NCBI RefSeq assembly: GCF_026683955.1
Contig: NZ_CP113343.1
Coordinates: 1,240,001 to 1,304,000, forward strand
DNA: 64,000 bases
Direction: 5' to 3'
DNA from: Arthrobacter sp. MMS18-M83
GTDB taxonomy: Bacteria > Actinomycetota > Actinomycetes > Actinomycetales > Micrococcaceae
The first letter of the stretch is position 1. Each line of letters starts with the position of its first letter. The notes beneath the pieces were generated by a model. That model was not told where the DNA came from. It was given only the letters and a program-made list of their open reading frames with translations, and made no database searches. Of the stretch, positions 1-64,000 are shown piece by piece. The translations under genes were made by a program, and so were the position numbers.

Positions 1-2
1 CC

Positions 3-632
3 CATGAAGACGCCTTCGAACTGGTCAGCAGCGACAACTTCGAGTGGGTCGTGACGGCGGCCATGTCGATCAGCGCCCACCTTGCCGATCGGAACTACTC
101 GCTGAGGTTCCTCGACGCCGCCGGGAATCCGGCATTCCGCAACTCCCACTCGGCCCCGGATCCCGAAACCGAGGAATTCAGCGGCTTGTGCGGCCTGCAA
201 TCCATTGCCGAGAGCCTGGCCGCAATTCAGCTCACCGGCGCACGGCATGTCCATGGCGAGCGCCGCAGGGAGGCCGCCGACGTCGTTGACGGTGTTGAGG
301 CGCCCTTCGACGACCACCTGATGGATAAACTGGCGGCACACCGCCTGCGCGGCCCCCTTCTCGCGTTGCTCGGAAATATGCCGCTCGCCGAGGCCCGTGC
401 CTTGGCGCCCGCCGCCGGCTACGGAGCCAATGCCTTCGCACTGGTGGTCACGGACCATCCCCACCATGCCCAGCCGATCATCGAAGCCTTGAAGCTGGGC
501 GGCTGGCGGGCCGTCGCCGTCAGCTCGAGAACGGATCTTCCTGCCGCATGGGCAGGTTTCGATCAAGGAGAGATTCTCGCGGCCGCTGCCGCAGCGATGG
601 ACGTCCGGCGCGGAGCGGCGGTGCCGCGATGA
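3..632 (+). CDS. DUF58 domain-containing protein, C-terminal part (5' end outside window)
   Basis: The reading frame is open from the window edge, so the N-terminus, including most of the DUF58 core, is missing. The visible ~209 residues are the variable C-terminal tail of a DUF58 (vWA-like) protein. The family usually sits in MoxR-DUF58-transglutaminase operons thought to act in cell-envelope assembly or protein maturation. Evidence is mainly context: the stop overlaps the ATG of the next gene, a DUF3488/transglutaminase protein, by 4 bp (ATGA), which is the standard pair. A moxR-type AAA ATPase would be expected upstream, outside the window. The identification is by neighbour and tail composition, so it is only moderately sure. 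Confidence 0.7.
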   Translation, partial: HEDAFELVSSDNFEWVVTAAMSISAHLADRNYSLRFLDAAGNPAFRNSHSAPDPETEEFSGLCGLQSIAESLAAIQLTGARHVHGERRREAADVVDGVEAPFDDHLMDKLAAHRLRGPLLALLGNMPLAEARALAPAAGYGANAFALVVTDHPHHAQPIIEALKLGGWRAVAVSSRTDLPAAWAGFDQGEILAAAAAAMDVRRGAAVPR

Positions 633-3199
633 CAACCACCTCCCGGCACGAGACTCCAGGACGGACTCCACGTTCGGCGTCGACGAGCACCGGCGAGGGA
701 GGAGCTTCCTCCGGTGGCCCGGGGAAGGTACCCCGCGCCCGAAAGCCGGGGCCCCGAGCCTACCCGTGGGCTATGTCCGCGGCCATCGCTATCGCCGTCC
801 TCGGGACAGCGCTCTCGCTCAATGGTGTCTTCAGGGGCTGGGCTTGGTTAGTTCCTGCGATCACCACGGTGTGTACCGTCGCAATGACGCTGGCTGTTCT
901 CCGTGCATTAAGGGCGCACGCGCTTCTCATCACTTTGGGCGGGCTCGTCTCGTTGGCGTTCATCCTGACCTCCACCTTCTTCCGCCAACAGAGCATCGCG
1001 GGCTTCGTGCCCTCCGGTGAGACATATGCCCAGTTCGGCAAGTTCCTGAAACGCGCGGGCGAAACTGTCGTCTCGGAGACTGCTCCCGTGGCCCCGAACG
1101 CCGGAATCGTGTTTGTCGCGTGCGCGAGCCTGGGCTTGGTGGTTGTCCTCATCGATGCATTGGCGGTTCCACTCGGAATGCCTGCCACAAGCGGTTTGGG
1201 TCTTCTGGCCGTCCTCGTTTTCCCGGCCACCATCAAGCCGCAAGGCGCGGGGCTGCTCGGGTTCCTTGCCACTGCCGTCGGTTTCATCCTGATCCTGGGG
1301 TGCAGCCAGTGGTTCGCGCCGGATTGGCGGCTACAGACTGACAATCCGCGCGGCGCGGGGCAGCTCAAGCGATCGACGGTGATCGGTGCCGTGGCCCTGG
1401 TTCTCGGGCTGCTGCTGCCCTTGGCGGTTCCAGGCTTCGAGCGCGGAACGTTTCCGGTGGGCTCGCGCCTGAACCCCTGGGGCGTCTCCAACGGCTTGAA
1501 CCCGATGATCACGCTCGGCAACAGCCTGCGGAATCCTACTGGCGACGGCCGCATCACCTACGCCACGAGTTCCACTGCCCCCGTTTACCTGCGTTCTGTC
1601 ACTATTGACAAGTTCGACGGCGATACCTGGGCGCCGGACGACCGCGAAGCTTCCCGGCGCATCGGCCCCGGCCGGGTGGCACCGGACTATCCGCTCCCCT
1701 CCGATTTGGTGCGCCAGCTGACGGTGATAGATACCGGGCAGTTCACCAGTCCCTACCTGCCGGTTCCTTATGCTCCAACGGCCGTGAACGGGCTGAGCGG
1801 ACGCTGGTCCTGGGATCCCGAAACCCTCGGCATCCGCGCCGAGGATACCAACACGCGGAACCAGCAGTACACGGTATTTTCGGCGTTGCCAGCCCTGACC
1901 TCAGCGACGTTGAGCCAGGACAATGCCCGGCCCACGTCCATCTCGCAGGATTTCATCCAAGTGCCAAACAACGTTCCGGACATTGTGAAGAACACGGCCA
2001 AGACCGTGACTGCTGGCGCCAACGACAACTACGCCAAGGCGATGGCGATCCAGAGCTATCTACGCTCGCCGAAGTTCAGCTACTCCCTACAGGCTCCGGT
2101 CCAGGGCGGTTATGACGGCAACGGCTTGTCCGTGCTGGCGGATTTCCTCGAACAGAAGAGCGGCTATTGCGTCCACTTCGCGTCGGCCATGGCCGTCATG
2201 GCGCGGCTGTCCGGAATCCCGAGCCGCATCGCCGTGGGCTACGCGCCGGGCCACTCCACCGGCGTTACCGTTGCCGTCGCAGGTCAGGAACCCCTGCCGG
2301 AGTTCGCGGTGGATGCCCGTGACGCCCACGCCTGGCCCGAACTCTATTTCGAAGGCGCTGGTTGGGTCGCCTTTGAACCGACCCCTTCGCGCGGTGTGGT
2401 CCCACCCTATGCGGCCGAACCGACGTCGGAGGGCGGCCAGAGCACCAATCTGCACGACGAAAACCTGACCCCGGGGTCCGTGACCCCCCAGCCGGGCGCC
2501 CCGACGGTACCGCCCCTTGCCGGACCCGGCGTTGGAGGGACCACGTCCGCGGGCTCCGCAACCTTGCTGGACGTCGTCGCCGGGGCGCTCCTTGTGGCGG
2601 TATTGGCAGCCCTCCCGCGGCTGGTCCGCTCCGGCATCAGGGCGCGGCGCCTGAAACCGCCACTGACCCGGCGGAACGGTTCCGGGGGCCGCGTCAGGCC
2701 GGCCCCACCCAGCGATGGTCCTGTATTGGCGTGGGCCGAGCTTCGGGACCTCGCCACCGACTACGGCGTACCACCGGTGCCCAGCGAAACGCCGCGGCAC
2801 TTCGCGGCACGATTGCGCAACTCAACTGCACTTGGAGCGCCGGCCGCTTCGCCGTCGGGAGCCGCCGACGACGCCGGGCAGCAGGCGGTTGCGTTGCTCA
2901 CCGTCGACTTCGAGCGGCAACGTTACGGTCCCCCGACGGATCCAGCGGCGGACGGCGCAACGGAGCAAGCAAACGCGACAGCAGCGGGCAGGATCGCCGC
3001 TGTCCGTGCCGCACTGCGGCGCAATGCCACGTGGTTCGCAACCTTCCGCGCGGACTGGTTCCCGCGGTCCTTGATGTCCCGGTGGTTCCAACTCGTATGG
3101 ACGCCGTTCCGCTGGCTGGGTGGCATTTCAGTGGCGGCAGCACGCCGGGTGGCGGCATCCTGGCAAAGCCTCTTCGGCTCCATCCGCTGGCGGCGTTGA
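629..3199 (+). CDS. Transglutaminase-domain membrane protein (DUF3488/TgpA-like)
   Basis: An 856-residue inner-membrane protein. I chose the ATG that overlaps the upstream stop rather than an in-frame start 81 bp earlier. The first ~240 residues carry six or so hydrophobic segments (DUF3488). An extracytoplasmic transglutaminase core follows, with the cysteine in SGYCVHFASAMAVMARL, the histidine in DARDAHAWPEL and a downstream aspartate/proline motif (FEPTPSRG). After it come a Pro/Ser linker, one more membrane helix near residue 640 and a basic cytoplasmic tail (DUF4129-like). Family members such as Pseudomonas TgpA are envelope proteins of unclear substrate. It is coupled to the DUF58 gene and presumably works with it. 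Confidence 0.9.
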   Translation: MTTTSRHETPGRTPRSASTSTGEGGASSGGPGKVPRARKPGPRAYPWAMSAAIAIAVLGTALSLNGVFRGWAWLVPAITTVCTVAMTLAVLRALRAHALLITLGGLVSLAFILTSTFFRQQSIAGFVPSGETYAQFGKFLKRAGETVVSETAPVAPNAGIVFVACASLGLVVVLIDALAVPLGMPATSGLGLLAVLVFPATIKPQGAGLLGFLATAVGFILILGCSQWFAPDWRLQTDNPRGAGQLKRSTVIGAVALVLGLLLPLAVPGFERGTFPVGSRLNPWGVSNGLNPMITLGNSLRNPTGDGRITYATSSTAPVYLRSVTIDKFDGDTWAPDDREASRRIGPGRVAPDYPLPSDLVRQLTVIDTGQFTSPYLPVPYAPTAVNGLSGRWSWDPETLGIRAEDTNTRNQQYTVFSALPALTSATLSQDNARPTSISQDFIQVPNNVPDIVKNTAKTVTAGANDNYAKAMAIQSYLRSPKFSYSLQAPVQGGYDGNGLSVLADFLEQKSGYCVHFASAMAVMARLSGIPSRIAVGYAPGHSTGVTVAVAGQEPLPEFAVDARDAHAWPELYFEGAGWVAFEPTPSRGVVPPYAAEPTSEGGQSTNLHDENLTPGSVTPQPGAPTVPPLAGPGVGGTTSAGSATLLDVVAGALLVAVLAALPRLVRSGIRARRLKPPLTRRNGSGGRVRPAPPSDGPVLAWAELRDLATDYGVPPVPSETPRHFAARLRNSTALGAPAASPSGAADDAGQQAVALLTVDFERQRYGPPTDPAADGATEQANATAAGRIAAVRAALRRNATWFATFRADWFPRSLMSRWFQLVWTPFRWLGGISVAAARRVAASWQSLFGSIRWRR

Positions 3200-3201
3200 G
3201 A

Positions 3202-3267
3202 CCCAACTGACTGGCAGTTGTTGTCGTATACAGGCCGCTAAACGACAACTACTGCGAGTTAGTTGGG
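3202..3267. repeat. Palindromic intergenic repeat, copy 1
   Basis: The 66-bp imperfect inverted repeat begins 3 bp after the transglutaminase stop. Its ends are CCCAACT and AGTTGGG, and the inner arms are GTTGTTGTCGT and ACGACAAC. Related copies lie at 43446-43511 and, interrupted, at 46091-46151 plus 47851 onward. It sits between a + strand gene end and the 3' end of gabD, so it may also serve as a bidirectional stop. This looks like a REP-type dispersed element. Confidence 0.75.
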
Positions 3268-3281
3268 CGAGGAACGCTTTG

Positions 3282-4763
3282 CTAGTCGGCGTAAGGATCA
3301 GCGATGCCGACGTACTGGGTAGTGAGGTATTCCTCGATGCCTTCGAAGCCGCCTTCACGGCCCAGGCCGGACTGCTTCACACCACCGAAGGGCGCCGCTG
3401 CGTTGGAGATGACGCCGGCGTTGAGGCCGAGCATGCCGGTCTCGATCCTTTCACTGACGCGCAGGCCCCGGTTCAGGTCCTTGGTGTAGACGTAGGCGAC
3501 CAGGCCGTATTCGGTGTTGTTGGCCAGCTTGATGGCTTCGTCTTCGCTCTTGAAGGTGATGATCGGGGCCACCGGTCCGAAGATTTCTTCCTTCAGGATG
3601 CGGGCGTCCGCGGAGACATTCTTGAGCACGGTGGGCTGGTAGAAGTAGCCGGGGCCATCTACCGGGGCACCGCCGGTGACGGCAATTGCGCCGTTGGCAA
3701 CGGCGTCGGACACCAAGGCGTGCACTCCGTTGCGGGCCTTGCCGTCGATCAGCGGGCCAACAGTGGAGTCCGGCTCAGTGCCACGGGCCGTGTTGAGTGC
3801 GGCGATCTTGGCAGCGAATTTGTCGGCGAAGGAATCGGCGATGGAGTCGTGCACAATGAAGCGGTTGGCGGCCGTGCAGGCCTCGCCCATGTTGCGCATC
3901 TTGGCGGCCACGGCGCCTTCGACGGCCTTGTCCAGGTCGGCGTCCTCGAAGACCACGAACGGGGCGTTGCCGCCGAGTTCCATGGAGCTGCGGAGGACCT
4001 TGTCGGCGGCTTCGCGCATGAGGGACTGCCCGACGGCGGTGGAACCCGTGAAGGAGATCTTGCGCAGGCGGTCGTCCTTGATGAGGGGCCCTGTGACTGC
4101 GCCTGCCGTGGAGGTCTGGATAACGTTGAGCACGCCTGCGGGGAGGCCGGCTTCCTGCATGACCTGCGCGAAGAGCAGGCTGGTCAGCGGGGTCAGGTTG
4201 GCGGGCTTGAGCACCATGGTGCAGCCGGCGGCAACCGCGGGGGCAATCTTGCGGGTAGCCATGGCCAGCGGGAAGTTCCACGGGGTGATCAGCAGGCAGG
4301 GACCAACAGGCTTCTTCTGGACCAGGATGCGGTTCTTGCCGTCCGGGGCCGCGGAGTAGCGGCCGCTGACACGGACGGCTTCCTCGGAGAACCAGCGCAG
4401 GAACTCCGCGCCATAGGCTACTTCGCCGCGGGCTTCGGCCAAGGGCTTGCCCATTTCCAAGGTCATGAGCAGGGCGAAGTCCTCGGCGCGTGCCGTGACC
4501 AGCTCGAAGGCGCGGCGCAGGATTTCGCCACGCTCGCGGGGAGCGGTACGGGCCCAGGAGGCCTGGGCTGCAGCAGCAGCGTCCAGCGCCGCGGCGCCGT
4601 CCTCCACTCCGGCGTCGGAGATGCTCATGAGCACCTTGCCCGTCGAGGGATCCTCGACGTCGAACGTCTTGCCGGACGCCGCAGGCAGCCACTGTCCGTT
4701 GATGAGAAGCCCGGTGGGAACGGACGCAAGAAGTTCGCTTTCGCGATCGGCGGTAACAGTCAC
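3282..4763 (-). CDS. gabD: Succinate-semialdehyde dehydrogenase (NAD(P)+)
   Basis: A 493-residue aldehyde dehydrogenase superfamily protein, full length for the GabD group. It would oxidise succinate semialdehyde to succinate in the last step of the GABA shunt, in the cytoplasm. Visible motifs are the catalytic glutamate in MELGGNAPFVVF, the catalytic cysteine in NMGEACTAANRF, the cofactor-binding stretch FTGSTAVGQSL and the C-terminal FGGVKQSGLGREGG, all typical of the SSADH branch. The start is a GTG with GGAG five bases upstream. No gabT lies nearby, so it appears to be a stand-alone gene. A related semialdehyde substrate cannot be excluded. Confidence 0.93.
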   Translation of the reverse strand: MTVTADRESELLASVPTGLLINGQWLPAASGKTFDVEDPSTGKVLMSISDAGVEDGAAALDAAAAAQASWARTAPRERGEILRRAFELVTARAEDFALLMTLEMGKPLAEARGEVAYGAEFLRWFSEEAVRVSGRYSAAPDGKNRILVQKKPVGPCLLITPWNFPLAMATRKIAPAVAAGCTMVLKPANLTPLTSLLFAQVMQEAGLPAGVLNVIQTSTAGAVTGPLIKDDRLRKISFTGSTAVGQSLMREAADKVLRSSMELGGNAPFVVFEDADLDKAVEGAVAAKMRNMGEACTAANRFIVHDSIADSFADKFAAKIAALNTARGTEPDSTVGPLIDGKARNGVHALVSDAVANGAIAVTGGAPVDGPGYFYQPTVLKNVSADARILKEEIFGPVAPIITFKSEDEAIKLANNTEYGLVAYVYTKDLNRGLRVSERIETGMLGLNAGVISNAAAPFGGVKQSGLGREGGFEGIEEYLTTQYVGIADPYAD

Positions 4764-4779
4764 AGTGACTCCTTCGTCA

Positions 4780-4808
4780 GTTGGTGCACGTTGTAGGGAT
4801 GCACCAAC
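4780..4808. promoter_or_regulatory. Inverted repeat upstream of gabD (candidate operator)
   Basis: The 9-bp perfect arms GTTGGTGCA and TGCACCAAC are separated by 11 bp, which makes a two-turn dyad 17 bp upstream of the gabD start codon. The position suits a repressor or activator site. No regulator gene is adjacent, so the binding protein is unknown. Confidence 0.5.
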
Positions 4809-4950
4809 ACTTGATTTTGTGGAATTACTGCCACGGTACTGCCCGCCGCGAAGCAGTGTCTACGCCTTCGCGCACTGCCGCGACAGCAACAGTTTGTGCA
4901 GTTGCACAGCCATTTCCCGAAGCGCAAGCCACCGCGCGGAGAGCACCGCC

Positions 4951-5925
4951 CTAACGCGCCGCGAGCACGGCAGAGTACAACTCACGCTTGCTGACGCGGG
5001 CCTCTTCGGCCACGGCAGCCACCGCTTCCTTGAGCCTGACGCCCTTGGCCATGAGTTCGTTGACCGCGGCGACGTGGTCTTCGGGCTTGCCTGCCGCCTG
5101 TTCGGGTGCCCCTGCCACCACTACGGCAATCTCCCCGCGAACCTCGTTGTTTTCAGCCCATTCGAGCAGTTCCCGGACGGTTCCCCTGATGACTTCCTCA
5201 TAGGTCTTGGTCAATTCGCGGCACACTGCGATGCGGCGGTCCGCGCCGAACCGCTCATGGAGGGCGCGGAGCATTGGCTCAAGCCGGTGCGGTGCTTCGA
5301 AGAACACCATCGTCCGGCGTTCGTTGCCAAGGTCCGCAAGCCGGGAACTGCGTTCGCCGGCTTTGCGCGGCAGGAATCCTTCAAAGCAGAACCGGTCCGT
5401 GGGCAGCCCCGAAAGCGCCAGCGCGGTCAAGACGGCGGACGGCCCTGGAAAGGCGGTGACGAAGAGCCCGGCCGCCACCGCTCCCTCCACGAGGCGGAAG
5501 CCCGGGTCGGACACCGCGGGCATCCCGGCATCGCTCACCATGATGATGGTCTTGCCCGCCCTGACATGGTCCAGGAGTTCCTCGGTCTTGGCGGCCTCGT
5601 TGTGCTCGTGGTAGCTGATGACGCGGCCGGACACAGTAATACCGAGCGACTGGACCAGCCGATGCAGGCGTCGGGTGTCCTCTGCGGCGACGATGTCGGC
5701 GGTCTGAAGCAATTCGATGAGCCGACTGGAGGCATCGCCGACGTTGCCGATGGGAGTGGCGGCCAGCACGATCCGGCCCACGCCGTCAGGAAGTGCGGGA
5801 AGGGCCTGCGGCTCAACGGTCTCTGCGGGGGTGTCCATGGACTCCGCGGGGGTGTCCGTGGACTCCGCGGGCTCCGCGGAGGCAGGATCGGGGGCTTCAT
5901 CCGGGGAGCTCAGCTGTTCAGTCAC
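4951..5925 (-). CDS. rsmI: 16S rRNA (cytidine(1402)-2'-O)-methyltransferase
   Basis: A tetrapyrrole-methylase-fold SAM enzyme that 2'-O-methylates C1402 in the decoding centre of 16S rRNA. The catalytic domain starts near residue 48 (GRIVLAATPIGNVGDASSRL). It contains the AEDTRR, SDAGMPAVSDPGFRLV and TAFPGPSAVLTALALSGLP motifs characteristic of RsmI, and ends with the helical RsmI tail (VSKRELYSAVLAAR). The 324-residue length exceeds the usual ~280 because of an acidic N-terminal leader of repeated PAES-T/M-DT units. The GTG start is 107 bp from the divergent mannosyltransferase gene, the same pairing seen in other actinobacteria. Confidence 0.95.
   Translation of the reverse strand: MTEQLSSPDEAPDPASAEPAESTDTPAESMDTPAETVEPQALPALPDGVGRIVLAATPIGNVGDASSRLIELLQTADIVAAEDTRRLHRLVQSLGITVSGRVISYHEHNEAAKTEELLDHVRAGKTIIMVSDAGMPAVSDPGFRLVEGAVAAGLFVTAFPGPSAVLTALALSGLPTDRFCFEGFLPRKAGERSSRLADLGNERRTMVFFEAPHRLEPMLRALHERFGADRRIAVCRELTKTYEEVIRGTVRELLEWAENNEVRGEIAVVVAGAPEQAAGKPEDHVAAVNELMAKGVRLKEAVAAVAEEARVSKRELYSAVLAAR
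5822..5863. repeat. 21-bp tandem repeat in the rsmI N-terminal region
   Basis: Two adjacent 21-bp units (TCYGCGGGGGTGTCCRTGGAC) are followed by a partial third. They encode the repeated seven-residue motif of the acidic leader, so a change in copy number would stay in frame. Confidence 0.7.
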
Positions 5926-6032
5926 CCGTCCAGCCTAGTGCCCCGGTGCCCCTTCGGCCTGTGCAGGGCTGCTCCGCCGGCCTCCCATGCCGCTTTCAGG
6001 GAGCTACCGGAGGCAAAAGGTAGCATGGCTGA

Positions 6033-7679
6033 GTGATCGATACCTCCGTGCGCCCCGCCCCGCAAACCTGGTTGACACGGCCCCGCGAGGCGTTCAGCGC
6101 AGAGGCCCTGCGTTCGCGGCTGATTGGCAGCATCCAGAGTTGGCGGGACTACCCGCCGTCCTTGAGACTGTGGTTCTGGTTGATCCCCACCATCACTGCC
6201 GTAATCGGCGGGATCCTGCGTTTTGTCCGCCTCGACGCCCCCCATAGCCTCGTGTTCGACGAGACCTACTATGTCAAGGACGCCTACTCCCTACTGGTCA
6301 GCGGATACGAGCGGAGCTGGCCGGACAAAGCCAACGATGCCTTCAACGCGGGCAACCCCAACATCCTGCTCAACTCCCCCGAATACGTGGTACATCCCCC
6401 GGTAGGAAAGTGGATGATCGCCTTCGGGATGTGGCTATTCGGTTCGGACAATTACTTCGGCTGGCGATTCTCCGCAGCCCTGACGGGTACTCTCTCCATT
6501 TTCCTGATCGCCTTGATCGCCCTGAAGCTGTTCCGTTCCCACATCCTGGGCGCGGTCGCGGGGCTACTGCTCGCCGTCGACGGCCACCACTTGGTCATGT
6601 CGCGCACTTCCCTGCTGGACATCTTCCTGATGTTTTGGCTGCTCGCGGCGTTTGGTGCCCTGCTGATGGACCGCGACGACGGTCGGCGCCGTCTAGCGGC
6701 ACGGCTCGCCGCGCTTGCGGGCACGTCGAAGGACGGCCGGCCAACGCCATCGCAACTCGCCTCAGGGCCGTCGCTTGGATTTCGATGGTGGCGCTTGGCG
6801 GCCGGCGTTTGCCTAGGCCTGGCGGTCGGCACGAAATGGTCGGCACTGTTCTTCGTGGCCGGTTTCGGCTTGATGACGGTCTTCTGGGACATGAGCGCGC
6901 GGCGCATCGCAGGCATTCGGAGTTGGCCCAGCTCCGCGATCATCAAAGACGGCGTGCCGGCGTTCTTCACCATGATCCCGGTGGCCGGAGCCGTGTACTT
7001 GTCCACATGGACCGGCTGGTTCCTTTCCAAGGACGCCTACTACCGGCAATGGGCCGAAACGAATCCTTCCGCCACCTGGGGATGGATTCCCGGACCGTTG
7101 CGATCACTTGCTTATTACCACATGGAGGCCTACAACTTCCATCAAGGCCTCAGCTCACCCCACCCTTATCAATCGAGTCCGTGGAGCTGGCTGGTCATGG
7201 GGCGGCCCACGTCGTTCTACTACGAGTCGCCCAAGCAGGGAACGTCCGGTTGCGACCTATCGAGCTGTACCTCGGCAATCCTGTCCGTGGGCAATCCTGT
7301 GATCTGGTGGGGTGCGACGATTGCCCTCTTCGTGGTGCTTTTCTGGTGGGCCGGACGACGCGACTGGCGGGCGGGAGCCATCCTGGCGGGGGTCGCTGCA
7401 GGGTATCTGCCGTGGTTCATGTATCCAGACCGCACGATGTTCTACTTTTACGCCCTCTCCTTCGAACCCTTCCTGGTCTTGGCCCTGGTCTACGGATTGG
7501 GGCTTGCTCTGGGCAAGAGCAGCGCTCCCCCGTGGCGCCGACGCTCGGGGCTCTACGTGGTGGGGCTGGTGGTGGTTCTTGCCGTGCTGCTGTCGGCGTT
7601 CTTCTACCCGGTGTGGACGGCGGAAGTGATCAGCTACCAGGACTGGCGTATGCGTATGTGGATGCCGTCCTGGATCTAG
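6033..7679 (+). CDS. Dolichyl-phosphate-mannose--protein O-mannosyltransferase (PMT family)
   Basis: A 548-residue polytopic membrane protein of glycosyltransferase family 39. It transfers mannose from polyprenyl-phosphomannose to Ser/Thr of secreted proteins on the outer face of the membrane. The first extracytoplasmic loop has the essential acidic pair in LVFDETYYVKDAYSLL. About ten hydrophobic segments follow, and the C-terminal four-helix PMT_4TMC region is present (MYPDRTMFYFYALSFEPF). Length matches actinobacterial Pmt proteins. The GTG start is divergent from rsmI, and the 3' end is only 3 bp from the convergent TIGR01906 gene. Function in this organism is inferred from the family. Confidence 0.92.
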   Translation: MIDTSVRPAPQTWLTRPREAFSAEALRSRLIGSIQSWRDYPPSLRLWFWLIPTITAVIGGILRFVRLDAPHSLVFDETYYVKDAYSLLVSGYERSWPDKANDAFNAGNPNILLNSPEYVVHPPVGKWMIAFGMWLFGSDNYFGWRFSAALTGTLSIFLIALIALKLFRSHILGAVAGLLLAVDGHHLVMSRTSLLDIFLMFWLLAAFGALLMDRDDGRRRLAARLAALAGTSKDGRPTPSQLASGPSLGFRWWRLAAGVCLGLAVGTKWSALFFVAGFGLMTVFWDMSARRIAGIRSWPSSAIIKDGVPAFFTMIPVAGAVYLSTWTGWFLSKDAYYRQWAETNPSATWGWIPGPLRSLAYYHMEAYNFHQGLSSPHPYQSSPWSWLVMGRPTSFYYESPKQGTSGCDLSSCTSAILSVGNPVIWWGATIALFVVLFWWAGRRDWRAGAILAGVAAGYLPWFMYPDRTMFYFYALSFEPFLVLALVYGLGLALGKSSAPPWRRRSGLYVVGLVVVLAVLLSAFFYPVWTAEVISYQDWRMRMWMPSWI

Positions 7680-7682
7680 CCA

Positions 7683-8791
7683 CTACTTTTCGAGCGGGCC
7701 GTCCCAGGAGGAGGTCGCCTCCGCATCCGCGGGGGCTTCCGCAGCCGCGTCGTCCTTGGCCGGCAGTCCGCGACGGCGGCGGGTAGGCCAGGTGAAGATG
7801 AGCGTCAGCAGGGCGACGACGAAGACCAACGCGCCGATCACTATTCCGGCGTCCATCCAGAACTGCCCAGGGAACAAACGGATCAGGGTGTCGTCGAGGG
7901 AAAATGTCCAGGTGCCATTCGCGAAGAAGATCTGGTGGAACTCCGTGAAGAACTGTTGCCAGCCAAGGGCGGCAAGCGTGCCCAGCCCCAGGATGAGCAC
8001 AAGAGTGACGATCGAACCGGCGAACAGGCCGCGGCGGATTCCGCCAGAGCCGCGCTTACGCAGGTACAGCATGGCGATGATGCCAATGATGATCATGAGG
8101 GCGCCCGCACCGAATGCGGAGAGTATCACGGTCTTGACGTCGGCCATGTGGGAGACTTCTCCCTCCTTGAACAGCTTCTCGCCGTTCCGGTTGACCAGCT
8201 CGCCCAAGTAGCGCGGACCGGACCAGTTGCTGAGGTAGTCCACGGCATAGGAACCGTAGGTAATCCGGTCATCGGCATTGAAGCCATAGCCGTCGCCCGG
8301 GAACCCCGGCCGGTAGTACTCCACCCACAGAAACAACGGGCTGGCCACGGCGCGGATTGCCAGCACCAGGAGGACCACCGGGTAGAAGACGGCCAGCAGG
8401 ACCTGGAAAATGCGCGGAGCCACGGGCTTGGCGTTGGCAGCCTCCTCGCGCTCGTGGTTGCGGCGTTCCACCTCGGACTCGGGGGGCGGACCTGAAGGGC
8501 CGACGTCGGCAGGGGCTCGGCGAAGAGCGCCGGTTCCGGCCCGGCTTCGGCCGCCTCGGCGGCCTTGCGGTCGGCCCGGCTCCCGGGCTGTCCGGTCGCG
8601 GATTCAACCGCCGGCTTACCCTCGGGCACCGACTTCGTGGAAGAGTCCTGGCCTCCGTCAGCAGCCATTGCCGTGCGCGTGTCCGGGGCCGCGGACTTGG
8701 TGGCGGGCTTCATCCAATCGAAGGCCGGCTCATTGCCGTCGTCATGGATATTCGCGTCCGGGTCTTTGGGGATCGGGCTCTTCTCGGTCAC
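7683..8791 (-). CDS. TIGR01906 family integral membrane protein, with an apparent one-base frameshift
   Basis: The membrane core (VAPRIFQVLLAVFYPVVLLV onward, four to five helices, with the YRPGFPGDGYGF and TYGSYAVDYLSN motifs of the TIGR01906 family) is read in one frame from about 8471 down to 7683. Upstream in the neighbouring frame is a plausible acidic N-terminus starting at GTG 8791 (TEKSPIPKDPDANIHDDG...) with GGAAG before it. The two frames join naturally if the six-C run (coding strand; 8481-8486) had one more base: ...ALQVRPP/ESEVERRNHER. The joined protein would be 369 residues. As written, only a shorter product from GTG 8471 (262 residues) keeps the core. Function is unknown. Confidence 0.75.
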
Positions 8792-8936
8792 TTCAATTTC
8801 ACTTCCGTAGGATTCACATGCCGGCGCGGGAACGGTCCGCTGGCAATCTTCTCTGTCTTCGAGCCTACAGTCCGCCCTTGCGGAGGGACGAGGAGCCACC
8901 CCGGCGAAGCCGGATTGCGACCGGACCCACGTGCCG

Positions 8937-9929
8937 TCAAGCGGCTATCTCCCGGTAGCCGGCGTCGTTGCTATCCAGGTCACCTGTGGCGCCGGCATGG
9001 AACGCCCGTCCGCCCAGCACGAGGGTATAGACCCAGTATGCCGTGAGAACGAGCGAACCGATCAGTATCTTTGCCCATACCGGGAGCGGGCTGGGGGTCA
9101 CGAAGGCCTCAACGAGCCCGGAAAGCAACAGGACGATCACCAGGCCCAGAGCCACGGTGATCAGTGAGCGGCCCTCGTCCGCCACGGCCTGCATCCTGCG
9201 GCGGGGGCCGGGCGAAACCATTGCCCAGAAAATGCGGAGACCGCCAGCGGACGCAATGAAAACGGCGGTCAGCTCCATGAGGCCGTGCGGGAGGATGTAG
9301 CTGAAAAACACGTCCATCTTGCCGGTGGCGGCGAAGACACCAGCAGCGATCCCTACGCCCTGTGCGTTCGAGAACAGCATGTATGGCACCCAGAAGCCGG
9401 TGATGCCCAAAGCTACGGACTGAGCCGCGATCCAGGCATTGTTGGTCCAGACAGCCCCTGCGAAGGACGCAGCGGGGTTCTCCGAGTAATAGCCAACAAA
9501 ATCTTGGTCGACGTATTGCTTGACGGCGCTGCTGCTTCCCAGGGCTCTCAACGCGTCCGGCGACGTCCCGATCCACAGCGCGTACGCCGCGGCTACAAGG
9601 CAAAAGAAGGCCCCACAACACACCGTCAGCCAGCGCAAGCGGTAGAACGCAGCCGGTAAGGACACAACGAAAAAGCGCGCGAGGTCTTCCATGAAATTCG
9701 ACCTCGCCCCGGTGAATCGGGTGCGGGCCTGGGCCAGGGCCGCCGACAAGGACGCGGACAGCGCGCTCTCCGGGGCCACGGATCGGATGAGGGACAGGTG
9801 TGATGACACCACTTGGTACAACCGCAACAGCTCATCGGCTTCGCCGCCGTCAAGGCGTCGTTTGTGCGCGAGCTCGTGCAAGCGGGACCATTTGGTCCCG
9901 TTCACGGCGGAGAAGGCGTCCATGTCCAC
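8937..9929 (-). CDS. Stage II sporulation protein M-like (DUF95) membrane protein
   Basis: A 330-residue membrane protein. The ~75-residue cytoplasmic N-terminus (ELAHKRRLDGGEADELLRLY) precedes five or six hydrophobic segments. The signature SpoIIM/DUF95 stretch is GVFAATGKMDVFFSYILPHG followed by LMELTAVFIASAGGL. In Bacillus SpoIIM is part of the DMP peptidoglycan-degrading complex. In non-sporulating actinobacteria the homologue lies beside RDD, DUF58 and MoxR genes and its role is unknown. Here it is divergent from an RDD gene, the standard pairing. The start is either GTG 9929 or ATG 9923; both are in frame. Confidence 0.88.
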   Translation of the reverse strand: MDMDAFSAVNGTKWSRLHELAHKRRLDGGEADELLRLYQVVSSHLSLIRSVAPESALSASLSAALAQARTRFTGARSNFMEDLARFFVVSLPAAFYRLRWLTVCCGAFFCLVAAAYALWIGTSPDALRALGSSSAVKQYVDQDFVGYYSENPAASFAGAVWTNNAWIAAQSVALGITGFWVPYMLFSNAQGVGIAAGVFAATGKMDVFFSYILPHGLMELTAVFIASAGGLRIFWAMVSPGPRRRMQAVADEGRSLITVALGLVIVLLLSGLVEAFVTPSPLPVWAKILIGSLVLTAYWVYTLVLGGRAFHAGATGDLDSNDAGYREIAA

Positions 9930-9942
9930 GGCACTACCCTAT

Positions 9943-9988
9943 GCCAACAGTCCCAGCACAGTGCCAACAATCCCAGCACAGTGCCAAC
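9943..9988. repeat. 20-bp tandem direct repeat between divergent genes
   Basis: GCCAACARTCCCAGCACAGT occurs twice (9943-9962 and 9963-9982), followed by the first six bases of a third unit. It lies in the 147-bp space between the SpoIIM-like and RDD genes, where both promoters must be. It could be a direct-repeat operator or a simple slippage product. Confidence 0.65.
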
Positions 9989-10076
9989 GCTCAAGCAACC
10001 CCTGCTGCACATCCGCCTCCACGGCTAGACTCGACCCAGCGGGAGCCGACCGGTCCCGCCCACATCGTGGGAGTAC

Positions 10077-10895
10077 GTGGCAGTTTCGGGGGACGGCTTG
10101 AGTTCGATCATTACTGGTGAGGCCGTGGTCCTCGAACTGCGGCCGGCATCGTTCGGGGCAAGGGCCCTCGGGCTCATGCTCGATGTCCTGGTCCATGTAA
10201 TGCTGCTTCTAGGATTGCTGATTCTCGTGAGCGTAGCGGCGCCGGGCATGGACGAAGCCGCCGGCCGCGCAATGGCCCTGTCCAGCGTGGTGCTGTGCCT
10301 TGTGGTCGTCCCCGTGGCTGTGGAAACGCTGAGCCGTGGCCGCTCGCTGGGAAAGCTGGCTACCGGGCTGAGGATCGTGCGCGACGACGGCGGCTCCATC
10401 CGCTTCCGGCATGCGCTGATCCGCGGGTTGATCGGGTTCCTGGAAATCTACGCGACGTTCGGCGGACTGGCCATCGCCGTGGCCCTTTTCAACGACAAGT
10501 CGAAGAGGCTCGGCGATGTCGTGGCGGGAAGCTATTCCCTCAGGCAGCGCGTTCCTGCTGAACGGAAGATCCTCCCCTACACTCCGCCACACTTGCAGGC
10601 TTGGGTGGGAATCGCGGACATCGGCAGGGTTCCGGACGGCACCGCGCGGCGTGCCTCCCAATTCATCCAGCAAGCGTCCCGGATGGCCCCGGAATCACGC
10701 ACCAGGCTGGCTGGAGCCCTCGCCACCGAACTGGCAGCCCATGTTGCCCCGCCGCCGCCCGGAACGACGCCGGAAGACTATTTGCACGCAGTGCTGTGCG
10801 AACGGCGGAACCGTGACCTCGAACGATTGCGCCGCGCGGAACAACGCAGCGCCATGGTCGGCGCGCGACTTAACAGGCTCCCGTTCACGCGCTAG
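10077..10895 (+). CDS. RDD family membrane protein
   Basis: A 272-residue protein with the RDD domain at residues ~20-165. The family's arginine and aspartates are visible in PASFGARALGLMLDVLVHV, followed by three membrane helices and the closing SKRLGDVVAGSYSL motif. The C-terminal ~110 residues are cytoplasmic, arginine-rich and without a recognised domain. RDD proteins are implicated in transport or membrane-protein function, but this one's role is unknown. The GTG start is divergent from the SpoIIM-like gene, as in many actinobacteria. Confidence 0.9.
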   Translation: MAVSGDGLSSIITGEAVVLELRPASFGARALGLMLDVLVHVMLLLGLLILVSVAAPGMDEAAGRAMALSSVVLCLVVVPVAVETLSRGRSLGKLATGLRIVRDDGGSIRFRHALIRGLIGFLEIYATFGGLAIAVALFNDKSKRLGDVVAGSYSLRQRVPAERKILPYTPPHLQAWVGIADIGRVPDGTARRASQFIQQASRMAPESRTRLAGALATELAAHVAPPPPGTTPEDYLHAVLCERRNRDLERLRRAEQRSAMVGARLNRLPFTR

Positions 10896-10967
10896 GCGAG
10901 CAGCCGGCGTCGTACGCTTCCGACGGCGGTTAGCCCAATGTGCCGGAGCGGCACTTGCAGGGTCGAC

Positions 10968-12314
10968 CTATCGTTTCGCGTACTGCGCCCAGGGGATGTT
11001 CCAGTCGCCAAAGCCGTCGTCGAAGTTGGCGTAATCGCCCTCGGTGTTGACCACTTGGACGACGTCGCCGGTTGTCATGTTGTCGAACACCCATTTCGCC
11101 CCGTCCGGTCCCAGGCCGATGCAACCATGCGAGAGGTTTGTGACACCGATGTAAGGCATCGCTGAGTCCGTGGCCTGGTGGATGAACTCCCCGCTGGGCG
11201 TCAGGCGCGTGGCGTAGTTGACATCAAGCTGTCCGTAATAGGCAGGATCCCCGGGCTTGAGACCGATGGTGGAGGCGTCCATGTGCTCCACCCGGTACTT
11301 CTCCATGAGCACCAGGTAGCCGCGCGCGGAAGGGAACCTGGTGTCGCCCATGGTGTCCGGCCACTGGCCAACCTGCTGATCGTTGACGCTGACCGTGAAG
11401 GTGTGGGCGACCGCGTCAGCAACGGCAACCTTCTTGTCTCCGATTTTGAAGGAGTTCGTCTTGTTGAAGTTGCCGATCTGGCCGTTACCAAAGTCCACCC
11501 CGAAAAGTTTGAGATCCACTGTCACGGTGCTGTTCGCTGCCCAGAAGTTCTCCGGGCGGTAGCGCACCATGGTGTCGCTAAACCAATGGAAGGCCCCGAT
11601 TTGGCCTGATGTGGACGTGACTTTGATGGCCTTCTCGACAGCGGCCTTGTTGACCACGGGTTCACTGAAGGTGATCTGAAGCGGCTGCGCCACGCCTACT
11701 TTGGACCCCTCCAGGGGGTACATCGCGGCGTCGGCCTCGTTCTGGGTGGAAACCGTCGCGAAGGACTGGGTTTTCGAGGTGGCGCGGCCAGCCGAATCCG
11801 CCACGGTGTAGTTGAAAGTGTATGAAGTGTTGAATTCGAGGGGCGTGGTGGCCGTCCAGCTGAGGCCATCCGGGGTCAACCCGCCCTCAATGGTCTTTCC
11901 CTTGGTGCTCGTCAAAGAGACCCTGTCCAGAGTTCCGTCCTTGACGGCGATTGTGACGGGAGCGGCGGGGTTTACCTGTTTGGCCCCGCTCGCAGGTGAT
12001 GCGACCACCGTGGCGGGCTTCACGACGGGCAGCACGGCACCCGCCTCGCTGCGTTCACCGGATGATCCTTCGGACTCGATCGCCGCGCTGGCCGCATGCG
12101 GCGCCACGGCAGCGAAAGTGCCGCTGAGGGCGGCAATGAGGCAGACAACCACGATCCAGGCCATCTTCCGGAACCTGCTTCGCTTTGTCTCCCCGTGAAC
12201 GGTGCCATTGTCCACAGGCTCCGAGGCGTCCGGGTGATTGAAGGCCTCGGCATGCTCGAAGGCGTCCCAGTGCTCGGAAGTGTCCGATTGCCCGCCGTCA
12301 GGATTAAGACCCAT
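10968..12314 (-). CDS. L,D-transpeptidase with Ig-like domains (YkuD family)
   Basis: An exported peptidoglycan cross-linking enzyme that forms 3-3 bonds between meso-diaminopimelate residues or equivalents. A ~50-residue cytoplasmic tail precedes a single signal-anchor helix (MAWIVVVCLIAALSGTF). Two Ig-like domains (residues ~110-310) follow, as in mycobacterial LdtB-type enzymes. The C-terminal YkuD domain carries the catalytic cysteine in NLSHGCIGLGPDGAKW and the upstream histidine in GEFIHQATD. I chose ATG 12314 because GGAG lies 11 bases upstream. An in-frame start 48 bp earlier exists but has no such signal. It is transcribed in the same direction as ahcY, as a separate unit. Confidence 0.9.
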   Translation of the reverse strand: MGLNPDGGQSDTSEHWDAFEHAEAFNHPDASEPVDNGTVHGETKRSRFRKMAWIVVVCLIAALSGTFAAVAPHAASAAIESEGSSGERSEAGAVLPVVKPATVVASPASGAKQVNPAAPVTIAVKDGTLDRVSLTSTKGKTIEGGLTPDGLSWTATTPLEFNTSYTFNYTVADSAGRATSKTQSFATVSTQNEADAAMYPLEGSKVGVAQPLQITFSEPVVNKAAVEKAIKVTSTSGQIGAFHWFSDTMVRYRPENFWAANSTVTVDLKLFGVDFGNGQIGNFNKTNSFKIGDKKVAVADAVAHTFTVSVNDQQVGQWPDTMGDTRFPSARGYLVLMEKYRVEHMDASTIGLKPGDPAYYGQLDVNYATRLTPSGEFIHQATDSAMPYIGVTNLSHGCIGLGPDGAKWVFDNMTTGDVVQVVNTEGDYANFDDGFGDWNIPWAQYAKR

Positions 12315-12434
12315 GTTTGATTTCTCCACAAAACTCACGCCCCCAAAAAACTCACGCCCCACAGCCGCATCCTAAGGGGCGTGGCTTGATATTGGCTGGG
12401 AGCTCGCCGGTCAGCGCGCTCCCAGCCCGTGTTC

Positions 12435-13916
12435 TCAGTACCGGTAGTGTTCGGGCTTGTACGGCCCGGCAACGTCAAGATCCAGGTATTCAGCCTGTTC
12501 CTTGCTGAGTTCGGTCAATTCCACACCCAAAGCACCCAAGTGGAGGCGTGCGACCTTCTCGTCGAGGATCTTCGGCAGCACGTAAACCTCGTTCGAGTAT
12601 TCACGCTCGCCTTTGGGCTGGTCCTTCTTGGTCCACAGCTCGATCTGGGCGATCGTCTGGTTGGCGAAGGAGTTGCTCATGACGAACGACGGGTGACCGG
12701 TCGCGTTGCCCAGGTTCAGGAGCCGGCCTTCTGAAAGCACAATGATCGATCGCTCATTTCGGCCATCCGCTGCGGGGAACACCCATTCGTGGACCTGGGG
12801 CTTGATTTCGACCTTCTGGACACCCGGAAGCTTTGCCAATCCGGCCATGTCGATCTCGTTGTCGAAGTGGCCGATGTTCCCGACGATCGCCTTGTTCTTC
12901 ATGCGGAGCATGTCGGAGGCCATGATGACGTCTTTGTTGCCCGTGGTGGTGATGAAGATATCGCCCTGTTCCAGCACCGATTCAAGTTTGGCCACCTGGT
13001 AGCCATCCATGGCTGCCTGGAGTGCGCAGATAGGATCGATCTCGGTCACAATGACGCGTGAGCCCTGACCGCGGAGTGCCTCGGCGGCGCCTTTGCCGAC
13101 GTCACCGTAGCCGCAAACGACGGCGACCTTGCCGCCCATGAGGACATCCGTGGCACGGTTGATGCCGTCCGGCAGCGAGTGGCGGATGCCGTACTTGTTG
13201 TCGAATTTGCTCTTCGTCACGGAGTCGTTGACATTGATGGCCGGGAACAGGAGTTTGCCCTGTTCGGCGAGCTGGTAGAGGCGGTGCACTCCCGTGGTGG
13301 TTTCCTCGCTCACGCCACGGATGCCGGCAGCGATGCGGGTCCACTTCTTCGGGTCGGCGGCGAGGCTCTTGCGCAGCACATCGAGGACGAGTGCGTACTC
13401 TTCGGGGTCGTTATCCGTAGCGGTCGGCACCGCACCTGCGGCTTCGAACTCGACGCCTTTGTGGACCAGCATCGTGGCGTCGCCGCCGTCGTCGAGGATC
13501 ATGTTGGGGCCCAACTCCGGGTTCGAATCCGCGCCGGGCCAGCTGAGGATCTGCTCGGCGGTCCACCAGTATTCCTCGAGGGTCTCGCCTTTCCAGGCGA
13601 ACACAGGAACGCCTTGGGGATCCCCGACTGTCCCCTTGCCGACCACGACGGCGGCAGCGGCCTCGTCCTGCGTGGAGAAGATGTTGCAGGAGGCCCAGCG
13701 GACCTCGGCGCCGAGGGCAGTCAGTGTCTCGATGAGAACCGCAGTCTGCACCGTCATGTGGAGGGAGCCGGCAATCCGGGCTCCCTTAAGCGGCTGGCTC
13801 GGACCGAACTCGGCGCGCAACGACATGAGGCCCGGCATTTCGTGCTCGGCCAAGCGGATCTGGTGGCGCCCGGCTTCGGCCAGGGAGATGTCGGCAACCT
13901 TGTAGTCGAAAGTCAT
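12435..13916 (-). CDS. ahcY: Adenosylhomocysteinase
   Basis: Hydrolyses S-adenosylhomocysteine to adenosine and homocysteine, removing the product inhibitor of methyltransferases. The 493-residue length equals the long actinobacterial form (with the extra ~40-residue insertion). Visible features are the N-terminal substrate site ([20 protein letters not shown]), the NAD-binding loop [27 protein letters not shown] and the C-terminal K-P-E-HYRY ending typical of the family. It follows the Trm112-like gene by 42 bp and is probably co-transcribed with it. That space is too short for an SAH riboswitch. Confidence 0.97.
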
Positions 13917-13958
13917 GGAAGTCCTTAGAAGTACCGAATGGTTGAAGTCAGTTGGGGC

Positions 13959-14183
13959 TCAGGCGTGGCGGGGTCCGTCGTGCTGGTCCGAAGCAGCGGC
14001 GTTGGCGGCAGCCAGCAGCTCCGGAGGCAGCAGCAAGGGGATTCCGTCCAGGATGGCGTAGCGGATCTTTTCACCCGAGGCGGCCGCCGCCGTCGAGACA
14101 AGTTCCTCGCCGTCCTGCTCCAGCGGGGACCCGGTGACCGGGCAACGCAGGATGGACAACAATTGAGGACTGACCTTTGGCAT
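13959..14183 (-). CDS. Trm112 family protein
   Basis: A 74-residue single-domain protein resembling Trm112/YcaR (SPQLLSILRCPVTGSPLEQD ... IRYAILDGIPLLLPPEL). Eukaryotic Trm112 activates methyltransferases; the bacterial role is undefined. Only one cysteine of the usual zinc set is left. The start is ATG 14183 with GGGAG upstream; a longer in-frame reading to 14297 lacks similarity. Its position just before ahcY, the enzyme that clears the methyltransferase by-product, is suggestive and is conserved in actinobacteria. Confidence 0.85.
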   Translation of the reverse strand: MPKVSPQLLSILRCPVTGSPLEQDGEELVSTAAAASGEKIRYAILDGIPLLLPPELLAAANAAASDQHDGPRHA

Positions 14184-14338
14184 GGTTGAAGCTCCCTGGA
14201 TGGCACCATCGCAGGCGCCGCTTTGGACTGATATGCAGCTTCCAGAGTACAACCCGGCGGCACCGGGAACCTTGTCACAAAGGGAGCAGCGACACACGGA
14301 GTCAGACAGCGTGCGGTTCGTGCTGGACGCGAAGGACT

Positions 14339-14719
14339 TCAGGAAGGATCGCGCAGGATGCGCAGATGGCGCCTAGCTGTTCCCTCGGCAGGGACCGGTC
14401 CATCAAAGGGAGCGCGGGCAGTGCGCTGTTCCGGCGCCGGCGCCGGCGCCGAGGCCGCTTCGCGCACGGCATTGGCCAGGGCGAGGAGATCGTCCGGCCC
14501 GGGCTGCGGCGGCGAGGACGGCATGGCGAGTCGCATGACTTCCCAGCCCCTTGGTACCGTCAGCGATTCCGCATGCTGCGCGCACAGATCGTAGGAATGG
14601 GGCTCGGCATACGTAGCCAATGGACCCAGTACCGCCGTCGATTCGGCATAGACGTACGTCAAAGTGGCCACCGCGGATTGGCGGCAAGCTGATCTGGAAC
14701 ACTGACGAATTGCACCCAC
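14339..14719 (-). CDS. DUF3499 domain-containing protein
   Basis: A ~126-residue actinobacterial protein of unknown function. The DUF3499 signature is complete: CSRSACRQSAVATLTYVYA with its paired cysteines, then SYDLCAQHAESLTVPRGWE with a Cys-His pair, a pattern that suggests a small metal-binding fold. The C-terminal third is Ala/Pro-rich and variable. I chose GTG 14719 because family members begin at GAIRQCSR; GGGA lies upstream. A phosphomannomutase gene usually follows DUF3499 in related loci. Here only 155 bp separate it from Trm112. Confidence 0.9.
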   Translation of the reverse strand: MGAIRQCSRSACRQSAVATLTYVYAESTAVLGPLATYAEPHSYDLCAQHAESLTVPRGWEVMRLAMPSSPPQPGPDDLLALANAVREAASAPAPAPEQRTARAPFDGPVPAEGTARRHLRILRDPS

Positions 14720-14816
14720 AACATCCCAGATTAGCCGCACTTCGCCGCGGCGCGGTGCATTGCCTCTGAGCAGGCATTATGTCGCGTTGGCGTAGCCACA
14801 GGTCTAAAGTCGATAT

Positions 14817-15335
14817 ATGCAGTCACAGCACCACGTTCCGGGCTTCACAGTCCATTTGTCTGATACCGAGGACAGCCAGGAAACGACGACGGCGGGCACG
14901 CCCGTACGCGGCTTCAGGCAGCGCCGCCGAAACCGTCACGGGCGCGGGTTGCGCGGGGAAATCATGCTTCCCAACGTTCCCGGCTACCGGACCCGCGCGG
15001 AACGGTTCGACGACTTCGTGCTGGATTCCGCCGAACGGCTGCAGGATATGTGGGGCAAACGGCTCGACGGCGTCTCGTTCGCCGTCGACGAGATCCCGCC
15101 AAACCTCGAGGAACTGGTAGCCCAAGGCACAGCGGCACCGTTGGGCTCATACACCCCGGCAGCTTACGGCGCAGGACCGGTCATCACCATCTATCGGCGC
15201 GTCGTAGAGCACACCACCGGGGGCCGCGAAGACCTCCAGGACCTGGTGCACGACGTCGTCGTCGAATACACCGCCGAAATGCTCGGCGTCCCGCCGGAAA
15301 CCCTGGACCCTGTCTACCGTCGTCGTTATCAGTAA
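14817..15335 (+). CDS. Metallopeptidase-family (zincin-like) protein with altered metal motif
   Basis: A 172-residue protein of the minimal MMP-like (DUF1025/'metallopeptidase family') group. An arginine-rich N-terminus (GFRQRRRNRHGRGLRGEIM) leads into LPGYRTRAERFDD-like sequence and the domain proper. The usual zinc motif HExxH is replaced by LVHDVVVEYTAEMLG, so the catalytic glutamate and second histidine are missing. This branch is probably not a functional zinc protease. It lies between divergent DUF3499 and convergent DUF5719, a neighbourhood conserved in actinobacteria. Function is unknown. Confidence 0.8.
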   Translation: MQSQHHVPGFTVHLSDTEDSQETTTAGTPVRGFRQRRRNRHGRGLRGEIMLPNVPGYRTRAERFDDFVLDSAERLQDMWGKRLDGVSFAVDEIPPNLEELVAQGTAAPLGSYTPAAYGAGPVITIYRRVVEHTTGGREDLQDLVHDVVVEYTAEMLGVPPETLDPVYRRRYQ

Positions 15336-15373
15336 GCCGCGGCCCGGCAGGGCACTACCCCGTAAACGGCCGC

Positions 15374-17046
15374 TCAGTAACCGAGGGTGACCTGTACTTT
15401 TTCGTGGCCCGCCGCACCATCTTGAATGGTCAGGACCGAAACTCCGGATTGATCGCCCTGGCCGAGCACGAGCGCGCCGTAGGCCGCGTCTCCTGCCGCT
15501 GACACGATATAGCCGGAAATCGCGGCGCCGTCGGATTTCTCTGGAACCCCGATGACCGAGGTGGTTCCCCCGGCGATCTCCACGGTTTCCGTCTTGTGCA
15601 CCTTGCCGTCCGACGTGACCGGAGTGTAGCTGACCGTGGCGCGGCCTGTCGGCACGCCGAAGCTGAGGAAGCGCGTGCCTCCCTGAGGCACCGCCATGAC
15701 ATGCTGGCTGCCCAAACGGACCGCGGCCGGAGACCAAGCGAAGTCCACGGGATCCTCAGCCTTGAGTCCTCGTGTTACGCGGGTGGACGCGGCGAAGGGA
15801 ACGTCCGAGGTAGCGCTGACTGTGTACATGCCGGCAGGGACGCCCGTGAGCGGCACTTGGGTGACCGAACCCGCTTTGGCAGTCACCGCTCCCCGCCGGG
15901 CAGCGGGCGCTGCCCGTTCGGCCCGAACAACCGAACGTCGAGCACCGCATCCGCGGGACCGGGGACGGTAATCTGCAATGCCGGAACGACGTCGGCAAAA
16001 CCTGCCTTGTCGGCAAGCGACTTCACGGCGGCCGGGTCTTGGATGTCCACCCCCGTCATGACCTGGGCGTCAGCGGCAGCAGCGCCCGGGGTTATCAGCT
16101 CGACACCCCCGGCCGTCAGGCCTCGGAGAACGCTTTGCTGGATGCTTGCCGCAACCGGCCCGCCGCTGCTGCGCAGGTGCACCGAGAGCTGACCCTCGTT
16201 CGGGGCCAGCCCGGCCAAGTTGATCGATCGCGTAGTTCCCGGCGAAACCAGCAAGCCACGGCTGTCCGAGGCCTGGATCTGGCCACGGGCACCGTACAGG
16301 TCAAGGTTGACGGTGGCCGGTGTGCCCGAAGCATTGCTGATGTTCAAAACCGCTGTTCGTCCCAGTGCGGTGCTGGCGCCTAGGAGCCAGGCATCGTTGC
16401 CCGGTTGCTGGCAGGGTGCCGCCGCAAGGCCTCGGAGATCGCCGTCGCTGGCCGTGTAGCTCATCAGGCCCGCCACGGCGGCCTTTTGGCCACTGATGGG
16501 ATCCGCACCCACAACGGTCACTTCACCCGTCGGCCGTTGGGCAACGACGCCCGCGCTAAGGACGGGAGGCCCTGGCGCAGGGGTGTGCACGGCGGCAGGG
16601 GGCTTGGCGATTTCGGCTATCGCGGACCCGCCCAGTGAGGCGAGGATGCTTCCGGGAACAGAGCCGGCGGCGTCACTGAGCACTACCGCATCCAGGAAAC
16701 TCTTGGCTGAACGCGAAATGGGGCTGAATTGAGTGTCGGTGCCCGCGGCGGTTCCCTCAGGGAGGCGCGGAGGCGCCGGACACACGGCGGTCGCTTTGCC
16801 TGCGGGGACATCGGCAAGGGACATGTCCAAGGTCTTGCTCCCTGACGGCGCAGGGACTATGGATGCCGCAGAAACCATGCCCGCCCCCGCCGCAAGAAGT
16901 ATCGCCGCGGAGAGCACGCCCAACACAACGCCCGTGTTCTTGTTCCCGGCTTTGCGCTGGCCGCGCTCCCTTTTCCCCCCGATGCCCGGTTCCGCGCTAC
17001 CCTGCGGGGTGGGCGTCACTGACCTACGGTCTTGGTCGTCAGACAC
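15374..17046 (-). pseudogene. DUF5719 family protein, split by a one-base frameshift
   Basis: The N-terminal piece (17046-15883) has a basic cytoplasmic tail, one membrane anchor (NTGVVLGVLSAAILLAAGAG) and a long extracytoplasmic region. It ends abruptly at ...NGQRPLPGGER. The C-terminal piece (15886-15374) continues the same domain in another frame (TAKAGSVTQVPLTGVPAGMY...). One extra G in the four-G run of the coding strand (C4 at 15891-15894) would fuse them into a 557-residue DUF5719 protein. As written, the pieces overlap by GTGA. The gene overlaps the GT2 stop by 8 bp and is in the whiB-GT2 operon. The family is secreted or membrane-anchored and of unknown function. A sequencing error is quite possible. 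Confidence 0.75.
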
Positions 17047-20000
17047 TGCTGTATTCCTTACGGAGAGTTTTTTGTTCCTTCAGGAGGCCGGTCTTCGGCC
17101 TGCGGGCAGGCATGGGAATGGCCAGCAGGATAGTCAAACCAATCACTATGGCCTGCAGAATGCCGAGCCAAGGCTCCCAAACAGTGGTGTAACGGATCTC
17201 GATTTTGCCGCCTGCAGGCGGCAAGATGAACGCTTGGGCCCATCCCGAGGTGGTCGGGCTCAGACGACGGCCATCCAGCCAAGCGCTCCAGCCGGCATCT
17301 GCCCGCTCAGCGAGCACTACAAGGCGGCCATCCCCGCCGGCCGGGATGCCACCCTCAGTAGACGTTCCGAGGGATGGAAGGAGGGCAACCACAGCTCCCT
17401 TGGCGTCCACCACCCTGACCCGGTGCGCCGTTTCGGCATCGGCTGCGGCAGCCCGGTTCAGCGGCGTGACACGCCACAGCCACCCGGAATCGGTCTTTCC
17501 CACAGCCACCAGGCCAGGAACGGAATCTATCCGGTTGGCGGTCAGCTGGGCCGCGGTGTCGGCTGACTTCAGGACAACGAATCCGGCCCCGAGTTGCTCA
17601 AGGTTGGGCCGCGGGTCCACACCGCTTCCCGCGACAATAGTGGCGACTGCGTTCCGGATGGACGCAGTCGCGTCGTCGTCGGCCGCGAGGCGTTCCTGGC
17701 CAGGTGAACCCACGATTGAACCGGCGGCGGCCACGGTCGAGAGCGAGTCCAGCGTGGTACCGGCCCCACGCATCATGGATGACGTGTAACCGCCGTTCTC
17801 AGCGGCTGTGATGACCAACGTTCGGGTCTGTTCAGGCCCTTGGCCGTGGTCGACGGCGGTGGCCGGAAGCGTGTTCTTACCTGCCGGCTGGACCAGGCGC
17901 GGGGTTCCGAGGGCACCACTGGCCGCCGGCAGCGTATCCGCATTGGTCATAACGTTCTGTGTTGCCCATACACCCATGCTGGCCAGGGGTCCGGCAACCA
18001 GGAGAAGGGTTGTCACAGCAGAGAGGGCTCGCACTGCGGCACGCCTGACCGGCCGGCCATCCTCCGCCTTGGCCGTGAGTTGGAGGAGGTTTTCGGCTCC
18101 AATCAGCGCGGCTCCAAGCACGGCGAACCCGGCAGCGGAAACTGCCGGCCCCGTGAAGGGTGCTACGAGCAGGTTGCCGTTCGCGGCTGTGGCCACGTGC
18201 CCGACGAGCCAGCCCCAGGCCAGGAGCAGGAGGGCCCCCGCCCAAAGGAAACGCGTGACGCGAGAGCGCCGTCCGGGCACAAAGAGGGCCGCCACGGACA
18301 AGAGGAAGACCGGTGCGCAAACCAGTACAGCAAGCAACAGCGCCCACGGCACGACCGAAGGGCCAAAGAGAGCCAAGCCGGCCAATCCGCCGTTGACGTC
18401 GAATTTCAGGGGTTGGCCCAGCAATTGTTGCCACAACGGTGCGGCTTCGAACCCGAGCGGGAGGCCTGGATCGGCCAGCATGGCGCGGGGCCGCTCCAGG
18501 ACCGAGAGGACATACGGTGCAAAAAGCGCCGCGCTAGGAAGCAATGACCACCAGACAGTCCGCCCGCGCCGCCCCAGGGCGATGCCGCAAAAGACAACGA
18601 GGACGGCAATGGGGGGCAGCAGGGACGGCGCAGAGGCCGTCACTACCGCCAGCGCCAGTCCGGCCGCGGCAGCAGCGGTCCAGGACGGCGTGCCGTTGTT
18701 GCCCGGTTTCCCCTGCAACGGTTTGGTTGAATTAGCACCGGACGGCTGGTGCTGAAGCTGGTTGGACGTAGCGCCCCGACCCAGTGCCGATCCCGTGGCC
18801 CGCAAGAGTGCCAGGACCAGCAAAGGCATCACCATATGGGCCAGGAGGGCCCCAAGCCTTCCTTGGTTCACAGAGACTTGGAGAACCGGCGCCCCGGCCC
18901 ACACCAGTGCGGCAATGAAGCGGTAACGGCGCAGCGTGGTCAACGCGCCAGCGGCAAACCAGGCACCTAGTCCGGACAAGGGCATGGCCAGCAACAACAG
19001 CCACACGATGGCTGCGTTGGAGTCGCCTGCCCCGAGCATCGACGCGAGCCACAGTATGTAGGCGAAGGGATCCCCATGACCGGGCAGTCCTGCGCCCAAA
19101 CTGATCCACCAACTGGAGGCGGACCGCCAGATGTCAGCTGCGGTAGCCACAGGCAGCAGTCCGCCGCCGGTCACGCCGCCCGCGCCCAGGAGTCCCAGCA
19201 GGCCAACGAAGGAGGCGGCCAGGGCGACGAATCCGGCCGCTACTGCACCTGTGCCGATCCACCCTCGCTCATTCGTAGCGAGGGCTGCGAAATCGTCGCC
19301 AGCATCGCCGCTGGGTTCCGGAGCCAGGGAATCCTGCGTCTCCTGGAAATCGTCTGCACCAATCGCTTCTACAAGGGAGCGGCGGTGGGCCCAAACCTCG
19401 CGCCGCGGAGTCTGCAGGCCCTTGATCACGGAGCGCCGCACCCGGCGCGTCCGGGCGGCATTCCTCCTGGCGCGCCAAATCGCCCTGGGACGGCCGAGTG
19501 CTGCAAAGGTGGCGCCGAGCTGGGATATTCCTTGGGCCGGCTCCTTGACCAGAATGCTCAAGACCAGCCGCAACAGGCCACCGAGCAGGGCGCCGACCAC
19601 GTGCAACGGAACCTTCCATGGCGAGGCATGGGTGAGCCTCAAATGGACCTGGCTCTTGCGGGCTGCGGCAGGTGTCGACAAGCTGTGGGGCCGGTTCACG
19701 ACGTGGAACATGCGTGCCGCCGGGACCACCACAACCCTGTTGCCCGCAAGCCAGTTGCGCCAGCAGAAATCGACGTCGTCTCCTACGCCCGGTAGCGCCG
19801 GGTCAAAGCCGCCCAACTGCTCCCACGCGTCGCGCCGGATCAGCATGCCCGCGGAATTCACGGCGAACGTGTCGGTACGTCCGTCGTACTGACCTTGGTC
19901 GAGTTCGTCGGCCTCTATGAGCGTGAGCCTTTCGGCCCAGCGGCTCGTGGACAGGCCGGCGTCGATGAGCTTGCGTTCCGCGTTCCAGGCCAGCTGCTTG

Positions 20001-20380
20001 CAACCAGCCACCGTCACCGAGGGAGCGCGCTCGACTGCCTGAAGCAGCTCGGCGAGTGCCTCCGGGGCGGGAGCGGCGTCGTCGTGCAGCAGCCAGATCC
20101 ATTCCGTGGTTCCCGGTTCCTTCGAAGGAGCCGAACGGGCCAGGCCAGCCATGACGGCAGCGCCGAAGCCTATTTTGGATTCGCCTGTGCTGGTGACGTT
20201 GCCCTCGCCGAGCGCCCGCCGCAGCAACGCTGCGGACTTGTCGCGGGAGCCCGTATCAATGCCAATGGCGGCATCTGCCGGACGCGTCTGGTCCAGCAGA
20301 GCCGCCAGGGTTCTGGGGAGATAGTTACCGCCGTCATGCGAGACGACGACGGCGGTAACGTGTACTGCCTTGAGAATCAG
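17039..20380 (-). CDS. Family 2 glycosyltransferase fused to a polytopic membrane domain; probable CTG start
   Basis: About 1113 residues. The N-terminal GT2 domain (residues ~1-290) starts with the typical strand VHVTAVVVSHDGGNYLPRTL. It has the nucleotide-sugar DxD-type motif in WIWLLHDDAAPAPEAL and the acceptor-side GGFDPALPGVGDDVDFCWRN. A ~650-residue region with a dozen or more hydrophobic segments and extracytoplasmic loops follows. The GT2 homology continues upstream of the first TTG (20227) with no ATG, GTG or TTG before the whiB stop. The only sensible start is CTG 20380, which overlaps that stop as CTGA and has GAGGAAG eight bases upstream. It is coupled to whiB and DUF5719, and is probably an envelope glycan polymer enzyme. 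Confidence 0.85.
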   Translation of the reverse strand: MILKAVHVTAVVVSHDGGNYLPRTLAALLDQTRPADAAIGIDTGSRDKSAALLRRALGEGNVTSTGESKIGFGAAVMAGLARSAPSKEPGTTEWIWLLHDDAAPAPEALAELLQAVERAPSVTVAGCKQLAWNAERKLIDAGLSTSRWAERLTLIEADELDQGQYDGRTDTFAVNSAGMLIRRDAWEQLGGFDPALPGVGDDVDFCWRNWLAGNRVVVVPAARMFHVVNRPHSLSTPAAARKSQVHLRLTHASPWKVPLHVVGALLGGLLRLVLSILVKEPAQGISQLGATFAALGRPRAIWRARRNAARTRRVRRSVIKGLQTPRREVWAHRRSLVEAIGADDFQETQDSLAPEPSGDAGDDFAALATNERGWIGTGAVAAGFVALAASFVGLLGLLGAGGVTGGGLLPVATAADIWRSASSWWISLGAGLPGHGDPFAYILWLASMLGAGDSNAAIVWLLLLAMPLSGLGAWFAAGALTTLRRYRFIAALVWAGAPVLQVSVNQGRLGALLAHMVMPLLVLALLRATGSALGRGATSNQLQHQPSGANSTKPLQGKPGNNGTPSWTAAAAAGLALAVVTASAPSLLPPIAVLVVFCGIALGRRGRTVWWSLLPSAALFAPYVLSVLERPRAMLADPGLPLGFEAAPLWQQLLGQPLKFDVNGGLAGLALFGPSVVPWALLLAVLVCAPVFLLSVAALFVPGRRSRVTRFLWAGALLLLAWGWLVGHVATAANGNLLVAPFTGPAVSAAGFAVLGAALIGAENLLQLTAKAEDGRPVRRAAVRALSAVTTLLLVAGPLASMGVWATQNVMTNADTLPAASGALGTPRLVQPAGKNTLPATAVDHGQGPEQTRTLVITAAENGGYTSSMMRGAGTTLDSLSTVAAAGSIVGSPGQERLAADDDATASIRNAVATIVAGSGVDPRPNLEQLGAGFVVLKSADTAAQLTANRIDSVPGLVAVGKTDSGWLWRVTPLNRAAAADAETAHRVRVVDAKGAVVALLPSLGTSTEGGIPAGGDGRLVVLAERADAGWSAWLDGRRLSPTTSGWAQAFILPPAGGKIEIRYTTVWEPWLGILQAIVIGLTILLAIPMPARRPKTGLLKEQKTLRKEYSSV

Positions 20381-20922
20381 ACCGCTCGCTTCCTCAGCCT
20401 GCGGCGCTCGCGCTCGGAGAGCCCGCCCCAGATACCAAAACGTTCGTCATTGGCGAGTGCGTACTCAAGGCATTGCGAACGTACATTGCACGCACCGCAA
20501 ACCTTCTTGGCATCCCGCGTGGAGCCCCCCTTTTCGGGGAAGAAGGCCTCGGGGTCCGTCTGGGCGCACAAGGCGTCCGTCTGCCAACCGAGTTCGCCTT
20601 CGTCGTCGAAGTCCCCCTTGCCAGGGAGCCCGATCCACACCGGCTGGGCCGGGTTGTCGAATGGCCGGCGCAGCTCCATGGGAGGATCGTCAAGATCGTC
20701 CTCCGGATCTGCGGGCATGTCCCCTACGAGGGCCTCGTGTGCGGCCAGAAGAGCTGTTGCCTGATCTTCCAACGACTCGCGAGTGGTCTCGATATAACGG
20801 TCCGCCGCCTGCGGATCTGCCGGGTCAACATACCAATCCCCCGGAACTTCCCGCGATCGGTACTTGACCGACGCATATTCCGCGACGACTGCATCTTCCT
20901 GGATACGCAACGCTTGCCCCAT
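20377..20922 (-). CDS. WhiB-family iron-sulfur transcriptional regulator with N-terminal extension
   Basis: The C-terminal ~75 residues are a complete Wbl domain. Its four cluster cysteines lie in TDALCAQTDPEAFFPEKGGS, KKVCGACNVRSQCLEYAL, followed by the GIWGG turn (FGIWGGLSERERRRLRKRA) and basic tail. The FFPEKGGSTR version is typical of the WhiB2/WhmD (Streptomyces WhiB) subgroup, which controls septation with WhiA. Unusually, ~110 acidic residues precede it. Start ATG 20922 has AGGAAGG seven bases upstream; another in-frame ATG at 20961 lacks a ribosome site. The stop overlaps the GT2 start. A role in cell division is inferred from the subgroup. Confidence 0.9.
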   Translation of the reverse strand: MGQALRIQEDAVVAEYASVKYRSREVPGDWYVDPADPQAADRYIETTRESLEDQATALLAAHEALVGDMPADPEDDLDDPPMELRRPFDNPAQPVWIGLPGKGDFDDEGELGWQTDALCAQTDPEAFFPEKGGSTRDAKKVCGACNVRSQCLEYALANDERFGIWGGLSERERRRLRKRAV

Positions 20923-20961
20923 GGCGTCCCTTCCTGATGTTGCAGATACTGCCGTGCTCAT

Positions 20962-21287
20962 TAGGTACTCGGTTATGTTACCGATACTCCCGCAGCGGCG
21001 TTCGATATCTAATTACACGCGTGTAACTACCAAGCCGTCAAGCCGCGCCGGGATAATAATCAACTTTCCGCACTAACTGCTGCCGCGCCACGCCCGGGAT
21101 TTTTCCGCACCACCCGCGCGCCCAGGCGAAAAACGGAAGCCGTGAATCAGTTAATATGTATTTTCGTTGAATTTCAGGGAAATCATGCGGTCACGGGATC
21201 GTCGCTCGAACAACCCCGACCGGCCCCGTGTGGCGCAATTCACATACTCCCCGTGGCTGCGCGGGCCCCCCGTGGCAAGATGTAGCC
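20962..21287. promoter_or_regulatory. Divergent control region of whiB and TIGR03089 gene, with two dyads
   Basis: No gene is visible in this space. It is AT-richer than its surroundings. A perfect 14-bp palindrome TTACACGCGTGTAA lies at 21013-21026. A second dyad TCGGTtatgttACCGA lies at 20969-20984, about 50 bp before the preferred whiB start. Both are plausible regulator sites, and WhiB/WhiA-type developmental control would be expected here, but the binding proteins are unknown. Confidence 0.5.
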
Positions 21288-21986
21288 ATGAGCACCCCCG
21301 CGATGAACCTGATGGCAGCCCTGCGTTCCGGACACGCCACGTCACCCCGCCTGACCTGGTACGGACCGGATGCCGAACGGGTGGAGCTTTCAGGCCGGGT
21401 TCTGGACAATTGGGTCGCCAAGACCAGCAACTTGCTTCAGGACGAGTTCGACGCCGAGCCGGGCATGAGCCTGCGCCTGGACCTGCCGGCCCATTGGAAG
21501 TCCCTTGTGTGGGCGCTGGCCGGCTGGCAATTGGGCATGGAATTGGTGCTCGACGGCGGCAGCGCCGATCTCCTTGTGACGGACACCCCCGACGTCGGTG
21601 CTGGCTCGGACTTTGATGCGGTCGTCGCCGTGCCGCTGGCGGCACTCGCGATGCGCTGGCCCGGGGAACTGCCAGTCGGCGTCGTGGACTACGCCGCAGA
21701 GGTCCGCTCCCACGGCGACGTGTTCATGGCACACGCCGAACCGGACCCCGCGCTGCCGGCCCTGCGCCGCACTGAAACCGGATACGCGCACAATGAATTG
21801 CTGGACGGCTTTGCCAAGGAACACGAGACCGGTGTTCGGCTGCTGGTCCGCGCAGCCGACGGCTTGGAATCAGCGCTGGCGGAGGCGCTGGGCGCATGGA
21901 AGGAAGACGGCTCAGTGGTGCTGGTTCACCCCGACGTCGAAGTCACCCAGCACCTGCTGGACAACGAGCGTGTTAGCGGCGCTTGA
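21288..21986 (+). CDS. TIGR03089 family protein
   Basis: A 232-residue actinobacterial protein that looks like the N-terminal part of an AMP-binding (acyl-CoA synthetase-like) fold without the adenylation motifs. Recognisable blocks are SPRLTWYGPDAERVELSGRV, LDNWVAKTSNLLQDE and WALAGWQLGMELVLDGG. Function is unknown. I chose ATG 21288 over an upstream in-frame ATG because homology begins there. Its last 14 bp overlap the 3' end of the convergent gtrA-like gene. Confidence 0.85.
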   Translation: MSTPAMNLMAALRSGHATSPRLTWYGPDAERVELSGRVLDNWVAKTSNLLQDEFDAEPGMSLRLDLPAHWKSLVWALAGWQLGMELVLDGGSADLLVTDTPDVGAGSDFDAVVAVPLAALAMRWPGELPVGVVDYAAEVRSHGDVFMAHAEPDPALPALRRTETGYAHNELLDGFAKEHETGVRLLVRAADGLESALAEALGAWKEDGSVVLVHPDVEVTQHLLDNERVSGA

Positions 21987-22563
21987 CCGCTTCTTCGCCT
22001 TCACCGGAGCCAGCGTCAGCGTCGGCGCTACCAGCGGCATTAGCGGCGTTGATGGCCTTGGCCTTGGCCTTGTGATGGGCTTCGATGAGCTCGTGGTCAT
22101 GCGAGAAGGCCGGCTCTTCGTCCAGTTCCTTGTTGAACACCAGGAAGCGGTAGGCGAAGAAGCGCACAACTGTGGCCACCAGGATGCCGACCACGCCGGC
22201 ACCGAAGAGGATGTTCTTATCCTGGATATTCATGCCGTATTTGGCGATGGCCGTGAGGCCGGTGGAAATACCGATGCCAATGCCGTTGATGATGATGAAC
22301 ATCACGAACTCGCGCACCACGTTGTCCTGGCGGCGGTGGCGGAACGTCCAGAAGCGGTTGGCAATCCAGGAGAACACCGTGGCCACAGTGGCTCCGACGA
22401 AACGGGCCTTGGCCTCGCTGTCCGACATCGGACCGTGCATGAGATAGTAGGTCAGGCCATTGTCTATGACGAACGCAACACCGCCGACAGCGCCGAACTT
22501 GGCTACTTCGCGCCAAAAGAGCGAGGCAAGTCCGCGGATGCGATCTGCAAGTGTGTTGATCAT
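21973..22563 (-). CDS. GtrA family membrane protein
   Basis: A 196-residue protein with four predicted membrane helices (residues ~20-155). It has the family pattern KFGAVGGVAFVIDNGLTYYL, SWIANRFWTFRHRRQ and VVRFFAYRFLVFN. GtrA proteins are thought to move polyprenyl-linked sugars across the membrane or assist polysaccharide glycosylation. The charged ~40-residue C-terminus (KAKAKAINAANAAG...) is low complexity. The nearby GT2/membrane glycosyltransferase and mannose genes fit an envelope-glycan role. Confidence 0.9.
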   Translation of the reverse strand: MINTLADRIRGLASLFWREVAKFGAVGGVAFVIDNGLTYYLMHGPMSDSEAKARFVGATVATVFSWIANRFWTFRHRRQDNVVREFVMFIIINGIGIGISTGLTAIAKYGMNIQDKNILFGAGVVGILVATVVRFFAYRFLVFNKELDEEPAFSHDHELIEAHHKAKAKAINAANAAGSADADAGSGEGEEAVKRR

Positions 22564-22746
22564 GACCCTCCATGGCCGTTGTTCTAGGGGGCCGATGGGC
22601 CGAAGTCTTCATTTTAGCGCCGATTCCTTGAGGCTTGCCCAATTGTTCCGCGCCAACGGCCCCGCACGGGAACCCTTTCGGCAGCCATGCCGGCAACGGT
22701 GGCAGCGGAATCCAGGAACGGCTGCTGGTTCGGTAGGCTGAACCTT

Positions 22747-23934
22747 GTGACTTTTCCTGTAATTGGCGTGGTGGGCGGCGGCCAGCTCGCACGAATGATG
22801 GCTCCGGCCGCGACCGCTCTTGGCTTTGAACTCCGTGTCCTTGCCGAAGGCGAGGACGTTTCTGCCGCCCAGGCCGTGGCGACGGCTCCAGTCGGCGACT
22901 ACACGGACCTCGCGGCCTTGCTCGAGTTCTCCAAGGGATTGGACGTCATGACGTTCGACCACGAGCACGTCCCCACCGAGCACCTTCGCGCCCTGATCGA
23001 GGCCGGCGTCAATGTCCAACCAGGCCCGGATGCGCTCGTGCACGCGCAGGACAAACTGGTGATGCGTGCAGCGATCGACCGCCTCGGGCTGCCCAACCCG
23101 GAGTGGGCAGCCGTCCACGGCGTCGAAGACCTTGTGGCTTTCGGTGAGCAGATCGGCTGGCCGATCGTCCTGAAGACTCCGCGCGGCGGCTATGACGGCA
23201 AGGGCGTGCGAATCGTTCACTCCGCGGACGACGCCCGGACCACAACGGACTGGTTCGCGGCCATGAGCCCGCTGCTGGCCGAGGCGAAGGTTGACTTCAG
23301 CCGCGAGCTGTCCGCGCTCGTCGCAAGAACGCCCGACGGCGAATCGCGCGCTTGGCCGGTTGTCCACACTGTCCAGGTGGACGGCGTCTGCGACGAAGTC
23401 ATTGCGCCTGCCCAGGACATTCCCGTGGAGGTCGCCGCTGCCGCCGAAGAGGCAGCGCTGCGGATCGCCAATGAACTCGGCGTTACTGGCGTCATGGCGG
23501 CAGAACTCTTTGAGACTCCCGGCGTCGGGGTCGGCTTCCTGGTCAACGAACTCGCGATGCGTCCGCACAACACGGGCCACTGGACGCAGGATGGCTCGGT
23601 CACGAGCCAGTTTGAGCAGCACTTGCGCGCGGTCCTCAACCTCCCCCTCGGCGCCACCGACGCCTTGGGCGCGGTGGTGGTCATGAAGAACTTCCTGGGT
23701 GGCGCCAACCAGGATCTCTTCAGCGCCTACCCCAAGGCCCTCGCCTATGAGCCCGCCGCGAAGATCCACTGCTACGGGAAATCCGTGCGTGCCGGCCGCA
23801 AGATCGGCCACGTGAACCTCGTCGGCACTTCCACAGCAGACGTCGATTCCATCCGGCACCGCGCCACCGTTGTTGCCGACATCATCCGTGACGGCCGCAT
23901 GCCGGCAGAGACCACCACCGAGGAGACCGCATGA
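22747..23934 (+). CDS. purK: 5-(carboxyamino)imidazole ribonucleotide synthase
   Basis: An ATP-grasp enzyme that carboxylates AIR to N5-CAIR with ATP and bicarbonate, in de novo purine synthesis. The N-terminal [19 protein letters not shown] motif, [12 protein letters not shown] and the ATP-grasp segment [15 protein letters not shown] are present. So is the C-terminal [20 protein letters not shown] region. At 395 residues it is full length. The start is GTG 22747, since in-frame upstream sequence has no homology. The stop overlaps purE by ATGA, so the two steps are translationally coupled. Confidence 0.96.
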
Positions 23935-24524
23935 GTGCAGAAAACACGGGTGCTGAAAACGCGAGTGCGGAGAACGCCACCCCGATCGTAGGCCTGGTCA
24001 TGGGCTCCGACTCCGACTGGCCGGTCATGGAAGCTGCGGCGGACGCCCTGGCTGAATTCGGCATCCCCTTCGAAGCCGACGTGGTCTCCGCCCACCGCAT
24101 GCCCACGGAAATGATCCGCTACGGGCAGACTGCCCATGAGCGCGGCATCCGCGTCATCATCGCCGGAGCAGGTGGCGCCGCCCATTTGCCGGGCATGCTC
24201 GCATCCGTCACCCCGCTGCCCGTGATCGGCGTCCCGGTCCCGCTGAAGACCCTGGATGGCATGGATTCCCTGCTGTCCATCGTTCAGATGCCCGCAGGCG
24301 TACCCGTGGCGACCGTGTCGATCGGGGGCGCCCGCAACGCCGGGCTCCTCGCCGTGCGCATGCTTGCTTCCGGAACGGATGAACTGGCCGTCAGGCTTCG
24401 TGGCGATCTGCTCGAGTTTGCCCAGGAGCTCAACAACACTGCCACGGAAAAAGGGGCCAGGCTCCGCGACAAGGTGGCCGAGGTGTTCTCCACGGCCAAC
24501 GTCTCCGCTCGGAGCAGCCGCTAA
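23931..24524 (+). CDS. purE: N5-carboxyaminoimidazole ribonucleotide mutase
   Basis: Converts N5-CAIR, the PurK product, to CAIR. The class I PurE fold is evident from [51 protein letters not shown] and the [19 protein letters not shown] loop. The 197 residues include a 17-residue Asn/Ala/Glu-rich leader (two [15 protein letters not shown] repeats) before the domain. It overlaps purK by 4 bp and forms a two-gene operon with it. Confidence 0.96.
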
Positions 24525-24675
24525 GAGGGCGTTGCGATGTCCAATGGCCGGCCCGCTCGGAACCAGCCGGAACGAACCTGACGGATCCCAGCAACGGGCA
24601 ATGCAGACCGTTGTAGGCTGGCAAGCGCCCGAATTATCCGAACGTACCGCCTCGTAATGACAAGGATCCCCTGCC

Positions 24676-25926
24676 GTGTACCTGCTTGAGAACGTTCTGC
24701 GACCGTATGCTTGGGGATCGACGACGGCGATCTCCACCCTGCTGGGAAGGCCGGCCTCGGGCGGACCCGAGGCGGAGTTGTGGATCGGAGCGCACCCCGA
24801 CTCGCCTTCCCTAGCCACCCGGCCCGATGGGTCCTCCGTTGCCTTGGACGCCCTGATCAACGCAGATCCCGCCCATTTCCTAGGCGAATCCAGCCTGGCC
24901 GAGTTCGGTCCCCGTTTGCCGTTCCTCACCAAGCTCCTTGCGGCGGACAAGCCCCTGTCCTTACAGGTCCACCCGAGGCTGCAGCAAGCCAGGGAAGGCT
25001 TCGCAAAGGAAAATGCCGCGGGCGTGGCAGCGGATGCCCCGGGGCGCAACTACCGGGACGACAACCACAAGCCGGAGATGATCTTCGCGCTGACCCCGTT
25101 TGAGGCGCTCTGCGGTTTCCGTCCAGCCGCCGAGTCGCTACGCGTTTTCGAGCACCTCGCGACTCTCCTGGACCTGGCCGCCGTCGACGTCCCGGAGGTC
25201 ATCACGGGGGTCATCGCAGACCTATCCGGCCCTGACGAGTCTGCCGCTCTCAAGGCTGCGTTCACCCGCCTGATTACCGGCGGGGATGCCGTCTCGGCGG
25301 CAACGGAGCAAGTGGTCTCCGTCTTGAAGGCGGGCGCGCCAATGGGTATCCACACCGCGGAGCTCACCACGTTGGTTGGCATCAACAGTGAGTTCCCGGG
25401 GGATCCGGGTGTCCTGATCTCCCTGCTCTTGAATCTGGTCTTCCTGGCACCGGGCGAATCCGTCTACCTGCCGGGCGGAAACGTCCACGCTTATTTGAAG
25501 GGCCTCGGCGTGGAGGTCATGGCGGCCTCGGACAATGTGCTCCGCGGTGGCCTCACCCCCAAGCACATCGATGTTCCCGAACTCCTGAAGACCATCGAGT
25601 TCGCTTCCCTCGGGGTGCCGCGCATCGTGCCGCGGACCTCGGGGTTTGGCCAGGATCTCTATGTGCCGCCGTTCCGGGAATTCCAACTCCAGCGCATCGA
25701 GTTGGTTCCGGGAGCGGAACCGGTGCCGCTGGCGCAAGTCGGTCCCGCCGTCGTCGTGGTCGTGTCGGGTTCCGTCGTGCTCGACTCCCCCAAGAGCGAA
25801 CTCGCCGTCGCGCGTGGCGGAAGTGCGTTCATCCCTGCGGCCGAAGAGCCCGTCATGGTGCACCCGGCTTCAGGCGCAGCGGGAACGAGCGTTGCGTTCG
25901 CCGTCACAACGGGGCTGGGGAACTAG
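24676..25926 (+). CDS. manA: Mannose-6-phosphate isomerase, class I
   Basis: Interconverts fructose-6-phosphate and mannose-6-phosphate, feeding GDP-mannose for O-mannosylation and envelope glycans. The 416-residue type I PMI has the zinc ligands in KPLSLQVHPRLQQA and DDNHKPEM, the YLPGGNVHAYLKGLGVEVMA signature and the C-terminal cupin. GTG start. The FemX-like gene starts 3 bp after its stop, so the two are probably co-transcribed. No phosphomannomutase gene is present in the window. Confidence 0.94.
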   Translation: MYLLENVLRPYAWGSTTAISTLLGRPASGGPEAELWIGAHPDSPSLATRPDGSSVALDALINADPAHFLGESSLAEFGPRLPFLTKLLAADKPLSLQVHPRLQQAREGFAKENAAGVAADAPGRNYRDDNHKPEMIFALTPFEALCGFRPAAESLRVFEHLATLLDLAAVDVPEVITGVIADLSGPDESAALKAAFTRLITGGDAVSAATEQVVSVLKAGAPMGIHTAELTTLVGINSEFPGDPGVLISLLLNLVFLAPGESVYLPGGNVHAYLKGLGVEVMAASDNVLRGGLTPKHIDVPELLKTIEFASLGVPRIVPRTSGFGQDLYVPPFREFQLQRIELVPGAEPVPLAQVGPAVVVVVSGSVVLDSPKSELAVARGGSAFIPAAEEPVMVHPASGAAGTSVAFAVTTGLGN

Positions 25927-25929
25927 GCC

Positions 25930-26865
25930 GTGGAGTATTTCCTGCAGACGCCCGCTTGGGCGTCCTTCCAGCGTTCCCTCGGCCGTACCGTGCACGAGGA
26001 ATCCGGCCCCGGGTGGCGTTTCCTTGCTGTGGAGGAAAAGAACCCTGCCGGCAAGGTGATCTACACGCCGTACGGACCTGTGGCCGATTCGGTGGAGGCC
26101 TTCGACGCGGCTGTAGAGGCACTCGTGGACATCGCGCGTCGCAGCAGGGCAGTGTTTGTCCGGATGGAACCTGTCACCGCCGGGTTCGAAGCCGCCGACG
26201 CCGACGCGGTACTTCGGGCTCGCGGCCTGCAGCCGGCGCCGTCCAACCAGCAGCCGGAACTGAGCTGGATTGTGGACCTCGACGGCGATTTCAAGGACGT
26301 CCTTGCGGGCATGAAACCTACCAACCGGAACCTGTACCGCAACATCCACAAGAAGGGCGTAACGTTCCGGTCTTCGCAGGATCCTGAAGAGATCTCGATA
26401 CTTCTCAACTTCCTGCACATGACTGCGGCACGCAACGGTTTCAAACCCCAAAGCGACGACTACTTGAGCTCGGTAGCCCGTTCCCTCATGCCTGCCGGCG
26501 CTGGCACCCTGTTCATCGCCGAACTGGAAGGCGAGCCCATTGCCGCCGCATTGGCGTACGACTCCGCCGACACGCGTACCTACGCCCACGCGGCCCTAGA
26601 CGACACTCACCGCAAGCTCAGCGCGGGCATTCCGTTGCTCGTGACGCTGATGGCCGATGCCAAGGACAAGGGACTCAAGCACGTCGACCTGTGGGGTGTT
26701 GCCCCGGAAGGCGATCCCGACCATAAGTGGGCCGGATTCACTGCCTTCAAGAAGTCCTTCGGCGGCCGCGAAATTGCCTACCCGGGCACGTGGGACCTTC
26801 CCGTGAACAAGCTCCGATACGGTGCCTACCAACTCGCGCGCAAGCTCCGCGAAAAGCTCCGCTGA
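25930..26865 (+). CDS. FemABX-type lipid II:amino-acid ligase (peptidoglycan bridge formation)
   Basis: A 311-residue two-lobed GNAT-fold aminoacyltransferase that uses aminoacyl-tRNA to extend the peptidoglycan interpeptide bridge. Family landmarks are FLQTPAWASFQRSLGR near the start, MKPTNRNLYRNIHKKGVTF in the middle, and HVDLWGVAPEGDPDHKWAGF with FKKSFGGREIAYPGTWDLPV at the end. No coiled-coil insertion is seen, so it resembles short FemX. GTG start, coupled to manA. The amino acid added cannot be told from sequence. Confidence 0.9.
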   Translation: MEYFLQTPAWASFQRSLGRTVHEESGPGWRFLAVEEKNPAGKVIYTPYGPVADSVEAFDAAVEALVDIARRSRAVFVRMEPVTAGFEAADADAVLRARGLQPAPSNQQPELSWIVDLDGDFKDVLAGMKPTNRNLYRNIHKKGVTFRSSQDPEEISILLNFLHMTAARNGFKPQSDDYLSSVARSLMPAGAGTLFIAELEGEPIAAALAYDSADTRTYAHAALDDTHRKLSAGIPLLVTLMADAKDKGLKHVDLWGVAPEGDPDHKWAGFTAFKKSFGGREIAYPGTWDLPVNKLRYGAYQLARKLREKLR

Positions 26866-26878
26866 CTCTTTTCTCCGC

Positions 26879-26937
26879 GCGAACTGGCAGCAAATGCCCT
26901 CAAAATTCAATTTTGCGGGCATTTGCTGCCAATTCGC
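26879..26937. repeat. Palindromic repeat flanking the DUF559 gene, left copy
   Basis: The 29-base arms (26879-26907 and 26909-26937) match at 27 positions around a single central base; the core is GGCAGCAAATGCCC. The right half encodes the last codons of the adjacent nuclease-like gene, and the left half supplies its TGA stop. A near-identical palindrome lies at 27921-27977. Confidence 0.85.
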
Positions 26938-27859
26938 GGCCACCCCACAGCGCACGGCGGACTTTCTCCACCACTTCGGGCCGGGGCCCGAGCAAATCGT
27001 CATGGTGGACCCGGACTTCGCGCCAACCCAGCCGTTCCGTTAAGGCCTGGCGCCTGATGTCCCTCTGGTACTGCTCAGCTTCCCCATGATGCCGCCCGTC
27101 GTATTGGAGGGAGACCCGCTCTTTGAGGTAAGCGGCATCAGGCCAGACAGCGGGCGCGCCCCACTCGTTGAAGATGACGTGGTTCAGCGTGGGTTCAGGC
27201 AAACCTGAATGCAGCAATATGAGGCGCATTTGCGTTTCCTGCGGTGAATCGGCGCCGACTCGAACCAAATCCAGGGCCAGCCGTGCCTTGCGTACGCCTC
27301 TCATGCCGGGGTGGCCTGCCACCATCGCCTTCAAATCCTCAATGGTTGCCAAGGCCTCGCGTGGTCTGGGATGGTTGTCGCCGTGCTCGACGACGATCGA
27401 GTCGCCCGCCGCGACAATGTCTTCGATGCTCATCAATTGGGCCAAGTCCAGCCACGTCCGCGCCGGCGAGGTGAGCCGGACGCCGTCGAGCACTATCACT
27501 TCACCCGGTTTGAACGTGAGTTGGTGCCCGGCAACATTCCGCCTCCGCGGTTTCCATGTCTCGCCCGGCCGAGCCAGGTGGATCCGCCAGTCCTCGTTGA
27601 GGGCCGCGGACAGACTGATGCGATGGATCCGCGCGGCCGACCCATGGCTCAGGCAACATTCGGGGTCGAGATCGGTGTAGCCACGGAGGTGCTCCGCGAC
27701 CGTCCCCGTGCTGTGCAACGGCAGGCGCAATCCCCGCGACAACGTGACAATGCCGTCGCGGCGCAATTGTTTCGGACTCAATCCAAGGCTCTCGGCGGCC
27801 GACGCTGGAAAGGAGCCGTTCGGGAGTTGCTGTGGCATCGAAGTCCTGGACATCCTCAA
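26900..27859 (-). CDS. DUF559 (Vsr/MTES-like) endonuclease-fold protein with AbiEi-type N-terminus
   Basis: A 319-residue hypothetical. The N-terminal half (SPKQLRRDGIVTLSRGLRL, LSHGSAARIH, TSPARTWLDLAQL) resembles the winged-helix/AbiEi antitoxin-like region common in actinobacterial DUF559 proteins. The C-terminal ~110 residues have the restriction-endonuclease-like pattern VSLQYDGRHHGEAEQYQRD then RRQALTERLGWREVRVHHDDL. Substrate is unknown. It lies between a conserved manA-femX unit and glpX, and palindromic repeats lie at both ends. The 3' end, including the stop, is formed by repeat sequence, which hints at insertion as a cassette. Confidence 0.75.
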   Translation of the reverse strand: MRMSRTSMPQQLPNGSFPASAAESLGLSPKQLRRDGIVTLSRGLRLPLHSTGTVAEHLRGYTDLDPECCLSHGSAARIHRISLSAALNEDWRIHLARPGETWKPRRRNVAGHQLTFKPGEVIVLDGVRLTSPARTWLDLAQLMSIEDIVAAGDSIVVEHGDNHPRPREALATIEDLKAMVAGHPGMRGVRKARLALDLVRVGADSPQETQMRLILLHSGLPEPTLNHVIFNEWGAPAVWPDAAYLKERVSLQYDGRHHGEAEQYQRDIRRQALTERLGWREVRVHHDDLLGPRPEVVEKVRRALWGGRELAANARKIEF

Positions 27860-27920
27860 TTCTTGCCCGGCTTCGAGTCCTAATTTGAGTTATCCACAGG
27901 ACGGATTCTGGCGTTAAGAA

Positions 27921-27977
27921 CGAACTGGCAGCAAATGCCCTCAAAATTCGATTTAGAGGGCATTTGCTGCCAGTTCG
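27921..27977. repeat. Palindromic repeat flanking the DUF559 gene, right copy
   Basis: 22-base perfect arms run from CGAACTGGCAGC to GCTGCCAGTTCG around a 13-base loop (AAAATTCGATTTA). The left arm and much of the loop match the copy at 26879-26937. It sits 24 bp beyond the glpX stop, so it may double as a transcription stop for glpX. Confidence 0.85.
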
Positions 27978-28001
27978 CGCAAAGCGGCGGGGTGGATCAG
28001 C

Positions 28002-29036
28002 CTACTTGCGGGCGTAGCCTTCCCACTTGCTGGCCTGGTGCTCGCCGTCGACGAAGCGGATGGTGCCGGACTTGGAGCGCATCACGATGGACTGGGTCAG
28101 GACCTTGTCCTTGGAGTAGCGCACGCCCCTGAGGAGATCGCCGTCGGTGATGCCCGTAGCTGCGAAGTAGCAGTTGTCGCTCGTCACGAGGTCGTTGGTG
28201 GAGAGCACACGCTCGAGGTCGTGGCCGGCGTCGATGGCCTTTTGCTTCTCGTCGTCGCTGGTGGGCCAGAGTCGGCCCTGGATGACACCGCCGAGGGACT
28301 TGATGGCGCAAGCGGCAACGATGCCTTCCGGGGTGCCACCGATGCCCATCAGGGCGTCGACGCCGGTGCCGGAACGTGCGGCGGCAATGGCGCCTGCGAC
28401 GTCGCCGTCCATGATGAACTTGGTGCGGGCGCCGGCTTCGCGGATTTCCTCCACCAGCGGGCGGTGGCGGTCGCGGTCCAGGATCATGACGTTGAGCTGG
28501 TTGACCTTGACGCCCTTGGCCTTGGCGATCAAGTGCAGGTTCTGTTTCACCGGCAGACGCAGGTCCACCATGTCAGCTGCTTCGGGACCCGTGACGAGCT
28601 TCTCCATGTAGAACACAGCGGAGGGATCGAACATGGTGCCGCGTTCGGCCACTGCCAGCACGGCGAGGGCGTTGTTGATGCCCAGGGCAGTCAGGCGGGT
28701 TCCATCGATGGGGTCGACGGCGACGTCGCACTCCGGCCCGGTACCGTCCCCGACGTGCTCGCCGTTGAACAGCATGGGGGCTTCGTCCTTCTCACCCTCG
28801 CCAATGACAACGACGCCGTTGAAATGGACGGTGTGGAGGAACGAGCGCATGGCGTCAACCGCGGCGCCGTCGGCCTTGTTCTTGTCGCCGAAACCAACCC
28901 AGTGACCGCCGGCGATGGCCGCGGCCTCGGTGACGCGGACAAGTTCGAGGGCCAGGTTGCGGTCCGGCTCATCGGTTCCGACGGCGAGCGCGGGCGAAAT
29001 CGTGGAATACGTCTGGGACATTGGCGCTGGAGACAC
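28002..29036 (-). CDS. glpX: Class II fructose-1,6-bisphosphatase
   Basis: Dephosphorylates fructose-1,6-bisphosphate in gluconeogenesis. It is a 344-residue Li+-sensitive-phosphatase-fold enzyme. Metal and substrate motifs visible are VVVIGEGEKDEAPMLFNGE, VAVDPIDGTRLTALG and DALMGIGGTPEGIVAACA. GTG 29036 is preferred because AGAGG lies five bases upstream. An in-frame reading can extend 48 bp further. In actinobacteria glpX commonly sits beside DUF4245 and fumC, as here. Confidence 0.95.
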   Translation of the reverse strand: MSPAPMSQTYSTISPALAVGTDEPDRNLALELVRVTEAAAIAGGHWVGFGDKNKADGAAVDAMRSFLHTVHFNGVVVIGEGEKDEAPMLFNGEHVGDGTGPECDVAVDPIDGTRLTALGINNALAVLAVAERGTMFDPSAVFYMEKLVTGPEAADMVDLRLPVKQNLHLIAKAKGVKVNQLNVMILDRDRHRPLVEEIREAGARTKFIMDGDVAGAIAAARSGTGVDALMGIGGTPEGIVAACAIKSLGGVIQGRLWPTSDDEKQKAIDAGHDLERVLSTNDLVTSDNCYFAATGITDGDLLRGVRYSKDKVLTQSIVMRSKSGTIRFVDGEHQASKWEGYARK

Positions 29037-29225
29037 GTGAACCTCTTCTTCGATGATGCGATTCGTGGGACCAGGAACGGCCACGCTTGGCGGCCTGGAT
29101 CATTCCTCTACAAGAGATCATAGTCGGGGCTGGGCAGACGGGTCATGGGATGACCGACTCTCGGAACACCCCTTGCGCGGATTGCCCGATGTGTATTAGC
29201 CGCTTGGATAAGGGACTATTGAAGC

Positions 29226-29945
29226 GTGAGTGATACGCAGGACAAAGCAATTGCCGCCGTCCCTTCGGACAACGGGGGCACCAACCCAGCCGGCACCGAC
29301 GACGCCAGCCAACCGATTGTCAAGCCCGTCATCCCGGCGAAAGCAGCCAAACGCGCCAACGCTTCGGTGATCGGCATGCTCATCGCGTTGCTACTCTGCG
29401 TGGTGGCATTCCTGCCGATCGTGCTCATGAACCCGGCTCCGAAGAGCAACGGCTACCGGCCCAACGTCAATGTGGCAGCAACCGCCGCCAACGCCAAAGA
29501 TGTGGCGGGTTTCACACCCGTCGCGCCCGATACCGGCGACACATTTAGTCCAAACTACGCCCGTTGGGTATCCGGGACGGGCAACGGCGTGCCCACTTGG
29601 GAGGTCGGGTACCTCACTCCCAAGCAAGCGTTCATCGGAATTGTCCAGACCCGCAAGGCCAATCCCACGTGGACATTCCAGCAGACCGGCAGCGCCCCGT
29701 TCACTGGCACGCGTAACGCAGGCGGCCACGACTGGGAGCTCCATGACACGGGCAAGGGTAACCGCAGCATGGTCCTGAACTACCGCGGCACCACGATCAT
29801 CCTGAGTGGCAGCGCAGGACTGGACGAGTTCTCCGCCCTAGCCACGGCCGTGGTGAAGGCAGTGGACGCAGCTCCGGCAGCTTCCCCGGACGCAACCATG
29901 AAGCCTGGCGAAACAGTTTCACAACCTGCAACCTCCAAGCCGTAA
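29226..29945 (+). CDS. DUF4245 domain-containing membrane-anchored protein
   Basis: A 239-residue protein with a cytoplasmic N-terminus, one membrane helix (residues ~45-65, ASVIGMLIALLLCVVAFLPI) and an extracytoplasmic DUF4245 domain (FSPNYARWVSGTGNGVPTWE, VGYLTPKQAFIGIVQTRKAN). Function is unknown. GTG start, divergent from glpX across 189 bp. The carbonic anhydrase gene begins 9 bp after its stop, so the two are likely co-transcribed. Confidence 0.88.
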   Translation: MSDTQDKAIAAVPSDNGGTNPAGTDDASQPIVKPVIPAKAAKRANASVIGMLIALLLCVVAFLPIVLMNPAPKSNGYRPNVNVAATAANAKDVAGFTPVAPDTGDTFSPNYARWVSGTGNGVPTWEVGYLTPKQAFIGIVQTRKANPTWTFQQTGSAPFTGTRNAGGHDWELHDTGKGNRSMVLNYRGTTIILSGSAGLDEFSALATAVVKAVDAAPAASPDATMKPGETVSQPATSKP

Positions 29946-29954
29946 AGTAGCGCC

Positions 29955-30569
29955 GTGGCCACCTACCTGACTCCTGCACTTGCCTGGCGCCGTTTGCGCG
30001 AAGGAAATGAACGTTTTGTCGCCGGCGAGTCCATGCACCCCAACCAGGACGCCTCGCGCCGGAACTCCCTTGTTGAAGACCAGCATCCCTTCGCCGTGAT
30101 TTTCGGCTGCTCGGATTCCCGCCTCGCCGCTGAGATCATTTTCGACCTCGGACTTGGCGATGCCTTCGTGGTCCGCACCGCCGGTCAGGTGATCGACGAC
30201 GCCGTCCTTGGTTCGCTTGAATACAGCATTTCCGAACTTCACGTCCCCCTCATCGTGATCCTTGGCCACGACAGCTGTGGAGCAGTGAAGGCAACCAAGA
30301 ACGCCGTGGAGACGGGCGAGATGCCGGTCGGGTTCATCCGCTCGCTGGTGGAGCGCATCACGCCGTCCGTCCTGACCGCAATGCGCAACGAGCAGACAGA
30401 CGTCAACGACATGGTGGTGGAGCACGTCAAGCAAACGGCCCGTCGGTTGGCGGACAGTTCCCGTGTGATTTCCGCCGCGATAGACGACGGCCGCGCCGCC
30501 GTCGTCGGGCTTTCCTACAAACTGGACGAAGGCCGCGCGGCGCTGGTTTCCGGCATCGGTAAGCTTTAG
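29955..30569 (+). CDS. Beta-class carbonic anhydrase
   Basis: A zinc enzyme interconverting CO2 and bicarbonate, 204 residues. Zinc ligands are visible: the cysteine and Asp-Arg pair in FGCSDSRLAAEIIFDLG, and the histidine and cysteine in LIVILGHDSCGAVKA. The start is GTG, 9 bp after DUF4245. Bicarbonate supply would serve carboxylases such as PurK. Length and motifs are canonical. Confidence 0.95.
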   Translation: MATYLTPALAWRRLREGNERFVAGESMHPNQDASRRNSLVEDQHPFAVIFGCSDSRLAAEIIFDLGLGDAFVVRTAGQVIDDAVLGSLEYSISELHVPLIVILGHDSCGAVKATKNAVETGEMPVGFIRSLVERITPSVLTAMRNEQTDVNDMVVEHVKQTARRLADSSRVISAAIDDGRAAVVGLSYKLDEGRAALVSGIGKL

Positions 30570-30667
30570 GCCAGGCCCTGCAACGCCGTCGATCGGGCGG
30601 CAAACAACGGCCGTAGCTTTGCACCACCGGTTTTCGGTCAAGCGGTTGCTCGCCATAAGCTAGCCCC

Positions 30668-32104
30668 ATGACTTCCACTCAAGAATCCAACACGGCCGAG
30701 TTCCGTATTGAACATGACACGATGGGCGAAGTTCGCGTTCCGGTGAATGCCTTGTACCGCGCCCAGACGCAACGCGCCGTGGAGAACTTCCCGATCTCCG
30801 GCAAGACGCTTGAGCGCGCACACATCGAGGCCCTGGCCCGCGTCAAGAAGGCCGCGGCCCTTGCGAACGCTGAGCTGGGAGTGCTCGATGGGGAGCTCGC
30901 CGGGGCGATTGCCAACGCTGCCGATGAGGTTGCCGCCGGAAAGTACGACGGCGACTTCCCCATCGACGTCTTCCAGACCGGTTCGGGCACGTCGTCCAAC
31001 ATGAACACCAACGAGGTCATCGCGGAACTGGCAACGCGCGCCCTCGCCTCCGCCGGAAGTGACAAAGTTGTCCACCCGAACGACCACGTCAACGCCTCCC
31101 AGTCCTCCAACGACGTCTTCCCGACGTCCGTCCACGTCGCCGCGACATCGGCGCTGATCAACGATTTGATCCCGGCCCTCGAATACCTGGCTGCTTCCCT
31201 GGACCGCAAGGCCGTGGAGTTCAAGGACGTCGTCAAGTCCGGCCGTACGCACCTCATGGATGCCACCCCCGTCACCTTGGGCCAGGAGTTCGGTGGCTAC
31301 GCCGCGCAGGTCCGTTACGGCATCGAGCGCATCAACGCCGCCCTCCCCCGCGTTGCCGAGGTCCCCTTGGGCGGGACCGCCGTCGGCACCGGCATCAACA
31401 CACCGGAAGGCTTCCCGGAGCGCGTCATCGAGCTCCTCGCCGCCGACACCGGCCTGCCGCTCACCGAAGCCCGTGACCACTTCGAGGCACAAGCCAACCG
31501 CGACGGCCTCATCGAAGGCTCCAGCCAGCTGCGGAACATCGCGATCTCCTTCATGAAGATCAACAACGACCTCCGCTGGATGGGCTCCGGCCCCAACACG
31601 GGACTCGGTGAAATCTCCATCCCGGACCTCCAGCCGGGCTCGTCGATCATGCCCGGCAAGGTCAACCCGGTCATCTGCGAAGCCTCGATCATGGTCTGCG
31701 CGCAGGTCATCGGCAACGACACCGCTATCGCTTGGTCCGGCACCAACGGCGCGTTCGAGCTCAACGTCGGCATCCCAGTGATGGCCGCCAACCTGCTCGA
31801 ATCCATCCGTTTGCTGGCCAACACCAGCCGAGTGATGGCCGACAAGATGATCGACGGCATCACCGCCAACGTTGAGCGCGCCCGCTTCCTGGCAGAGGCG
31901 TCTCCGTCCATCGTGACCCCGCTGAACAAGTTCATCGGTTACGAAGCAGCGGCAAAGATCGCCAAGAAGGCTGTTGCCGAAGGCCTCACCATCCGTGAAG
32001 CCGTGGTCTCCCTCGGCTACCTTGAGCGTGGCGAACTGACCGAGGAGCAGCTGGACAAGGCTCTCGACGTCACCACCATGACCCGGCCGGCCCACAAGGC
32101 CTAG
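30668..32104 (+). CDS. fumC: Class II fumarate hydratase
   Basis: Iron-independent fumarase of the citric acid cycle, 478 residues. The family motifs are all present: [60 protein letters not shown] and the catalytic-loop signature [19 protein letters not shown] start. It is monocistronic: a strong hairpin follows the stop and the next gene has its own control region. Confidence 0.97.
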
Positions 32105-32130
32105 CCTCCACCTAGTCCAACTAGCTTGCC

Positions 32131-32180
32131 CGACGGCGGCCGGCATCTTCCCCACGGAGGGTGCCGGCCGCCGTCGTTGG
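32131..32180 (+). terminator. Hairpin terminator after fumC
   Basis: 15-bp perfect arms (32131-32145 and 32162-32176, CGACGGCGGCCGGCA/TGCCGGCCGCCGTCG) around a 16-base loop, followed by TTGGTTCC. The T tract is weak, as is common in high-GC genomes. Confidence 0.6.
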
Positions 32181-32197
32181 TTCCGCCCCAAAGTATT

Positions 32198-32234
32198 GTT
32201 GCACTTTTTATAGAAACGTGCAAAACTTTACTTT

Positions 32235-32251
<17 letters not shown>
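32198..32251. promoter_or_regulatory. Operator cluster of the TetR/MFS unit
   Basis: GTTGCAC (32198-32204) is inverted as GTGCAAAAC (32218-32226) and again as GTGCAAC (32245-32251). The last copy lies inside the first codons of the TetR gene. A dyad overlapping the start of a tetR-family gene is the usual autoregulatory site. The gene has no Shine-Dalgarno sequence, so a leaderless transcript starting within this cluster is likely. Confidence 0.6.
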
Positions 32252-34588
<2,337 letters not shown>

Positions 34589-34593
34589 GGCCA

Positions 34594-34672
34594 GGACATG
34601 CCCGGCCTTGGCTCGGACCAGTGGACATATGGGGAATATGCCCAGGGGACGGATGCAAAGCCGGGCATGTCC
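34594..34672. repeat. Nested inverted repeat downstream of the MFS gene
   Basis: 13-base perfect arms GGACATGCCCGGC (34594-34606) and GCCGGGCATGTCC (34660-34672) enclose 53 bases. The enclosed part itself contains a smaller dyad, CATAT-GGGGA-ATATG. It starts 6 bp after the MFS stop. It may be a terminator-like structure or another dispersed repeat. Confidence 0.6.
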
Positions 34673-34732
34673 ATCGGGCCGAACGTCCGACCAGCCGACC
34701 CGCCGACCAGCCGCCCCGCCAATCTGGCCCAT

Positions 34733-34767
34733 AGGGGCGCCGCAATCTTCGGGGGTGCGGCGCCCCT
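34733..34767 (-). terminator. Hairpin after the Nudix gene
   Basis: 12-bp perfect arms AGGGGCGCCGCA / TGCGGCGCCCCT with an 11-base loop, 10 bp beyond the Nudix stop. There is no marked T tract. Confidence 0.55.
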
Positions 34768-34776
34768 CGCGGCCCG

Positions 34777-35250
34777 TCAGTCGCGCTGATACGCGACGGC
34801 GGTGCCCGGTTCCAGCGCGAGCCTGATGGTTTCGCGGTGGCCAGCACTGATGTCAGGCAACTCGTCCAAGGCAAACCAGCCGACGGCGATCGATTCGTCG
34901 TCGTTGACGCGGGCCTCGCCGGAGACGTAGCGGCATTTGAAGGCAATATCCAGGAAGTCGCAGACGTCCCCGTTGGGATACGTGACCGGGCCGATCACGC
35001 CCACCGCCAGGATGCGCTCGGTTTCGGCCACCACGGCAGTCTCTTCGAAGATCTCCCGGATCAATCCCGGCGCCGGGTGCTCACCTGGTTCCAGCATCCC
35101 CGTAATCAAGGTCCAACGGCCGTTGTCGGCCCGCTGGCACAGAAGGACCCGGTTCTCGTCGTCCAAAACCACGCCCCGCACGCCAGGCAGCCACAGGGGA
35201 TCATTGCCGATCTTCTCGCGGATTTGGAGGATGAATTCCGGAACCGCCAC
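34777..35250 (-). CDS. Nudix hydrolase
   Basis: A 157-residue pyrophosphohydrolase. The Nudix box is nearly canonical: GMLEPGEHPAPGLIREIFEE followed by TAV, with the usual glycine replaced by alanine. The sequence WLPGVRGVVLDDENRVLLCQ opens the fold, and the C-terminus (DELPDISAGHRETIRLALE) resembles actinobacterial NTP-pyrophosphohydrolases. GTG start. Substrate is not predictable. It stands alone between two convergent or unrelated genes. Confidence 0.92.
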   Translation of the reverse strand: MAVPEFILQIREKIGNDPLWLPGVRGVVLDDENRVLLCQRADNGRWTLITGMLEPGEHPAPGLIREIFEETAVVAETERILAVGVIGPVTYPNGDVCDFLDIAFKCRYVSGEARVNDDESIAVGWFALDELPDISAGHRETIRLALEPGTAVAYQRD

Positions 35251-35414
35251 TGCCTTAGCCCGCTTTCGTTGAAACAGTTATCACCAGCAAGAGCATCGCC
35301 TCCGCTTCCGGATCGGATCCGCCAGTAGGGCGAGTATCCCATTGGCGAAGCGCGAATGACAGCGGGCGGGGCTGTTCGGGCGGGCGCCTTTCGCGTCACC
35401 TGGGACGGCCGTCC

Positions 35415-35993
35415 TCAGGCCGGCAGGGCAAGCATCGCCGCCGCCGCACCGGCCAGCATGAAGGGCCCGAAGGGTATTGCTGACTTAAGCGTCCCGCGCC
35501 GGGCGATCAAGAGCCCAAGGCTCCACAGGCCGCCGAAGAGGAACGCAGCAAACGTTCCCGCAAAGACATGCGCCCAACCCAGGTAGCCAAGGTACAGGCC
35601 TAGGACTCCGGCCAGTTTGACGTCACCGAAGCCCATCCCCGGCGGATACACCAAACGCAGGATGAAGTAGAAAAGCCACAGCACAACTCCCCCGGCCACA
35701 ATTCCCAGGGCGGGCACACCCAGGAAGGAGGCACCGCCGTCGGGCACGTTTCCGGCCTGGCCGCCGGAGAGGGTTCCAGCCGCTCCGCCTACGGCGACGG
35801 CGATCGCTGCGCCGAGCAACAACACTCCCGCGATGGCGTAGGAGGGGAACACGATTCGGTTGGGCAGCAAGTGGTGACGGACATCAATGACTGTGAGGCG
35901 GGCAGCCATGATCGCAAAGTACACACATGCTGCGAGAAGCAGCCAGAAGGCCGGGAAACTGGTCCCCCACAATTCGCCGAGTCGTCGGATCAC
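35415..35993 (-). CDS. Prepilin peptidase (A24 family)
   Basis: A 192-residue polytopic membrane aspartyl protease that would cleave type IV/Tad-type prepilin leaders. Both catalytic aspartates are visible: LTVIDVRHHLLPNRIVFPSY and PPGMGFGDVKLAGVLGL (the GxGD motif). The N-terminal methyltransferase domain of PilD is absent, so it is the short TadV/CpaA-like form. GTG start. No pilin or tad genes are in the window, so its substrates are encoded elsewhere. Confidence 0.9.
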   Translation of the reverse strand: MIRRLGELWGTSFPAFWLLLAACVYFAIMAARLTVIDVRHHLLPNRIVFPSYAIAGVLLLGAAIAVAVGGAAGTLSGGQAGNVPDGGASFLGVPALGIVAGGVVLWLFYFILRLVYPPGMGFGDVKLAGVLGLYLGYLGWAHVFAGTFAAFLFGGLWSLGLLIARRGTLKSAIPFGPFMLAGAAAAMLALPA

Positions 35994-36046
35994 CCTCGGA
36001 TGCTATCGGGTTTCTGAAACGCGCGCCGGTCACGCACCCTTAGACT

Positions 36047-36823
36047 GTGGATATGGGGCGCTACAGTGCAGATATCCAAGGCAATCCGGACGCCGACATG
36101 TCCTCGATCTTCCGAAACCTCTGCCGTTCCTCCCCGTGGAAATGGACCAGCCTGAGGTTCGAATACCTGGACCGGCCGGGAAACACAGGGGACACAGTAC
36201 GCGCCTGGTTGCGTCGGCCGGGAGCGCTTCGGCTCGAAACCATCGATGGCACGCTGCTGCATAGCACTACGGGCATTAACGACTCCCGCGACGGGCTTTA
36301 CCTTGGTTCCAAGCGCAAGTCCTGGCTCTTGCCGGCCCATTTGGTGACCCCCGTTTATGACTCCGGCGGCTTGGTCCGCCGACGCCCGGAGGCGGCATAC
36401 GGTGAGCCGTCCTTCGGCAATGGACGGCTGGCTGCCGCCCTGGATCCCGTTGAACTCGCGGGGAACGCACCGGTTCCCATGGAATTTCCCGAATCCAACC
36501 GAGTGTCGCTCGGCCCCATCCAGGAAGTCGATCACGAGGGACGACCGGCCCTCGAAACGATCGCGACCCCGGGACACAGTTATGTCGCGTCGGATGCCGC
36601 CAAGCCGCTCTGTTTTCCCGGACGCACCCTCTTGCGGGTGGACTCGGGAACGGGCGTGTGCGTTTCGAGCCAATCGCTCGACGACGATACCACCGGTCAA
36701 GGGCATTGGATGCGGATCCTGGGGGTGGACGAGTACATGCTGGACGATCTGTTCCTCGCCGAATCGATGAACCTCACAGATGTCCGGAAGCACATCAGCT
36801 GGGACATCGGCCCCCGCGCCTGA
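36047..36823 (+). CDS. Hypothetical protein
   Basis: A 258-residue soluble-looking protein with no signal peptide, no membrane segment and no motif I recognise. It contains WKWTSLRFEYLDRPGNTGDT, LRLETIDGTLLHSTTGI and a C-terminal acidic part (ILGVDEYMLDDLFLAESMNL). The alternating polar/hydrophobic pattern suggests a mostly beta structure, perhaps LolA-like, but this is a guess. The start is GTG 36047 or ATG 36053; neither has a strong ribosome site. It is divergent from the prepilin peptidase gene. Confidence 0.7.
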   Translation: MDMGRYSADIQGNPDADMSSIFRNLCRSSPWKWTSLRFEYLDRPGNTGDTVRAWLRRPGALRLETIDGTLLHSTTGINDSRDGLYLGSKRKSWLLPAHLVTPVYDSGGLVRRRPEAAYGEPSFGNGRLAAALDPVELAGNAPVPMEFPESNRVSLGPIQEVDHEGRPALETIATPGHSYVASDAAKPLCFPGRTLLRVDSGTGVCVSSQSLDDDTTGQGHWMRILGVDEYMLDDLFLAESMNLTDVRKHISWDIGPRA

Positions 36824-36857
36824 GAGCGGACGGGCGAACCCTGCCAGCTTAGGCGAG

Positions 36858-36939
36858 AACGCTCGCTCACCTATCAACCCCTCCCACCCAACGCTCGCTC
36901 ACCTATCAACCCCTCCCACCCAACGCTCGCTCACCTATC
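36858..36939. repeat. 32-bp tandem repeat upstream of the GNAT gene
   Basis: Two identical 32-bp units (36858-36889 and 36890-36921) and the first 18 bases of a third. Each unit begins AACGCTCGCTCACCTATC. The last unit ends 27 bp before the GNAT start codon. The core GCTCGCTCAC is the reverse complement of the core of the tandem repeat beyond the gene. Confidence 0.85.
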
Positions 36940-36966
36940 TTGACCTGTCCGCACTAGGCTTCCCGG

Positions 36967-37611
36967 ATGAACGAGCTAACCACCATCTGGCCCCTTTTCG
37001 GTCTCACCTTGACCACACCCCGCTTGGAACTGCGACCCATCCAGGACGCTGACATCCCTGCAGCGGTCACTGCGGCCCTCAGCGGAATTCACGAACCCGG
37101 GAAGGCGCCCTTCGGCAACCCTTGGACGGAACTGCCCGGGGACGAGTTAGGCGCCAACATGGCGCGCTGGTACTGGCGCTGCCGTGCAGGAATGACCCCG
37201 GAATCATGGACGCTCCTGCTCGGCATCTGGCGCAACAACGAGTTCATTGGCTGTCAGGACGTGGAGGCGAAGAACTTCCCATCGCTAAGGACTGTTTCCA
37301 CCGGCTCCTGGCTCAAGAAAGGCGCGCAAGGCCAAGGCCTCGGCAAGGAGATGCGTGCAGCCGCCCTGAGTTACTCCTTCGACTACCTGAACGCAGAGAT
37401 GGCAACATCCGAAGCTGCCACATGGAACAAGCAATCCCTAGGCGTCTCCGCCAGCCTCGGCTATGAACCCAACGGCGTCTATCGCGACGTCTGGGGTACC
37501 AACGTCCGAAACATCCAGAGAGTCCGGCTCACCCCGGAAGCGTTTATTCGACCGGATTGGGAGCTAAAGGTCGAGGGCCACGAAGCCGCAGCCAAGTTCC
37601 TAGGTTTGTGA
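36967..37611 (+). CDS. GNAT family N-acetyltransferase
   Basis: A 214-residue acetyl-CoA-dependent transferase of the RimJ/RimL-like type. TTPRLELRPIQDADIPAAVT opens the fold, the acetyl-CoA-binding loop is KGAQGQGLGKEMRAA, and the closing motif is SLGVSASLGYEPNGVY. The N-terminal region carries an Asn/Trp-rich insertion. ATG start. The stop codon lies inside the first unit of the downstream 32-bp repeat, and a mirror-related tandem repeat ends 27 bp upstream of the start, so the gene is boxed by repeats. Substrate is unknown. Confidence 0.9.
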   Translation: MNELTTIWPLFGLTLTTPRLELRPIQDADIPAAVTAALSGIHEPGKAPFGNPWTELPGDELGANMARWYWRCRAGMTPESWTLLLGIWRNNEFIGCQDVEAKNFPSLRTVSTGSWLKKGAQGQGLGKEMRAAALSYSFDYLNAEMATSEAATWNKQSLGVSASLGYEPNGVYRDVWGTNVRNIQRVRLTPEAFIRPDWELKVEGHEAAAKFLGL

Positions 37612-37681
37612 GCGGGCGCCGGCAGGAAACACGACATAAGTGAGCGGGCGTCGGCAGGAAACACGACATAAGTGAGCGAGC
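37608..37681. repeat. 32-bp tandem repeat overlapping the GNAT stop
   Basis: Two 32-bp units (37608-37639 and 37640-37671; one base differs) and a partial third. Each unit begins GTGAGCGGGCG; the third reads GTGAGCGAGCG. The first unit contains the GNAT stop codon. The GTGAGCG core is shared, inverted, with the repeat at 36858-36939. No spacers are present, so this is not a CRISPR. Confidence 0.85.
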
Positions 37682-37857
37682 GTCGGTGACAGACGCACAC
37701 GCCTGGACGCGGTTTCGCAGAGGCGTGCATCGCGGTGCATCGGACACCGGAGGTCACTCAGCGACCGGAGCGGGTCCTTATGCGCCGAAACGTCGTCCCG
37801 AGGGCCCCGAAGCGAGCTTGCGAGCTTTGGGAAGGGATCTACGCGCTAAGCGACGGC

Positions 37858-37895
37858 GGAGGGCTGTGGCCCGGCGAACCCGGCCACAGCCCTCC
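37858..37895 (-). terminator. Hairpin after phoH
   Basis: 14-bp perfect arms GGAGGGCTGTGGCC / GGCCACAGCCCTCC with a 10-base loop, 15 bp beyond the phoH stop. There is no T tract, which is common in this genome. Confidence 0.55.
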
Positions 37896-37909
37896 GCGAC
37901 GGTGGGACC

Positions 37910-39307
37910 TTAGATTTCAGCCCCTTCGAGCAGTTCCGTCACGAGCGCGGCTATCGGCGATCGCTCGGAGCGGGTCAGGGTGATGTGGCCGAACAGCGGG
38001 TGGCCCTTGAGTGTCTCGACGACGGCGGCAACGCCGTCGTGCCGGCCGACCCGGAGATTGTCCCGCTGTGCGACGTCGTGAGTCAGGACGATCTTGGAGT
38101 TCTGTCCGATGCGGCTCATCACGGTGAGGAGCACGTTCTTTTCGAGCGACTGGGCTTCGTCCACGATCACGAAGGCGTCGTGGAGGGAGCGTCCGCGGAT
38201 GTGGGTCAGGGGCATGACTTCGAGCATGCCCCGGTCCATGACTTCTTCCACGACTTCCTGGCTGACGAGTGCACCGAGGGTGTCGAAGACCGCCTGCGCC
38301 CAGGGGTTCATCTTCTCTGCCTCGGAACCCGGCAGGTAGCCGAGTTCCTGTCCACCCACCGCGTACAGCGGCCGGAAAACGATCACTTTGCGGTGTTCGC
38401 GGCGTTCCAGGACTGCTTCGAGCCCGGCACACAGGGCCAGGGCCGACTTTCCAGTGCCCGCCCGGCCGCCGATCGAGACGATTCCGACGCTGGCATCCAT
38501 GAGCAGATCAATGGCAAGCCGCTGCTCCGCCGAGCGGCCGTGGAGTCCGAAAACATCACGGTCACCCTTGACCAGGCGTACCTGCTTGTCTGCGCCAACG
38601 CGTCCCAAGGCCGAGCCCCGGTTCGAGAGCAGCACCAGGCCGGTGTTGACCGGCAGTTCGGCTGCGGCCGGGATGAAGACCGGTTCGTGGCCGTAGAGGG
38701 TGGTGATTTCGTCCTCGCTGGCCTCGATCTCTGCGATGCCGGTCCACCCGGAGTCCTTGACGAGTTCGTTGCGGTACTCGTCCGCCAAAAGCCCCATGGC
38801 GGAGGCTTTGACGCGCATGGGTAGGTCTTTGGAAACAACCGTGACGTTGCGGCCCTCGTTGGCGAGATTCTTGGCGACGGCCAGAATGCGGCTGTCGTTG
38901 TCGGCCCCACGGAATCCTGCAGGCAGGACTTCGGTGGAGACGTGGTTCATCTCGACACGCAGAGTACCGCCGTCAGATCCTATTGGGATGGGTTGATTCA
39001 ACCCGCCATGCTCAATGCGCAGGTCATCCAGGAGCCTGAGCGCCTTGCGGGCGAAGTAGCCCAACTCGGGATCGTGGCGTTTCCCTTCCAATTCAGTGAT
39101 GACCACGATCGGGACAATGACTTCGTGCTCTGCGAAGCGCAACAGGGCGTGCGGATCGGAAAGCAACACGGAAGTGTCAATCACATAGCTTCGGCCAGTA
39201 GGGGTTTTGGACGTCTCAGTCCCACCGCTTTTGGCCCGCTTGGTGCGAGAGGTAGCTGAACTTTCCCCGTCGGAAACGATTACGGGCAGTTGCTCAGAAA
39301 TAGCCAC
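37910..39307 (-). CDS. PhoH family protein (PIN domain plus PhoH ATPase)
   Basis: A 465-residue fusion. The N-terminal PIN nuclease domain has acidic residues in [19 protein letters not shown] and [19 protein letters not shown]. The C-terminal PhoH helicase-type ATPase has Walker A in [20 protein letters not shown] and Walker B in [19 protein letters not shown]. Actinobacterial PhoH2-type proteins combine RNA unwinding with ribonuclease activity. I chose GTG 39307, with GGAG five bases upstream; an in-frame reading extends 99 bp further. It is transcribed alone. Confidence 0.92.
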
Positions 39308-39421
39308 ATCGACTCCAGCCCCGGGCGTACCCGGCTTATTCGTGAGGCGGCTCGGCCGGAAGGCCGGGCGCGGCCCCCACGTAACTGGTGCGATGATTCG
39401 CTCCATCTACTGGCCTCCCCG

Positions 39422-39446
39422 ATCAGCAGGCGGTTTGCCTACTGAT
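39422..39446. promoter_or_regulatory. Dyad upstream of phoH
   Basis: ATCAGCAGGC and GCCTACTGAT form a 10-bp inverted repeat (one mismatch) around five bases, ~115 bp upstream of the phoH start. It could be an operator or a short hairpin in the 248-bp gap between phoH and uppS. Confidence 0.35.
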
Positions 39447-39555
39447 GGGATTAACGTATTCCCGAGCCATTACATTTCCGGTTAGCTCAGACGGCGATTC
39501 TTGTAGACAAGATGTGAACTTCCCGTAAACGGAAGCGCACTGAGAAGAAACCGTG

Positions 39556-40329
39556 TCAGGAACCGAAGCGGCGCTGGCGGCCCGCGTAGTCCCGCAGGGC
39601 CCGGAGGAAATCGATCTTGCGGAACGCGGGCCAAAGTGCCTCGCAAAAATAGAACTCGCTGTAGGCGCTTTGCCACATGAGGAACCCGGACAAGCGCTGC
39701 TCACCTGATGTGCGGATCACGAGATCGGGGTCAGGCTGGCCGCGGGTATAGAGGAAGCGTGAGATGTCGTCCACTGAGAGTTCGTCGGCGAGCTCGCTGA
39801 TGTCGCGGCCGTGCGCGACGGCGTCGTGCAGCAGCTCCCGGACGGCGTCGACGATCTCGCGCCGCCCGCCGTACCCGACCGCCACGTTAACGTGCAGCCG
39901 CTCGCGGATCGGAGTGCGGGCCGTGAGTTTGTTGAGCCGCTCGGCGAGATAGCCCGGGAGGAGCTCGGGCGCACCCATGGCGTGGACTGAGATATCAGCG
40001 TCCTCATCCAGGCGATCCAGGGTGTTGGCGATGATGCCCATCAAGAGTTCAAGTTCTTCGCCGGAGCGGTTCATGTTGTCCGTTGACAGCATGTACAGCG
40101 TGACAACCTTGACTCCCAGCTCCTGGCACCACCCCAGGAACTCGTGGATTTTGTCCGCTCCTGCTTGGTGGCCTTCGCTGGTGGGAGCGTTGAATTGCCG
40201 CGCCCACCGGCGATTGCCGTCCACCATCACACCGATGTGCCGGGGAATCTTGTCCTGCTTGAGCGATCGGAGCAGCTTGCGCTCGTAGAAGCCGTAGAGG
40301 AAGCCGGGCCACTCCATCCGGACACTCAC
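39556..40329 (-). CDS. uppS: Isoprenyl (polyprenyl diphosphate) cis-transferase
   Basis: A 257-residue cis-prenyltransferase that builds the polyprenyl carrier lipid for peptidoglycan and glycan synthesis. The substrate-binding motif PRHIGVMVDGNRRWARQ, the FLGWCQELGVKVVTLYMLST region, and DLVIRTSGEQRLSGFLMWQS with YSEFYFCEALWPAF are all present. GTG start overlaps the stop of the small membrane-protein gene by GTGA, with GGAAG upstream. Translation is thus coupled to the sigma-factor operon. A Z-farnesyl diphosphate synthase role is possible, since actinobacteria often have two homologues. Confidence 0.94.
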   Translation of the reverse strand: MSVRMEWPGFLYGFYERKLLRSLKQDKIPRHIGVMVDGNRRWARQFNAPTSEGHQAGADKIHEFLGWCQELGVKVVTLYMLSTDNMNRSGEELELLMGIIANTLDRLDEDADISVHAMGAPELLPGYLAERLNKLTARTPIRERLHVNVAVGYGGRREIVDAVRELLHDAVAHGRDISELADELSVDDISRFLYTRGQPDPDLVIRTSGEQRLSGFLMWQSAYSEFYFCEALWPAFRKIDFLRALRDYAGRQRRFGS

Positions 40330-40868
40330 CTTACTTCCTTTGAACGGTAACTGAGAAGCAAAACAAACAACGACGGCGGCTGGCCGGGCGGGCAGCGCAC
40401 CGCAGGAGCAGGCAGATCAACGGGTGCCGGGTGCGTCGTGACCTTCGGGGAATCGCCGGCGGGGGCTGCGGGCACCAACGATGGCGGAGCTGTGGTCCAG
40501 CCCGGCGCCCAGCCCGAGATGAGCGACTGCATGAAATCAGGAGTTCCTTTGCTAAATCCGGAACTCGAGGCCGCCACGCCCCCGATGCCCAGGCCCATTG
40601 CGGTCAGGACGGCGGCACCAATGACCGCAGGTCGGTGTTTGCGCAGCCGACGACGCTTGCCGAGTTCGTCGACGGGGCCAACTGCCGCAGCGGTACCAGC
40701 CAGCATCGCGGCAAGCGCGGGGCCGGGGACCGGCGCGGGCACGGACGCGAACGATTCCAGTGCTTTCAAAGAATCCGCGAATTCGGAGGCATCCGTCATT
40801 CCAGCTTCAAGCATGAGCTCGCGGATGATCGCGTCACGGTCAATGTCCTTGCAATCCCAACGCATCAT
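40326..40868 (-). CDS. Small membrane protein, possible anti-sigma factor
   Basis: A 180-residue protein lying between the sigma factor and uppS, overlapping both by 4 bp. Residues 1-75 are a cytoplasmic helix-rich domain (RELMLEAGMTDASEFADSLK). A basic stop-transfer (KRRRLRKHRP) and one membrane helix (AVIGAAVLTAMGLGIGGVAA) follow, and the rest is Pro-rich and extracytoplasmic. One-helix topology, size and coupling to a sigma gene fit an anti-sigma factor. No zinc-binding HxxxCxxC motif is seen, so this is inference. The last 20 residues look atypical (hydrophobic, then RSKEVR). Confidence 0.7.
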   Translation of the reverse strand: MMRWDCKDIDRDAIIRELMLEAGMTDASEFADSLKALESFASVPAPVPGPALAAMLAGTAAAVGPVDELGKRRRLRKHRPAVIGAAVLTAMGLGIGGVAASSSGFSKGTPDFMQSLISGWAPGWTTAPPSLVPAAPAGDSPKVTTHPAPVDLPAPAVRCPPGQPPSLFVLLLSYRSKEVR

Positions 40869-41446
40869 GGGGCCACGTATTCCTTTACTACCGAGTGCTC
40901 GCGGAGTGAATTCAATGCCCGGCGTTGCAGTTGCTTGACTGCGCCTTGGCTTTTCCCCATGATTTCGGCGGCCTGGTCCACCGTCAGGCCGGCAACGATA
41001 CGAAGCGTCAAGACTTCCCGCTGATCTTCACTAAGGACATCCAACAGCGCCATGACTTCGCTCGGCGCCACACGCTCCATCGCTTCGGCTTCCGCCGAAC
41101 TCGACTGGCGCGTGTCACGCTCAGGTTCAAACTCGTGGTGCTCCGGCGCCCTGCTTTGCCGACGGTGATCATCCACCATCCGGGCATGGGCTACCGAAAA
41201 CACAAATGTCCGCAGGCCACTGACGCCACCGGTGATGGTCTCAACCCGTGGCAGGACGGCAAGAAAGACGTCCTGTGTCACAGCTTCCGGATCCGAGACG
41301 CCTTTTGCTGTCATATAGCCGAGCACCTGGCCCGCGAAGGCTTGGTAGACGGCGCTGAACAGTTCAGTCTCCCGGCCCCGCAGGGCGCGCAAGGCCGCGT
41401 CAGTCAAAGCGTCGGTCACAGAAGCGTGGCTTTCGTTGGGGAACAA
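40865..41446 (-). CDS. ECF-type RNA polymerase sigma factor
   Basis: A 193-residue sigma-70-family protein with region 2 (AGQVLGYMTAKGVSDPEAVT then QDVFLAVLPRVETI, SVAHARMVDDHRRQ) and region 4 (LLDVLSEDQREVLTLRIVAG then LTVDQAAEIMGKSQGAVKQL). The start is ambiguous: TTG 41446 or GTG 41419. It is translationally coupled (ATGA) to a one-helix membrane protein and through it to uppS, which suggests a regulon concerned with the envelope. The regulon itself cannot be read from this window. Confidence 0.9.
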   Translation of the reverse strand: MFPNESHASVTDALTDAALRALRGRETELFSAVYQAFAGQVLGYMTAKGVSDPEAVTQDVFLAVLPRVETITGGVSGLRTFVFSVAHARMVDDHRRQSRAPEHHEFEPERDTRQSSSAEAEAMERVAPSEVMALLDVLSEDQREVLTLRIVAGLTVDQAAEIMGKSQGAVKQLQRRALNSLREHSVVKEYVAP

Positions 41447-41747
41447 ATGTCCGGATTAAGCGAGATCCTCGTTGCCGCCGAAACGCCGCACGGCCGGACA
41501 ACCTCACCTAGCTTAACCGTTGCTCCCACGATGCCCAAGGACCATCTTTCAGTTCCGGAGGCTCGCCTCTCCCGGTCTGTGCACGTCCACGAGACCCTTC
41601 AGACATGAAAAGGGCCGAGCTGAAACCTGATGGGGGACAAATTTCAGCTCGGCCTTTCAAAGGGGTAATCGTCGGGGCACCCCAAAGGGTTACGCGGATT
41701 CCGAAAGTTTTTTCTGGAGGGTATTTTCCGGGCTTCCAGGCGCCAAA
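41447..41747. promoter_or_regulatory. Upstream region of the sigma-factor operon with an internal hairpin
   Basis: This is most of the gap between sigma factor and purA and holds no gene. A 13-bp perfect hairpin (GGCCGAGCTGAAA 41613-41625 with TTTCAGCTCGGCC 41642-41654) is followed on the minus strand by CTTTTC. It probably acts as a second terminator, insulating the sigma operon from purA. The sigma promoter should lie below about 41600. I see no confident -35/-10. Confidence 0.5.
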
Positions 41748-41792
41748 ACGACGACGGCGACCCGCCCGGAAAGGGCGGCCCGCCGTCGTCGT
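41748..41792 (-). terminator. Terminator after purA
   Basis: 20-base arms (18 paired; 41748-41767 and 41773-41792) with a five-base loop, 17 bp beyond the purA stop, followed on the minus strand by TTTTGG. Confidence 0.75.
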
Positions 41793-41808
41793 CATTCAGC
41801 TTTGGTGA

Positions 41809-43098
41809 CTAGTCCTCGATGAGGTCGTGCACCACGATCGTCTGGTCGCGGTCCGGGCCGACGCCGATCGCGGAGAATCGCGTGCCGGAGAGCTTCTCAA
41901 GGGCCAGCACGTAGTTGCGGGCGTTCTCGGGGAGGTCTTCCAGGGTCTTGGCGCCCGTGATGTCCTCGGTCCAGCCATCGAAGTACTCGAAGATCGGCAC
42001 TGCGTGGTGGAACTCGGTCTGGGTCATCGGCATTTCGTCGTGGCGGACGCCGTCGACGTCGTAGGCCACGCAGACGGGGATCTGCTCGATGCCGGTCAGC
42101 ACGTCCAGCTTGGTGACGAAGTAGTCCGTGAAGCCATTGACGCGGGACGCGTGGCGGGCCAGGACGGCGTCGTACCAACCGCAGCGGCGCGGACGGCCTG
42201 TGTTGACGCCGAACTCGCCACCGGTCTTCTGCAGGTACATCCCCATCTCATCAAAGAGCTCAGTGGGGAACGGACCGGCGCCAACACGGGTGGTGTAGGC
42301 CTTGATGATGCCGATGGAGCGCGATATCCGGGTGGGTCCGATGCCCGAGCCGACGGACGCGCCGCCGGCAGTCGGGTTGGAGGAGGTCACGAACGGGTAG
42401 GTGCCGTGGTCGACGTCCAGGAACGTGGCCTGGCCGCCTTCCATGAGGACCACTTTGCCCTCGTCCAGCGCATTGTTGAGGACCAGGGTGCTGTCAATGA
42501 CCAGGGGCCGCAGGCGTTCGGCATAGGACAGGAAGTACTCCACGATCTCGTCCACCACCACGTTACGGCGGTTGTAGACCTTGACCAGGAGCTCGTTCTT
42601 CTGGCGCAGCGAGCCCTCCACCTTCTGGCGGAGGATCGATTCGTCGAAGACGTCCTGGACGCGTATACCCAGGCGGGCAACCTTGTCCATGTAGGCCGGG
42701 CCAATCCCTCTACCGGTGGTGCCGATGGCGCGGCTGCCAAGGAAGCGCTCGGTGACCTTGTCCAACACCTGGTGGTACGGCGCCACGAGGTGGGCATTGG
42801 CAGAGATGCGCAAACGGGAAGTGTCCGCGCCACGGGCTTCCAGTCCGTCGATCTCCTGGAACAGCGCCTCGAGGTTCACCACACAGCCGTTGCCGATGAT
42901 CGGAATTGCGTTGGGGCTCAGAATACCGGCAGGAAGGAGCTTGAGCTCATACTTCTCACCGCCGACCACCACGGTGTGCCCGGCGTTGTTGCCGCCGTTG
43001 GGCTTGACCACGTAGTCAACGCGGCCACCGAGCAGGTCGGTTGCTTTGCCTTTGCCTTCGTCGCCCCACTGGGCTCCGACGATCACGATAGCGGGCAT
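41809..43098 (-). CDS. purA: Adenylosuccinate synthetase
   Basis: Joins IMP and aspartate with GTP to make adenylosuccinate, the first committed step to AMP. It has 429 residues. The P-loop-like N-terminus [60 protein letters not shown] and the switch loop TPTAGG-like [20 protein letters not shown] are present. ATG 43098 is preceded by GGGGAGG; an in-frame reading 45 bp longer lacks homology. It is monocistronic, with a terminator immediately after. Confidence 0.97.
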
Positions 43099-43445
43099 GG
43101 GATCCTCCCCATTCTTTCGGGCCGGTCCTGGCGGGATCACCAAGGCTCAGCGCCGTACATGAGAACGCCCCGAATCTTTTCGGTCCTGCCCGCAGACTTT
43201 CGCAAAAGTTCACCGGCGGGATCAGCAAGAGTTCCGGGGCTCTTACCAGCCAAGTTTAGCCGATACGCCCCGCGGTCTCGGTGTCACACGTCCGGAGAGC
43301 GAGATGCAAACAGTGACGGGCTCCTTCGAAGTTCCCTGTGAGCAGAATGTGAACTCTTTCCAAACAGTCCCCATTGAACGTCCAAATCGGCCGTCGGGCC
43401 TCAGTCGAGCGGCTACATTCTTTGTGAATCCTTACCCCCAACACA
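43099..43445. promoter_or_regulatory. Divergent region of purA and phospholipase gene, with a possible PHO box
   Basis: No gene lies here. TGTGAGC at 43337-43343 and TGTGAAC at 43348-43354 are direct repeats spaced 11 bp apart; TGTGAAT recurs at 43423-43429. On the other strand they read GCTCACA and GTTCACA, close to the GTTCACC direct repeats bound by PhoP in Streptomyces. PhoP control of a secreted phosphoesterase would make sense, but this is inferred from spacing alone. Confidence 0.4.
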
Positions 43446-43511
43446 CCCAACTAACTCGCATTTGTTGTCGTTATGAGCCGTCTAAACGACAACAAATGCG
43501 AGTTAGTTGGG
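43446..43511. repeat. Palindromic intergenic repeat, copy 2 (perfect arms)
   Basis: 27-base perfect arms begin CCCAACTAACTCGCATTTG and are separated by 12 bases (ATGAGCCGTCTA). This is the best-preserved member of the family and ends 32 bp before the phospholipase start codon. A transcript from further upstream would carry this hairpin in its leader. Confidence 0.9.
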
Positions 43512-43543
43512 CGGGTACCGCCCGTGAATCTGAAGGGAAATCA

Positions 43544-45235
43544 ATGAATTTTCGCAACAGGCGTCTCCTGTCAACGGCAGGAGTGAGCGCACTCGCAGCA
43601 TCCACGATCGCTGCCGGCATGATCGGGTTCGGCATGACGCCGGCCTCGGCCAGCGACGACCACAATGGAACCGCGACCCCCATCAAGCACGTTGTGGTGA
43701 TTTTCGGCGAGAACGTCTCCTTTGACCATTACTTCGCGACGTACCCGCAAGCAGCAAACACGGCTGGCGAAACCCAGCAAGGCAGCGGCGCAGCCGCTCC
43801 GACGTTCACTGGAGCCAAGAGCACCCCGAAGAACATCGCCACCCTCGCCCACGACAAGCTGCTGGCGCCTAACAACCCCAACTCGGCCCAGCCCGAGCGT
43901 CTGACGCCTGCCCAGGCAGTCACGTGCGACCAGGACCACGAGTACACGGCGGAGCAGAAGGCCTACAACGGTGGCCTGATGAACAAATTCGTCGAGAACA
44001 CCAGCATGGATACCTGCTCGGGCGGCCAGTTCGGCCGGCCTGGACTCACCATGGACTACTACGACGGCAACACGGTCACCGGGATCTGGAACTACGCGCA
44101 GAACTTCGCCATGAGCGACTCCCACTTCAGCACCGTCTTCGGCCCGTCCACACCCGGCGCACTCAACCTGGTGTCCGGCCAGACCCACGGCGTCACGGAG
44201 TTCACTGCCACCGGCCAGCCAGTCAAGCCCGCAAGCAGCGACTACACGGTCAAGTTCCCTGACGCCAACGGCGTGGGCACCATGACGGAAGACCCGGATC
44301 CGGTCTACGACGACTGCTCCAACAAGAGCCATGCGACCACGCACAACCTCGCCGCCATGCAGGGCAAGAACATCGGCGACCTACTCAATGACAAGGGAGT
44401 CAGCTGGGGCTGGTTCCAGGGCGGTTTTGCTCCCACGACGGCGGCAACGGACGCTACTCCGGCAGCTTGCATGACCACCCACACCAACATTGCAGGCGCC
44501 AAGGTGACGGACTACAACCCGCACCACCAGCCGTTCCAGTACTACAAGTCAACGTCCATCCCGCACCACCTTGCCCCCGCCAGCGTGGATGAGATCGGGC
44601 GCAACGGACAGGCGAACCACCAGTACGACACCACGGACTTCGCCAAGGTAGTCAATTCCGACAACATGCCCGCCGTGTCCTTCCTGAAGGCGGGAAACTA
44701 CCAGGACGGCCACGCAGGCTACTCCGATCCCCTGGACGAGCAGAAGTTCATCACGCAGCAGGTCAACGCCATCCAGAACTCGAAGAACTGGGAAAACACC
44801 GCCGTCATCCTTGCTTACGATGACTCGGACGGTTGGTATGACCACGTTGCCGCTGCTGTGAAGAACTCCTCGAACACCACGGACGACGCCGCGTGGTGCC
44901 TGAACGCGTACAACAAGGGTGTGCCTATGGCCCGAGGCTATGCCGACCGCTGCGGCCCCGGCCCCCGCCAGCCGCTCGTGGTGGTCTCACCCTTCGCAAA
45001 GAAGAACTTCGTGGACCACACCCAGACGGACCAGGCTTCCATCCTTCGCTTCATCGAGGACAACTGGCACACGGGCCAGATCGGCGACTCGTCGGCAGAC
45101 GCCAAAGCCGGATCCATCAACGCGATGTTCAACTTTGAGAATGGGCGGGACATCAAGCTCATCCTGAACGAATCGAACGGTACGGTGGTTTCCCGCACCA
45201 AGGAAAACGACGACCAGAACGACAACAAGCAGTAG
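43544..45235 (+). CDS. Secreted phospholipase C / phosphoesterase family protein
   Basis: A 563-residue exported protein. The signal peptide (residues 1-~36) has NRRLLSTAGVSALAASTIAA and ends PASA. The mature part is the phosphoesterase (PF04185) fold. HVVVIFGENVSFDHYFATYP carries metal and nucleophile-region residues. FGPSTPGALNLVSGQTHGVT, WENTAVILAYDDSDGWYDHV and PLVVVSPFAKKNFVDHTQTD follow. It would cleave phospholipids or other phosphoesters outside the cell. ATG start with GAAGGGA upstream. It is monocistronic, with a palindrome before it and a perfect terminator after it. Acid-phosphatase activity is an alternative. Confidence 0.9.
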   Translation: MNFRNRRLLSTAGVSALAASTIAAGMIGFGMTPASASDDHNGTATPIKHVVVIFGENVSFDHYFATYPQAANTAGETQQGSGAAAPTFTGAKSTPKNIATLAHDKLLAPNNPNSAQPERLTPAQAVTCDQDHEYTAEQKAYNGGLMNKFVENTSMDTCSGGQFGRPGLTMDYYDGNTVTGIWNYAQNFAMSDSHFSTVFGPSTPGALNLVSGQTHGVTEFTATGQPVKPASSDYTVKFPDANGVGTMTEDPDPVYDDCSNKSHATTHNLAAMQGKNIGDLLNDKGVSWGWFQGGFAPTTAATDATPAACMTTHTNIAGAKVTDYNPHHQPFQYYKSTSIPHHLAPASVDEIGRNGQANHQYDTTDFAKVVNSDNMPAVSFLKAGNYQDGHAGYSDPLDEQKFITQQVNAIQNSKNWENTAVILAYDDSDGWYDHVAAAVKNSSNTTDDAAWCLNAYNKGVPMARGYADRCGPGPRQPLVVVSPFAKKNFVDHTQTDQASILRFIEDNWHTGQIGDSSADAKAGSINAMFNFENGRDIKLILNESNGTVVSRTKENDDQNDNKQ

Positions 45236-45247
45236 CCGGCGTATCGG

Positions 45248-45285
45248 AAAAGGCGCCGTCTCGAGCCATCGAGACGGCGCCTTTT
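45248..45285 (+). terminator. Terminator after the phospholipase gene
   Basis: 17-bp perfect arms (45248-45264 and 45269-45285) with a GCCA loop, starting with AAAA and ending with TTTT, so it would work in both directions. Confidence 0.9.
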
Positions 45286-45443
45286 CAGTTAACGCACCTA
45301 CGAAGTCCCGATTCACCCCACAGGTCGCCGCCGTTCCGGTACAGTTAACCAGCCCCCAACACAGCACCCAACCCGACCGGTCGCGTCCAACCGTTCCCGG
45401 CCGGACAAGTGCGCCTCGCTACCTGTAGGAGACCAAAGCCCAT

Positions 45444-46076
45444 ATGCAAGACCTGGCGACTGATTCACTCGAAGAGCAACTCTGGAACCGACGTTTCGAA
45501 CCCCACATCGCCGAGGTCACGGGGCTTTGCGATTCCCTCAAAGAACAGAAGCCGGGCAGCGAAGTCCTCTACGTAGACCCCGTCCACAGCGTTGACGAGT
45601 GCCGCATCATCAGCCTTTTCTCCAACACCCGCACCACGGAGGGCTCGGGCTTCATTGTCCCGGGTGACGAGGACGCCGCCACCCGTCTGCTGGGCATGCA
45701 ATGGCAGCTGGGCTTGCGTCCGGAACTCATGATGCCGTGGAACGTGTACCCCTGGATCGAACCGGACGGAGAGCCGGGCAAGCTGACTCCCGCCAACATC
45801 ACCGAAGGCCTCAAGCCGCTCCTGCGCTTGTTGGCGATTGTGCCGCGCACCTCTGTGCTGGTAGCCCACGGCAATGAAGCCCACCGCTTGGCAGACCAGC
45901 TCGTGAAGGCGGCTCCGCAGAGCATCCACCGCCGCGGCTTCAAGACGTTCAAGGTCCGCTCGCTTGGCGGACGTTCCTTTGCCGGCTCCCCCGTCCGCCA
46001 GCAGGAGTACCTGGACGTCATCCACGGCGCCTACGCCGAGGCCATGGCCCGGACAGGCCTCACGCCCGTCGGCTAG
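45444..46076 (+). CDS. Uracil-DNA-glycosylase-superfamily-like protein
   Basis: A 210-residue soluble protein. Actinobacterial proteins with the blocks LFSNTRTTEGSGFIVPGDED, MMPWNVYPWIEPDGEPGKLT and RTSVLVAHGNEAHRLADQLV are usually placed in the uracil-DNA glycosylase superfamily. A short N-terminal substrate loop, the WNVYPW stretch and the late VAHGN loop parallel UDG motifs. The catalytic residues of classical Ung are not evident, so activity is uncertain. ATG start with AGGAGA upstream. It is monocistronic, between a terminator and a palindromic repeat. Confidence 0.65.
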   Translation: MQDLATDSLEEQLWNRRFEPHIAEVTGLCDSLKEQKPGSEVLYVDPVHSVDECRIISLFSNTRTTEGSGFIVPGDEDAATRLLGMQWQLGLRPELMMPWNVYPWIEPDGEPGKLTPANITEGLKPLLRLLAIVPRTSVLVAHGNEAHRLADQLVKAAPQSIHRRGFKTFKVRSLGGRSFAGSPVRQQEYLDVIHGAYAEAMARTGLTPVG

Positions 46077-46090
46077 GACCCTCCCGCAAT

Positions 46091-46151
46091 CCCAACTGGC
46101 TCGCAGTTAACGTCGTTTAGACGCCTCATAACGACATTAAGTGCGAGTTAG
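46091..46151. repeat. Palindromic intergenic repeat, copy 3, interrupted by the IS110 element
   Basis: It starts CCCAACTGGCTCGCAGTTAA and has the central GTCGTTTAGACGCCTCATAACGAC (the family core in the opposite orientation). It breaks off at GTGCGAGTTAG. The missing end, TTAGTTGGGCGGGG, reappears at 47851 on the far side of the insertion sequence. Confidence 0.8.
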
Positions 46152-46189
46152 AGATATGAGGGGAGGAGCGGTCTAGCGGGGTTGCCTCT

Positions 46190-46317
46190 GGGTCCTTCTG
46201 GAGTCCATTTTCGCCGGGCGGATCCGGGCCGCCGGCTTGATGTGGTTTGTTCCGGCTTGTGGGGCGGACGGTCCGGATCCTGCATCCCGGCGGTGATGGC
46301 CGCTATCAGAAGGACCC
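46190..46317 (+). other. Structured left-end non-coding region of the IS
   Basis: GGGTCCTTCTG (46190-46200) pairs perfectly with CAGAAGGACCC (46307-46317). Inside it, GATCCGGGCC (46221-46230) pairs with GGTCCGGATC (46270-46279), with one mismatch. The result is a long stem with internal loops, of the size of an IS110 bridge RNA. However, I found no match to the target flanks here. It could also be a transposase-leader structure. Confidence 0.45.
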
Positions 46318-46422
46318 TGGAGTGTGGGCCGGGGCTGGAACCTTCTCTTCAAGTTGACGTGGGTTGTCCCCAGACTTGATCCATTGGGGCAGAGCCACAT
46401 TTGAAGTTTGGAGGTTCCAGCT

Positions 46423-47529
46423 ATGCACGAGCGTACTCACGTGGGCTTGGATGTCCACGCCCTCACGGTCGTCGCCTGCGCGATCGATGGCGAAACGGGC
46501 GAGATGTTCCGGACCCGGCTCACGCCGGACCACGGCGAAATCCTGGCCTGGGTCCAGGCGCTCCCGGGCCCGTCCCGGGTGGTTTACGAGGCCGGGCCCA
46601 CCGGCTTTGTGCTGGCCAGGGCGTTGCGGGCGGCCGGTGTTGATTGCGTGGTCGCGGCCCCGTCCAAGCTCCAGCGCCCCTCCGGGGACCGGGTGAAAAC
46701 GGACCGAAACGATGCCCTGCACCTGGCCCGGCTGCTGAAACTGGACCAGATCACCGAGGTCATCGTCCCGGATCCGGGGCAGGAAGCGGCAAGGGATCTG
46801 GTCCGGGCCCGGGAAGACACCCGCGGGGACCTGATGCGCGCCCGGCACCGCGTCTCCAAGCTGCTGTTGCGCCAAGGCATCCATTACACCGGCGGGTCGA
46901 CCTGGAGCCAGGCCCACATGGCCTGGCTCTACCGCCAGCGCTTCGATTCCCCGGCCCTGCAACTGAGCTACGACCTTGCAGTCGAGGCAGTCGCCGAGAC
47001 CCTGGACCGGCGCGAGCGTCTCGACAAAGAGATCACAAAGATCGCCTACGAGAGCCCGTACACCTCCGTGGTGAGGGCACTCGAATGTCTGCGCGGCGTC
47101 TCCACCCTGACCGCGTTCGGCCTGGCGGTGGAGATCGGGGACTGGAACCGCTTCACCGGCCGCACCATCGGCGCCTACCTCGGGCTGGTGCCCACCGAGA
47201 ACTCCTCCGGCCAGCACCGCTCCCAGGGCGGGATCACGAAGACCGGAAACTCCCATGCACGCCGGCTCCTGGTCGAGGCGGCCTGGCACCACCGCAGACC
47301 CTACGACCACCCCTCGGCATCGTTGCGTTCCCGTTGGGAGGCAGCCACCCCCGCGGCCCGGGCCCGGGCACAGGCTGGCAACCGTCGCCTGCACGAGCGC
47401 TGGCTCCTCTATCCGGAACGCCGGAAGCGGCCCGTCATCGCCAATGTCGCGATCGCACGGGAACTGGCCGGCTGGTGCTGGTCGCTGGCCAGCGAAGCAC
47501 AGGCCACCGCCGACCATCACAGGCCCTGA
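46423..47529 (+). CDS. IS110 family transposase (DEDD/serine recombinase)
   Basis: A 368-residue transposase with the N-terminal RuvC-like DEDD domain. The acidic residues are in HVGLDVHALTVVACAID, VVYEAGPTGFVLARAL and KTDRNDALHLARLLKLD. The C-terminal Tnp_20 domain contains the conserved serine in GGITKTGNSHARRLLVEAAW. The start ATG 46423 has GGAGG seven bases upstream. The length is complete and there are no internal stops. IS110 enzymes use an element-encoded RNA to choose donor and target sites. Confidence 0.95.
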   Translation: MHERTHVGLDVHALTVVACAIDGETGEMFRTRLTPDHGEILAWVQALPGPSRVVYEAGPTGFVLARALRAAGVDCVVAAPSKLQRPSGDRVKTDRNDALHLARLLKLDQITEVIVPDPGQEAARDLVRAREDTRGDLMRARHRVSKLLLRQGIHYTGGSTWSQAHMAWLYRQRFDSPALQLSYDLAVEAVAETLDRRERLDKEITKIAYESPYTSVVRALECLRGVSTLTAFGLAVEIGDWNRFTGRTIGAYLGLVPTENSSGQHRSQGGITKTGNSHARRLLVEAAWHHRRPYDHPSASLRSRWEAATPAARARAQAGNRRLHERWLLYPERRKRPVIANVAIARELAGWCWSLASEAQATADHHRP

Positions 47530-47569
47530 CACGTCCGGGATGTCTGCACCGGTGCTTCCCGCAGCGCGT

Positions 47570-47700
47570 GGAGCGAACTCGCGTCCCAACTATGAGTAAC
47601 CGCAAAACGGCCACGCTCGACCTTAGAGAAGCGAAATGCTCCAGCCGAACACCTCGTCCTGCGGTAACCAATCCGCGCATATTAGTCTGACCACGCCGTC
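47570..47700 (+). ncRNA. Candidate bridge RNA in the right end of the IS
   Basis: The sequence after the transposase contains AACTCGC (47576-47582) and CCCAACTA (47585-47592). These are exact reverse complements of GCGAGTT and TAGTTGGG, the left and right halves of the interrupted target. TTAGAGA (47623-47629) and CATATTAG (47678-47685) equal the element's own joined-end and right-end sequences. GCGTGG/CCACGC can close a stem around the first pair. Short guides for target and donor are what a bridge RNA must hold. The exact boundaries, strand pairing and fold are not established. Confidence 0.35.
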
Positions 47701-47783
47701 GCCAACGACACGCTGAGCCCCCGCCAGACACCCCGGCCACAAAGATGCGGACCCACGGCAAAAACAGCCCACCGCCCACATCA

Positions 47784-47822
47784 AGGAAGCGGTCCCAGGC
47801 TCACAACCCGGGACCGCTTCCT
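47784..47822. other. Strong hairpin near the IS right end
   Basis: 13-bp perfect arms AGGAAGCGGTCCC / GGGACCGCTTCCT with a 13-base loop, about 30 bp inside the right boundary. It could stop transcription leaving the element or serve as a subterminal recognition structure. Confidence 0.55.
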
Positions 47823-47870
47823 CCTGCACATTGACAGAACGAACTACATATTAGTTGGGCGGGGAAAGCG

Positions 47871-47910
47871 CGACGGCGGCCGCCCACCTTCCGGTGAGCG
47901 GCCGCCGTCG
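47871..47910 (-). terminator. Terminator after the fba-DUF3151 operon
   Basis: 18-base arms (17 paired; 47871-47888 and 47893-47910) with a TTCC loop, 18 bp beyond the DUF3151 stop; only a short T run follows on the minus strand. Confidence 0.65.
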
Positions 47911-47928
47911 TCGTCTTCTCAGCTGTTG

Positions 47929-48347
47929 TTAGCCTTCGATCGCTGCCTTCGCGGCGGGATCGGAGTCATTCAGGAACTTCTCGATCCGCTCCGGTTCCTC
48001 GGCTTCGCCAATGGCTGCGGATGCCCGGCCGAGCGAGTAGAGAGCGCGCAGGAATCCCCTGTTGGGCTCGTGCTCCCACGGGATGGGCCCGACGCCGCGC
48101 CAACCGTTGCGGCGCAGCGAATCCAGTCCACGGTGGTACCCCACACGGGAATACGCGTAGGAATCGATAGTCCGGCCGTCGTCCCAGGCTTCCTCGGCCA
48201 GGATCGCCCACAGCAACGAAGACGTGGGGTACTTGGCTACGAGGTCCAGGGCCTCCTGCCCCAAGGCAAGGTGCTGGTACACCTCGGTCTCGGCCGGCAG
48301 GAGCGTCGGCTCCGGGCCCATCAGGTTCTTGCGGAATTCGTCGGACA

Positions 48348-48348
<1 letters not shown>
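47929..48348 (-). CDS. DUF3151 domain-containing protein
   Basis: A 139-residue actinobacterial protein of unknown function. The sequence PEPTLLPAETEVYQHLALGQ, SSLLWAILAEEAWDDGRTID and YSRVGYHRGLDSLRRNGWRG defines DUF3151. The later ALYSLGRASAAIGEAEEPER looks like helical (TPR-like) repeats. Its ATG overlaps the fba stop by one base (TAATG), so it is translated in tandem with aldolase. This fba-DUF3151 pairing is conserved in actinobacteria, which suggests a link to central carbon metabolism. Confidence 0.92.
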
Positions 48349-49367
<1,019 letters not shown>

Positions 49368-49518
49368 GCTGACTCCTATGCTGATTTTCGTCTGTGGGTT
49401 TTGTTGACCCTGGAGTAGACCTATACGGCTAGGCACCATCCTAGCGACTTCGAATCAGGCACAGTGTTTCCGGTCACGGAGACGGGTAACACTTGCGCCC
49501 TTTGCCGCCGGGCCCCTC

Positions 49519-50196
49519 TTAGGACACGAGCTGCCCGAAGTTGTGGCGCCGTATCCAGGCGTGCATCGCGATTGCCGCAGCCGACGCCGCGTTCATGGAC
49601 CGCGTGGAACCGTACTGCTCGATCGACAGGGTCGCGACGGCGGCTTCGTGCACCTCGGGCGTCAGGCCGGGGCCCTCCTGCCCGAACACGAGCACGCAGT
49701 TGCGCGGAAGGTCGTAGGTTTCCAGCGGCACGGAATCCGGGAAGATGTCGATCCCGATGATGGCCAGCCCCTCCCCCTGCGCCCACGCCACGAAGTCCTC
49801 AACGGTGGGGTGGTGGCGGACGTGCTGGTAGCGGTCGGTGACCATGGCTCCGCGGCGGTTCCACCGGCGTCGTCCGATGATGTGGACCTCTTTGGCGAGG
49901 AACGCGTTGGCTGTGCGCACCACCGTCCCGATGTTCAGGTCGTGCTGCCAGTTCTCGATGGCGATGTGGAAATCGTGCCGGTGGGCGTCCAGGTCCGCCA
50001 CGATCGCCTCGTGCTTCCAGTACCGGTATTTGTCCACCACGTTGCGGCGGTCGCCGTCTGCCAGGAGGTCCGGATCCCAGTGTTCGCCTTCCGGCCAATC
50101 GCCTTCCCAGGGCCCGACGCCGACCTCCGGCTTCGCTTCGGGCTCACCCTCGAGGGCGGTATCAGTATGGGCTGGGTTCTGGGGCCGGTCAGTCAC
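49519..50196 (-). CDS. TrmH/SpoU family RNA 2'-O-methyltransferase
   Basis: A 225-residue SPOUT methyltransferase. Motif 1 DLNIGTVVRTANAFLAKEVH, motif 2 NCVLVFGQEGPGLTPEV and motif 3 YGSTRSMNAASAAAIAMHAW form the knotted SAM site. A ~70-residue acidic N-terminus precedes the fold. GTG start. The target nucleotide (tRNA or 23S rRNA) cannot be assigned. It lies just upstream of fba in the same direction, but with a 151-bp gap. Confidence 0.92.
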   Translation of the reverse strand: MTDRPQNPAHTDTALEGEPEAKPEVGVGPWEGDWPEGEHWDPDLLADGDRRNVVDKYRYWKHEAIVADLDAHRHDFHIAIENWQHDLNIGTVVRTANAFLAKEVHIIGRRRWNRRGAMVTDRYQHVRHHPTVEDFVAWAQGEGLAIIGIDIFPDSVPLETYDLPRNCVLVFGQEGPGLTPEVHEAAVATLSIEQYGSTRSMNAASAAAIAMHAWIRRHNFGQLVS

Positions 50197-50302
50197 TCCT
50201 CAACCCTAGCCCGGGGCACCGTAACGCAGGGCGCTCGGGTGTCTCGGAGACCGAAAGATGAAAGACTTGGGACGAGAACCAGCCAACACGCGGAGGAAAA
50301 GC

Positions 50303-51133
50303 ATGGAGAACGCAACCGAGGCCCCGAAAAGCTCAGCCATTTACCGCAACGGCCATGAGATCGAATGCTGGCTCACGGACATGGACGGTGTCCTGGTCCA
50401 CGAGAACCAGGCGGTCCCAGGAGCCGCCGAACTGATCCAGCGCTGGGTGGATACCTCCAAGCGATTCCTCGTCCTCACCAACAACTCCATCTTCACGCCG
50501 CGGGACCTGGCTGCCCGGTTGAGTTCCTCCGGACTGGAAATCCCGGAGGAGAACATCTGGACATCGGCGCTGGCCACGGCACAGTTCCTGAAGGACCAGG
50601 TGCGCGGCTCGGATTCCGGCAACCGCGCCTACACCATCGGTGAGGCAGGGCTCACGACGGCGCTCCACGAGGCGGGCTTCATCCTCACCGACCAGAACCC
50701 GGACTTCGTTGTGCTCGGCGAAACCCGCACCTACTCCTTTGAGGCCATCACCATGGCCATACGCCTGATCCTGGCCGGAGCCCGCTTCATTGCGACCAAC
50801 CCGGATGCCACCGGCCCGTCGAAGGATGGCCCGATGCCCGCCACCGGAGCCATCGCGGCGCTGATCTCCAAGGCGACCGGCCGCGAGCCCTACATTGTGG
50901 GCAAGCCGAACCCCATGATGTTCCGTTCGGCCATGAACCAGATAGACGCGCATTCGGAAACCACCGCCATGATCGGTGACCGCATGGACACCGACATCAT
51001 CGCGGGCATGGAAGCCGGGCTGCACACCGTCTTGGTGCTCAGCGGCATCACCCAGCGCGAGGACATCGCCGCTTTCCCGTTCCGGCCGAACCAGGTCCTG
51101 AACTCGGTAGCGGATCTCAAAAGCCAGATTTAG
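50303..51133 (+). CDS. HAD-IIA family hydrolase (NagD-like)
   Basis: A 276-residue cytoplasmic phosphatase. HAD motif I is CWLTDMDGVLVHENQAVPGA, motif II RFLVLTNNSIFTP, and the C2 cap contains FVVLGETRTYSFEAITMAIR. Motifs III/IV appear as VGKPNPMMFRSAMNQ and AMIGDRMDTDIIAGMEAG. NagD enzymes dephosphorylate nucleotides or sugar phosphates. ATG 50303 has GGAGG upstream; an in-frame ATG at 50258 exists. The phosphatase gene starts 9 bp after its stop, so they are probably co-transcribed. Confidence 0.93.
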   Translation: MENATEAPKSSAIYRNGHEIECWLTDMDGVLVHENQAVPGAAELIQRWVDTSKRFLVLTNNSIFTPRDLAARLSSSGLEIPEENIWTSALATAQFLKDQVRGSDSGNRAYTIGEAGLTTALHEAGFILTDQNPDFVVLGETRTYSFEAITMAIRLILAGARFIATNPDATGPSKDGPMPATGAIAALISKATGREPYIVGKPNPMMFRSAMNQIDAHSETTAMIGDRMDTDIIAGMEAGLHTVLVLSGITQREDIAAFPFRPNQVLNSVADLKSQI

Positions 51134-51142
51134 GCTGATGCC

Positions 51143-51820
51143 ATGGCTGTGCTGAACCTGCGTTCCCTGGCCGGCGGCCGGATCCTCCGAGGCAGCCAGC
51201 CGTTCGGCATGGACACCGCGGCGACAGCCGCTTTCTTTGAATTGCACGGCATCCGGACGGTCATGGATCTGCGCAGCGGGTACGAACGCGCCATCGTGCC
51301 GTGGCAACTAGCCAACGGCGCGGTGGAACTCGTGGAGAACCCCCTCGATCCGCGTGTCGCCTCGGCCGGGCTCCAAACGATCCACACAGCCGAAGACCTT
51401 GGCGAGCTCTACCTGGGCTGGGTACGCACCCGCCCGGATTGGGTCGCGGAATCCCTGCGTCCGGCCGCCCAAGGCAAGCGGACGCTCATCCACTGCTCCC
51501 TCGGCAAGGACCGCACCGGCGTCGTATCAGCCCTGGCGCTCCTCGCGACGGGCGCCGACCGCGCCTCCGTTGTGGCGGACTACGCTGCCAGCACTGAAGC
51601 TCTGCCCCTGATGCTGGAGACCATGGCGGCAGCGTGGCGGTTGGCCGTCCCCGAGGTACCGGAGGGGGCGTTCAGTCCCTCGCTCATGCTGCTGCAATCC
51701 CCCGAGGCTGCCATGGAGTACTTCCTGGACCGGTTCGCCCGCGAGTTCGGCAATGCGGCGGACTACCTGCACGACGCCGGCCTCAGCGGTGCAGAGTTGG
51801 ACGGACTGCGGCGGGGGTAG
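51143..51820 (+). CDS. Tyrosine-protein phosphatase (DSP/Y_phosphatase3-like)
   Basis: A 225-residue phosphatase with the P-loop CX5R in TLIHCSLGKDRTGVVSALAL. The N-terminal GGRILRGSQPFGMD and GIRTVMDLRSGYERA are typical of MptpB/LipA-type tyrosine or lipid phosphatases. Lys and Asp after the cysteine (CSLGKDRTG) match the triple-specificity group. It is cotranscribed with the HAD gene and convergent with a Tat-exported hydrolase. The substrate is unknown. Confidence 0.9.
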   Translation: MAVLNLRSLAGGRILRGSQPFGMDTAATAAFFELHGIRTVMDLRSGYERAIVPWQLANGAVELVENPLDPRVASAGLQTIHTAEDLGELYLGWVRTRPDWVAESLRPAAQGKRTLIHCSLGKDRTGVVSALALLATGADRASVVADYAASTEALPLMLETMAAAWRLAVPEVPEGAFSPSLMLLQSPEAAMEYFLDRFAREFGNAADYLHDAGLSGAELDGLRRG

Positions 51821-51830
51821 CCAAGGCTGG

Positions 51831-52880
51831 TCAGCTGATGACCACCCGCGAGCCGGCCCTGGGCAAGGGGAAAAGCTCGTTCTGCAGATCCTCGATGATC
51901 GGATTGTAGACAAAAGGGTTCCACTGCGGACTCGCGTGGGCGGGGCGGGCGCCGTCGGTCCTGCGTCCCGCGGAAGCCATGTTGAGCGGGAACGTCTTGG
52001 CCCACCCTGCCCGGGCAGTCTCGTAGTTCACGGTGTCATCGCGGGGATTTCCGATGAAAGCCATGCGCGTATCCCCCAGCCTGTCCGTAAACCGGGTGCC
52101 ATCGAAGTGGTAGATGTAGTCCGATTCGCCCTGGATCAGGACACTCGACGGAGCGATCGGCGATAGCTGCTCGAGGGTCTGGTCCCAGATCTGCCCCCAC
52201 GTGCGTTCATGTTTGTTCACCACTCGCTCGCCCAGTTCGTAACCGCCGCGAATGACCGACGGAACCTGGAAGCCACTCTCGTACAAGAACACCACGCCGT
52301 CGAACCAGCTTTGGTCGAGGATGTCGTATTTGCTGAACGGCGAAGAATCCAACAGGATCAGCTTGACGCCGACGTCGTTCCGTTCACGCAGGAGCGCGGC
52401 CACTTCAGTGGCCAGCATCCCGCCGAAGCTGTGGCCATAGAAGTAGACCGTGTTCAGTTTCCGCTCATTGATGTAGCTGACGACGGCGTCCGCCACCTCA
52501 GCGACGTCCAACCCCAGGTTGGAGTACCCGACGGCGGCCAGCTGGCCTCGCTGCCGCAACGAACCACGGAGGGAATTGAGGATCCATTGCGCTTCTTCCC
52601 AGCTGGTCTTGTAGCCGGGAAAAAGAATCCAACTCGAGTTGGGGTAAGAGGACTCCGCGAAGCCATCCCCAACAGGGAGGATCTTGGTGGTCCGGCGCTC
52701 GGCCTGGACCTGGCGGGTAAACAGCATGTCCGCCGCGAGGGCCGAGGAAGCGCCAGCGCCGATCAAGAAGGTCCTACGGGAAAAACTCTTCAGTTCAGCG
52801 GCATGGCGAAGAACCTGGGCTGGGGAGCCCGGGTCCTGCCAGCGCTGCTTACGAGGGAATTTCCCCGCCTGAAAGTCCAC
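51831..52880 (-). CDS. Alpha/beta hydrolase with Tat signal
   Basis: A 349-residue hydrolase. A twin-arginine signal begins about 35 residues in (KSFSRRTFLIGAGASSALAA), preceded by an unusually long, basic leader. The nucleophile elbow is TVYFYGHSFGGMLATEVAAL (GHSFGG), and an aspartate and histidine follow in the expected order (ILLDSSPF; later SDYIYHFDGTRF). Substrate is unknown. The start is GTG 52880; a start nearer the RR motif is possible. Export in folded form is inferred from the signal. Confidence 0.85.
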   Translation of the reverse strand: MDFQAGKFPRKQRWQDPGSPAQVLRHAAELKSFSRRTFLIGAGASSALAADMLFTRQVQAERRTTKILPVGDGFAESSYPNSSWILFPGYKTSWEEAQWILNSLRGSLRQRGQLAAVGYSNLGLDVAEVADAVVSYINERKLNTVYFYGHSFGGMLATEVAALLRERNDVGVKLILLDSSPFSKYDILDQSWFDGVVFLYESGFQVPSVIRGGYELGERVVNKHERTWGQIWDQTLEQLSPIAPSSVLIQGESDYIYHFDGTRFTDRLGDTRMAFIGNPRDDTVNYETARAGWAKTFPLNMASAGRRTDGARPAHASPQWNPFVYNPIIEDLQNELFPLPRAGSRVVIS

Positions 52881-52939
52881 CCAGCCAGCTTAAGCGCTTG
52901 GGCTGACGGTCACACGGTCCCCTTCAGTCCCGCCCGAGG

Positions 52940-53512
52940 TTAGTCGAGGCCGAGTTCGTCTTTGCCGAAGGCGAAGAGGTATGGGACGCCGGTTTCGGCT
53001 TCGATCTTTTCCTTGGCACCAGTGTTGCGGTCCACGATCACGGCCACGGCCACCACGTTGCCACCGGCTTTGCGGACGCCCTCGACGGCGGTCAGGGCCG
53101 AGCCTCCGGTGGTGGACGTGTCCTCGAGGACCACGACGTTGCGGCCTTCGACCGAAGGGCCTTCCACCTGCCGGCCCATGCCGTAGGACTTCTGCGCCTT
53201 GCGTACCACGAAGGCGTCAACGGCACGGCCAGCATCAGCAGCAGCGTGCATGACCGCGGTGCCGACCGGGTCTGCCCCCATCGTCAGGCCACCGGCGCAC
53301 TCAACGGCAATTCCGGCGTCGTCGATCATGGACAACATGACCTGGCCAACCAGCTTCGAGGCCTCGTGGTGCAGGGTGATGCGCCGCAGGTCGATGTAGT
53401 AGTCCGCCTCGGCGCCGCTGGAAAGGATCACCTTGCCGCGGACCACCGCTAGTTCTTTGATCAATTCAAGGAGGCGGGCACGGGCAGCGGCGGTGTCAAC
53501 GGCGGGAGTCAT
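52940..53512 (-). CDS. pyrE: Orotate phosphoribosyltransferase
   Basis: Adds PRPP-derived ribose phosphate to orotate in pyrimidine synthesis, 190 residues. The PRPP loop NVVVLEDTSTTGGSALTAVE is clear. ADYYIDLRRITLHHEASKLV and VVRKAQKSYGMGRQVEG provide orotate and pyrophosphate contacts. ATG 53512 starts the conserved protein; the in-frame sequence further upstream is not homologous. It is transcribed alone. Confidence 0.95.
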   Translation of the reverse strand: MTPAVDTAAARARLLELIKELAVVRGKVILSSGAEADYYIDLRRITLHHEASKLVGQVMLSMIDDAGIAVECAGGLTMGADPVGTAVMHAAADAGRAVDAFVVRKAQKSYGMGRQVEGPSVEGRNVVVLEDTSTTGGSALTAVEGVRKAGGNVVAVAVIVDRNTGAKEKIEAETGVPYLFAFGKDELGLD

Positions 53513-53650
53513 GGTCCCTATTCTACGTAAAGCCGTTCGGCGCCGGGGAATGGGCACATCGTCCCCCGCGATGCGCGTCGTGCCCTGCGACACCGGATTT
53601 CGGGTGTCCTGAGCCTCCTAGTGTGACGCGAAGTAAATTCCGCGTCGCCA

Positions 53651-53688
53651 GCCCCAGCCGTGGCACCGTCCGCGCACGCGGCTGGGGC
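53651..53688 (-). terminator. Hairpin after the sugar operon
   Basis: 10-bp perfect arms GCCCCAGCCG / CGGCTGGGGC with an 18-base loop, beginning 11 bp beyond the stop of the last operon gene. There is no T tract. Confidence 0.5.
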
Positions 53689-53699
53689 ATCAGGCGCAC

Positions 53700-54827
53700 T
53701 TATACCTGGAAGACGGCCGACTTGGCCGCGGCGGATTCCTCGATCGCGGCCAGGACGCGCTGGACCTGCAACCCCTCCTCGAACGACGGCGACGGTGGGG
53801 TCCCGCCGCGGATCGCTGTGAGGAAGTCGCGGATCTGGTGGGTAAAGGTGTGCTCCCAGCCGATCACGTGGCCCTGCGGCCACCATGCCTCCACGTAGGG
53901 GTGCCCGGGCTCGGTGACAACGATCCGGCGGAAGCCCTGCTCCACTGCGGGCCCGGTAGCGTCGAGGAACTCGAGCTCGTTGAGCCGCTCGAGGTCGAAC
54001 GCCAATGCGCCCTCTGTGCCATAGACCTCGATCCGCAGCGAGTTCTTCCGCCCGGTCGCAACGCGGGAGGCCTCCACCGAGGCGATGGCCCCGCCCGCAA
54101 GCGCCAGGGTAGCCCACGCGGCGTCGTCGACCGTTACCTCCTCAGTCCCGTCCGGGCCCGGGCGGTGGCCCACGAAGGTGTGCAGGCGACCGGAAGCCTC
54201 GATGACCCTGTCGCCCAAGAGGTACTGGACCTGGTCGATCGCGTGCGAAGCAATGTCTCCCAGTGCCCCGGACCCGGCGGTCTCCTTCCGCAGGCGCCAG
54301 GTCATCGGCGACTCGGAGTCCGCGAGCCAGTCCTGCAGGTAGGAGGCGCGGACTTCGCGGACCGTGCCGAGCCGGCCCTCGGCGATGAGTCCGCGGGCGT
54401 ACGCGAGTGCGGGTAGGCGCCGGTAGTTGAACCCGACCATGGACAACACCCCGCGCTCCCTGGCCGTCTGAGCGGCAGCGACCATAGCCTCGGACTCCGC
54501 GAGCGTGTTGGACAGCGGCTTCTCCACGAGCACGTGCTTGCCGACCGCGAGGGCCGCGATCGCGATCTCGGCGTGCAGCCAGCCCGGGGCGCAGATGTCA
54601 ACGATGTCCACATCGTCCCGAGCGATGACCTCGCGCCAGTCCGTCGCGGACTCTGCCCACCCGTACCGGGCAGCCGCCCCCGCGACTTGCGCGGCGTCCC
54701 GGCCCACCAGCACGCGCTGCTCCACGGCCGGAACATCGAAGTACGCGGCCACGTTCCGCCATGCGTGCGAATGCGCCTTGCCCATGAATGCGTACCCAAT
54801 GGCGGCCACGCCCAGCGGACGACTCAT
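53700..54827 (-). CDS. Gfo/Idh/MocA family oxidoreductase (last gene of the sugar operon)
   Basis: A 375-residue NAD(P)-dependent sugar/inositol-type dehydrogenase. The Rossmann start is [20 protein letters not shown]. The cofactor and catalytic motifs [20 protein letters not shown] and [19 protein letters not shown] (EKP lysine) are present. [17 protein letters not shown] supplies the active-site Asp/His. It overlaps the ThuA gene by ATGA. It would oxidise the imported sugar or a derivative; the substrate is unknown. Confidence 0.92.
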
Positions 54828-55639
54828 CGCAGAACCTCCTCAGGCAGGATTGACGATTCCGGACCATGCTGGGGTTCGGGCGAAGTGTGGGTTTCGAACC
54901 AGCCCCGCGGCTGGTTGCTGACTTCCGGAGCAACCCGGTCCGTTTCAGGCTGCGCGGCCCAACTGACACCGTTCGCGATGACCCGTCGGACCTGCGGATG
55001 GTGGTAGACCGGGTACTCCTGGTCTCCGGGGCTGAAGTAGAAGATCCTGCCCTTGCCCCGAGTGAACGTGACGCCCGATCGGAAGACTTCGCCGCCCGCG
55101 AACGAGCTGATAAAGATGAGGTCGTCCGGATCCGGAATATCGAACAGCTCTCCGTACATCTCCTGCTGGGGAATGACAATCGGGTTCTCGACGCCGTCAG
55201 CGATGGGGTGCGAGGGTTTGACCGTCCACACGAGCTCGCGCTCGCCATCATTGCGCCATGCCAGTGAGCAGCTTGTGCCGAGGAGCCGGGTAAATACTTT
55301 AGCGAAGTGCCCCGAGTGCAGGACGATCAGCCCCATGCCGCCGAGAACGTGCCGCTGGACGCGCTCGACCACTCTGTCATTGACTTCAGCGTGGGCTTTG
55401 TGGCCCCACCACAGCAGCACGTCGGTCGCCGCCAACGTCTCCTCCGACAATCCGTGGTCCTCGTCCGAAGCGAGCGTGGCCGTCGAGATGTCGGCGCCGG
55501 GAATGGCCTCGCGAATGCCGTCCGCGATCGCGCCGTGGATGCCCTCGGGATAGATCCGCCCGATGTGTTCGGGTTCATTGAGGGACTCGTGAACTCCCTC
55601 GTTCCAGACAAGGACGCTCAGTTTTCCGGCGCTGTTCAC
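54824..55639 (-). CDS. ThuA domain-containing protein (trehalose-utilization family)
   Basis: A 271-residue class I glutamine-amidotransferase-like fold. [20 protein letters not shown] opens it, [20 protein letters not shown] and [20 protein letters not shown] mark the core, and [20 protein letters not shown] closes it. ThuA/ThuB (a Gfo/Idh partner) act in oxidative disaccharide catabolism to 3-keto sugars in rhizobia. Here it is sandwiched, with 4-bp overlaps, between two Gfo/Idh genes, which supports a similar 3-keto-glycoside pathway. Confidence 0.92.
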
Positions 55640-56739
55640 AGCTGGACCTCCTTAGCTTCGCGAGCGGACAGGTAGCACGCATCGATGATCTCCGCCCGGC
55701 CCAGGGCCAGGGAACCGTCGTGATCCCCCCACACGCTTTCGCCGCCGCGCACGATCTGCACGAAATCTTCCACGACGGCCTGATGACCCCGCCCCGGCTG
55801 GGCTTCAGGCATGTAGTCTGCGTTCTCGCCGTTCCTGTCGGTGAAGATCGTGAGTTCGCCAACAGGGGCGGACGGTGATCCTTTGGCCTTCAATTCGGCG
55901 CCCCCGTCCGTACCGTAGACCATGAAGCCGATCAGGTCATCCGTCTCTCGGTAGCTGGCCCAGCCTGCCTCGATGAGGAGGGTTGCGCCGCCCTCCAGCC
56001 TGAGGAACGCAGAGGCGAAGTCTTCGACTTCGAAGGCGTGCTCAGCGCTCATGGGCGAGAAGCGTGCACTACCACCGCGCCCCTTGGGCCCCAGCTCGGC
56101 ATGGACGGTCGCCGAGACACTCAGGACTTTCGGCTCGCCGAGCAGGTGGAGGGCATAGTCAAGCACATGGACGCCGATATCTGCCATCGGGCCGCCTCCG
56201 GAAAGCTCCGGGTTCGTGAACCAGCTCCCGAGCCGGGGAATGCCGGTGCGGCGGAGCCACGACGCCTTCGCGTAGTAGGGGCGGCCGAGCTCGCCCGCGT
56301 CGATGATGGACTTGAGCTTCTGAATGTCTCCCCGGCGCCGGTGATTGAAGGCGACGTCGAGGACCCGGCCCGCCTTGCGGGCTGCGGCGACCATGGTTCG
56401 GCCTTCCTCCGCAGTGCGGGCGAGCGGCTTCTCACTCAGGACGTGGAGTCCGCGCTCGAGGGCGGCGACGGCGATGGGCGCGTGCAGAAAGGTCGGAACG
56501 GCGACGCTGATAGCGTTGAGTTCTTGGTGCCCGATCATGTCCTCCCAACGGAGGAAGGCATGCGGAATGGCGTATTCGGCCTGGAGCGCGAGGAGCAGTT
56601 CCTCCTCCATCCCGGCGACGGCGACAATCTCGATGCCGGGAATTGTGCTGTAGGCCTTCAGGTGCTGCTGGCCGGCCCAGCCGATACCGACCACGCCGAC
56701 CTTGAGTGGTGCGGGAGCTTCGGATTTCTCGGGGTTCAC
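55636..56739 (-). CDS. Gfo/Idh/MocA family oxidoreductase
   Basis: A 367-residue dehydrogenase. The Rossmann motif is [40 protein letters not shown] and [19 protein letters not shown] (EKP) follow; the Asp/His motif is [20 protein letters not shown]. It differs clearly from the paralogue at 53700, so the two probably act on different intermediates. GTG start. It lies 65 bp after the second permease and overlaps ThuA by 4 bp. Confidence 0.92.
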
Positions 56740-56804
56740 GGAAATGGTTCCTTATCTACGATGTAATTTCGATCTACGGTGAATTGGGGGGTAGGTGGCT
56801 TGGT

Positions 56805-57701
56805 TCAGCCCTTGACTGCTCCGGCGGTCATCCCGGCGACAATCCGCTTCTGGCAAATGAGCACCAGGACTACCAGCGGGATCGTGACGATGACTGAAGC
56901 GGCGCTGATTCGGCCAAGTGGAACGTCGAATTCGCTCATGCCGTTGAAGAAGGCGATCGCCACCGGTACCGGCCTGGCAGCCGGAGAGCTCGTCAGGGTC
57001 ACGGCGAGGAGGAACTCGTTCCAGACCGAGATGAACACCAGGATGGCGGTGGTCGCGAGGCCCGGGACGGCGAGCGGGAGAATGACCCTCCTAAACGCTT
57101 GGAACGGCGTGGCCCCATCCACGTAGGCGGATTCCTCGAGTTCCCGCGGGATGTCCCGGAAGAAGGAGGTCAGGGTGTAGATGGCCAGCGGCAGCGCAAA
57201 CGTGAGCTTGGGAATGATGAGGCCCAGAAGCGTGTCGTAAAGGCCGATCTCCCGCCAAATGGCGAACATCGGGGCGGCAATCGCAATGGCGGGAAACGTC
57301 GTGACCGAAAGGACCAAAGTCAGGATGAGGGCCTTGCGGCGCATCTTCAGGCGCGCAAGAGCGTAGGCGGCGAACGAGGCGAACACGAGCGCGACGACGG
57401 TGGTGACGACGGCGATAATCACGGAATTGCGCAGCGCCAGGAGGAAGTCGGCGTTACCGAACACCGAGAGGTAGTTGTCGATGGTCGGTTGACTCGGGAA
57501 AAGCTCGCCTTGACCCAGGCTCGCGCCCTTCTTCAGCGAGGTGCTGACAAGCCAGTAGAAAGGCACAAGGGAGAACCCCATGACGACGACGGCGAAAATC
57601 CACACGAGCGGGTGAAGTCGGGTCCTGCTGCGCCTAGGCCTTGTGGCACGGGTGGTCTCGAGCTGCTCGGCGGAGGGCCGTGAGGCGGTCAGAGTACTCA
57701 T
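56805..57701 (-). CDS. Carbohydrate ABC transporter permease (MalG-like)
   Basis: A 298-residue inner-membrane subunit of a CUT1 sugar importer with six predicted helices. The EAA loop that contacts the ATPase is ELEESAYVDGATPFQAFRRV. The N-terminus is cytoplasmic, basic and variable. ATG 57701 overlaps the stop of the other permease by ATGA. An in-frame extension upstream is only the shadow of that gene. No ATPase gene lies in the operon, so a shared MsmK/MsiK-type ATPase elsewhere must serve it. Confidence 0.94.
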   Translation of the reverse strand: MSTLTASRPSAEQLETTRATRPRRSRTRLHPLVWIFAVVVMGFSLVPFYWLVSTSLKKGASLGQGELFPSQPTIDNYLSVFGNADFLLALRNSVIIAVVTTVVALVFASFAAYALARLKMRRKALILTLVLSVTTFPAIAIAAPMFAIWREIGLYDTLLGLIIPKLTFALPLAIYTLTSFFRDIPRELEESAYVDGATPFQAFRRVILPLAVPGLATTAILVFISVWNEFLLAVTLTSSPAARPVPVAIAFFNGMSEFDVPLGRISAASVIVTIPLVVLVLICQKRIVAGMTAGAVKG

Positions 57702-58636
57702 GGGCGGTCCTCCCGCGCGATGTCGCGGATGTTTCCGCCTCCGAAGCGGATGTACACGGCAGAGACGATCATGACGGTCAGGAAGGTGAGGATGGAGAGC
57801 GCGGAGCCCTGTCCGACGAGCCGGTTCTCGTTCAGTTGGCTGTAGGCCAGCATTGACATGGACTGCGTGCCGTTGGCTCCATGGGTGAGGACGAACGGCA
57901 GGTCGAAGATCCTCAGCGCGTCCAGCGTCCGGAAGATCGCGGCGAGGACGATTGCGGGCCGGAGGAGCGGGAGCGTGATGTTGACGAACGTCTTCCATTT
58001 GCCGGCCCCGTCGAGTTCGGCGGCCTCGTAGGTCTCTTGGGAGATGGTCTGCAGTCCGGCGAGGATGATGAGGGCAGCGAACGGCGTCGTCTTCCACACG
58101 TCCGCCATCACGATCACGGCCATGGCGTAGCCCTGCTCCCCGAGCCAAACAACTCCGGCACCCGGAAGGTGGAGTGAAGCGAGGATCTGCGGCACGAATC
58201 CAGTGGTCGGATCGAACATGGTTTGCCACGTGATCGCGCTGACCACAGTGATGATCGCGTAGGGCAGGAGGACAACCGTGCGGAGCAGCGCTCGGCCTCG
58301 GAAGGCGAGGTTGAGCAGCAGCGCCATCCCCGTCCCGAGAACCATCTCGAGTGAGACAGAGCAGGCCGCGAAGAGGAAGGTCTGGCCGAATGCCTTCCAC
58401 CACTCCGGACCCGCGAGGGCGTCAACGTAGTTGCCGAGCCCCACGAACCGCGAAAGCCCGGCCTGGCGGACGCTGTATTGGTTGAAAGAGAGCCAGATGG
58501 CGAATCCGATCGGCACGGCCGCTACGAGCGCCATGAGGATAAGGGATGGCGCGGTCATGCCGGCGGCGAGGCGCCGCTCTGCACCGTCCCGTTTGCTGGG
58601 ATGTCGGCGGGCTGCAAGGGGTCGGATCGCCGTCAT
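57698..58636 (-). CDS. Sugar ABC transporter permease (MalF-like)
   Basis: A 312-residue membrane subunit with six helices starting at PSLILMALVAAVPIGFAIWL. The CUT1 EAA loop is TYEAAELDGAGKWKTFVNIT. It pairs with the following permease. The start ATG overlaps the last base of the solute-binding protein stop, so the transporter components are made in tandem. Confidence 0.94.
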   Translation of the reverse strand: MTAIRPLAARRHPSKRDGAERRLAAGMTAPSLILMALVAAVPIGFAIWLSFNQYSVRQAGLSRFVGLGNYVDALAGPEWWKAFGQTFLFAACSVSLEMVLGTGMALLLNLAFRGRALLRTVVLLPYAIITVVSAITWQTMFDPTTGFVPQILASLHLPGAGVVWLGEQGYAMAVIVMADVWKTTPFAALIILAGLQTISQETYEAAELDGAGKWKTFVNITLPLLRPAIVLAAIFRTLDALRIFDLPFVLTHGANGTQSMSMLAYSQLNENRLVGQGSALSILTFLTVMIVSAVYIRFGGGNIRDIAREDRP

Positions 58637-59976
58637 CAGAAGCTCGCCTGGGCGCTCTTGATCTGATCGGCCATCTTCTTCACGGCCTCGTCTGTGCCCG
58701 AGGTTCCCGAAAGCACGGAGTAGACGTTCTTGTAGATGGCTTCAGAGATCTGCGAATAGACAGGAGAGACAGGTCGAGGCTTGGCGCCCTTGACGGAGAG
58801 CAGGAGCTCCTTGGCGAAGGGCATCTTCGCCAGGACGTCCGCGTCCGAGTAGGCCGCCTCGTCCACGGGTGCCTGGGAGTAGTCCATCGCAACGTGCTTC
58901 TGCCATTCAGGAGTGGACTCGAAGTTCACGAAAGCCACGGCGGCACCCGGGTTCGACGAGAACGCCGAGATTGCCAGGTTCCACCCGCCGAGTACGCCGC
59001 TGCCCTTGGAAGTGCCGTCGAAGGCCGGCAAGGGAGCGACGCCGAACGTACCCTTCAGCCGTGTCGCGTTCAGTTGCCCGTAGACGTTCGGCCAGTTGCG
59101 TTCATAGCCGAACTTGCTGGACTCGTACGCCAGGCGCGACGCGTTCTCATCGTAGGTCAGCACAGCCCGGTCGGCAGAACCGTTCTTGATGCCCTTCGCC
59201 ATGAAGTCGAGCACCTTGCGGGTTTCAGGCGAATCGACCTTGACGTTCCCGTGATCGTCGATGACCTCACCTCCCGCGCTGTAGAGGAGCTCGAGGAAAT
59301 TCACGGTGAGGCCTTCATACTGCTTGCCCTGGTACACCAAGCCGTTACCCGGAGACTTTGCTGCTTCGGCGTACACCTGCTGCCAGGTCTCGGGCTTCGC
59401 CACCTTGTCCTTGGCATAGTAGATAAGACCGGCATTCGTGTAGAACGGAGTGGCCCAGGACTTGTCCTTGTATTGCGTGGTGGCGACCGTTGACGGGATG
59501 AGGGTCCCCTTGACGGCGTCGGTCACCTTGCTCATGTCCTGGAGCCAGCCCTGCGAAGCGAATTCGGGAGTCCACGTCACGTCCGTGAGATACAGATCGC
59601 ACTCGCTCGACTTCGCCTGGAGCCGCTGCACCGCCTGGGTTCGGCTCTCGTCCGTGGTGGCGCCCAGGACGGTGTACTTCGCGGTGATCCCGGGGTTTGC
59701 CTTCATGAATGCGTCGACGGTGCCTTTGTAGAGGCCCACGGAGTCCCTTCCGCCGCAGATCGAAAGGCTCCCTGAGGCGCCCTTTGCCGAAGCCGGATCC
59801 ACGACGTGGACCGCAGGGCCGGCCGACGGCGATGCGTTGCTTCCGCAGCCGCTTAGGGCGATGCTGATCGCGCCGGTGACCGAAAGGACGGCGGCCATCC
59901 TCCGGCGGCGGGACGAACGACGGCGGCCGCCGAGAGATCCGGCAAATGATGGGGTAGAAAAGGGGTTGATGTCCAC
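58636..59976 (-). CDS. Extracellular sugar-binding lipoprotein (ABC transporter)
   Basis: A 446-residue family 1 solute-binding protein. After a long basic leader (GGRRRSSRRRRMAAV) comes a signal peptide ending in the lipobox ISIALSGCGSNASP, so the mature protein is lipid-anchored at that cysteine. The ligand-binding lobes begin SLSICGGRDSVGLYKGTVD, and SWATPFYTNAGLIYYAKDK is typical of CUT1 binding proteins. GTG 59976 has AGGAG seven bases upstream. It is first in the sugar operon. Ligand unknown; ThuA/Gfo neighbours suggest a disaccharide or glycoside. Confidence 0.93.
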   Translation of the reverse strand: MDINPFSTPSFAGSLGGRRRSSRRRRMAAVLSVTGAISIALSGCGSNASPSAGPAVHVVDPASAKGASGSLSICGGRDSVGLYKGTVDAFMKANPGITAKYTVLGATTDESRTQAVQRLQAKSSECDLYLTDVTWTPEFASQGWLQDMSKVTDAVKGTLIPSTVATTQYKDKSWATPFYTNAGLIYYAKDKVAKPETWQQVYAEAAKSPGNGLVYQGKQYEGLTVNFLELLYSAGGEVIDDHGNVKVDSPETRKVLDFMAKGIKNGSADRAVLTYDENASRLAYESSKFGYERNWPNVYGQLNATRLKGTFGVAPLPAFDGTSKGSGVLGGWNLAISAFSSNPGAAVAFVNFESTPEWQKHVAMDYSQAPVDEAAYSDADVLAKMPFAKELLLSVKGAKPRPVSPVYSQISEAIYKNVYSVLSGTSGTDEAVKKMADQIKSAQASF

Positions 59977-60020
59977 AGATTGCTCCTTGGGGATCGAGTG
60001 CCTCAGGGTAGGTCCAGCTC

Positions 60021-60113
60021 TGGTGGATCGATTCGGCAACAGTGCCGAATCGATCCACCACAATTTCAAAAAACTAGCGCATCCAACCGGCTCCAACTTT
60101 GCCGGATCGATTC
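60021..60113. promoter_or_regulatory. Three LacI-type operator sites before the sugar operon
   Basis: 18-base perfect inverted arms (60021-60038 and 60043-60060) around ACAG each contain a near-palindrome GGATCGATTC / GAATCGATCC. A third copy, GGATCGATTC, lies at 60104-60113. A central CG in an ATCGAT core is typical for LacI-family operators. The sites lie 45-137 bp upstream of the binding-protein start and just downstream of the lacI-type gene, which would let its product repress the operon. Confidence 0.7.
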
Positions 60114-60165
60114 AGCACTCCGCCGATCGTGTCAGGTGACACGCATCACTGTCAAGCATTTTCTG

Positions 60166-61179
60166 TCAAGGAGCGCTGTGGCACCCGCACGATTCCCTGA
60201 CCACGAGTTCCGGGGCGAAGATGCGCTCGGAGATACCGGTGGAGGGCTCGGCGATTTCGTCGAGGAGCAACTCGGCGGCCGCGCGCCCGAGCCTCTCGGG
60301 TCGGGTCGCGACTGACGTCAGGGGAGGCTCCCAGAGCGCCGCTGCCCGAACATCGTCATAGCCGATCACCCGAACATCTGCAGCTCTCCCTGCGACGCGC
60401 AGGGCCCGGTAGACGCCAAAGGCAACCGCGTCGCTCTGGCATATGATCGCGTCCGGGAGTTGGCCTCGCGCTAGAAGCCGTTCCCCCGCCTGCAGGCCGC
60501 CGGCACCGTTCGACGGACTCTCGATGTCGATGAAACGGTCCGGTTCCACCCCGGCTTCCGCCAGCGCCGATCGCACGCCCTCAATCCGGTCCCGGCGCGA
60601 GAGATGACCAGCCAGCCCGCCGACGAACGCGAACGTCCGGCACCCATGGCCCAGAAGGTGTTCCGCCGCCAGGCGGCCCCCTAGGCGATCATCGGGTCCA
60701 ACATACGGAGCAGAAACGCCTTCCAAATACTTGGTCACGAAGACGTGCGGTATGCGGGAAGCCTCGAGTCCTTCGAGGAAGCTCCGCCCTGAGCCGGTGG
60801 CCGGCATGATGGCAAGCCCGGCGACCTGGTACTCACGAAGCTCCGCTACGAGTTCGTCCTGCCGCACGGGGTCGTCCGAGGACGCGACCACGAGCGAGCG
60901 GAACCCTGCCTCAGCCAGCGCTGATTCGAGTCCCACGAGGAGCTCGCCAAAAAAGGGGTTGGCGATGTCGGTGACAACGACTCCGACGGTTGTGGTCCGC
61001 CGGGTGCGAAGCGATGCGGCTCCACGGTTGTAGACGTACCCGAGCTCGCGTATTGCTTGGTGCACCCGGTCCCGGGTCTCGGAGGACACGCGCCCGGTGC
61101 CGGTCAGCACGTTCGAGGCGGTGGTCCTGGACACGCCGGCGTGGGCGGCGACGTTCTTCAGCGTGACAGCATGGCCCAT
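60166..61179 (-). CDS. LacI family transcriptional regulator
   Basis: A 337-residue repressor. The N-terminal HTH and hinge are VTLKNVAAHAGVSRTTASNV and LTGTGRVSSETRDRVHQAIR, ELGYVYNRGA. The periplasmic-binding-protein-like domain starts TVGVVVTDIANPFFGELLVG and ends VRVIGYDDVRAAALWEPPLT. ATG 61179 is the natural start; a much longer in-frame reading is a shadow of the divergent gene. It precedes the sugar operon in the same direction and presumably binds the ATCGAT sites between them, released by the imported sugar. Confidence 0.95.
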   Translation of the reverse strand: MGHAVTLKNVAAHAGVSRTTASNVLTGTGRVSSETRDRVHQAIRELGYVYNRGAASLRTRRTTTVGVVVTDIANPFFGELLVGLESALAEAGFRSLVVASSDDPVRQDELVAELREYQVAGLAIMPATGSGRSFLEGLEASRIPHVFVTKYLEGVSAPYVGPDDRLGGRLAAEHLLGHGCRTFAFVGGLAGHLSRRDRIEGVRSALAEAGVEPDRFIDIESPSNGAGGLQAGERLLARGQLPDAIICQSDAVAFGVYRALRVAGRAADVRVIGYDDVRAAALWEPPLTSVATRPERLGRAAAELLLDEIAEPSTGISERIFAPELVVRESCGCHSAP

Positions 61180-61290
61180 CCGCAAAACATAGCAGGAACT
61201 CGCCGAATTAACGGCGGCGCTTCCACTCGCCTCGGCGTCACCGGCCGCGACCTGCGAAATATCCTGGCCGGGGGCGGTGTTGGCGCAAAT

Positions 61291-61932
61291 ATGACAACAA
61301 TCGGAATCATCGGTGCAGGACACATTGGCAGCCAAGTCGCCCGCAAAGCGGTTGAGCTTGGGTATGACGTAGTGATCAGCAACTCGCGGGGGCCGGAGAC
61401 GCTCGCGGAACTGGTGGCAGAGCTGGGCACACATGCACGGGCCGCAACACCGGCCGAGGCAGCAGCGGCGGGCGATTTCGCCGTCGTCACCGTGCCTCTC
61501 AGGAGCTACCGGGACATTCCCGTGGAGCCCCTCGAGGGCAAGATTGTGATCGACACGAACAACTACTACTGGGAGCGGGACGGCCGCATCCCGGAGCTGG
61601 ACAAGGGAGAGACCACCACGTCCGGGCTGCTGCAAAAGCACCTGCCCACGTCCAAGGTGGCCAAGGGCTTCAACCACATCATGGCGAAGGAGATCACCTC
61701 CGACGGTAACCCGGCGGGCACCGAAAACCGGCGCGCGCTGGCCACCGCGAGCGACTACCCCGAGGCGGCCGAACTCGTGGCGAAGCTCTACGACGAGTTC
61801 GGCTTCGACACCGTGAATATCGGACCGCTGGATGAGAGCTGGCGCGCGGAGCGTGACCGCCCGGCCTACGTGATTCGGCAGAATGCGGCCGAGCTCAAGG
61901 ACAACCTGGCCAAGGCGGCACGCATCATCTGA
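61291..61932 (+). CDS. NADPH-dependent F420 reductase-like / NAD(P)-binding oxidoreductase
   Basis: A 213-residue Rossmann protein. The nucleotide loop is TTIGIIGAGHIGSQVARKAV, with basic residues after the second strand (ISNSRGPETLA), suggesting NADP(H). GKIVIDTNNYYWERDGRIPE and VAKGFNHIMAKEI are typical of the F420H2:NADP+ oxidoreductase-like (F420_oxidored) family. Whether it uses F420 or another cofactor is unclear. ATG start, divergent from the LacI gene across 111 bp, so it may share its regulation. A strong terminator follows. Confidence 0.88.
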   Translation: MTTIGIIGAGHIGSQVARKAVELGYDVVISNSRGPETLAELVAELGTHARAATPAEAAAAGDFAVVTVPLRSYRDIPVEPLEGKIVIDTNNYYWERDGRIPELDKGETTTSGLLQKHLPTSKVAKGFNHIMAKEITSDGNPAGTENRRALATASDYPEAAELVAKLYDEFGFDTVNIGPLDESWRAERDRPAYVIRQNAAELKDNLAKAARII

Positions 61933-61941
61933 CGCACCTCC

Positions 61942-61993
61942 AAACAACACAGCAGCCGCTTGCCTCCGAAGGCAAGCGGCTGCTGTTGTGTTT
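61942..61993. terminator. Bidirectional terminator between convergent genes
   Basis: 17-bp perfect arms (61949-61965 and 61970-61986) with a CCGA loop, A-rich before and TTGTGTTT after. It lies between two converging stops and can serve both. Confidence 0.9.
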
Positions 61994-62016
61994 CAGCTTC
62001 GAAGAGAGCGGATCCG

Positions 62017-62928
62017 TCAGGGTGCCGGAGCGGGATCGACGACGGCGAACCCAGCCAAAGCGGCAGCCTTGCGGACATACGCCAAGTTCGACGCCGTCCG
62101 TTCCTCCAAAGGAAGCTCTGTGGAAAAGTCCTCCAGAGTGACCCAGGAGTCGTAGCCAACCTCTGCGAGTGCCCGGAAGTAGCCGAGGACGCTTCCCTGC
62201 CCCTCCGCCAAGGGGGCCCATTCGTTGACCCACACAGCCGCGCCGGATTCGTCCTTCGAGTCGGTGCGGACCCAGCGTGCGTTCTTCACGTGGACATGCG
62301 CCAAGTACGGGCCAAGGAGCTGGAGTGCAGGCAGCGGCGATTCCCAGCCCTCGATCAGCAAGTTGCCAAGGTCATGGATAACCCCAACATGCTGGGGATC
62401 CAGCCCTTCCAGCAATCGCCTTGCCGACGAGGCCGAGGCCGTCACCGTTCCATGGTGCAGTTCCACGAGCGCCTTGACACCGTGGTGTGCAGCGCGGCCG
62501 GCAATCCACTCGTAGTGTTCCCGGGTAGCTTGGAAGAGCTCCGGGTAGGACAGGCCGGTGGGTTCCTGGCCACCCATGTTGGAGTTGCCAAGCGGCAACA
62601 CGTTCACGCGGACCTGCTTGGCACCCAAGGCCGCAGTGGCAGCGAGGACACGATCGACGTCGTCGTGGTTATCGCAGCGGGCGTAGCCGCCGAGACCCGA
62701 GAATTCGAGCCCCGACGCCGCGGTGAGCCGGGCAATCTCAGGGATCGAGTCCTCCAAACCCGTCATGGGCCAAGTGGCGCGGTTCCCGGCCCAGAAGCCC
62801 GGTTCCGCCGCCTCCGCCTGATCGGTGACCCGCCATTCGATGCCGTCCCATCCCTGGGCAGCAAGCTTTGTGGCGGCTTCTTCGGGCGACCATTCGGGCG
62901 TGGAGGCGGTGAAAACGGAAAACTTCAT
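62017..62928 (-). CDS. Sugar phosphate isomerase/epimerase (xylose isomerase-like TIM barrel)
   Basis: A 303-residue AP endonuclease 2 / xylose-isomerase-like barrel. FTASTPEWSPEEAATKLAAQ and GWDGIEWRVTDQ open the fold. The metal-site residues are in ALVELHHGTVTASASSARRL, HVGVIHDLGNLLIEG and LLGPYLAHVHVKNARWV, with a C-terminal glutamate strand (YDSWVTLEDFSTELPL). ATG overlaps the stop of the upstream dehydrogenase by ATGA. Such pairs act in inositol or keto-sugar catabolism; the substrate here is unknown. Confidence 0.9.
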   Translation of the reverse strand: MKFSVFTASTPEWSPEEAATKLAAQGWDGIEWRVTDQAEAAEPGFWAGNRATWPMTGLEDSIPEIARLTAASGLEFSGLGGYARCDNHDDVDRVLAATAALGAKQVRVNVLPLGNSNMGGQEPTGLSYPELFQATREHYEWIAGRAAHHGVKALVELHHGTVTASASSARRLLEGLDPQHVGVIHDLGNLLIEGWESPLPALQLLGPYLAHVHVKNARWVRTDSKDESGAAVWVNEWAPLAEGQGSVLGYFRALAEVGYDSWVTLEDFSTELPLEERTASNLAYVRKAAALAGFAVVDPAPAP

Positions 62929-64000
62929 GCCGAAACCCCCTGCCGCCGGTCGGCGCCGGCGTTGCCGGTGCTGACTTCCACGGTGTTGTACTTTCCAGCA
63001 AGGACATCGGCGATCAGCACGGGCTGGCCCAGGGTGGCCGAGACATACAGGGCACGCACAGTGGCAAGGGCGGTCACGGCGTCCTGCACGGTAACCCCGG
63101 CGGGGCGGCCTGCGCGGATCGCTGCAACGATGTCGCGGTACTGGCGGACATGTCCAGCCGGGTAGACGGTTGGGTCCAGCGCTTCCACTTTGTCGTCCGG
63201 GTATTTGGCGAGCTCGACGGCGGCCTGGTTCCCGCCGCCGAGGATGCCCATGGCATTGCTCTCCGCTGGATCAGCCGCGTCGGAAGCGTGGAAGTACGCG
63301 AGATCGTCGTTGTCGATCACCGCGGAACCCTTGCTTCCCATGACCTGCAGGCGAACCGTCAAGCCCGGGTACGCCGCCGTTGTGGCGTGGAGTACGGCAA
63401 GGGCGCCTGACTCAAACGTCAGGGTGGCCACAGCGGTGTCCTCCACCTCAACGCCTTCGTGCGCCAGCAGCGCAGTTTTGGCGCTGATCTCGACGGGCTG
63501 GCCGAGGAACCATAAAAGCAGATCCACGGTGTGGACGCCTTGGTTCATGATGGCGCCACCGCCGTCCATGGCCCAGGTTCCGCGCCAGGCGCCGGAATCG
63601 TAATAGCCCTGGCTCCGCCACCAGCTGACCGAAGCGACGGCGGAAGTCAGGGTACCGAAGCGTCCAGCACGGCGGGCCTCGTCCACCACCCGGCTGGCCG
63701 GATCGAAGCGGTGCTGGCTGATCACGGTGGCCACCAAGCCCTTGGCCTCGGCGGCCTTGGCCGCGACAAGGATCTCGTCCGCCCGGCTCAAGTCGACGTC
63801 GAGCGGTTTTTCGATCACGACGTGCTTGCCGGCGTCGAGCGCTTCCAGCGCTTGCTGGATGTGGAGCCCACTGGGCGTCGCGACGATGACCAAGTCCACC
63901 GGGGCAGCGGCGATCGCCTCGGCCAGGGTCAGGAAAACCGCCGGCTTCGGGGCACCATGGTCTTCGATCTTGGCGGCGAGCGCCTCGGAAGCCTCTGCAA
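62925..64000 (-). CDS. Gfo/Idh/MocA family oxidoreductase, partial (N-terminus outside window)
   Basis: The frame stays open to the window edge, so the start and the Rossmann glycine loop are missing. Visible parts are PVDLVIVATPSGLHIQQALE and KHVVIEKPLDVDLSRADEIL (EKP), then the C-terminal domain with AMDGGGAIMNQGVHTVDLLL (active-site Asp-like/His). About 358 residues are seen. It is coupled by ATGA to the isomerase and forms a second catabolic unit distinct from the ThuA operon. Confidence 0.93.
   Translation of the reverse strand, partial: AEASEALAAKIEDHGAPKPAVFLTLAEAIAAAPVDLVIVATPSGLHIQQALEALDAGKHVVIEKPLDVDLSRADEILVAAKAAEAKGLVATVISQHRFDPASRVVDEARRAGRFGTLTSAVASVSWWRSQGYYDSGAWRGTWAMDGGGAIMNQGVHTVDLLLWFLGQPVEISAKTALLAHEGVEVEDTAVATLTFESGALAVLHATTAAYPGLTVRLQVMGSKGSAVIDNDDLAYFHASDAADPAESNAMGILGGGNQAAVELAKYPDDKVEALDPTVYPAGHVRQYRDIVAAIRAGRPAGVTVQDAVTALATVRALYVSATLGQPVLIADVLAGKYNTVEVSTGNAGADRRQGVSA

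Follow-up and report, generated by a model that had tools for sequence, protein, structure and literature searches.

A putative bridge RNA encoded downstream of the transposase in an IS110-family element of Arthrobacter sp. MMS18-M83

The window analysed here, a stretch of 64,000 nucleotides of the Arthrobacter sp. MMS18-M83 chromosome (NZ_CP113343.1, positions 1,240,001 to 1,304,000), contains an IS110-family element that interrupts a repeat of its host. The element, its coding part and its target are arranged as follows (coordinates of the window).

46091..46150, + strand: left part of the disrupted host palindromic repeat (the target), from comparison of the flank with empty sites
46151..47853, + strand: IS110-family element, 1703 bp, from its flanks against empty sites and the alignment of relatives
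46333..46422, + strand: 5' leader, in which GGCTGGAACCTTC (46333-46345) pairs with GGAGGTTCCAGCT (46410-46422), hiding the ribosome-binding site
46423..47529, + strand: transposase, 368 aa from the ATG, with PF01548 and PF02371 and no internal stop
47854..47859, + strand: right part of the disrupted host repeat (GTTGGG), from the same comparison

The insertion interrupts the right half of an imperfect palindrome that is repeated at dispersed sites of the host genome. The two flanks, TGCGAGTTAG (46142-46151) and TTAGTTGGG (47851-47859), correspond to TGCGAGTTAGTTGGG, which the genome also contains elsewhere as an empty site; two uninterrupted copies of the repeat lie in the window itself, at 3202-3267 and 43446-43511. 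Across the 5.11 Mb source genome, TGCGAGTTAGTTGGG gives 130 half-site matches (66 + 64) with at most 2 mismatches, 13 of them exact, against 5 for a reversed control pattern. IS621 is reportedly also targeted to a dispersed palindromic repeat, a likeness to the target here. TTAG stands at both ends of the element (46148-46151 and 47851-47854), and we infer the exact limits, 46151-47853, by placing the crossover in analogy with the junctions of relatives. Six copies in the Mycobacterium MAG Bu41 (L010-L015) all have TAG at the left junction and CAA at the right one, which suggests strand exchange between A and G.

The transposase reads from the ATG at 46423 to the stop codon at 47527-47529 (the listed open reading frame, with a TTG start at 46408, has 373 aa). 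Its domains place it in the IS110 family in the wide sense: PF01548 (DEDD_Tnp_IS110) scores 54.8 bits for a cut-off of 29, PF02371 (Transposase_20) 63.7 for 21.3, and NF033542 222.5 for 140. Searched directly against the PDB, the single sequence gave no IS621 match, whereas a family profile of the transposase did reach IS621. A predicted model of the protein (pLDDT 84.7, with stretches 83-95 and 258-272 below 50) was compared by Foldseek, and the eleven best PDB chains all came from bridge complexes of IS621 (8wt6, 8wt9) and ISCro4 (9t56), with E values from 5.9e-13 to 1.7e-10 and TM-scores by query length of 0.65-0.68. Residues D10, E56, D94 and D97, which we take to be the DEDD tetrad, are invariant across 24 transposases, as are S262 and G263, presumably the SG pair. 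The predicted fold and these residues are those of a bridge recombinase.

Relatives were collected by a genome scan that found 297 transposase homologues, of which 80 were kept. These come mostly from Arthrobacter, Mycobacterium and kin, Rhodococcus, Nocardioides and other Actinobacteria; three MAGs are labelled otherwise (L021 Proteobacteria, L042 Trueperaceae, L071 Anaerolineales). At DNA level, some part of the element is matched in 93 of 198 genomes of the same genus. The comparisons below start from 110 candidates, that is 109 retrieved loci with a transposase hit and the window; the bridge-RNA anchor was recognised by script in 99, and the eleven loci lost include some with truncated right ends.

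We consider it highly probable, from comparison of these sequences, that the right end (47561-47713, + strand) encodes a bridge RNA, so that the element would be an RNA-guided DEDD recombinase system with its guide RNA directly downstream of the transposase. The proposed RNA and the remainder of the right end are laid out below.

47561..47713, + strand: bridge RNA core, from a covariance-model match
47569..47643, + strand: target loop, closed by the outer helix TGGAGCG (47569-47575)/TGCTCCA (47637-47643)
47576..47582, + strand: AACTCGC, scaffold, of which TCGC (47579-47582) pairs with GCGA (47631-47634)
47585..47592, + strand: right target guide CCCAACTA, complementary to TAGTTGGG of the right flank (top strand), from covariation in 77 elements
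47621..47626, + strand: left target guide CCTTAG, from covariation in 76 elements
47654..47660, + strand: right donor guide TCGTC-C-T, complementary with one bulge to AGACGA, the left end of near relatives
47660..47677, + strand: hairpin between the donor guides (TGCGG..CCGCG), its pairs unvarying in 35/35 relatives
47678..47685, + strand: left donor guide CATATTAG, the same as the right end of the element
47785..47821, + strand: strong hairpin GGAAGCGGTCCC..GGGACCGCTTCC, candidate 3' end of the transcript, without a T run
47831..47836, + strand: TTGACA, -35 box, which a circle junction would put 17-18 bp before the first hexamer of the left end

An alignment with six relatives (L009, L090, L091, L093, L094, L095; 80-84% DNA identity) already shows the right end, lost in L095, to be conserved except for two short slots and a variable hairpin loop. 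A covariance model, R1, was built from 35 of 41 candidate sequences in the alignment, the window excluded. It matches the window at 47561-47713 with 144.4 bits (E 1.3e-30), its remaining two matches in the window having E values of 1 and 2.8; searched on both ends of the element, it recognises the right one and has zero matches in the left one. Placement of a bridge RNA in the right end, as the initial annotation had proposed, is thus upheld. An Rfam search returned nothing at gathering scores.

The named structure is supported by the same 35 relatives: over 27 pairs, 92.2% are standard, against 86.7 in shuffled controls and 28-38 in slid ones (the structure, being drawn partly from these sequences, is favoured in the slid control), and doubly changed cells number 60 against 21.6 shuffled. 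For the outer helix, 58 arm pairs give 5.83 with their own arms and 5.23 with swapped ones (maximum 5.53 of 300). Both target guides face each other across one internal loop, between the outer (GGAGC/GCTCC) and the apical helix. TCGC/GCGA of the window becomes CCGC/GCGG in many relatives, the first pair of this helix being paired as aligned in 19 of the 35 and unpaired in 16. Farther downstream, the longest stem ahead of TTGACA averages 12.1 bp over 74 relatives, and 6.2 bp once the letters are shuffled.

Among the 29 loci L090-L118, R1 matched 25 at E 1e-10 or better, several of these being the same loci as training rows. The four without a match at that level are L095, whose right end is lost, and L111, L115 and L117, which were partial matches on entry. 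Relatives in Sphingobium and Pararhizobium, with transposase identity of 39-40%, also have the RNA downstream (L119 E 3.3e-9, L121 7.7e-6); L120 (E 0.013) and L127 (E 0.022) match weakly, and L122-L126 have no match at all. The transposase of L122, annotated IS5075, shares 23% identity over 359 columns with that of the window, and we assume IS5075 to belong to the IS1111 group. With stricter filters, 8 of 148 genomes drawn from the class, the source genome included, have an R1 match. Eight loci came out of the RNA-model searches; six have a readable right end, and in all six the guide matches the right flank over 4-5 nt. Four of them are new (L132-L135; in L135, left guide and left flank both read AAATAG), L131 has guide and flank as in L054, and L129 is a second element of the source genome itself (L129/L139; 158545-158705, minus strand, 89.1 bits), a distinct paralogue with a guide of its own, CACCT, that fits the right flank AGGTG. 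A remnant of a third bridge RNA lies in the same genome at 908605-908713 (38.4 bits).

The initial annotation had drawn its proposal from four strings of the right end, all of which are present: AACTCGC (47576-47582), CCCAACTA (47585-47592), TTAGAGA (47623-47629) and CATATTAG (47678-47685). Of 20000 random sequences generated from the 321-nt right end by a first-order Markov model, 6.1% contain the 7-mer on either strand, 1.0% the 8-mer and 0.1% both; since the strings were picked with hindsight, the 8-mer stands out but the 7-mer taken alone does not.

In the alignment with the six relatives, AACTCGC is constant, and the first slot after it, flanked by GCG and CTATG, reads as the reverse complement of each element's own right flank: CCCAA-CTA for TAG-TTGGG in the window, AACC-CTA for TAG-GGTT in L009, AAGC-CTA for TAG-GCTT in L091 and GCGA-CTA for TAG-TCGC in L090; L094 is a misfit, and in L093 the right end could not be read. 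Ahead of TAGA, the second slot also differs between elements; in several it matches the last bases of the left flank (AACTAG in L009, TCTAG in L091, TTAG in the window), in others, such as L090, less well. TTAG of the left guide, identical to the left flank end, would pair with the bottom strand. Rare core variants change jointly: in L073 and L068, the right guide contains CTG, the left guide TCAG and the left flank CAG.

The right guide was compared with the flank in 77 of the 99 rows, all with distinct right flanks (the 22 dropped had a flank that was absent, short, duplicate or with an N, or were the six Bu41 copies without guide anchor). Flank positions 1-6 are complementary in 65, 75, 73, 60, 32 and 16 elements, a total of 321/462 against a mean of 150.9 and a maximum of 185 in 2000 shuffles of the flanks; with one element for each of the 47 right-guide classes, the total is 204/282 (shuffled mean 85.1, maximum 118 of 5000). 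Contiguous matches from position 1 extend over at least 3 bases in 62 elements, 2 in one, 1 in two and 0 in twelve. Clear misfits are L094 (guide TCGCGA, flank TACGCGG) and L118 (TCAGTT, TAGTGGG); others, among them four Sinomonas flanks (L084, L086-L088), have a mismatch at position 1 and fit at positions 2-4. CCCAACTA thus holds as a target guide.

For the left guide, 76 of the 99 rows were used, the 23 others having no left end found or being duplicates. Guide and flank agree at position -3 in 70/76 (shuffled 53.4, maximum 62), at -4 in 43/76 (shuffled 22.0, maximum 35) and at T(-2) in 75/76 (shuffled 71.1); farther left than -4, agreement in these elements is at chance level. Apart from TAG, roughly two variable bases of the left guide are informative, and in the window the match is limited to TTAG. 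When the whole right end of 67 elements is scanned against the flanks, it beats shuffled pairings for the antisense right flank (6.36 vs 5.37, maximum 5.60); the sense left flank gives a weak excess that stays inside the shuffled range (5.34 vs 5.17, sd 0.08, maximum 5.43), and the two other orientations give no signal, the reverse-complement left flank scoring 4.85 vs 4.87.

These covariations point to a non-coding RNA with two guides directed to opposite strands of the target. Conserved structure taken by itself would equally suit a structured 3' UTR or regulatory RNA of the transposase mRNA, the element entering its repeat by protein-DNA recognition alone; we hold this very improbable, as such an RNA does not predict two slots that track their own host flanks, one per side and in opposite strand sense. 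We give even less credence to the original assignment of the four strings, with AACTCGC and CCCAACTA as target guides and TTAGAGA and CATATTAG as donor guides. All the strings are there, but AACTCGC occurs in seven distinct elements (9/99 rows) and finds its complement only in the left flank of the window, and reverse-complement matches to the left flank are at shuffled level. In homologues inserted in unrelated targets, AACTCGC remains unchanged, which rules it out as a guide and leaves it a strand of a scaffold helix, and the CCCAA part of CCCAACTA does change with the target. TTAGAGA occupies the slot that varies with the left flank, and contains the sense left target guide; its reading as a donor guide fails on L009, L091, L093 and L094, which keep TAGAG while their left ends read TAGACG or TAGGCG. 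With the left guide in sense orientation, the two guides bind opposite target strands, the right one the top strand and the left one the bottom strand, and the same-strand difficulty raised earlier disappears.

The guides for the joined ends of the element can be followed in the same way. To right ends of the form CATAT[C/T/G]AG corresponds [N]ATAT[C/T/G]AG in the RNA, with the same variable base in 74/75 non-redundant elements (C in 66, T in 7, G in 1); the donor role proposed for CATATTAG is confirmed here, as left donor guide. Left ends are mostly AGACG[G/A]TATG and the RNA carries [C/T]CG[T/C]C-C-T: in 58 elements the right donor pair is G-C in 33 and A-T in 19 (52/58), G-T in 2 and other in 4, and L028 combines a left end AGATCG with CGATC in the RNA. 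Two donor guides are thus indicated by one informative base each, the matches outside these bases varying too little for testing.

Joining of the ends would also create a promoter, as expected, if the left-end hexamers act as -10 box. TTGACA precedes the core G by 17 bases in 40 rows and by 18 in 38, and GACGGT or GACGAT is contributed by the left end in 68 of these 78 rows (which, like the 82 recognised left ends, include duplicate loci). At this place the window has GAGATA, as do L107 and L109. Its left end, AGAGATATG (46151-46158), is one base shorter than AGACGATATG of near relatives, a form shared by 3 of the 78 rows (the window, L107, L109), so that the hexamer of the putative junction promoter is shifted, and right donor pairing and junction promoter look impaired in this copy.

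The left end deserves separate consideration, since in the IS110 group the non-coding region is described as mainly upstream (PMC11187229). In the window it is long (about 270 nt) and highly structured, 46150-46425 folding at -142 kcal/mol, and it could be imagined to contain the guide RNA, the right-end matches being coincidence or leftovers. We see hardly any room for this. In 67 elements and four orientations, left ends match their own flanks no better than shuffled ones (e.g. 4.28 vs 4.26), in line with the initial annotation, which saw no target match there; it is the right end that exceeds shuffling and is recognised by R1. Moreover, 63 of the 82 left ends have only 100-156 nt, and most contain a leader sequestering the ribosome-binding site. 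In 70 elements, the 5' arm of this leader pairs with the ribosome-binding-site segment over a mean of 10.59 bp, against 8.99 with swapped arms (maximum 9.41 of 100); the stem has at least 9 bp in 62 elements and 4-7 bp in 8, and GGAACC/GGTTCC of the window clade is replaced by GGGGCC/GGCCCC in many others, as compensatory changes. We suppose that the leader is a translational lock, which may keep read-through transcripts from making transposase. A very stable long hairpin at 46190-46317 lies in a part of the left end apparently absent from the short left ends of relatives. The loop of the donor hairpin (47665-47674), which reads AACCAAT in the window and AACCAAC in most relatives, shows complementarity to the conserved leader motif GTGGGTTG (46358-46366); an RNA-RNA contact between AACCAA(C/T) and GTGGGTTG, noticed by eye and with L094 as a misfit, is possible.

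Comparison across relatives shows a conserved RNA structure, two-sided covariation of the target guides and one-base covariation of the donor guides, together with the location of the RNA and a host-repeat target. On this basis, CCCAACTA would pair with the top strand right of the insertion point and CCTTAG with the bottom strand left of it, TCGTCCT and, farther 3' beyond the invariant hairpin, CATATTAG would recognise the joined ends of the circular element, and the recombinase would exchange strands between target and donor near the shared TAG/CAG. Expression of the RNA, its binding by the transposase, the circular intermediate and catalysis we infer from the described systems, in which an RNA co-purifies with the transposase, has guides to top and bottom strand and can be reprogrammed (PMC11187229, PMC11208160). 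Very probably, then, the element finds its target by RNA, as described for other IS110/IS1111 elements.

The element shares features with both groups of the family. As in the seekRNA of the IS1111-group members ISEc11, ISPa11 and ISKpn4 (Siddiquee et al. 2024, PMC11187229), the RNA lies downstream of the transposase, the top-strand match is 5' of the bottom-strand match (right guide at 47585, left guide at 47621) and the two overlap at the insertion point; a circle-junction promoter, reported in the same source for the IS1111 group, is likewise predicted here. By RNA position and guide order, the element would work like the IS1111 group. However, IS1111 subterminal inverted repeats of 7-17 bp (PMC11208160) find no equivalent: the window has CATAT/ATATG, 5 bp, and the best form, CATATC/GATATG, 6 bp, is present in 21/99 rows, GGTATG standing instead in 45/82 left ends. 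The transposase, with 368 aa from the ATG at 46423 against 330-350 aa (PMC11187229), probably also departs from the published definition of IS1111.

Conversely, the bridge RNA of IS621, from the IS110 group (Durrant et al. 2024, PMC11208160), resembles the present case in the recombinase fold (here predicted), in its four guides, in left guides pairing with the bottom strand and right guides with the top strand, and in discontiguous right donor pairing. The IS110 group differs in having its RNA mostly upstream, and the IS110-type ISEc21 has the bottom-strand match ahead of the top-strand one (PMC11187229), whereas here the RNA is downstream and the top-strand (right) guide comes first. From the mapped guides, the element thus appears to fall outside the IS110 group in the narrow sense, with its upstream RNA and left guide first. 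Exceptions with an IS110-type transposase and a downstream non-coding region, including a 'green' group, were already noted in PMC11187229. The clade described here may belong to the 'green' group or to other IS110-type exceptions. ISAar29 is, by the naming rule, probably an Arthrobacter element. A bridge RNA has been predicted for it, among six elements of two groups (PMC11208160, Extended Data Fig. 10). Our search of journal papers, few of them from subscription journals, gave no title on the RNA of this clade.

In a Kocuria IS110 element, the upstream region has been taken as the seekRNA source (PMC12500396). Two Kocuria members of our set carry the RNA downstream of the transposase (the right guide of L045 fits its own flank over 4 nt, that of L049 fails at position 1), and actinobacterial IS110 elements need not carry their guide RNA upstream. 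A wider reading, which we put forward as doubtful, is that of a mosaic lineage spread across the Actinobacteria with relatives in Alphaproteobacteria, combining an IS110-like recombinase, an IS1111-like downstream RNA of reversed guide order, and a left-end lock perhaps opened by, or pairing with, the bridge RNA. If this were true, the left end would have been freed from carrying a guide and turned into a translational lock.

What had been a coincidence of four strings becomes a tested guide map in which all four guides are placed, and the RNA segments that need changing for retargeting are corrected. The relatives provide 47 natural right-guide classes with their targets, including copies that suggest where the exchange point lies, and the element adds a further bridge-RNA system seated in a dispersed palindromic repeat of its host.
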